Positions 1 to 35,575 of a stretch of 35,575 bases of DNA are shown in pieces. Each line of letters begins with the position of its first letter. The stretch's first letter is position 1. The notes under the pieces are model-generated. The model saw only the letters and a list, made by a program, of their open reading frames with translations, made no database searches and was not told the DNA's origin. Position numbers and translations under genes: made by a program. The stretch covers positions 1-35,575 of the forward strand of contig WLGJ01000003.1 in the NCBI GenBank assembly GCA_009703275.1. The letters are read 5' to 3'. Source of the DNA: Actinomycetota bacterium. GTDB taxonomy: Bacteria; Actinomycetota; Acidimicrobiia; Acidimicrobiales; Acidimicrobilacustridaceae.

Positions 1-1248
1 ACGACGGCGATCGGCGGAGACATCCCACAGGACTTGGTGCGTGACCAACTCCTGTTGTCTGAAGCGATGGAAGACGCCGATCACTTCATCGAGAAACTTG
101 TACATACCCAGCGAAGCTGGAGCGTCACGTTCACTCCCGATGAGATCAACGCAATCGTTGCACTGCTTTGCCCCGACGCAGAGTTTTCATGGGATCCCGA
201 TGCGCGCGCGAAACATACACGTGAACAACTCGCGAGTTTGTGCGACGCACAGATCAAGTCGCTTACTTCCCTGTTGAGTAATCGTCGGGTCATTGTTCGT
301 GGTGGTGCGGGAACCGGTAAGACGTTTCTTGGTCTGAAGTGGGCTCGAAGCGCGCGTAATGAGGGCGATCGAGTTCTGCTTACGTGTTACAACGATCCGC
401 TTTCATCCTCGCTGCAAGATCAATTCGGAATTGCGCTTGATGACACGATCACAATCGGGTCGTTCTATGACGTCGCATTGTCTTTAGAAGGAATGCCAGA
501 GCTCGAGATTCCGTCGCTGAGTCCCAAAGAAATGGGGGAGTGGTGGGACACGGTCGCGACCGGTCACATCCTTCACAACTGGGACAAGGTGGGCGAGTAC
601 TTCGACACGATCATCATTGATGAGGCACAGGATTTCAGTCCGGCCTGGATTGCAATGCTCGAAACGTTGCTTGACCCCGACGGCCGCCGTCGCATGCTGT
701 TACTTGCCGATGAAGGCCAAGGCATTTATTCGCGCGGCTTTGTGTTCCCGCAGTCCGACGACGGCTGGGTGCAGGTTGAGTTGGCATCGAACTTCCGAAA
801 CGCGCGCCCGATCGCGCAGGTGCTTCGCCGGGGCCTGGGTGGCGCGCCATCGCCGTTGTATTCGCCAGAAGGGCTTGGCGTGCACTTCCACCCCGCGACC
901 GATATCGACAACGTGGCCGCCGTCGTCGAGGCGGAGCTTGAACGCATCATCGAAGATGAGCTCCGAGACCCCGCTCGAATTGGAATCGTGACGATCCACG
1001 GCAATGATCGAGATGAACTTCGCCGCCGGCTTGAGCTTGTCGCCTGGGAAGATCGAGGGGACGGGGCTGTGGTCTGCGAGACCTTCCGCCGGGCCAAAGG
1101 CCTTGAGTTCGACACCGTGATTCTGGTGGCGCCGAAGGCTCAGGATGCCGCTGAAGTGACACCTCTATATATAGGTGTAAGTCGAGCGGTCTCGGAACTG
1201 GTCGTGGTGGGATCCCCAGAGGTGGCCGACCGCCTGGGAATCGACTGA
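1..1248 (+). CDS. UvrD/Rep-like superfamily I DNA helicase, 5' end outside the window
   Basis: Frame is open from base 1; Walker A GGAGTGKT, Walker B DTIIIDEAQD, C-terminal ETFRRAKGLEFDTVILVAP helicase motif. Confidence 0.85.
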   Translation, partial: TTAIGGDIPQDLVRDQLLLSEAMEDADHFIEKLVHTQRSWSVTFTPDEINAIVALLCPDAEFSWDPDARAKHTREQLASLCDAQIKSLTSLLSNRRVIVRGGAGTGKTFLGLKWARSARNEGDRVLLTCYNDPLSSSLQDQFGIALDDTITIGSFYDVALSLEGMPELEIPSLSPKEMGEWWDTVATGHILHNWDKVGEYFDTIIIDEAQDFSPAWIAMLETLLDPDGRRRMLLLADEGQGIYSRGFVFPQSDDGWVQVELASNFRNARPIAQVLRRGLGGAPSPLYSPEGLGVHFHPATDIDNVAAVVEAELERIIEDELRDPARIGIVTIHGNDRDELRRRLELVAWEDRGDGAVVCETFRRAKGLEFDTVILVAPKAQDAAEVTPLYIGVSRAVSELVVVGSPEVADRLGID

Positions 1249-1278
1249 TTTCAGGCAGTTTCGGGGCCGGCTGAGGGC

Positions 1279-1560
1279 TCAGTAGACCTCGTCGTCCTCA
1301 TCGCTGCGGTCTTCCTCAAAATCGTCGGGATCGTTCGCATCGTCGAAGTCTCGGTCTTCCGAGACATCCCAAGCGGAGTCGCTTCCCCTTGCGCCGTCCT
1401 TGCTGAGATATGAGTTGCATCGTCGGCAATAGGTTTCGCCCTCAAGAACCTCGGAACCGCAGACTGGACAGTCGAAGAGTGGTCCGGCGGGTTCGGCACA
1501 GTTCTCGCATCGAGCAACGCCAGGACTGATGAAGTTCGGACAGCAATTGCATACGGGCAT
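1279..1560 (-). CDS. Small zinc-ribbon protein with acidic C-terminus
   Basis: 93 aa; CNCC, CENC, CPVC and CRRC knuckles followed by an Asp/Glu-rich tail. Confidence 0.7.
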   Translation of the reverse strand: MPVCNCCPNFISPGVARCENCAEPAGPLFDCPVCGSEVLEGETYCRRCNSYLSKDGARGSDSAWDVSEDRDFDDANDPDDFEEDRSDEDDEVY

Positions 1561-1597
1561 CTGAGTTCCCTTCCGCCGACGGGTATGACAACAGTCT

Positions 1598-2206
1598 TCA
1601 GGATTCCGACTGGCGGATCCGTGATATCACCCAGTAAAGATCAACCGGGTTGTCGTTTAACCAGTTGCGAACCTGCACTTTGCGCTCGGTGGCAGTGAGG
1701 CCGTCGACTCCGTTGCTGCGCAGGTGATGACTGATCGCTGCCGGTGCGTAGATGATCCCGGCAATCGGTCGGGCATCACGGATGAGTTCGAGAGCCTCGA
1801 TGTGGTCATGGCCAGAATCGAGCAACATGCGATAGGCCATCGACGGCGCGCGATTCACGCCCATGTGGCAGTGCACGACCGCTTTGCCGCCGAGTTCTTG
1901 AACGGTGCGAATGGCGTTAAGACCGGCTTCGAACCATTCGTCTTCCTGCCAACCACCGTCGTCATGAGTGCCCAGGTAGTGGTAGTTGATCTCGGGGGCG
2001 TAGGTTGCGACGAAGTTCTCGTCGCTCCACTCGCCGCGCAGGTCGATGATGTCAGTGATGCCCTCGTCGATCCACGCTTGAAGCTGTGCTTTACCGATTT
2101 CGGGGCGGGTCGTGTCGAGGTCGCCGCAAACGGCGAGCCAATTGTTGATATGGCAAAGAGTTCGATGCCAGGCGGCCGGGTCTGAGATGTTCTGTGTTGT
2201 TTTCAT
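1598..2206 (-). CDS. Dual-specificity/tyrosine phosphatase-like protein
   Basis: Signature VVHCHMGVNRAPSMAYRMLL (HCxxGxxR); start taken at MKTTQN because the longer ORF start lies inside the upstream motif. Confidence 0.8.
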   Translation of the reverse strand: MKTTQNISDPAAWHRTLCHINNWLAVCGDLDTTRPEIGKAQLQAWIDEGITDIIDLRGEWSDENFVATYAPEINYHYLGTHDDGGWQEDEWFEAGLNAIRTVQELGGKAVVHCHMGVNRAPSMAYRMLLDSGHDHIEALELIRDARPIAGIIYAPAAISHHLRSNGVDGLTATERKVQVRNWLNDNPVDLYWVISRIRQSES

Positions 2207-2212
2207 ATGAGG

Positions 2213-2242
2213 GGAACGCACGATTGGACGCGAAATGTGCAC
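2213..2242 (-). promoter_or_regulatory. Conserved 30-bp upstream motif, site A
   Basis: GTGCACATTTCGCGTCCAATCGTGCGTTCC on the minus strand, 6 nt upstream of the phosphatase start. Confidence 0.8.
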
Positions 2243-2251
2243 GGCGTGAAA

Positions 2252-3121
2252 TCAATTGCGCGGGGGGTTGAGTTCCCAGGGGGCCAGTGCAGTCATCAGT
2301 GCTCGAGAATGCTCAATGAGTTCGTCGAGTTGTTGAATCGCATCGCCATCAAGCACTCGATCAACCCACACCTGAAAGCCGGTGCCGGCAGTGAGCTCGA
2401 CGAGGAATCCCTCGGGTCGAGTCGGATGATTCACCCATTCGGTGACAACGTCACGCCAGCGGTCGCCATCAAGCTCAACCCCAGCGAGAACGCTGGCAAC
2501 GAGCGGACGTTCAGTGAGTGCAAATGCAGAACGTTCAGCGCTCGAGTCGCGACCGATGAACACATCGAACTCGGCGAGTTGGATCTGGAGCCGACCCTCG
2601 ACGTCGGAAAGTGGTTTCCCGCCGTACGTGTTGATCAGTTGATCGATAAGTGCAGCTTCGACACCAGTTCGCACCATGTTGGGGCGATGGATTGTCCGCC
2701 ACACAGGGCCGTTCTCGTCAAAGGAAAGTTCGATACCGAAGTCGGCAACGATTTCGTCCGTGAGCAGCATCGAACACCAGGTGTCGACCATGACGGTGAT
2801 GACTCGCTGAAGTTCAGAGGGTTCGGATGAGCCGGCGATCTTCGTGACCCATTCGGACACGTGCATGTCGGCCAACACTGCGTCAGTGAGATGGGCAACC
2901 GATACCCATTCACGATTAGGACCGGAGAGCGCATCGATCGTCCAGGTGATGCGAACGAAAGGGCCGTGCGGGTCTTGATCGCCGGTGCGGTCGATGATGC
3001 CGAAACCCCTATTGATAGAGGTCACATTGCTGGCATGGAGATTGGTGACAAAGAGCTTGGCGAATTCGCTGAGCTCCTCGAACGTGATCTGCCCCTCGAA
3101 GTAGGCCTGAATCTCATCCAT
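2252..3121 (-). CDS. Hypothetical protein
   Basis: Long ORF; start at MDEIQAYF after GGAAGGGGAAG ribosome-binding-like sequence; no family recognised. Confidence 0.7.
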   Translation of the reverse strand: MDEIQAYFEGQITFEELSEFAKLFVTNLHASNVTSINRGFGIIDRTGDQDPHGPFVRITWTIDALSGPNREWVSVAHLTDAVLADMHVSEWVTKIAGSSEPSELQRVITVMVDTWCSMLLTDEIVADFGIELSFDENGPVWRTIHRPNMVRTGVEAALIDQLINTYGGKPLSDVEGRLQIQLAEFDVFIGRDSSAERSAFALTERPLVASVLAGVELDGDRWRDVVTEWVNHPTRPEGFLVELTAGTGFQVWVDRVLDGDAIQQLDELIEHSRALMTALAPWELNPPRN

Positions 3122-3154
3122 GACTTCCCCTTCCGTGTTGTTCGCTTCACTAGG

Positions 3155-3184
3155 GAAACGCACGAATGGGGGAGTGGTGTGCGG
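3155..3184 (-). promoter_or_regulatory. Conserved 30-bp upstream motif, site B (divergent left half)
   Basis: CCGCACACCACTCCCCCATTCGTGCGTTTC on the minus strand; the right half is perfect. Confidence 0.65.
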
Positions 3185-3186
3185 TT

Positions 3187-3885
3187 TCAGCCAGAGAAGG
3201 AATTGACCGCTGCGTCGAGGTCTTCGATCGAAACACCCTCGAGGTCGCTGATGCTCTGTTTGAGGGCAGTCAGTTCGTCCTGAAGATCTCGAGCAAGTTG
3301 GGCCCCATAAGGCTGAACACCCGTAAGTCGTTCATTGAGGACCTTGACAAGTTGGCTTTGATACCAAATCTGCTGTGTGCGCTTGAACTCGATTGGGGCC
3401 TCGACCTTTTGGTCGAAGCGCAGCCAGAGCTGGCCCTTTTCTGACTTGTGGTCACTCACCATGGCCCGGACGTTGTGAAGCTTGTCTGCGGCAGAGATCA
3501 GAAGCACCGCACGGCGTTTCTTGTCGTAGGTCTTGATGTACTTCTGTTTTCTCGGATACCAAGCTTCCTTATTTTCGCTGTCTTCAACAAGGGAATCTGA
3601 GAGGTCTCTCACGTAGCCGGCGATCTTTGAGTCGAATTCCGCTTCGATCACGCTGAGCATGCGCTCGCCGCCATTGTCCTCAGCGACGTCATGAAGCAGC
3701 GCCGCAATGGCCTGGTCCTCGGTGCCGCCATATTGGAGCACGAGCGCGCTTACCCCGATCGAGTGGGAAAGATAGGGAACAGTTCCTCCACCCTTGCGGG
3801 CCTCGCCGTTCTGAAGAGTGCGAACCATCGTCAGCGCTTTGTCATAGCGCGAGGTCAAAATCGTTACTGAGGGTTGCTTTGCCAT
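3187..3885 (-). CDS. HD-domain phosphohydrolase, RelA/SpoT hydrolase-like (small alarmone hydrolase type)
   Basis: YLSHSIGVSALVLQYGGTEDQAIAALLHDVAEDNGG and ADKLHNVRAM motifs; start at MAKQPSVTIL. Confidence 0.75.
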   Translation of the reverse strand: MAKQPSVTILTSRYDKALTMVRTLQNGEARKGGGTVPYLSHSIGVSALVLQYGGTEDQAIAALLHDVAEDNGGERMLSVIEAEFDSKIAGYVRDLSDSLVEDSENKEAWYPRKQKYIKTYDKKRRAVLLISAADKLHNVRAMVSDHKSEKGQLWLRFDQKVEAPIEFKRTQQIWYQSQLVKVLNERLTGVQPYGAQLARDLQDELTALKQSISDLEGVSIEDLDAAVNSFSG

Positions 3886-3915
3886 GTTGTGCCTTCCGCC
3901 GTTGTCGGAATGACC

Positions 3916-3945
3916 GTACACATTTCTTGCGAGTTCGTGCGTTTC
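3916..3945 (+). promoter_or_regulatory. Conserved 30-bp upstream motif, site C
   Basis: GTACACATTTCTTGCGAGTTCGTGCGTTTC, 39 nt upstream of the ATG at 3985. Confidence 0.8.
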
Positions 3946-3984
3946 CTTCTTCTGGCCCTCGGGCCACGTACGAGAGGAGAACGC

Positions 3985-4461
3985 ATGGAGTTTGAAGACG
4001 AAAAGTGGATGGATTTCATGGACCCCGAAAATTTGGGTCGAACCGATGGCAAGAAGGCCTTTGTCGCAGTATGGCGTGACCACTTCTGGGGTCATGAAAT
4101 TGATGGCTTCACGTATGCACTGACGATGGAAGAAGCCATTGAGCAAGTGCGTGGTCATGAGGCCGAGGGACTCCCGATTCACTCGTTGCAACGGGAGGAC
4201 GAATTCATCGAAGGTTTGTCCGGCGGCTTCACCGTTCGGGCGGCGCGGATCCTCATTGAGGCAGACGATGTCCTGGTCGAGGAAACCATCCCGGCCCTGA
4301 CGGTGTCGATGGCCATCGATTTGGCTCGCGACATGTTCGAGCCCCACTGCAGGGTGATTGCCCTCCAGGAGGGTGGCGAATCGATGGTCTTGGTCGACCG
4401 AGAGATCTACCGAGACAGGGCGGACATCCCGTTGGGCTGGGAACAGGTGCTCAATCGGTAA
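3985..4461 (+). CDS. Hypothetical protein (158 aa)
   Basis: ORF starting MEFEDEKWMDF preceded by GAGAGGAGAA; no family recognised. Confidence 0.7.
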   Translation: MEFEDEKWMDFMDPENLGRTDGKKAFVAVWRDHFWGHEIDGFTYALTMEEAIEQVRGHEAEGLPIHSLQREDEFIEGLSGGFTVRAARILIEADDVLVEETIPALTVSMAIDLARDMFEPHCRVIALQEGGESMVLVDREIYRDRADIPLGWEQVLNR

Positions 4462-4466
4462 GGCCT

Positions 4467-4496
4467 GTGCACATTTTGGGACGTTTCGTGCGTTTC
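4467..4496 (+). promoter_or_regulatory. Conserved 30-bp upstream motif, site D
   Basis: GTGCACATTTTGGGACGTTTCGTGCGTTTC, 35 nt upstream of the ATG at 4532. Confidence 0.8.
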
Positions 4497-4531
4497 ACCA
4501 GTACGAACAACAGCGGCGGAAAGGCGGCTTT

Positions 4532-5422
4532 ATGAATTACCCAATCTTTTACAATGACTCCTACGTGGTCCCGGGGGGAGGACTCGAGACAGTGCGCAAG
4601 GCAGACGAGGTCGCCAGGCGCATCCTCGAACAGTTCCCCGACATCAAGTTGGTGAGCCCAGAGCCGGCAACTGTTGAGCAGCTACTGCTCGCACACACGG
4701 CGGAGTACATCGAGGCCTTCCTTTCGGGAGAGCCCTATTACGTTGCATCGGCCGCACTCGGCGAATGGTCCGAAGAGGTTGTGGCCTCCGTACTTGCATC
4801 GACTGGTGGTGTGATTGAGGCGGCACTCACTGCACTCGAGTCGGGCAAGTCCGGTTCGTTGTCTTCAGGCCTGCATCACGCAGCGAGCGATCACGGCGCC
4901 GGGTTCTGCACAATCAATGGTCTGGCGATTGCCGCACTCGTCGCATTGCAGAATGGCGCAAAGAGCGTCGGCATTCTCGATGTTGATGCACACTGCGGTG
5001 GCGGAACGTTCGACATTCTCGGGAACAATCCGTTGATTCGAATCGGTGACGTTTCAACCAACGGTTACGACGCATGGCGATCGGGCCAGGAGCGTCACAA
5101 GTTGGAGATCACGACAGATCCCGACACGTATCTGGACGTGGTTGCAGAAATGCTCGAGCACATCGGTTCCGTTGACCTGCTTCTGCTGAACGCAGGTATG
5201 GACCCGGCCGAAGGCGGCTCCGCTGGTTCGACTCGTGGATTCACGTCCGAACTACTCGAGCAGCGGGAACTGCTCGTGGCGGAATGGTGCGAGCGCACGA
5301 ACACACCGGTCGCGTTCGTGCTGGCTGGTGGCTACGTCGGGTCGAACCTGACTCTTGGCGGAGTAGCCGATCTGCACATGCACACCGTTGCCGCAATCGC
5401 CGGCGCAACCATCAATCGTTGA
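4532..5422 (+). CDS. Histone deacetylase/acetylpolyamine amidohydrolase-fold protein
   Basis: SSGLHHAASDHGAGFCTINGLAIAA, ILDVDAHCGGGT, LLNAGMDPAEGG, LAGGY motifs of the arginase/deacetylase fold. Confidence 0.85.
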   Translation: MNYPIFYNDSYVVPGGGLETVRKADEVARRILEQFPDIKLVSPEPATVEQLLLAHTAEYIEAFLSGEPYYVASAALGEWSEEVVASVLASTGGVIEAALTALESGKSGSLSSGLHHAASDHGAGFCTINGLAIAALVALQNGAKSVGILDVDAHCGGGTFDILGNNPLIRIGDVSTNGYDAWRSGQERHKLEITTDPDTYLDVVAEMLEHIGSVDLLLLNAGMDPAEGGSAGSTRGFTSELLEQRELLVAEWCERTNTPVAFVLAGGYVGSNLTLGGVADLHMHTVAAIAGATINR

Positions 5423-5434
5423 GTTGAGCGACTG

Positions 5435-5623
5435 ATGGGTCTGCTGACTGGTGCACTGTTCATTGGGTGGAGGCGCGCTCGAGGTCGTGAACGGCGACTC
5501 GAGCGTGCCTACGTCGCGCAGAACGAAGAACTTCAGGAGCTCATGGCTGCGGTGTTCTGCTGTCAATGCTGCGATTGGTGTGGGTGCTGCACACCGGAGG
5601 ACTGGTGCCCGGACTGCGCGTAG
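5435..5623 (+). CDS. Small cysteine-rich protein
   Basis: 62 aa ORF starting 12 nt after the deacetylase stop; C-terminus CCQCCDWCGCCTPEDWCPDCA. Confidence 0.55.
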   Translation: MGLLTGALFIGWRRARGRERRLERAYVAQNEELQELMAAVFCCQCCDWCGCCTPEDWCPDCA

Positions 5624-5695
5624 CGCGGCTTCGGAATTCTGAACAATTTTTGAGATTCGTCTCTGTTTTAAATCTTGCTCTCAGGTCTTTAAGAG

Positions 5696-5735
5696 GAATC
5701 GACCCGGCGCTCCCGCACGCCGGGTCGATTCGCGT
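5696..5735 (+). terminator. Rho-independent terminator-like hairpin
   Basis: GAATCGACCCGGCG-CTCCCGCA-CGCCGGGTCGATTC perfect 14-bp stem followed by GCGTTTTG. Confidence 0.75.
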
Positions 5736-5822
5736 TTTGCCGCCTTTGCGAATTCGAATTGACTAGCGTTGTCGCCACGCGCTGATGCGAACTCGCTTCA
5801 GCATGATGAACGGCGGAATTAA

Positions 5823-6230
5823 ATGAGCGACGCATCGCAAGGTCCAGGTTGGTGGCAGGCAACTGACGGCAAGTGGTATCCACCGGCACCACCTGCTTCG
5901 CCCGCGCCACCTGTGTATGGGGCGCCGCAGCAGGCGTACTACGCGCCTGCTGGTCCGAAGAACGATGGCATGTCAATTGCTGCACTTGTCTGCGGTATTT
6001 CGGGACTAGCCACACTCGTTCTTTGCGGAATCGGAATTGTCCCAGCAATTCTTGGCGTGATCTTTGGAGTTATCGGCAAGAAGAAGGTCGAAGAGTCCGG
6101 CGGTGCACTTCAAGGCCGAGGCATGGCTCTGGCTGGAGCAATCTGCGGCGCAGTCGCCATCGGACTCTTCCTGATCTGGATGGTGTTGGTGCTCATCGGA
6201 GCGTTTAACTCCGATTCAAGCTCGTACTGA
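5823..6230 (+). CDS. DUF4190-like membrane protein with N-terminal GWWQATDGKWYPP segment
   Basis: Pro-rich N-terminus, two hydrophobic helices, GVIGKKKVEESGGALQGRGMALAG motif. Confidence 0.8.
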   Translation: MSDASQGPGWWQATDGKWYPPAPPASPAPPVYGAPQQAYYAPAGPKNDGMSIAALVCGISGLATLVLCGIGIVPAILGVIFGVIGKKKVEESGGALQGRGMALAGAICGAVAIGLFLIWMVLVLIGAFNSDSSSY

Positions 6231-6251
6231 CAACGCACTTCTGCCGGGAAC

Positions 6252-6989
6252 TCAGTTCGCCGGCGGTAATTCTGGCGCGCTCGGCGCCGGGCCAAGCGAG
6301 TTCAGCTGTTCGGTGAGTTGATCAACGTCACTCTGACAATCGGCCTCGAGTGACTCGATGTCACCAGTCGCTCGCGCGACGGCAAGATCGATCCAGAACT
6401 CGAACAGCTCACGGTTCGCGCTATCGACACCAATACCGCTGATCTTCTGACGATTCGACACCGCCATCGCCGTCCAGCCTGGGTCGTAGTTGGTGACGCT
6501 CAGCAGTTTCGACCATGCCCATTCACGCGAATGTTTCTGCCCAGCGAAGATTGCGCGCGTGCTGGTGACGGTGAACGTTCCGGTGTCGATCGGCGTTGGC
6601 GTTTCCTCGCCCTGCTGAAACGATCCCTTCGACGCGCCAACGCGGTACCGCAAGCGTGTGCCAGGGATCGGCATGGAAATGCCCTGACTGCGACCTTTCC
6701 ACTGACCGGGACCTTTGCGTGGTTCAACCAACACCGCATCGGTCACATGGCAATAGATCGACTCGCCGGCTTTCACCACCACGTTGATGTCGTCGGGCTT
6801 GTCGGCACCGGTTACGCCGTGGAAGTTCTTCACCGCATCAAGTCGAGCCTCGGCAAACCCGAGTTCTTCGACGATGTCAGCGCGAATTGCTTCGCGCTCG
6901 GCGGCGAGCTTGGCCGCCCTCGCGGCTTCGGCTCTTGCTTCTCGCTCGGCCTTCGCCGCTGCCCGCTTTGCCTTGAACTTCTCGAACAC
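6252..6989 (-). CDS. Hypothetical protein with Ala/Arg/Glu-rich coiled-coil N-terminus
   Basis: 245 aa ORF, low-complexity charged N-terminus then a globular region. Confidence 0.7.
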   Translation of the reverse strand: MFEKFKAKRAAAKAEREARAEAARAAKLAAEREAIRADIVEELGFAEARLDAVKNFHGVTGADKPDDINVVVKAGESIYCHVTDAVLVEPRKGPGQWKGRSQGISMPIPGTRLRYRVGASKGSFQQGEETPTPIDTGTFTVTSTRAIFAGQKHSREWAWSKLLSVTNYDPGWTAMAVSNRQKISGIGVDSANRELFEFWIDLAVARATGDIESLEADCQSDVDQLTEQLNSLGPAPSAPELPPAN

Positions 6990-7107
6990 CGATGCCTCCG
7001 TCGATCCGCCTCTTTCGAATGTACTTCCGAAGCAGGTCAGCCGGTGATGGGCACGTCGGCATTTGGTCCTTGTGCCCCTTGTGGTCTGAGGAGGGCACCC
7101 GGTAATA

Positions 7108-7125
7108 TGTACAGGAACCTGTACA
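7108..7125. promoter_or_regulatory. Palindromic operator upstream of TA module 1
   Basis: TGTACAGG-AA-CCTGTACA, perfect 8-bp arms, 12-bp direct periodicity into TGTACAGGAG. Confidence 0.65.
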
Positions 7126-7136
7126 GGAGTTGGGCC

Positions 7137-7412
7137 ATGCCAGAAACGATTTCAAGCGCTCGAGAACAGCTCACCACCCACGTTGCTCGATTCCGAGCCG
7201 AGGGCATCGACGCCGAACCCGTCGTGTTCGGCGACCACCGCCAGGCCGAAGCCGTGCTGCTTCCCTATGCGACCTTCGAGCTGCTGCTCGATGTGGCCGA
7301 AGACATCGCCATTGCAGAACGAATCAGAGAACGACTTGCTGCCGACACCGGCAACCGGACGTCATTGGCCGAGGTCGCGAGCGAACTTGGCATCGATCTC
7401 GAATCTCTGTGA
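7137..7412 (+). CDS. Phd/YefM-like antitoxin (TA module 1)
   Basis: 91 aa; C-terminal RLAADTGNRTSLAEVASELGID resembles the second antitoxin; coupled to the next ORF. Confidence 0.65.
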   Translation: MPETISSAREQLTTHVARFRAEGIDAEPVVFGDHRQAEAVLLPYATFELLLDVAEDIAIAERIRERLAADTGNRTSLAEVASELGIDLESL

Positions 7413-7864
7413 GCACAAGAAAGTCGCGTTCCTACGCGAACGTCACATTCCTTGATGAGGCGGTGGAGGATCTTCGCCGAATCGCGAAGCGTTCCCCAGA
7501 AGTTGTAAGGGAAGTCTTTCGACTTCTCAAACAACTTGATGCTGGCGAACTCCTGCCGCGTCGGTTGCAGGATTACGCGAAGACCGGCGATCTCACCGAC
7601 TGCGGAAAGATCGTTGTAGAAGTCGAAGGTGAACCCGAACACCGAATTGTTGTGCGCGATGTCGGGAGAGGGAATTTCGAAGTGTGCGAAGTGATCACGG
7701 TTGAAGCGCGCACCGAAGACCTGGCCTATTTGCTGGCCGGAGTGCGTCTCGGTCGAATCAACGACCCTGTTCGTCGATCTGACATCAGTCGTCGAGTCAG
7801 TCGAATTCAGAAAGCCCTTGGCCGCAACGAACTCGATGGCACAGAACCACCACGACCGTTGTGA
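7409..7864 (+). CDS. RelE/ParE-like toxin with C-terminal extension (TA module 1)
   Basis: GTG start overlaps the antitoxin stop by 4 nt; DEAVEDLRRIAKRSPEVVREVFRLLKQL..RIVVRDVGRGNFEVCEVITV. Confidence 0.65.
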   Translation: MSTRKSRSYANVTFLDEAVEDLRRIAKRSPEVVREVFRLLKQLDAGELLPRRLQDYAKTGDLTDCGKIVVEVEGEPEHRIVVRDVGRGNFEVCEVITVEARTEDLAYLLAGVRLGRINDPVRRSDISRRVSRIQKALGRNELDGTEPPRPL

Positions 7865-7885
7865 AATCAGCCTGAAAACGAAAAC

Positions 7886-7915
7886 CGGGCCGCCCCCTCC
7901 GCCGGGGACGGCCCG
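7886..7915 (-). terminator. Terminator-like hairpin between convergent genes
   Basis: CGGGCCG.CCCC/GGGGACGGCCCG stem with one bulge; on the minus strand followed by GTTTTCGTTTTC. Confidence 0.7.
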
Positions 7916-7952
7916 TCTGGCTCCCGCCAGAGCCATCTCTCAACCTGATGGC

Positions 7953-8855
7953 TCAGGCTGCGAGAGCAAATGCGCTTGCGTGCACCACTGCACCGTCAAG
8001 CACCAGCGCCTGGCCGACCATCTTCGTGGTCTCCAAGTGCAGTTCTTCGCCGAGTCCGACACCAGGGGAGCTGGTGCCGCGAGCCGTGCCGATGCGAGTC
8101 ACGAAACGCAGCGCCCGTGACACCGAAGGACGACCTTCGATGCGTTCTGGTGCGTCAAGCAACGCTGCACGAATCAGCGCTTCCCAGTTCGCCGCAAGCA
8201 GCTCGGGCGTTGCGAAGATTTCTGCCGCAACGATGCGCCTACCGTGACCAAGCACGATGCCGCACTGACCCGGCAAAGGGCCGATGCCGGCCAGTTCCTG
8301 TGCAGCATTGGCCAACTGGTTGTCGGCTTCGAAGAGCAACTCCGACGCGTGAATCGCACGAGTAGAGGAGTCGACCTTCAAACGGTCGAGCTCGTAATCG
8401 ATGCTGTTCCACACCGCACCCTGATCGGAAGACTTCGTTCCGCCGCGTCGGACCGAATCACTCACGGTCATGTTCTTGACTCGGCGCACACGACGCGGTG
8501 CAAAGGTGCGACCACGCTCGAATGCTGAACGGCCGTTCCAACGACCGGCCTCGACACACGACACCGGAACGCTGATGGTTGCGCCACCAGGCACAAGCAC
8601 CGAAACGTTCAGCACTCGGTTCTGCTGACCACCGGTGACGGTTTCGCCTTCCACCAACAGCGCCGGACGCTGCCCGGAGTTGGTGACAGTGATTGTCGGG
8701 ACTTCGGCCGAACCTTGTTCGGTGATCTGGACGTCGGACGGTCGAGCACCAATGTCGATGCCGCCGCCGCCGTGGATATAAATGGGGAAGAGTGACACTC
8801 CACCCCGTGTAATCGGGCGTCCCACCGACGCCCGTTCCAACTGTTCGATCGCCAT
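7953..8855 (-). CDS. ARPP-1-like protein (ADP-ribosylglycohydrolase/rhodanese-phosphatase associated family)
   Basis: Recognised pattern: GARPSDVQITEQGSAEVPTITVTNSGQRPALLVEGETVTGGQQNRVLNVSVLVPG...IPVSCVEAGRW-type core (here SVPVSCVEAGRW). Confidence 0.7.
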   Translation of the reverse strand: MAIEQLERASVGRPITRGGVSLFPIYIHGGGGIDIGARPSDVQITEQGSAEVPTITVTNSGQRPALLVEGETVTGGQQNRVLNVSVLVPGGATISVPVSCVEAGRWNGRSAFERGRTFAPRRVRRVKNMTVSDSVRRGGTKSSDQGAVWNSIDYELDRLKVDSSTRAIHASELLFEADNQLANAAQELAGIGPLPGQCGIVLGHGRRIVAAEIFATPELLAANWEALIRAALLDAPERIEGRPSVSRALRFVTRIGTARGTSSPGVGLGEELHLETTKMVGQALVLDGAVVHASAFALAA

Positions 8856-8884
8856 GGTGGCAACCTCCTCGCCTTGTTAGATGT

Positions 8885-8914
8885 GAAACGCACGATCGCC
8901 GGCGAAATGTGCAC
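8885..8914 (-). promoter_or_regulatory. Conserved 30-bp upstream motif, site E
   Basis: GTGCACATTTCGCCGGCGATCGTGCGTTTC on the minus strand, 29 nt upstream of the ARPP-1-like start. Confidence 0.8.
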
Positions 8915-8957
8915 AGCGATGAAATCTTCAAGGTGGGCTTATGGTCTGAGCGACCCA

Positions 8958-8981
8958 TAGAAATCTGTGTAGAAATCTGTA
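8958..8981. promoter_or_regulatory. Tandem 12-bp operator-like repeats upstream of TA module 2
   Basis: TAGAAATCTGTG TAGAAATCTGTA, followed by TAG. Confidence 0.6.
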
Positions 8982-8991
8982 TAGTGGTCGA

Positions 8992-9333
8992 ATGGCCCCT
9001 CAAGTGAAGTCCAATGCGACGTCGGCTGAATCAGTGACCGTCACCGAGGCCTCGCGTCTTGGCGTCTCCGACCTCGTGCGCCGGGCCAGTCAGGGGCACG
9101 ACATCGTGGTCGAAAAGCACGGCACCCCCGTGGCTGCGGTGATCGGCCTCGCCCGGTTCGAACAACTCGAGGACCTCGAAGCTGACCTTCGCAGTGCGGC
9201 CCTAGTTCTTTCCCGCTTGGCCACCGATAACGGCGTCCGCATCGGACTCGACGAGGTCATCGATTCGCTCGGTTTCAACCGGGCCGAACTGGAAGCAGAA
9301 CTCGACGCGGATCTCCGCGCCGAGCGCACCTGA
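8992..9333 (+). CDS. Phd/YefM-family antitoxin (TA module 2)
   Basis: VTVTEASRLGVSDLVRRASQGHDIVVEKHGTPVAAVIGLARFEQLE. Confidence 0.8.
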   Translation: MAPQVKSNATSAESVTVTEASRLGVSDLVRRASQGHDIVVEKHGTPVAAVIGLARFEQLEDLEADLRSAALVLSRLATDNGVRIGLDEVIDSLGFNRAELEAELDADLRAERT

Positions 9334-9349
9334 ACGTCCTCGTTCGTCG

Positions 9350-9928
9350 ATGACGCAACCTCGAGCCCAAGTTCGGCTGATTGAAGCAGCTGCGCACGAT
9401 CTGACGATGCTTGTTCGGTCGGACCCGCAGATCGTTCGCCAGGTCCTGAAGCGGTTGCTCTACATCGAACGTGAACCAACTGTTGGCGACCCGCTTCTCG
9501 GAGATCTCATCGGATATCGCAAGCTGACTGTGGGTGATCGTCATTGGCGGATCATCTGGCGCGTGGTCACGCAGCCGAATGGTGATCTTGTTGTTGAGAT
9601 CGCTGAAGTATGGGGAGTAGGAGCACGTGCTGAATCAGCGATCTACGCAGAGATGACGCGTCGCGTGGCAACGCTTCCCAAAAATCCTCAGACGATCGCG
9701 CTTGGTGATGTCATCGAATCGCTCGGGCGGACCGCAATGGGTCTCCGGGTGGAGGAGCAACAACGTCGAGAACCACTGCCGGAGTGGCTGCTCTCTCGCC
9801 TTGTTTATACAGCCGGATTTGCACGTCGAGAGGTTGAATCACTTGATGCAGAAGCGGCGATGGAATTGTGGGAGCGCTACATCACAAGCGACAACATCAG
9901 GGACGACGCTGGAGGATCGCCTACCTAA
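9350..9928 (+). CDS. RelE/ParE-like toxin with about 90-aa C-terminal extension (TA module 2)
   Basis: VRLIEAAAHDLTMLVRSDPQIVRQVLKRLLYIEREPTVGDPLLGDLIGYRKLTVGDRHWRIIWRV; follows the antitoxin. Confidence 0.75.
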   Translation: MTQPRAQVRLIEAAAHDLTMLVRSDPQIVRQVLKRLLYIEREPTVGDPLLGDLIGYRKLTVGDRHWRIIWRVVTQPNGDLVVEIAEVWGVGARAESAIYAEMTRRVATLPKNPQTIALGDVIESLGRTAMGLRVEEQQRREPLPEWLLSRLVYTAGFARREVESLDAEAAMELWERYITSDNIRDDAGGSPT

Positions 9929-10510
9929 TTACGCCGCGATCACGTACTCGCGGATGAAATTGCGAGCCTTGCCGAGTTCTCGCTGGCAATAGGCGCGGTT
10001 CTTGTCGAGATCGCGTGCGGCCTCGACAACGGTGTAGCCCTCGACGTCGACACGCCACACCAATGTGCGCTGCAATGCAGACAGCATCGAGAGTGCGTCG
10101 CGCACGTCGACCTGTGCCGCAACTGCGTCGGCAAAGTCGTGACCGTTCGTGGTGACGTCGCCGATGCGATCAGTGAGCTCGTCGAGCGAACCCATCTGAC
10201 GCCGAGCAACGCGCTGACCGTCGCGCTCCACCAAGTGTGCGCCCTGGCCACGCTGGATGCGCTCAGTGCGGCGCCAGTCTTCGGCGCGGTTGCGCAGTGA
10301 AACGGCGGCGAACACCTCGGGGGAGTAGGAGGACATCCAACGCTGTGGATCGGACCAGAACTGGAGGAAGACCAACATGGCCATGTCGTGCGCGCCGTTG
10401 TCGGTGCCGCGCTCGAACCGGCCGCGGGCCAAGCCCTGGGCAGTGCTGTAGACCCGAGCCCCGAAGGCTTGAGGGTCGTTGTTGGGGGAAGAGTTGAACT
10501 GATGTGCCAA
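9929..10510 (-). CDS. Sigma-70/ECF-like protein
   Basis: Region 2-like segment (ARGRFERGTDNGAHDMAMLVFLQFW...SLRNRAEDWRRTER) and region 4-like helix-turn-helix (LSALQRTLVWRVDVEGYTVVEAARDLDKNRAYCQRELGKARNFIRE); TTG start after GGAG. Confidence 0.6.
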   Translation of the reverse strand: MAHQFNSSPNNDPQAFGARVYSTAQGLARGRFERGTDNGAHDMAMLVFLQFWSDPQRWMSSYSPEVFAAVSLRNRAEDWRRTERIQRGQGAHLVERDGQRVARRQMGSLDELTDRIGDVTTNGHDFADAVAAQVDVRDALSMLSALQRTLVWRVDVEGYTVVEAARDLDKNRAYCQRELGKARNFIREYVIAA

Positions 10511-10617
10511 GTAGGGCTCCTATTCTCCGGCCAGCGCCCGCCGCCGGGTTTTGTGGGAAGAGCTCTGATTCTTCAGAGCGCCTGTGACAGTCCAGGACCG
10601 ATTTCCGCCGGATACCT

Positions 10618-10676
10618 ATATGCTGTCGACAACTGCATATTGTCATAGATGTGAATATATGTCAAGCAACAGCATA
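10618..10676. promoter_or_regulatory. AT-rich inverted-repeat region upstream of the NrtR-like gene
   Basis: ATATGC-N11-GCATAT (10618-10640); TATGCTGT (10619-10626) with ACAGCATA (10669-10676). Confidence 0.5.
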
Positions 10677-10686
10677 AAGTAAGCCT

Positions 10687-11571
10687 GTGACACCGACTTC
10701 GTACGACCCCTCTCAATTCCCACGTTTCGCAGTAACAGTCGACATTGCGGTGTTCACGCTCATGGATCTGCCCGTTCCGCCGAAGTCGGGCCAGGCCCCC
10801 CGGAAGGAACTCGCTGCCGTCCTCATTGTTAGAGGCGGCGACACTGAGGCCGGCCGATATGCACTGCCCGGAGGCTTCGTCCACATCGACGAAGACCTTT
10901 CGGCAGCTGCCCTTCGAGAGTTGCATGAAGAAGCGGGGCTTGAGTTGCCGACCTCGGCCATTCATCAGTTCCGGGCCTATGGCGACCCCGATCGAGACCC
11001 TCGAATGCGAGTCGTGACCGTTGCCCACACGGCCCTCACATCGATTGATGTTGCGCTCGAAGCTGGAACCGATGCGAAAGAAGTTGAGATCGTACCGGTG
11101 CGGAGAATTCTCGACGGTGAGATTTCACTTGCGTTCGATCACGATCAGATTTTGCGAGATGCACTCGAGTTCGTTCAGGTGTTGGTGGAAGAGACCTCTG
11201 CAATTCTCGAGTTGTGCCCGGAATCGTTCACACTCACCGAGCTTCGTCATGCGTGCGAAGCGGTCTGGGGTTATGAAGTTGATCGCGCGACCTTTAACAA
11301 GCGAGTGCTGCACATCGAAGGGTTTCTGGAAGCTGACGACGATGAGTCGTATCGGTCGTCACCGCCTGGCGACTATTTGTTAATGAGCATGGATTCGCCA
11401 TTAATGGAGACGCCCTCGAAGCCGAGCACACGGGGTCGTCCGGCGAAGCAATACCGCCGTGGATGGGCCGAAACGCTGCATCCGCCGTTATTGCGACCGC
11501 GTGATCGATTAAAGCAAACCGACTCTTGGTACGAGAACGTCTCGTTAAAGTCATTAATGACTGACGAGTAA
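10687..11571 (+). CDS. NrtR-like Nudix-winged-helix regulator
   Basis: Intact Nudix box GGFVHIDEDLSAAALRELHEEAGLEL plus C-terminal FTLTELRHACEAVWGYEVDRATFNKRV winged-helix region. Confidence 0.85.
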   Translation: MTPTSYDPSQFPRFAVTVDIAVFTLMDLPVPPKSGQAPRKELAAVLIVRGGDTEAGRYALPGGFVHIDEDLSAAALRELHEEAGLELPTSAIHQFRAYGDPDRDPRMRVVTVAHTALTSIDVALEAGTDAKEVEIVPVRRILDGEISLAFDHDQILRDALEFVQVLVEETSAILELCPESFTLTELRHACEAVWGYEVDRATFNKRVLHIEGFLEADDDESYRSSPPGDYLLMSMDSPLMETPSKPSTRGRPAKQYRRGWAETLHPPLLRPRDRLKQTDSWYENVSLKSLMTDE

Positions 11572-11606
11572 TCGCGGCGCACTCAATAATGACCGGCGAT
11601 TAATGC

Positions 11607-11635
11607 ATCGTTAATCGTTAATCGTTAATCGTTAA
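11607..11635. repeat. 7-bp tandem repeat (ATCGTTA x4)
   Basis: atcgttaatcgttaatcgttaatcgttaa between convergent nrtR-like and ARG genes. Confidence 0.9.
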
Positions 11636-11643
11636 CGGGTCGA

Positions 11644-13110
11644 TTACCACTCGGCTTCGAGTAGCTCGATGAACGACTTCTGGTAGTCCTGATACTGATC
11701 CCAACGTTCGGACAGCCACACATGGGCCTCGCGCTCAGTGAAGCCGTTCGTGCGCATTGCCCAAGCCTTCAACACCAGGCCTGTTCGACTGTGGCCGCCG
11801 TGACAATGCACGACGACGGTGCGACCTTCGGCCAACAACGCGTCGATGGCATCGACAGCGTCGCGCACCGCCGTTACCGGGTCAGCATTTGCCGGCCCGG
11901 ACTGATCGATAAGGAACACTTCGCGCCGCGCAGCGTGGCCGTCGAATGCACCAAATGTTCGACACAGTGACACCACGCCCCACGACACAGGCGCGTCCTG
12001 CGCGCCGAACAAATTCGCGGCGTGCACGCCGGGGGCAACTTCGGTGGGGCCCGCCGACGGCTCGGCTGCTGTGGCCGCAACTGGTCCACGCCCTACTAAG
12101 GCACGGGCCAAATCCTGCAGACCCGCATTGTCGAATCGCACCACACCTTCGGGCGTTTCCAACTCGCCATTGATATAGGTCAACCAACGAGACGGAATGG
12201 CCTGCACGCTGTCTCGCGCGCCAGCAATTGCGCCGGCCACGGTAGCGACCGTGTCGGTGTCGCCGCCTAACTCAATTGCCGCAACCAACACATCTTCGAA
12301 TCGATCGTTATGGCGCACCGCCCAGACCGCCTGGGCCAAACATGTCCACACCGAACCGTTTGAAAGATCATCGGCATTGTTTGGTTCCCATGACACATCG
12401 AGCATTGCCGCGAAACGCTCGCGCTCGTCGGGTTCAACGCGCGCCAACACTTCTGGCAACGCTGCGATGGGGTCTTCCCCCAGCACCGCTCGGCGAATGA
12501 GCGCCGCAGCAATTGCTGCGCCCCAGCCTGCAGCCGCATCGAAGTGCGTGAGTGCTGCTTGCGCTCGAGCAACCGTCATGAGCGTGGCTTCATCGACGCC
12601 ACTCCATGCCAACGCGATTGGCGTAATGCGCATAAGTGCACCGTTTGCTGCACTGCGATTAAGCGCAACGTGTCCGTCATACGCGGCGCCGGGCCAGTCG
12701 CGTCGTGACAACACACGGCCAGTGAGAATCCCGCAGTCCTTCGCTTTACGACGCCAGGCCACGAATCGTGCCCACACATCGTCGGCATCGAATCCGCCAC
12801 TGGCAAGAACCGATTGCGCAAGCGCGAGCGCCATTTGCGTGTCGTCGGTGAATTCGCCAACGCGCCAATTGAATGTTCCGCCGCCGCACATTTCGCCAGT
12901 GCCGCCAAGAACCGGTTCGGGGAAACGTGCTCGATAGGAACCGGCCGGAAGGAACTCGAACGGTGCACCGAGTGCATCGCCAACCGCGGAACCGCACAAT
13001 GCGCCGATCACTCGTTGCACGGTGATCGCATCAAAGCTGGGCGGTTCGGGAAGAGCGATGAAGGCGGGAAGGCCTTCGGCAATGGTGCTGGGTCGTTCGG
13101 GTTCGTTCAT
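11644..13110 (-). CDS. ADP-ribosylglycohydrolase fused to a C-terminal dual-specificity phosphatase
   Basis: GALCGSAVGDALGAPFEF, FTDDTQMALALA, IELGGDTDTVATVAGAIAGA (ARH family); VVHCHGGHSRTGLVLKAW phosphatase signature. Confidence 0.9.
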   Translation of the reverse strand: MNEPERPSTIAEGLPAFIALPEPPSFDAITVQRVIGALCGSAVGDALGAPFEFLPAGSYRARFPEPVLGGTGEMCGGGTFNWRVGEFTDDTQMALALAQSVLASGGFDADDVWARFVAWRRKAKDCGILTGRVLSRRDWPGAAYDGHVALNRSAANGALMRITPIALAWSGVDEATLMTVARAQAALTHFDAAAGWGAAIAAALIRRAVLGEDPIAALPEVLARVEPDERERFAAMLDVSWEPNNADDLSNGSVWTCLAQAVWAVRHNDRFEDVLVAAIELGGDTDTVATVAGAIAGARDSVQAIPSRWLTYINGELETPEGVVRFDNAGLQDLARALVGRGPVAATAAEPSAGPTEVAPGVHAANLFGAQDAPVSWGVVSLCRTFGAFDGHAARREVFLIDQSGPANADPVTAVRDAVDAIDALLAEGRTVVVHCHGGHSRTGLVLKAWAMRTNGFTEREAHVWLSERWDQYQDYQKSFIELLEAEW

Positions 13111-13195
13111 GGGCGACTCCTCAGTCGGGGGATAGGGCGGCTGATCAACGAACTCGTGGCGGGTTCGCAACAAGCTCGGATCAGCCGATGAGGAA

Positions 13196-13225
13196 GAAAC
13201 GCACGATGCGCGCGCAAATGTGCGC
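13196..13225 (-). promoter_or_regulatory. Conserved 30-bp upstream motif, site F
   Basis: GCGCACATTTGCGCGCGCATCGTGCGTTTC on the minus strand upstream of the ARG-phosphatase gene. Confidence 0.75.
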
Positions 13226-13291
13226 GCAAATTTCCGCGCTGAATGAGAGCCGATGGTGATCGGCCCTCAATTCATTGCGTGTGTTGCGGAT

Positions 13292-15385
13292 TTAGCCCGT
13301 GAACTTCGGGGCGGAGGGGTCGTCGGGACCAGTTGGTCCGGTACTCCCGCCTTCAAGTTCGAGCGGAATCGTGTACGACTCGGGGAACAGGACAGGTTCG
13401 CCTGGTGTGGGTGGTTCAGCTTCGAAGGCACCAACACCACCGTTGCCACCATTTCCACCGTTGCCGCCAACGCCACCGGTTCCACCAGCACCGCCGTTGC
13501 CACCGAAGGAGGCGGGAGCAAAGCCGGTCGGGCCCGTCGGGCCTTCGGGTCCGGTATCGCCGATGCCACCGATCATGCCCATCATGCCAGTTTCACCCAT
13601 TGGGCCTTGCGGTCCGGTGGGGCCATCTGGGCCGGTTTCACCAACTGGGCCGGTCGGGCCGGTCGGGCCAGTTGGGCCCCATGGTCCGGTATCGCCGGTG
13701 TCGCCCATTGGGCCTTGCGGTCCGGTGGGACCATCTTCGCCGTTCGGTCCAACGATGCCGGTTCCACCTGCAAAACCGGTGGGGCCAGTTGGGCCAGTCG
13801 TGCCCCTAGCTCCGGTCGGGCCAGTCGTTCCCATGGCGCCGGTCGGGCCAGTGGCACCGGGACTACCGGTCGGGCCATTTGCGCCTGTGGGTCCGGTTGA
13901 ACCATCAGCACCAGGTTGGAGATAACGAGAGTTGGGGTCGGGAACGATCGAAATTGATGCTTGAGTGAATGATGGGCCGGTGGGTCCTTCAGGGCCGGTG
14001 GGGCCAGTGGAACCAAAGTCGCCGGGTAGACCTTCTTCACCTAAGGGACCAGTGGATCCTTCAGGGCCAGTAGGACCTTCCTCGCCCATTGGTCCGGTGG
14101 GTCCTTCAAGGCCGGTGGGGCCAGTGGGGCCCCATGCGCCGGTCGGCCCGGGGTTTCCTTGAGGACCAGTTGGGCCCGTTTCGCCGGCCAAGCCCGTGGG
14201 GCCGGTGATGCCGAGGAAACTCGCCGGGCCGGTTGGGCCTTGCGGGCCCTGTGGTCCAGCGAGACCAGTCGGACCAACGCCTAAAGCGCCGGTCGGGCCG
14301 GGATAACCGGTGATTCCAGGCGGGCCGGTTGGGCCGGTGGGGCCATCTTCGCCAACCGGTCCAGGAGCAGCACCGGGCACATAGTTGAAGAGAACAATTG
14401 ATGGAGAGGGGTTTGATGAACGCAGGGCCGAGAACGAACCGAGCGATACGAAGCCGGCTGGAGCGAAAGCGCCGGTTGGACCCTCGGGACCAGTTGGGCC
14501 TGTTTCGCCGGCGAAGCCCGGGTCACCTGTGGGTCCCATGAGGCCGGTCTCTCCGATGGGTCCGGTCTGACCCATCGGCCCGGTCGGGCCCGTCGGTCCA
14601 TCTGGACCGGTCTCGCCCGTGGGGCCTTGTGCACCGGTTGGGCCGTCGAAACCTTGCGGACCAGTGGGGCCCATGTTTCCTTGTGCGCCGGTGGGGCCGA
14701 TGGAAATTCCCTCGGGACCAGTGGGACCAACAGGGCCGATCGGACCTTGCGGACCAGTTGGACCAAAGCCCATCGCTCCGGTCGGACCGAAAGGACCAGT
14801 CACACCCCAGGAGCCGGCTGGGCCAGTTGCGCCTGGCAAACCTTGCGGCGGAGTTGGCGTCACGATTGCGCCAATGAGGTAGTAGCCCTGCGCGTCGGGA
14901 GCGGTTTCGAGTTCGAGTGTGAACTGATTCGCGTTGTCGTTCGTTGCGCCGCTGAACGTTGCGGTGGTGGTGAACGAACCGTCGACAGTGGTTGTGGCGG
15001 TGACAACACGCGTTGCTGACGAATCGCCCGGAGGCATCAAAACGCCGTTCAAATAGGCGGTAATTGTGATTCCAACTGAGGTGCCCGCGGGAAGTGAGCT
15101 GAGACCATCGATGGTGATGTCGCCGTTGACGAATTCAAATGTCGCGGTGATAGAGCCGGCAGGTTCGTCGCCGGCTGCGGTCGCGGCAGCAACACTTTGG
15201 ATGATGTTGAGGTTGCCCGGAAGAAATGTGCGAGCGACAAACAAACCGCCAACACCGGCCAAACCGGTAATGACGCTTCGGCGAGAAAGCGGTCTGGTGT
15301 TGATCTTCTCGCGAGTGGAGAGCTCCTCGTTCGAGGGCGCGTTGCTGTCTTCGGGAACAGAGGAAGCCGAATCAGAACGTTCCAT
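13292..15385 (-). CDS. Collagen-like Gly-Pro-Thr repeat protein with Tat signal
   Basis: Long Gly-X-Y runs (GPTGPTGP) with two short interruptions; N-terminal [18 protein letters not shown] twin-arginine signal. Confidence 0.9.
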
Positions 15386-15440
15386 AGCGTGTGGGTCTCC
15401 ACCCTGATCTCGAACAGTGCAAGAACGAGATGTTCTAAAT

Positions 15441-18400
15441 CTAGTCGGGCTGTGAAGAACGAGTTGGTCTATCGGAGTTGCTCGACAGTGGCAGTTCGGT
15501 CGCTACCGGCTCGAAATCGTGCTGGATGTCGGAATCGCCCGTTCGGCCAGGCCACGCCATGGTGGCGGAAGCGACTGCGGGAAGAGTTTCGAGCGCTCGC
15601 AACTCAGAACCGTGACGCATCGGGAACCAATCGATGCCGTTCTGGATGCCGTCGCGTTCGACGAGCTCAAGGAGATTGCGGGCGCCGGTTTTGGTAACGA
15701 GGTACGCGAACGTGCCGCCGAGGAACTCGGGCCACACCATGGGGCGCCAGCGATCCCGAGGCGCGAGGCCGGTGCGATCAGGGGCGGTGTCCCACTGCAG
15801 TGACCCTAAGAACGCGAGATCGAACTCCGTGGCTTGGGGGAGGTGCCCAAGCGCATCGACCAGTTCGTTCCGAAGGTGCGGAACGAAGGTGGTGTCGTCC
15901 TCGACGATCAACATCATGTCGTCGTCGCCGTCCGCGACCTGTTGCCACAAGTCGATGTGGCTGAGCGCGCATCCGATCAACCCGCGACGGAAATTGAAAT
16001 CGTTGTTGCGGAAGAGATGCTCGATCTCAGGAGTCATCACGAGATCGTGACCGTCGGTACCTTCAACGTGCAGAAACTTTGTTGCGGTTTCGGCATCGGC
16101 TGATGCAGAAAGTCGTTCAGTGAAGTCAGCCCAGCGATCGGGACGCCGCTCAAGATTGATGACACGAATAGGGAGCTTGTCGAAGCGCTTCAGGCCGGTG
16201 AGGACGCGTTCGATCGTTGGGAAGAGCTGGTACTCATCAAGTATCCGCTGCTTTTCGAGTCGGATGGCATCGATACGTTGACTCCATAAATCATCAGCGA
16301 TCGCTTGTTCAATGATGCGCTGAGCCTCAGCAGGGTCTTCGAGTGGAAGTCGAACGAACACATCAGGATCAACGAGTTGTTCAAGGTTGGGACAACCCCA
16401 ATAGAAGCAGAGGCATTCAGAGAGAATCGCGTCAAAAAACTTTTCGGTGACGTAATTGTGCTCGGAGAAATTTTCGACAGCGATTGTGTAGCGATAGGGA
16501 AAGAGTCCGTCGCGCTTATCCCATTCCGGTAGTTCACCCTTGTGTTTGGGCACACCATCGATTGCGCCGCGGCCAAACACATCGATATCGACGTTGTTCG
16601 ACGCGAGGTGTTGCACAAACGCAAGGCGAAGTTTGTGTCCGGGATCAAATGCTTTGTTCGAAACCACCACCGAAAGATCGCGAGTCTTTTCAATAGTTGA
16701 TGGGGTGTTGTTGCCACCACCGAGTTCGGCCCATGTTGAACCGAGATGCCACTCGGCAACGTTCGGAAACTGAGAGTGGGTGCGGACATGCAGTAAGTCG
16801 TCAGGGTTGGGCTCTGACCAATTTCCCCATGTGGCAACTCCGGCGAGCGGTTCCATGTGCAGAACAATGGACCGCTCAGGTTGCACGTCGGTCGGGCCTG
16901 GATGATTCAGGATGACGGTGACGTCAGCATCGGGATCATCAGTGAGGTGAATGCCATTCCACTTGTCATCGCCTTTGGTTTGCCGGGAGAAATGACTGGC
17001 GATGTTTGATGGATCACCCCAGAAGCTAACGAGGCGAACGGTGGTCGTCTCTGTTTGGGGGAGCGTGCGACCAAATTGCGCTTCACCGTTGAGTTCGTAC
17101 GCGTTTGGCCTGCGATTGGGGCCAGTTTCCGATGTGAGCGTTCCAATGTTGACATTGCAGATGTTGTCGAAGAACGCGCTGTGCAATCCGGCGGCGGTGA
17201 ATCGCTTTGCGAACTCAAGCTCAAAGTGAATTGGTTCAGTGCTGAACGCACCGATCTCGTTGATTGCGGATGTGCGCAACATTGACGGCCGAAACGAAAA
17301 GTTCGGCCACCACGAGTTGGTCGGACGGTTCTTTCCGATGTCTCGGTTGAAGATTTCGAAAGCTTCGGTTCCGGGCTCAGCATGGATGTGCACTCGGTAG
17401 GGCTGTTTGCCGCGTGCAGTCGTGCGCAGCTCGCCACCGGGAATGTCCCATTCGCTGGCTAGCTCTGCATAATTCCGATTGAACAACACCTGCCCAATGG
17501 ATAGATCATCTTCAAGGATGGCGATTGCACGGCTGACGTAGGAATCGGGGGCAAAAAACTCCCAGTCGTCTTCAAGGTGCATCCAATAGGGCGAAGAAAC
17601 CTCAGCGCGCAGTATTTCCATACTGCGCGCGTGACCCTTATTGGTGTTGTCCTTCCAAATGAATTCAAAGAACGGGTACCGCTCGGCCATCGCGGCGCGG
17701 TCTTGGTCGCTGGAACCATCGTCGATGCAGATCCATCGATCAATCGCATCGACATCAGTGCAATTGCGCAGGAACGAATCCATCGATCGGTCGAACAGGT
17801 CGCGACGCCGACAGGTGGTAATCGTGAGCGTGACATTGGGATCAACCGCAGGTGATTCGAATCGCTCGGTCAGCCTGGCAATGACATCGAGAGGACGTAT
17901 GCGCTCTTCAGCCAGAAGGTAGGGAAGGCAGAAGTCGCGATTGGAAAGCACCCGATCACGCTGGTCGAGCGGAAGCTTCGAATCGTTGAGCAATTTGGTG
18001 CACTGATCGAAGCTCTCTTGGTAGTTGCCGATGTAATAGGCGGCCATCGAACGCTCATCAGCAGCCTGCCAATTGTGGGCGTCGGCCGACACAAAGAGAA
18101 GGTCGCCATCGGGAAAGTCGATGTCAGTTGCGCGCGCCGCAAAGAGGTGTGCGAGCTGCCATTCGCTGGTTGATCGATAGTGGCGTGCGATTTCCACAAG
18201 AGGTTCGACGCGAGTTGGCCGGGTATTCCACGCATCGAGATACGCAGTGAGCACGCGATCCCACGATGTGCCCATTCGTTGAAGCGCTCGAGCGCGTTGC
18301 ATATGGGAATAGAAAATCTCTTCGTTCCAGCCGCCCATTTGGGTACGCCGCGTGTAGAGGTCGTAGGCCTCGTGCGGGTCGCCAGCGTCCATGCGGCTCT

Positions 18401-19040
18401 GAGCCAAATAGAAAACGGTTCGAGAATCGTCGGGATCGCGTTCGAGTTCGTCACGCAACACCGCGCTATCGCGTTCGTACTTATCGTCAGCGAGATTGCG
18501 TCCGCCCAGTCGACGGGACTCAAGGTGGTACTCGCCGCCCAGTCGCTCAATAGGTCCGCACGGTTCGGTGCAAACCGCGTATTCATGCAGGACGCCGCGA
18601 TATTCCCAGGGGCGTTCGAGTTTGAACAGTTGTGTGCGCCAGTAAGTGAAGCCTGTGCCGATGCGCATTATGTACGCGTCGGCATCGAGCGCATCGAAGT
18701 CAGGTTCGCCAACAAGAAGATCGTCAGCATCCATCATCAACGCGTACTCGGCACTTCCACGGCTGAGTTGAAGCGCTTCAGTTCGGTTGTGAGCGAAGTC
18801 CACCCATTCGCGTTCGTGAAGTTCTCCGGGGATTCCAGCTTCGGCAAAGTAGGAACGGATGAGGTCTTGGGTGCCGTCGGTGGATCCGGTGTCGACAATG
18901 CACCATGAATCAATGAAGGCTCGGACCGAGTCAAAGGCCTCGGTAACGACGTGGGCCTCGTCCTTGACGATCATGACAAGCGCAATGGTGGCGCGCGGGG
19001 GTTCAGCAGAGGTTGCCCTGATTTCTGCCTCACCGGTCAT
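15441..19040 (-). CDS. Multidomain glycosyltransferase (GT2 + GT2 + GT10-like + GT25-like)
   Basis: [26 protein letters not shown] (GT2); [30 protein letters not shown] (GT2); [35 protein letters not shown] (GT10); [40 protein letters not shown] (GT25). Confidence 0.85.
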
Positions 19041-19111
19041 GGGGCGACGTTAGCGGCGACTGCGCGCAGCGTTCTTGGGCAAACGCCCGATGTGTGGCTC
19101 AATAGAGAGGT

Positions 19112-19480
19112 ATGAATCACGCGGAATCGATCAGCGCCATCACGTTGGTAACAGCCGATATGGCAGCGTCGGTCGCGTTCTATGGGGTGCTGGGCTCGGA
19201 GGTGGTGTTCGGCGGAGTGGAAGCCTCGTTCACCACATTGAAGTTGAACGATGAGCAGTTCTTAAATCTGCAGTTCGATGCGACGTGGGTGCTGCCTGAA
19301 CGCGTATGGGGTCGCTTCATTCTTTGGGTCGACAATGTTGATGCGATGCACAAGGCGTTCATTGCCGCCGGCTTCACGCCGTTGATGGGGCCGTCAGATG
19401 CTGTCTGGGGCGAGCGGTACTTCCATATTCTTGACCCCGCCGGTCACGAGGTCAGCATCGCTCGTCAGATCAGTTCCTGA
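19112..19480 (+). CDS. VOC (glyoxalase/bleomycin-resistance) family protein
   Basis: LVTADMAASVAFYGVLGSEVVFGG ... VWGERYFHILDPAGHEVSIAR. Confidence 0.85.
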   Translation: MNHAESISAITLVTADMAASVAFYGVLGSEVVFGGVEASFTTLKLNDEQFLNLQFDATWVLPERVWGRFILWVDNVDAMHKAFIAAGFTPLMGPSDAVWGERYFHILDPAGHEVSIARQISS

Positions 19481-20071
19481 GAAGTTGGTTGCTGGGCGTA
19501 CGAGCAACGCCACAACTGCTGTGGTGCCGAGCAATGCTGCGATACCGGAATTGATGATCACGGGGACTTCCCCTGCACCAATTCCATAGGTGAACCACAG
19601 ATAGGAACTCGTAGCGAGAAACGCCCACGCGGCAACGGAAATGCCTGGACCTCGCCCGTGTTGAATTGTGTAGCGAATCTGCGGAAGGTTCACGAGAATC
19701 GAAGCCGGCATTCCTATGTATGCGGGAATGTTCTCGTTGAGAACGCCGAGGCCAAGAAGTACGAGAAGTGAAAAGGCAATGAGGAGTTGCGCGCCGAGAC
19801 GCGTGCGCAGTGGTTTGTCATGAAGCATGAACCAGGAGAGCGGAATCACAAGGATGACCCATGTGCCGTTGGCAATGATTTGCTGCGGTGAGCGCACCGA
19901 AACGCCGTAGGCGAACCACGCCAATGAAGATGTGGCGAGCAGGAGCCATGTAGATGGCGCGATTCCCGCAGCGGTTCGAACCCTTAAAAGGCGAGTGGTC
20001 TGGGTGGATGAACTGACGATCGATGCAACGGCGGCGGCGCCACCAGCAATCTGGGCCCAGAGCGGAATCAC
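19394..20071 (-). CDS. PQ-loop/SWEET-like membrane protein
   Basis: Two repeated transmembrane units (TRLLRVRTAAGIAPSTWLLLATSSLAWFAYG; PQIRYTIQHGRGPGISVAAWAFLATSSYLWFTYG). Confidence 0.7.
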   Translation of the reverse strand: MIPLWAQIAGGAAAVASIVSSSTQTTRLLRVRTAAGIAPSTWLLLATSSLAWFAYGVSVRSPQQIIANGTWVILVIPLSWFMLHDKPLRTRLGAQLLIAFSLLVLLGLGVLNENIPAYIGMPASILVNLPQIRYTIQHGRGPGISVAAWAFLATSSYLWFTYGIGAGEVPVIINSGIAALLGTTAVVALLVRPATNFSGTDLTSDADLVTGGVKNMEVPLAPDSI

Positions 20072-20145
20072 CGAGATTTTCTAGACGATGCTTCGTGCTT
20101 TTTGCGACATCTGCGCGGGGGGATTTGGCATGGCAGCATGAGTCC

Positions 20146-21075
20146 ATGACGTCGCCTCAGGTCTCCATCCAACTCCGCACATTCCGCCAGGACGATCCCG
20201 GTTCGTTTCAGTACGTGCTTGATCAAGCCCGTGCCGCCGATCTTGCAGGTATCGACCGCATTGCCGTCAGTGATCACGTGGCTTATGGCGAAAATCTCGA
20301 GGCCTACGGCGACCCAAAGAAGGGTGGTTCGGCGGGCGGCAAGCAGCCCACCGATTCCGACGGCAATTGGCTTGAACCCCTTACGGTGCTCACCGCAATA
20401 GGTGCACTCACCGAACGAGTGCGCCTGAACACCGCAATTCTCATCGCCGCGTTGCGCACTCCGACCGTGCTCGCAAAGCAGGCCGCAACCATTGATGTGC
20501 TTTCAGGCGGACGTCTCGAACTTGGCGTTGGTGTCGGTTGGCAGAAAGAGGAATACGACGCCTGCGGTCTTGATTACGACAACCGCGGTCGTCTGCTCGA
20601 TCACACGATTGAGGTTTGCCAGTTGCTGTGGCGCGAACAGGTGGCCACCTACTCCTCGCCCGAGCTTTCGTTCGAAAAGATTCACCAGATGCCGAAGCCT
20701 CGTCAGGCGGGCGGTGTGCCGATCTGGATCAGCGGAACGATCAACGCCCGCGTGATCCGTCGCATCGCTGCGTTCGGGTCAGGTTGGATTCCGTGGGGTG
20801 CCGACGGCGGCGATCTCGTCAACGCCATTCCGAAACTGCGCGCTGCAGTCGAGAAGGCCGGGGGAGATCCGTCGTTTCAGGTGCAGGGTCACGCTGCTGC
20901 AGTGCGCGATGGCGATGGAAACCTTGACCTCGTTGCCACGATGGCAGCATCACGGCCGATGATTGAAGCCGGTGTCACTGACTTGCGCGTCACGATCAAT
21001 CATCCCGAGCAGTACGAAGAAGCGCTCGAGGCGTACTCCGACGTTGTGCGCGCGTTCCGCCACGAATTCGGCTGA
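20146..21075 (+). CDS. LLM-class F420-dependent oxidoreductase
   Basis: AIGALTERVRLNTAILIAALRTPTVLAKQAATIDVLSGGRLELGVGVGWQKEEYDACG. Confidence 0.88.
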   Translation: MTSPQVSIQLRTFRQDDPGSFQYVLDQARAADLAGIDRIAVSDHVAYGENLEAYGDPKKGGSAGGKQPTDSDGNWLEPLTVLTAIGALTERVRLNTAILIAALRTPTVLAKQAATIDVLSGGRLELGVGVGWQKEEYDACGLDYDNRGRLLDHTIEVCQLLWREQVATYSSPELSFEKIHQMPKPRQAGGVPIWISGTINARVIRRIAAFGSGWIPWGADGGDLVNAIPKLRAAVEKAGGDPSFQVQGHAAAVRDGDGNLDLVATMAASRPMIEAGVTDLRVTINHPEQYEEALEAYSDVVRAFRHEFG

Positions 21076-21077
21076 AC

Positions 21078-21458
21078 CTATTCAGCAGGGCGTAGTTCGG
21101 AGTAATCGAAAAACGCGCGCAGGCTCGCAAACTTCGTACCTTCATCGTTGAGCAGGATGTGATCAACGATGCGCGGAAGTTCCATCTTCTGATCGCCCAT
21201 CATGATGTCGACGCGCAGAAAGGCGATGACCTCATTCCCCACAACGATTGGGGGAGCGGTAACGGAGAGGGTCAGGTCAGTGACGTTCTCATCGAAGAAC
21301 TTGCCGATGGCTTCGCGCCCAATGTTCACGGGAGCGCCTACTGGGTCTTCTTGTCGAGCATCGTCGGTGAAGCAGTCGAGCCAAGCTTCGCGATCTTGGC
21401 TGGTCATTGCGGCGCAGTAGCGCTCGAGGAGCGGAAGAACGTCGGCACTTGTAGGCAT
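21078..21458 (-). CDS. SnoaL/NTF2-like protein
   Basis: LLERYCAAMTSQDREAWLDCFTDDARQEDPVGAPVNIGREAIGKFF. Confidence 0.8.
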   Translation of the reverse strand: MPTSADVLPLLERYCAAMTSQDREAWLDCFTDDARQEDPVGAPVNIGREAIGKFFDENVTDLTLSVTAPPIVVGNEVIAFLRVDIMMGDQKMELPRIVDHILLNDEGTKFASLRAFFDYSELRPAE

Positions 21459-21588
21459 GGAAACTCCTTGAAGTGGGCACCGTGAAGAGTGGTGACCGAA
21501 GGTTGAACCGGTACAGGTAACTGGGTCACGAAGGTACTCACCTAAGCGGCCGTATGCCGCCTCATTCAGCGATAACGACTACCTGATC

Positions 21589-22680
21589 TCACGAAGCAAG
21601 GGTGAGTGGCTGCTCGCGGCCTTCATCCTGACGCTTCTTCCCCCAACCTGGATGAGCAAAGACATAACCGAGGCGCTCTTTCCAACTTGACGCTTTGGCG
21701 ACATCACGAATGATGTCGGCGTACTCGTGGGTCGCGATGCGAACCGGGTTGAACGTGTTGATGTTCTTGGTGAGGCCATAACGAACTCGTTCGCCTTCGC
21801 GTTGGAAGGTGCCAAAGAGGCGATCCCAGGTAATGAGGATGCCGCCATAGTTCTTATCGAGATACTCCTGCTGTGCGCCGTGGTGTACGCGATGGTGCGA
21901 TGGCGTGTTGAGAACCTCTTCGGCCTTACCGAGACGATCAATTGCTTCGGTATGGATCCAGAATTGGTAGATCAAGTTGATTGCTCGAGCGTTTTCGATC
22001 ACGCGGGGTCGGAACCCGAGCCAGGCCATGAGTCCGTAGGGAACGAACATTCCAAAGACATCGGCGACTGGTTGACGAAGCGCAGTCGTCAGGTTGTAGC
22101 GCTCGCTCGAATGGTGAACAACATGAATCGCCCATAACCAGCGACTCTCGTGCTGAATCCTGTGATTCCAGTAATAGATGAAATCCCACGCCACGAGTGC
22201 GCCAGCAGTTGCAGCGATTCCCGCGCCGAGGTCGCGCTTTGAACCGCCCGCGTTCCACATGCGCTTTGCCGATGTGCGCGCTGCCCAAGTTGTCGACCCA
22301 GTAACAACGCCAGCAGCAACTGCAGCGACTCCGCTTGAAGGCCGAATGCGCTTTGCGAAGCGTGTGAGTTTTGAATCGTCGTCACGCTTGGCCAGAGCGT
22401 CGGCAACAGTGGTGAGCGCAGCGGCACCGACGGCTGTTCCCACAAGAACTTTTCGGTACTTGCCTTTTCCGGGCCCAACAGGAGCGAGGAGCGCATTCAG
22501 CGCAATTGGCATATAGAGACTTGCTGTGCCCATCACGAGGCTGGCGATGGAATCACGCTTCTCAAATCCAATAGCGGTGTCATTCCCTGCAGCTGCTTGC
22601 CGGTCAAGTGCGACCTTCTCAAGACCCATCGCCGCGAAGAATCCCGGAGTGGCAATTTGGATGAGATCGATCTCACTCAT
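21589..22680 (-). CDS. Sterol desaturase/fatty acid hydroxylase family protein
   Basis: His motifs WNHRIQHE, HVVHHSSE, HRVHHG with membrane segments. Confidence 0.85.
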   Translation of the reverse strand: MSEIDLIQIATPGFFAAMGLEKVALDRQAAAGNDTAIGFEKRDSIASLVMGTASLYMPIALNALLAPVGPGKGKYRKVLVGTAVGAAALTTVADALAKRDDDSKLTRFAKRIRPSSGVAAVAAGVVTGSTTWAARTSAKRMWNAGGSKRDLGAGIAATAGALVAWDFIYYWNHRIQHESRWLWAIHVVHHSSERYNLTTALRQPVADVFGMFVPYGLMAWLGFRPRVIENARAINLIYQFWIHTEAIDRLGKAEEVLNTPSHHRVHHGAQQEYLDKNYGGILITWDRLFGTFQREGERVRYGLTKNINTFNPVRIATHEYADIIRDVAKASSWKERLGYVFAHPGWGKKRQDEGREQPLTLAS

Positions 22681-23390
22681 GTTGGCTCCTGGATGGTGAT
22701 GGAACGGATGGCGTGGTCAGCCTCCCACTCAATCACCGCGTGAGCCAACGGTCGGGTCGGCTCAATGTGTTCGAGGAGATTCGGCAGGTTCACGAGTTCC
22801 CACGCACCGTTCACCATTTCGAGGAAGAGATCTTCGGGAACGTCAGTCCACGGGTCGAAGAAGGGTGAGTAATCGGTGCGCGCTGCATCTCGGAGGGTGC
22901 TGGTTCGTTGAATGAACCACTCGCGCATGACGGGTTCATCTGCGTGGAGATAGAGACTGACGTCGAAGTGGTCATGGAACTGAAGTGCATTGACGCCCTC
23001 GAAGATCAAAACGTCGACCGTAGGAACTTCGACCACCTCATCGATGATGTCGTAGGTGTGATGGTCGTAGACCGGAACCGAGACGGGTTTCGAAGATCGA
23101 ACGTCGTCGAGGAATGTCGTGATTGCGGCAGTGTCGTAGCTCTCGGGGAACCCCTTGCGGTCTGCGAGACCTTTCTCGGCGAGAGCGGCGTTGGAATGAA
23201 GAAACCCGTCACTTGCAATGACGGCAACGTCGAGGCCCGTATCTTCGGAGAGCAGCGTGGCGATGGTGGAGCTGAATGTGCTCTTTCCCACGGCGACGCC
23301 GCCGGTTACGCCGATGACAACGGTCGAACCCTTGATCGCGTGGGCTTCGATGATGAGCGACAGGACTGTGTCGAGGTTGGGCGCCGCCAT
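22677..23390 (-). CDS. coaA: Type I pantothenate kinase-like P-loop kinase
   Basis: GVTGGVAVGKSTFSSTIATLL; VIASDGFLHSNAALAEKGLADRKGFPESYD; 4-nt overlap with downstream gene. Confidence 0.75.
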   Translation of the reverse strand: MAAPNLDTVLSLIIEAHAIKGSTVVIGVTGGVAVGKSTFSSTIATLLSEDTGLDVAVIASDGFLHSNAALAEKGLADRKGFPESYDTAAITTFLDDVRSSKPVSVPVYDHHTYDIIDEVVEVPTVDVLIFEGVNALQFHDHFDVSLYLHADEPVMREWFIQRTSTLRDAARTDYSPFFDPWTDVPEDLFLEMVNGAWELVNLPNLLEHIEPTRPLAHAVIEWEADHAIRSITIQEPT

Positions 23391-23502
23391 GGGGCAACGG
23401 TAGAGCGGTGTGACCGTGTTCGTGAAGCCGAAGTCTTCATCGTCCTACACTCAACCGACTGCCCGATCATCGGATCGGCGCACCGCCGCAGGGGGACAAA
23501 TC

Positions 23503-24384
23503 ATGGCTATGCCGACAGATATCGGCATCGTGGATCTCGGTATGGGATTCCCGTTCACGAGCATCGAAGAGAAGAAGTCCGCTTACGACTTCTTCAAGGC
23601 CAATCTGAAGGACAACGAATCGCTGAAGGAAATGGAATTCCCAGCGCAGTACATGTTCAAAGACGTCCCCGATGTTGTGTCACCCGATACCGACGTTGTT
23701 GCTTGGATCGTCGAGAAGATGGACGCGTTCAACATCGAACAGTGCATGACCGGCGTGAACGAACATTCGATTCGCGCCAAGGCTGAACACCCTGGCCGCT
23801 TTCACCTGTGCGCACAGGCCGATCCCAACAAGGGAATGGAAACCGTTCGCAACCTGAAGCGACTCAAGGCCGAGAACAACATCGTTGCTGCCATGACATT
23901 CCCCAGTGGAATGGTTCCGCAGGTCGGTATCGGCGACAAGAAGATGTACCCCATTTATGCGACGTGTTGTGAACTCGACATTCCGATCTGCATCAACGGC
24001 GGAATTGTTGGCCCACGCATGCCCAGTTGGCCACAACACGTTGAACAGTTCGATGAAGTTCTTTACGACTTCCCCGACCTGACGATGGTCATGATGCACG
24101 GTGGTGAACCATGGACCGAACTTGCAGTGAAGCTCATGCTCAAGTGGCCAGGCTTGCACTACATGACAAGCGCGTTCGCTCCGAAGCACTATCCCAAGGA
24201 CATCATTAAGTACGCGAACACGCGTGGTAGCGACAAGATCATGTACTGCGGTTATTTCCCCGCTGGTCTTTCACTCGAGCGTCAGTTCTCTGACATGCCC
24301 AACGTTCCGTTCAACGACAACGTCTGGCCGAAGTTCCTGCGCGAAAATGCATTGCGCGTTTTCAAACTCGATCAAGACAAGTAG
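23503..24384 (+). CDS. Amidohydrolase-2 family protein
   Basis: ICINGGIVGPRMPSWPQHVEQFDEVLYDFPDLTMVMMHGGEPW; YCGYFPAGLSLER. Confidence 0.8.
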   Translation: MAMPTDIGIVDLGMGFPFTSIEEKKSAYDFFKANLKDNESLKEMEFPAQYMFKDVPDVVSPDTDVVAWIVEKMDAFNIEQCMTGVNEHSIRAKAEHPGRFHLCAQADPNKGMETVRNLKRLKAENNIVAAMTFPSGMVPQVGIGDKKMYPIYATCCELDIPICINGGIVGPRMPSWPQHVEQFDEVLYDFPDLTMVMMHGGEPWTELAVKLMLKWPGLHYMTSAFAPKHYPKDIIKYANTRGSDKIMYCGYFPAGLSLERQFSDMPNVPFNDNVWPKFLRENALRVFKLDQDK

Positions 24385-24390
24385 GAACTC

Positions 24391-25236
24391 ATGAAAATCG
24401 AAGCCGGACAGGTTGCAGTCATCACCGGCGCGGGCAGTGGTATCGGTCGCGCCTTGGCCGAGAAAGCCGCGCAGTCGGGTATGCGTGTTGTTGCCGCCGA
24501 TATCGAACAACCGCGTCTGGATGACACCGTTGCTGCTCTTGGTCAGATCGGAGCAGAAGCGATCGGCGTACGCACCGATGTCTCGGTTGAAGAAGATGTT
24601 CAGCGTCTGGCCGATACCGCTTTCGCTGAGTTCGGACACGTCAATCTGCTGTGCAATAACGCTGGTGTGTTCAGCGGCGGCCTGATGTGGGAACGCACGA
24701 TGGCCGACTGGAAGTGGGTCATGGGTGTCAATGTCGACGGACTCATCCACGCAGTGCGCGCATTCGTGCCGCGCATGCTCGAGGACGATGCTCCAGGCCA
24801 CATCGTGAATACCGCCTCGATGGGCGGCCTTGTCACCGGCGCCTATTCAGGTCCGTATTTCACTTCGAAGTTCGCAGCCGTTGGTCTCACTGATTGCTTG
24901 GCCCAGGATCTTCGAACAACAGGAAAGAACGTTGCGGCTTCCGTTCTCGTCCCAAGTTTGATTAACACCGACATTGGTACGTCGGGCCGCAACCGCCAAG
25001 AACGCTGGATCGATCGTGGTCGCGAAGCAACTCCTGATGCGGAGTTCGTCGAAGCAATGCTCGTCGATTCAACTGCCGCCGGAATGTCACCAACTGAAGT
25101 TGCTGACCTTGTGTTTGATGCGGTTGAAGCCGGGAATTTCTGGATTCCTACGCAGCCGAGTTTTCACGACCAAATCCGCGCTCGTCACGAAGACATGCAG
25201 GGATTGCGTCTGCCGGTGTCGCCGGCGCTCGATTAG
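24391..25236 (+). CDS. Short-chain dehydrogenase/reductase
   Basis: VITGAGSGIGRALAEKAA; NNAG; SGPYFTSKFAAVGL. Confidence 0.9.
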   Translation: MKIEAGQVAVITGAGSGIGRALAEKAAQSGMRVVAADIEQPRLDDTVAALGQIGAEAIGVRTDVSVEEDVQRLADTAFAEFGHVNLLCNNAGVFSGGLMWERTMADWKWVMGVNVDGLIHAVRAFVPRMLEDDAPGHIVNTASMGGLVTGAYSGPYFTSKFAAVGLTDCLAQDLRTTGKNVAASVLVPSLINTDIGTSGRNRQERWIDRGREATPDAEFVEAMLVDSTAAGMSPTEVADLVFDAVEAGNFWIPTQPSFHDQIRARHEDMQGLRLPVSPALD

Positions 25237-25336
25237 TCAGTCTGGGATTGGAACGACTCGTCAACGATTGTTGAAGCACCTCGCGGACTACGGTCGGACG
25301 AACAACTTCCACACCAGTCTTGATCGAGGTTGCACG

Positions 25337-27211
25337 ATGTCAGTCTCCGAACACACTGCGGCACATCAGCACGCAGTCACTATGGATCTTCCATTCGACG
25401 ATGAACAGGATTTCGTTGATGCGCAGCGTGGCTTCCTCGCCGCACTCGACGACACGCTGATTGAAGCGACCGACGGCCGTGTTGTCTGGGACCTCGGCCC
25501 CTACGGCGACACGTCTGGTGACGCTCCGACAACAGTGAATCCAAGTTTGTGGCGACAGGCTCAACTCAATCTCATCCACGGTCTCTTCGAGGTTGTCCCG
25601 GGTATCTATCAAGTTCGCGGTCTTGATATTTCAAGCATGACGATGATTGAAGGCGATGAGGGCGTCATCGTCATTGACCCACTTGTCTCCTGTGAAACAG
25701 CGGCTGCTGCGCTTGCTCTCTATCGATCGGTACGTGGTGATCGTCCGGTAACGGCACTCATCTATACACACAGCCACATCGACCATTTCGGTGGCGCCGG
25801 GGGAGTAGTTCCCAACGGCGACCCTGGCGACATTCCGATTGTTGCACCGGAACATTTTCTCGAACACGCAGTCAGCGAAAATCTTCAGGCCGGAACGGCC
25901 ATGAGCCGTCGCGCTACCTATATGTACGGAACGCTTTTGCCGCGCGGCCCTGAGGGACAGATGACCTGTGGTCTCGGTCCGGCCCCTTCCAATGGCACGT
26001 TGTCATTGCTGCCACCAACGATCGATATCACTCACACCGGACAAGAACTTGTGCTCGATGGTGTGCGCATCGTGTTCCAAATGACTCCGGGCACCGAAGC
26101 TCCGGCCGAGATGAACTTTTACTTCCCCGATTTTCGAGCCCTCTGCATGGCCGAGAATGCAACGCACAACTTGCACAACGTCGTGACGTTGCGTGGTGCA
26201 CTCGTACGCGACGCACATGCGTGGGCAGGTTTTCTCGACGAAAGCATTGCGATGTTCGCTGCCGGCAGTGATGTTTCGTTTGCCTCGCATCATTGGCCAA
26301 CATGGGGAACCGACAACATCGTCGACTACCTCTCCAAACAGCGTGATCTCTATGCGTACCTGAATGATCAAACGCTTCGCTATCTCAATCGCGGATTCAC
26401 CGGTACTGAGATTGCCGAAATGATTGAACTTCCACCAACGCTCGCTTCGTCATGGCATTGCCGCGGTTATTACGGATCAGTCAGTCACAACGTAAAGGCC
26501 GTTTACCAGCGCTACATGGGTTGGTTCGACGGAAACCCTGCACACCTTTGGCCGCATCCGCCTGAGGAAGCGGCGGTCCGCTATGTCGAGTTCATGGGTG
26601 GTGCCGAGTCCGTATTGGAGAAAGCGCAGCAGAGCTTCGACAGCGGCGACTATCGCTGGGTTGCCGAAGTCGTGAACCACGTCGTGTTCGCTGACCCATC
26701 CAACATGGCTGCGCGCGAACTACTCGCTCGCACCTACACACAGATGGGCTATTCGCAAGAGAACGCGACTTGGAGAAATTTCTTTCTCACCGGTGCGCAA
26801 GAGCTGCGAGGCATTGAGGTCGCAGGGCCTGCGGGGCAGAACGCGCTCGCACTCATGGCCCATATCTCCGTCACCCAGGTGTTTGATGCGATTGCAATTC
26901 GAATTGATGGGATGAAGGCTGCAGGACAGCGTTTCGCCATCAACTGGACGATTGCCGAGACCGGCGAACGCCATCTGCTTCGCCTCGAAAATGGTGTCCT
27001 GTCGAATGCGGTCAATCGGCATGCCGATGATGCCGTTTTGTCGGTGACTGTTCCGCGTTCACAACTGCTACTTCTTGTCATCGGTTTGGTGACACTCGAG
27101 GCGTTGATTGAACAGGGCGTTGCAACTGCTGAAGGCGATCTCAGCGCGCTTGATTCCATTCGGGTCCTTCTTGATCCACCCGACCCGAAGTTCTCGATCG
27201 TGCTGCCCTGA
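25337..27211 (+). CDS. SdsA1-like MBL-fold alkyl sulfatase
   Basis: LIYTHSHIDHFGGAGG, ENATHNLHNVVTLRGALVRDA, SFASHHWPTWG; C-terminal SCP2-like region. Confidence 0.9.
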   Translation: MSVSEHTAAHQHAVTMDLPFDDEQDFVDAQRGFLAALDDTLIEATDGRVVWDLGPYGDTSGDAPTTVNPSLWRQAQLNLIHGLFEVVPGIYQVRGLDISSMTMIEGDEGVIVIDPLVSCETAAAALALYRSVRGDRPVTALIYTHSHIDHFGGAGGVVPNGDPGDIPIVAPEHFLEHAVSENLQAGTAMSRRATYMYGTLLPRGPEGQMTCGLGPAPSNGTLSLLPPTIDITHTGQELVLDGVRIVFQMTPGTEAPAEMNFYFPDFRALCMAENATHNLHNVVTLRGALVRDAHAWAGFLDESIAMFAAGSDVSFASHHWPTWGTDNIVDYLSKQRDLYAYLNDQTLRYLNRGFTGTEIAEMIELPPTLASSWHCRGYYGSVSHNVKAVYQRYMGWFDGNPAHLWPHPPEEAAVRYVEFMGGAESVLEKAQQSFDSGDYRWVAEVVNHVVFADPSNMAARELLARTYTQMGYSQENATWRNFFLTGAQELRGIEVAGPAGQNALALMAHISVTQVFDAIAIRIDGMKAAGQRFAINWTIAETGERHLLRLENGVLSNAVNRHADDAVLSVTVPRSQLLLLVIGLVTLEALIEQGVATAEGDLSALDSIRVLLDPPDPKFSIVLP

Positions 27212-27237
27212 TCGCTGGGCGTTCGTGCGCAGCGATC
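27210..27237. other. Hairpin between convergent genes
   Basis: GATCGCTG-N12-CAGCGATC. Confidence 0.5.
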
Positions 27238-27246
27238 CAAAAAGAG

Positions 27247-28257
27247 TTAGTGAGTGGCGTCGATCATTACCGTTGCCATTGCAAATTGTTCATCGCCGAT
27301 TGCGGTCCAGCGATGATTCGTTCCGCGCTGGATGACAACATCGCCGGGTCCAAGTTCGGTCTGGACCCCATCGGGCAGTTCGAGCAATACGCGTCCACGT
27401 AACACGACATCGACATCGACCGTCGGTGTGGCATGCCAACCTTCCTCGGAGGGCGGCGCGGGCGTCAGTTCAACGAGGCGGAACCACAAGCCACCAGTTG
27501 GAGGAACAAGCGACCACGGTCCGTCAGGGTCGCCACCTTGTTCAACCGATTGCAGTGGGCCACCGGTATGCCAAAGGTCGGTGATTGTTGTTGTCGGCGA
27601 GGACATTGCATCGGCAGCACCACCATCGACAACAGGGGGACCGGTAACAACGCGACGATCGGCGGAACCACCATCAACTACTGGCGAACCTGTGACGACG
27701 CGTCGAATTGGTGTATCGCCTGCTGTCGCTGGCTTCACGTTGACAGGTTCGGCGCTCACCTCAACATCGGGTCGGAGCATCGTGACGAAGTAGGTCCAGC
27801 CGTGTTCATCGGCTGGTCGCCAACGATGGAGTGTTCCCCGTTGAATGACGAATTCGCCAGGCCCAATGATGCGCTCGCCATCTTCAAGACCCATAACGAC
27901 TGACCCTTTAAGAACAACCATGAGGTCGAGCGTGTCGGTCGCATGCATTCCGGGCGTGTTCGGATCATCACCAGCAACACGTAACCACGTGCTGTCAGGA
28001 TCGGCCCCATGCGGAATGCCGGGCATGCGAATGATTCGCGCACTCACGCCGCCAGGCGGAGGCTCTAACGCAAAGCCGGAGTCACTCTTGTCTGGGCCAT
28101 CAGCGATTGATGGCAGCGGCCCGTCAAGCCACAGCACTTCGCTCACGGCAACGGTGTCGGTCACGATCGTGTTGGGTGCAGCGCCATCGCTCGTAATCAC
28201 GTGACGACCGGTGGCATCGATGCCAGTGACCACCCGCCGCACAAAGGTTTGACTCAT
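27247..28257 (-). CDS. Double cupin-domain protein
   Basis: Two cupin repeats: VVLKGSVVMGLEDGERIIGPGEFVIQRGTLHRWRP and VVLRGRVLLELPDGVQTELGPGDVVIQRGTNHRW. Confidence 0.85.
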   Translation of the reverse strand: MSQTFVRRVVTGIDATGRHVITSDGAAPNTIVTDTVAVSEVLWLDGPLPSIADGPDKSDSGFALEPPPGGVSARIIRMPGIPHGADPDSTWLRVAGDDPNTPGMHATDTLDLMVVLKGSVVMGLEDGERIIGPGEFVIQRGTLHRWRPADEHGWTYFVTMLRPDVEVSAEPVNVKPATAGDTPIRRVVTGSPVVDGGSADRRVVTGPPVVDGGAADAMSSPTTTITDLWHTGGPLQSVEQGGDPDGPWSLVPPTGGLWFRLVELTPAPPSEEGWHATPTVDVDVVLRGRVLLELPDGVQTELGPGDVVIQRGTNHRWTAIGDEQFAMATVMIDATH

Positions 28258-28342
28258 TGCGTGATCGTAGGTCTGAGCCGACATTGCATGCAGAGCGTGT
28301 GGAATGATGTGGGCGTTGATCAACAACGGTCCGGGGGGAACG

Positions 28343-29902
28343 ATGCGTTACAAATCTTCTTTACGTTTCATTGCTGCGGCAGTCGCGCTTGTGACGCTCG
28401 GAGGAACAGCAGCTGCGTGCTCCTCATCGAATGATTCGTCCTCAACGACAACAACTGTGTTCTCGAGTCCTGTTGCTGAAGCAACAGTCAAGGGACCAGT
28501 CACCGGCGGCAAAGGGTTTGTTGTGCTTGCTCCGTCGCCGCCACAAGACGGTCAGCAGCCGACGGTGTTTGATCTCAAGACTGTTGGCTATCAAGAGGAC
28601 GAATATTTCTTCTCTGGTAACGCAACTGCATACACGAGTGACGCGCCATTAACGGCAGACGGAATGTGGACGACTCGCGCCGCAGGAACAGCACCATATG
28701 CCTCGCGAATGGTGGTTCGTCGTCCGAGCGATCCGAAGAAGTTCAACGGCACTGTCATCGTTGAATGGCTCAACGTCACTGCCGGTCTTGATACCGCCCC
28801 CGACTGGACCTACTTGGCGCCAGAAATCATTCGATCGGGATTTGCATGGGTAGGAGTTTCAGCTCAGAGGGTTGGAATCGAAGGTGGCGGCATGTCGCTG
28901 GGTATCGATCGCGTTCTGAAGTCATTCGATCCGGCGCGCTATTCGTCACTCTCACATCCTGGCGATAACTACTCCTATGACATCTTCAGCCAAGCCGGTG
29001 CCGCGGTTCGTCGAAACAGTTCAACGGTGCTCGGAGATCTAAAACTTAAAAACGTCATCGGAATGGGTGAGTCACAGTCGGCAAGCCGCCTCACCACCTA
29101 TGTGAATGCAGTTGCGCCGACTGCGAACGTGTTCGACGGTTACTTCGTTCACAGTCGCAGCGGGAACGCTGCTCCGCTCTCTGTCGATCCGTTGCCGGCG
29201 GTGACACCAGTTCTAGGAACGACGATTCGGACCGATTTCGGTAAACCCGTGTTGACCTTCAGCGCCGAAACCGACGTTGCTGGTGCGAGGGGTTATGTCA
29301 AAGCTCGGCAGCCTGATACCGATACGTTCCGCGGCTGGGAAGCCACCGGAACTGCGCACGCCGATTACTACAACCTCGGCGGCGGTGGTTTTGATACCGG
29401 CGACGGCAAGAACGACATCACCTATTTCAACTCGATGATGGCTCCACCGAAGAGTGTGTACGACAACCTCATTACGTGTGCTGATGGAATCAACACTGGG
29501 CCACACACGTACATCCTTCGGGCCGCACTGCGCGACCTGAATCTCTGGATCACCAAGAATCAGATCCCTGCGTCGCAGCCGCGTCTTGAAGTTGATGCTG
29601 CCGGCACCGGCTACAACGTCGATGAACTCGGAATTGCGAAGGGCGGAATTCGAACCCCGCATGTCGATGTACCCATTGCCGTGTTGACAGGCCTGGGACA
29701 GAAAGGCAACGCCTTCTGTTCATTGTTTGGCGGCACGGTTCCGTTGACCTCGACAGCTCTCACCGCGAAGTACGGAACCCACGACGCATTCGTTGCCAAG
29801 TTCACCGAAGCAACGAAGAACGCCGCCAAGGCTGGGGCAATTCTTAACGACGATGTCGATCACTTGATTGCCGCGGCGAAAGCATCAAAGGTTCTGCAGT
29901 AA
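28343..29902 (+). CDS. Alpha/beta hydrolase-domain lipoprotein (Abhydrolase_10-like), copy 1
   Basis: Lipobox GTAAACSSS; NGTVIVEWLNVTAGLDTAPDWTYL; GMGESQSASRLTTYVNAV. Confidence 0.75.
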   Translation: MRYKSSLRFIAAAVALVTLGGTAAACSSSNDSSSTTTTVFSSPVAEATVKGPVTGGKGFVVLAPSPPQDGQQPTVFDLKTVGYQEDEYFFSGNATAYTSDAPLTADGMWTTRAAGTAPYASRMVVRRPSDPKKFNGTVIVEWLNVTAGLDTAPDWTYLAPEIIRSGFAWVGVSAQRVGIEGGGMSLGIDRVLKSFDPARYSSLSHPGDNYSYDIFSQAGAAVRRNSSTVLGDLKLKNVIGMGESQSASRLTTYVNAVAPTANVFDGYFVHSRSGNAAPLSVDPLPAVTPVLGTTIRTDFGKPVLTFSAETDVAGARGYVKARQPDTDTFRGWEATGTAHADYYNLGGGGFDTGDGKNDITYFNSMMAPPKSVYDNLITCADGINTGPHTYILRAALRDLNLWITKNQIPASQPRLEVDAAGTGYNVDELGIAKGGIRTPHVDVPIAVLTGLGQKGNAFCSLFGGTVPLTSTALTAKYGTHDAFVAKFTEATKNAAKAGAILNDDVDHLIAAAKASKVLQ

Positions 29903-29937
29903 TCAGTTTTTTGTCGACCCCATTGAAAGTGACTCGA

Positions 29938-31467
29938 ATGAATACTCGGCGACGCTTGTATGCCCTTTTCGCTGTCTCTCTCTTGGGGGTTGGGCTCCTG
30001 GCCTGTTCATCGGATAGTTCGTCGTCGAAAGGCCCCAAAGTGGTTGCACCCTCGCCACCATCACGCGATTCGGTCACAGTGCCAACGGTTGTTCCAGCAA
30101 CCGGCGGTCGAGGCCAAGCGTTTATTGCTGCTGCGAGCGGCGACCTTGCCGCTGCCGGTTACGAGCAGTCGGAGTTCTATATAAGTGGAACAGCGACGGC
30201 GTATCAGTCAGGGGAACCGCTGACAGCTGACGGCAACTGGTCAGTCGACCCAGCGACAACTGCCGCGTACAAGACCCGCGCCATCGTTCGTCGTCCAACC
30301 GATCCGGCCAATTTCAATGGCAACGTCATCATTGAATGGTTGAACGTGTCCGGTGGTCTCGACGCTGCACCGGACTGGACCTACACCCACGTCGAACTCA
30401 TTCGTGAGGGTTACGCGTGGGTTGGTTTGTCGGCGCAGGTGGTTGGCATTGACGGCGGACCATCAATGGGACTCGTTGCTGGTTACACACTGAAAGCTGC
30501 TGATCCCGGCCGCTACGGATCGCTTGTGCATCCTGGAGATCAGTACTCCTATGACATGTACACACAAACTGGTGCGGCTGCGTGGTTCGAGAACGATCTG
30601 ATGTTGGGTGGACTGCAGCCCGAACGCGTCATCGCCATTGGTGAATCGCAATCCGCCTTCAGACTCACGACCTATGTCAATGCAATCGGACCGAAGACAG
30701 ACGTTTGGGATGGCTATCTCATTCACAGTCGCGGCAATGCAGGCGCGGCGCTGAATGTCGATGTGAAGATGCCGGTCGATCAACGCATCCGAACTGATCT
30801 CAAGGTTCCCGTTCTGCAGTTCCAGGCCGAGACCGACATGTTGGGCAGAGGGCTTAATTCAATTGGCGCCCGTCAACCCGATACCGACCTGATTCGCACC
30901 TGGGAAGTCGCGGGCACTGCACACGCTGATGCCTACAACTTGGGTATTGGCGATACCGACAACGGCGATGGTGTGGGCGATGCCGCCTTGTTCCAAGCAA
31001 TGCTCACCCCGCCGGCGTCGGTTTACGGCGGATTGTTGGCGTGCACGACGCCAATCAACACTGGCCCCCATACCTATGTCTTGCGATCGGCGTTGAACTC
31101 GCTCGACAACTGGATTCGGACTGGTGAAGCTCCTGAGTCGCGTCCGACGCTCGATATCAACAACGGTGCATTCATGCTCGACGCGAAGGGGAACGTGACC
31201 GGCGGTATTCGCACGCCGCACGTCGATGTTCCCGTTGCGATCTTGTCGGGGCTTGGCCAAACCGGTTCGGCATTCTGCGGATTGTTTGGCACAACGGTGG
31301 CACCACCTCCGGCGGCGTTTGCATCGTGGGCACTTCCGAACGGTCGTGCGGCATTCGACGCCGCTTGGATTGCATCGCTTGATGACGCAGTAGCCAAGGG
31401 CAACATCCTCGAAGCCGATGCCGTCAACCTCCGCACTGTTGTGAAGAACGCCCAACTTCCATCGTGA
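29938..31467 (+). CDS. Alpha/beta hydrolase-domain lipoprotein (Abhydrolase_10-like), copy 2
   Basis: Lipobox GVGLLACSSD; NGNVIIEWLNVSGGLDAAPDWTYT; AIGESQSAFRLTTYVNAI; colinear with copy 1. Confidence 0.75.
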   Translation: MNTRRRLYALFAVSLLGVGLLACSSDSSSSKGPKVVAPSPPSRDSVTVPTVVPATGGRGQAFIAAASGDLAAAGYEQSEFYISGTATAYQSGEPLTADGNWSVDPATTAAYKTRAIVRRPTDPANFNGNVIIEWLNVSGGLDAAPDWTYTHVELIREGYAWVGLSAQVVGIDGGPSMGLVAGYTLKAADPGRYGSLVHPGDQYSYDMYTQTGAAAWFENDLMLGGLQPERVIAIGESQSAFRLTTYVNAIGPKTDVWDGYLIHSRGNAGAALNVDVKMPVDQRIRTDLKVPVLQFQAETDMLGRGLNSIGARQPDTDLIRTWEVAGTAHADAYNLGIGDTDNGDGVGDAALFQAMLTPPASVYGGLLACTTPINTGPHTYVLRSALNSLDNWIRTGEAPESRPTLDINNGAFMLDAKGNVTGGIRTPHVDVPVAILSGLGQTGSAFCGLFGTTVAPPPAAFASWALPNGRAAFDAAWIASLDDAVAKGNILEADAVNLRTVVKNAQLPS

Positions 31468-32345
31468 GCCCCACCATCCTTCGGGACGGATTGTTCTTCG
31501 GGGAAGGCCCTCGGTGGCACGAGGGCCGACTTTGGTATTCCGACTTTTATGACCACGCGGTGCACGCCATTGACATTGATGGCAACGACGAACGCATTGT
31601 CGAAGTGGAATCGCAGCCTTCGGGCCTTGGCTGGTTACCCAATGGCGACCTGCTCGTTACGTCGATGCTCGATCGCAAGCTCATGCGTTGGAATGGCAGC
31701 AAACTGACAACGCATGCCGATCTCGGCAATCACTTCACCTGGCATGCCAACGATCTCCTTGTCGATCAGCAAGGGCGCGCCTACATCGGCAACTTCGGTT
31801 TCGATTACGAAGTGTTCTTAGATGAGCAGGGGATCGAAGGATTGTTTGCCGATCCCGACTCACTCACAACCGTGATGTGTCGCGTTGATCCTGACGGAAC
31901 AATCAACGTTGCATCCGATGGTCTGATCTTTCCGAACGGGATGGTCATTACGCCTGACGGAAAAACAATGATCGTGGCCGAAACGCTTGCGCTTCGACTG
32001 ACTGCGTTCGACATTGCGCCCGATGGTTCACTTTCGAATCGTCGAGTGTGGGCCGACCTCTCTGCGCACATGGCCGCGCCCGATGGCATTTGTCTCGATG
32101 CTGAAGGTGCGGTGTGGATCGCGAATGCGCTTGCGCCGCGTCTCATGCGCATTGGCGAAGGTGGCGTCGTGCTCGACGAGGTCGAAACAACAATGAACAC
32201 CTATGCATGCATGCTTGGTGGTCCCGAGGGCAAGCATCTCTTTGCGATGACCGCGCCAACCTCTGATTCACGTCATGCACCGCTCGCACGCAATGGCGCG
32301 ATCGAGGTCATCGAAGTTGCTGTACCGCATGCTGGTTTGCCATAG
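31464..32345 (+). CDS. SMP-30/gluconolactonase family protein
   Basis: FFGEGPRWHEGRLWYSDFYDHAVHAID; FPNGMVITPDGKTMIVAET; DGICLDAEGAVWIAN; 4-nt overlap with the upstream gene. Confidence 0.9.
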   Translation: MSPTILRDGLFFGEGPRWHEGRLWYSDFYDHAVHAIDIDGNDERIVEVESQPSGLGWLPNGDLLVTSMLDRKLMRWNGSKLTTHADLGNHFTWHANDLLVDQQGRAYIGNFGFDYEVFLDEQGIEGLFADPDSLTTVMCRVDPDGTINVASDGLIFPNGMVITPDGKTMIVAETLALRLTAFDIAPDGSLSNRRVWADLSAHMAAPDGICLDAEGAVWIANALAPRLMRIGEGGVVLDEVETTMNTYACMLGGPEGKHLFAMTAPTSDSRHAPLARNGAIEVIEVAVPHAGLP

Positions 32346-32435
32346 AGGAATTGGCTACCGGAACCGCACTCGTAAGCGGCGTCTGAGCTTCTCGCTAGGG
32401 CGATGACTGGTGGCGGATCATCCCAGGAGAGGACT

Positions 32436-32465
32436 ACAGAGTTAGATGTAACAGAGTTAGATGTA
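32436..32465. repeat. Perfect 15-bp tandem repeat x2
   Basis: ACAGAGTTAGATGTA ACAGAGTTAGATGTA. Confidence 0.95.
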
Positions 32466-32523
32466 ATGGTGTAGTTTTTTATTTAGGCGTGAAGAATCCG
32501 CCATCGAGGAAAAGAGCAATCCA

Positions 32524-35076
32524 ATGCGGGGTTTGGGTGCGGGTCGTAGAGGTTCTGGTCGTAGTGCCGTCAGGTTGGTTGGTGTTGTTGCGGTAGCGGC
32601 AGTGATGGTGGGGTTGACGTTTGTTCCCATTGCACCGGTGCAGGCGAACGATGAATTGGTTCCTACGAGCGGGTCTCCCACGGTGGCTCTCAGTATTGAC
32701 CTCGATGACGTGACCTGTGTTCCCAATGGGGTCGCAATTAACGGTCAATTCAACGCAGATCTAACGGCATTTACGTCATTCATGAGTCTTACCGATGTGC
32801 CTGACGGTTGGACTGTTCGCAGCTCTTGGGTTGTGTCATCAGGTACTCCTGCTGTCGAGACGTCTTTGGGCAGCGTCGACACTCCGGTGATACGTCCATT
32901 GCCAACCGAGGACCCGCCGCCAGCACCCTATGTAGATGATGTTTGGTTCGGTGATTTGGTAGATGCGGGTGCGACGTTCACTTACACGGTGACGCTGCAA
33001 TTATTCGATAGCGATTCTGCGTGGGTCCAAGCAACACAGGTCGCCATTTCGTGCAGCGGCAACAGCTCGGGAGTTAGCGTGTCGACCCCTCTTGTAGAGG
33101 TGGTGTCAGCCCCACAGCCGACGAAGGCTTCCCTCACACCCGACGACATCGTTTGGGGTGCGTGTGACAGCGAGGCGGCCATCGAAGGTGAGCAGTGTGC
33201 GACAGTGTCGGTGCCGCTCGATCATTTCGGATCACGGGGCACAGTCATTGACATCGCGGTGAACCGGTTCCCGGCCACGAGCGGTCAAAGTAACGGTGCT
33301 CTGCTGACGAACCCCGGTGGCCCAGGAGGTCCCGGCCTGTCGTTCGCTCGCGCTATGTCTCAGATTTACGCCGGCACTGCTCTTGCCGAGGACTACGACA
33401 TCATTGGTTTCGATCCCCGGGGCATCGGGGAAAGTTCCCCGGCGCCATACTGCCTCTCTCCAGCCGATGGTTCCGACAGCCTTGGCAATGTTCTGGATCC
33501 CGACTGGTCGAGTTATTTTGCTGCAGTCGTCCCAGCGATCGGGACATATCAGTCGATGTGTTCGGCAGCGACCGCGAGGTACCTCGGATTTTTGGGTACG
33601 AGGCAGGTAGCGGCAGATATGGACTGGATCCGGCGAGCAGAAGATATTGGTCGGGGTAGCGAAAAGAAGCTGGCATACTTCGGTGGTTCATACGGGACTC
33701 GCCTCGGTGAGGTCTACCTGCAGCATTTCGGGGACCACGCCGGCGCCTTCCTGCTCAGCGGGGCAGTGGATCCCTCATCTACCTACGTTGACTTCTTCAT
33801 CGAGCGCACCGGTCCGCCCGACACAGAATTCGATATTCAATTCGCCCCCGCCGCTCCTGACGGTATCGGTGAAAAGTTCTACGCGGTTGTTGCTGCTCTT
33901 ACTCCGCTTGCTCCCGTTGGGTTAGATCCCGCTGCCGGTGCTGTTGAAGGGGTGGTGGTTCCGGCCACTGTCGACGGCCAAGAGGCTGAAGTCACTCTTG
34001 CGAGCTTTACCGGGGAGGTTTCGGGTGCGCTTCGAAGTGAACCCTCGTGGCCCAAGACTGCCCGCTACATCTCCGATACCTACGACGTTGTCGTTAATGG
34101 TCTCAATGTTGCAATCGAAACCCCTCCCGACCCTCTCGTCGGCGAACCGATGCTGGATGGTCTGCCCAATGCCCCAGAGACAGCCAGCCCTAGCGAGATT
34201 CGTGCCTCCTTCAATTCAAGTCTTATAAATCATGTCGTGAATTGCCTTGATCTGCCTGGGGTTCCCTCCGGCGCGGCGGAGATGGTCCAGGAAGCCGAGG
34301 GTTCCGTACCCGGTGACCCAGTGAATTATCTGGGATGGGTTTATCCAGTTTACCTAGGTGACTGTGAGGGGCTGTTCCCCAGCGGCATCGATGTCACCGA
34401 TGACACAAAGCCCGTCAAGGTATGGCCGGCATTGCCACTGCCGGTAGGCACACCGGCGCCATTGATCATCGGAAGTTTTGGAGATACCGCCACTCCATAC
34501 GCGTGGAGTGTGGCAATGCACGAGTACTACGTCGCTAACAACATTGATGCCTCGTTGGTGTATTACGAGGGTGGAGAACACGTCGCTGGCGCAGGGTGGC
34601 CACCCCCAGTTTGTCTCACCAACATCATCATTGAGTTGTTTGCCGGCGGAGTTCTTCCCATCTCGGGGTCAGGGTGCAATTTCGTCTCACCGTTTTCACG
34701 TAAACCGCCCACCAATGTGGTGGCAGCCGCAGGGGACACCAAGGTCGCCATGTCGTGGACGAATCCGACCCAACGACTCGGTGGGAACGTTGACGGGTTC
34801 CTCATGCAAGTCCGCGAGGTCTCTGAGGGTCTTAGCGTCTCCAGCGAGAATGACGGTTGGGTGAATGTCGCACAAGGCTCGTGTGGTGATATTGATTTTG
34901 AGGACTACACCGAATGCGAGGTACTCGGCCTCACCAATGGTGTTTCCTACGAGTTCCGAATGTTGACATTGCCGGAATACGACATAGCTGAATTTTCTGA
35001 GGTGTCGGCCGCGGTAACGCCTGAGGCTTTCGTTCCGGTTGATCCCGTCCCGGTGGTGCCCATATTCACTGGCTGA
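32524..35076 (+). CDS. Secreted TAP-like alpha/beta hydrolase (peptidase S33 type) with C-terminal FN3-like domain
   Basis: Signal peptide; LLTNPGGPGGPGLSFA, DIIGFDPRGIGESSPAPYC, YFGGSYGTRLGEVYLQHF; C-terminal PPTNVVAAAGDTKVAMSWTNP...YEFRMLTL. Confidence 0.85.
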   Translation: MRGLGAGRRGSGRSAVRLVGVVAVAAVMVGLTFVPIAPVQANDELVPTSGSPTVALSIDLDDVTCVPNGVAINGQFNADLTAFTSFMSLTDVPDGWTVRSSWVVSSGTPAVETSLGSVDTPVIRPLPTEDPPPAPYVDDVWFGDLVDAGATFTYTVTLQLFDSDSAWVQATQVAISCSGNSSGVSVSTPLVEVVSAPQPTKASLTPDDIVWGACDSEAAIEGEQCATVSVPLDHFGSRGTVIDIAVNRFPATSGQSNGALLTNPGGPGGPGLSFARAMSQIYAGTALAEDYDIIGFDPRGIGESSPAPYCLSPADGSDSLGNVLDPDWSSYFAAVVPAIGTYQSMCSAATARYLGFLGTRQVAADMDWIRRAEDIGRGSEKKLAYFGGSYGTRLGEVYLQHFGDHAGAFLLSGAVDPSSTYVDFFIERTGPPDTEFDIQFAPAAPDGIGEKFYAVVAALTPLAPVGLDPAAGAVEGVVVPATVDGQEAEVTLASFTGEVSGALRSEPSWPKTARYISDTYDVVVNGLNVAIETPPDPLVGEPMLDGLPNAPETASPSEIRASFNSSLINHVVNCLDLPGVPSGAAEMVQEAEGSVPGDPVNYLGWVYPVYLGDCEGLFPSGIDVTDDTKPVKVWPALPLPVGTPAPLIIGSFGDTATPYAWSVAMHEYYVANNIDASLVYYEGGEHVAGAGWPPPVCLTNIIIELFAGGVLPISGSGCNFVSPFSRKPPTNVVAAAGDTKVAMSWTNPTQRLGGNVDGFLMQVREVSEGLSVSSENDGWVNVAQGSCGDIDFEDYTECEVLGLTNGVSYEFRMLTLPEYDIAEFSEVSAAVTPEAFVPVDPVPVVPIFTG

Positions 35077-35077
35077 A

Positions 35078-35446
35078 CTACTCGCCAGGGATGCACACCC
35101 AGCCGCGGCGCACGAGTTCGTCGGCCAGAACTTCGTCGGGCAACGCAGCAACAGCTTCGGCCTGACGATTGGCGGCGCGCTTTGCCGCCCGTTCGTTGGC
35201 ATCGGATGACGAAGCAATTGCGCGCTCGGCCTGTTCGACATTGAGTTCGCCTTCGCCAGCAGCAAGGCGAGCAATGAGCTCGTCGGCCTCAGTGCGGGTG
35301 AACTTTCCGCCGGCCTGACGTTGCGTGAGCCCATAGATATGGCGCGCTTCACGGAACGAGGAATAGCCCGCACCTTTAAACAACGCGAGAAGTTCCTCGA
35401 CCTGTTTCGACGATGCTGGTGGGCCTGATTGCTGTCCGAATGCCAT
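35078..35446 (-). CDS. Hypothetical small helical protein
   Basis: ORF starting MAFGQQSGPPASSKQVEELLALF; no family recognised. Confidence 0.65.
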   Translation of the reverse strand: MAFGQQSGPPASSKQVEELLALFKGAGYSSFREARHIYGLTQRQAGGKFTRTEADELIARLAAGEGELNVEQAERAIASSSDANERAAKRAANRQAEAVAALPDEVLADELVRRGWVCIPGE

Positions 35447-35575
35447 GGTCTGAGCCTCGCACGCGCTACTGACACTGGGGGCGATGAGGGAAAACGCAGG
35501 TCGCCGCACTAGAGTGACTCTGTCGTTCCAGTTCCGGAGCGGCGCCGCTGAACCGCTTCAGGCCCCAGCACCCCG

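Follow-up and report, generated by a model that had tools for sequence, protein, structure and literature searches.

A 30-bp motif stands upstream of six genes in the window (the whole 35,575-nucleotide stretch of DNA analysed here), is rare in the host genome, faces the genes it precedes, and is conserved at orthologous genes in relatives. It is likely to be a promoter, read by the ECF-type sigma factor of 9929-10510 and driving a dispersed regulon of predicted ADP-ribose-processing genes. On this reading a likely reader and a signal path can be named for a predicted antiviral system, and genes scattered over the genome are probably switchable together via their common promoter.

The six sites and their genes

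All six 30-mers (A-F) listed in the preliminary description are present letter for letter in the window at the coordinates of Table 1, and each faces the next ORF, on either strand, as had been claimed. The distance from motif end to ATG is 6 nt for A, 33 for B, 39 for C, 35 for D, 29 for E and 85 for F. Two window sites (D and E) match the full consensus exactly, against none expected from shuffles; a position weight matrix built from the six sites scores them at 33-42, the next-best position in the window reaching 12.8. The boxes of greatest weight, a refinement of those first described, are CACA (motif positions 4-7) and GCGTT (24-28). An Rfam search of the window gave no match, and a reading as an RNA element was dropped.

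The genes downstream had been named from the translations as a phosphatase, two unknown proteins, a deacetylase-fold protein, an ARPP-1-like protein and a fusion of ADP-ribosylglycohydrolase (ARG) and phosphatase; by Pfam, A, D, E and F have the matches of Table 1, and B and C have none. A search with the PADLOC defence models returned a weak NYN match only. By inspection, the cluster includes two small toxin-antitoxin-like pairs of genes (7139-7864 and 8992-9928), of which the second adjoins the sigma gene and recurs in several relatives; short tandem TTAATCG repeats occupy 11591-11640, between the NrtR-like and ARG-DSP genes.

Table 1. Motif sites and genes of the cluster, in window coordinates.
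Feature	Position	Strand	Remarks
Site A	2213-2242	-	putative promoter of DSP-type phosphatase gene, predicted leaderless; exact match
Site B	3155-3184	-	first box degenerate
Site C	3916-3945	+	
Site D	4467-4496	+	full consensus
Site E	8885-8914	-	full consensus
Site F	13196-13225	-	
Gene A, DSP/tyrosine phosphatase-fold, 202 aa	1598-2206	-	PF00782 E=4e-8
Gene B, 289 aa	2252-3121	-	no Pfam match
HD-domain (SpoT-like) gene, adjoins B and C, without own motif	3187-3885	-	PF13328 E=8e-15
Gene C, 158 aa	3985-4461	+	no Pfam match
Gene D, histone-deacetylase-fold protein	4532-5422	+	PF00850 E=5e-28
Gene E, ARPP-1	7953-8855	-	PF20208 E=8e-70
Divergent ECF sigma factor, proposed motif reader	9929-10510	-	TTG start behind AGGAG; TIGR02937; PDB profile; AlphaFold model
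NrtR-like Nudix + winged-helix regulator, divergent from sigma	10687-11571	+	PF00293, PF21906; TransRepNtr below cutoff
Gene F, ADP-ribosylglycohydrolase fused to DSP phosphatase	11644-13110	-	PF03747 E=6e-62, PF00782 E=3e-9

Rarity in the host genome

In the host MAG (1.89 Mb in 228 contigs, 78% complete), the consensus at three or fewer mismatches has eight matches and its reversed-pattern control none; the core CACA-N15-TGCGTT has nine, eight of which are the regulon sites, and its control three. Chance occurrence of the motif is ruled out by the shuffle, reversed-pattern and core controls. The two regulon sites beyond A-F are both on contig C65, one before a vWA gene and the other before an NYN gene. 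The sites did not prove to be scattered over unrelated or intragenic positions of the host MAG. The ninth core match (L206, C185:24061-24085) is followed by an ATG that has a good ribosome-binding site but opens no long ORF. A weaker site, with a core that departs from the pattern (CACC), precedes sbcD, which may be a regulon member but may also be unrelated.

Conservation in relatives

Among 120 genomes scanned, the strict pattern was found in 10 of the 20 genus mates (the match in G006 being chance-like) and outside the genus only as two lone, chance-like matches with three mismatches, in G050 and G089; other genera carry the motif only in diverged form. Orthologous sites in the genus mates precede the genes for ARPP-1, ARG-DSP, DSP, the deacetylase-fold protein, NYN, vWA and SbcD. 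Site E is kept in six genus mates, site D has an identical copy in G018, and the orthologues of site B in G010 and G018 have CACA-N17-CGTT at the same place. Site F is kept in G005, G009 and G010 and diverged in G003 and G004, the ARG-DSP site of G004 having been seen by scanning that locus. A profile built from 23 sites located diverged sites before ARG-DSP, vWA and TY-Chap3 (PF22552) genes and the C-D pair in G003, G008, G011, G012 and G013; in G012, the gene C orthologue precedes D, with one site ahead of both.

The part that persists is CACA-N17-CGTT, present in 40 of 45 regulon upstream regions from the genus and sister genera, with drift in flanks and spacer. Other spacings of the two words in these regions are sporadic only, at 8-9 bp, and a control word pair is almost absent. 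CGTT occupies motif positions 25-28 in 41 to 43 of the 45 sites, and information content is concentrated at positions 3-7 and 22-28. A set of 20 further upstream regions gave CACA-N17-CGTT within 150 bp in 15, against 0.046 expected; six of the 20 had been found by motif and the other 14 chosen by gene (10 of these fit), and the cases from G027 are not fully independent, because the pattern was refined while that genome was being looked at.

Within G027, the exact string GCGCACA-N17-CGTTCATC has two genome-wide matches, before DSP and vWA genes near two sigma genes. In the same genome an element that differs from the regulon motif, GTCACATCTC, precedes each of the two sigma genes as well as one DSP gene (L091, L092), and is perhaps a second promoter class; a guessed common string there, GGAAAGTCGCG, led nowhere. 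SAM-IV riboswitches of G027 (L091 906-1011(-) and 3208-3315(-); L092 4278-4382(-)) stand ahead of two TY-Chap3-like genes and of a gene next to them, near the two ECF sigma genes.

The scarcity of the sites, their place ahead of the genes that they face, and their retention at orthologues lend good support to the regulon postulated in the preliminary description, which gains NYN, vWA, in relatives TY-Chap3, and possibly sbcD.

A candidate sigma factor

The proposed reader, a protein of 193 aa, matches TIGR02937 just below its cutoff, and a PDB profile search with it finds SigE/SigL; Pfam sigma region 2 is weak in the window protein and reaches E=0.0025 in the relative from L054. An AlphaFold model made from an alignment of 13 relatives (pLDDT 74) has two helical domains, at 13-86 and about 126-192. 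ECF sigma factors make up all ten of its top PDB matches (178-190 columns, probability 1.0), and its sigma-4 domain aligns to M. tuberculosis 3hug with a target TM of 0.86; the low global TM (about 0.3) reflects the free arrangement of the two domains. No co-transcribed anti-sigma gene lies beside the window sigma gene, which is flanked by a toxin-like gene that converges on it and by the divergent NrtR-like gene; not every ECF sigma factor has such a partner. In the window no motif precedes the sigma gene itself. In G003, G004 and G023, the sigma gene comes after an ARG gene that has the motif ahead of it and shares its strand, an order resembling that of an autoregulated ECF operon.

Relatives of this sigma factor were found in the genus and, outside it, in G023, G027, G034 and G035. 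They adjoin ARG-DSP, ARPP-1, NrtR, DSP, HD or TY-Chap3 genes in the genus, G023, G027 and G035; in G034 the sigma is present, and neither partner genes nor motif were recognised. An order-wide search found clear members in the window's family and one in another family (G137, with no system gene recognised), the weaker matches being mainly to region 4 of other sigma factors. Within the genus, ARPP-1 or ARG-DSP is found in 13 of 14 sigma-bearing genomes versus none of seven sigma-less ones (Fisher 7e-5, a test that ignores relatedness; G018 is included solely through a weak ARPP-1 match). The MAGs with close relatives bear the labels uncultured Candidatus Microthrix, Acidimicrobiales and Acidimicrobiia, which makes a host within the Acidimicrobiia most likely, and the isolate names suggest a lake; a sequence titled Bifidobacterium breve (L125, CAMAYJ010000040.1) has a 92% identical sigma together with the cluster, and its label looks wrong. 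A similar gene follows the sigma gene in G004 and G035 (L053 1842-2585; L090 262-1077), and is a candidate for a sigma-associated regulator.

Some findings count against the main reading: the -35 box is unusual, no motif stands before the window sigma gene, G034 combines the sigma with no recognised partner gene or motif, and the sigma genes of G027 share a different element with one DSP gene. The chief objection to the sigma link is that motif sites occur in G001, G008, G011 and G019, in which no cluster sigma was found; all four are MAGs, from which accessory islands may have dropped out. The same four genomes lend themselves to another reading, in which the motif is the promoter of a different sigma factor, e.g., an ECF common to the whole genus, and the cluster ECF does something else: one other ECF (the L156-L161 group) was present in six of six genomes checked. 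This seems unlikely, however, as that ECF also turns up where most of the regulon is absent and is unlinked to it, whereas the cluster sigma is linked to regulon genes in several genera, and the sequence of the sites shifts where the cluster sigma shifts (CGTTTC, CGTTCA, CGTCCA, CGATTG).

Promoter-like architecture

The position of the motif relative to start codons bears on the kind of element it is. Before the DSP gene it ends exactly 6 nt from the ATG in G000, G007, G015, G018 and G014, with differences in spacer and upstream flank, and in G027 it ends 6 nt (vWAa) and 7 nt before the ATG of the two vWA genes. With 6 nt between motif and ATG, gene A has no space for a core promoter of its own, and the motif itself is therefore the probable promoter. 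With the A of this ATG as the start, CGTT would occupy -12 to -9 and CACA -33 to -30, which is ECF geometry. The usual ECF -35 box has AAC, in place of which the motif has CACA. The other box fits: the ECF -10 box is typically CGT, and CGTT for EcfG (PMC8103513), and the motif contains CGT(T). The motif is best read as a putative ECF-type promoter with -35 (CACA) and -10 (CGTT) boxes 17 bp apart, not as a pair of activator half-sites.

A one-component activator aiding the housekeeping sigma, and bound to head-to-tail half-sites GTGCNNNTTT two helical turns apart, would account for the likeness of the two boxes in the window sites, 21 bp apart. It is nevertheless improbable: among the sites compared no TANNNT box recurs downstream of the motif, where gene A has too little space for one, and diverged sites (G014, G027) keep CACA and CGTT but not the resemblance between the boxes. 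The first suggestion had been “a promoter or activator site”; its promoter half stands, and the activator half is disfavoured by the spacing at gene A. That no named motif matches was also stated, which is correct for the full sequence but not for the architecture, the CGTT -10 box being known from ECF promoters.

The NrtR-like regulator and a possible mechanism

The NrtR-like gene is divergent from the sigma gene in nine genus genomes. NrtR sites are palindromes, and the motif is no dyad. That the motif is the operator of this repressor, a reading prompted by its place in the cluster and by the Nudix regulators proposed for ARG-centred systems (PMC9503650), is very improbable and was rejected, since the motif and the sigma persist without an NrtR match in four genomes (G004, G010, G014, G015), so that NrtR is not the motif's reader, and the sigma-NrtR intergenic region of the window lacks the motif. 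The two arms of an inverted repeat, CTTTATGC/GCATAAAG, stand about 45 bp from each other in this intergenic region (10511-10686); the repeat is kept in most of seven genomes and is a possible operator.

Assuming that the cluster sigma does read the motif as a promoter, the -35 box would be G[TC]GCACA and the -10 box GCGTT, around the core CACA-N17-CGTT, and polymerase with this sigma would start about 7 nt downstream of the 30-bp motif, which for gene A would be at the ATG itself. The dispersed genes so transcribed would be those for ARG-DSP, ARPP-1, DSP, the deacetylase-fold protein, the two unknown proteins, NYN and vWA. Gene arrangement and NrtR biology suggest that the divergently encoded NrtR-like repressor, presumably ADP-ribose-sensing, could put the sigma gene under ADP-ribose control: when ADP-ribose rises, repression of that gene may be lifted, whereupon the regulon would fire. 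A fuller version can be offered only tentatively, and is rather doubtful as a whole: a two-tier ADP-ribose alarm, in which the Nudix repressor senses ADP-ribose and governs a dedicated ECF sigma factor that has no anti-sigma; this sigma factor in turn would switch on a dispersed regulon whose products undo the ADP-ribosylation brought about by phage enzymes.

Comparison with known systems

ARG-centred systems have been predicted to reverse viral ADP-ribosylation of host macromolecules (Iyer et al., Viruses 2022, PMC9503650, section 3.8), and are defined in part by having no coupled ADP-ribosyltransferase or sirtuin (PMC9503650); neither was seen among the proteins scanned here. The gene set of the window matches them, antiviral function being a prediction of that literature: an ARG domain is coupled to a phosphatase of the rhodanese-phosphatase superfamily (the DSP of the fusion), and the accompanying Nudix/WYL regulator, ARPP, HD phosphatase and chaperone-type components have counterparts in the NrtR-like, ARPP-1 and HD genes, the vWA gene on C65, and TY-Chap3 in relatives. 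Unlike the systems of PMC9503650, where a sigma factor is not mentioned, those described here are separate transcription units with a putative common promoter and an ECF sigma. No paper joining ARG-centred systems with a sigma factor was found in the open-licence literature, and the common promoter and sigma link of ARG-centred genes appear to be undescribed so far. What had been an association by gene neighbourhood becomes a regulon, as the motif scan finds members far from the ARG gene (NYN, vWA, TY-Chap3, the unknown families B and C). Dedication of a sigma factor to ADP-ribose reversal, if true, would be a new assignment.

With the NrtR regulons of NAD metabolism, the cluster shares a Nudix + winged-helix regulator beside ADP-ribose-related genes, but its motif is non-palindromic and does not depend on the presence of an NrtR match. 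The closer likeness in architecture is to ECF regulons of the EcfG, SigE and SigR types: a protein with sigma-2 and sigma-4 domains, a CGTT -10 box, and a short two-box putative promoter with 17 bp between the cores. It differs from these in a -35 box of CACA rather than AAC, and in having a divergent NrtR-like gene in the place of an adjacent anti-sigma gene.
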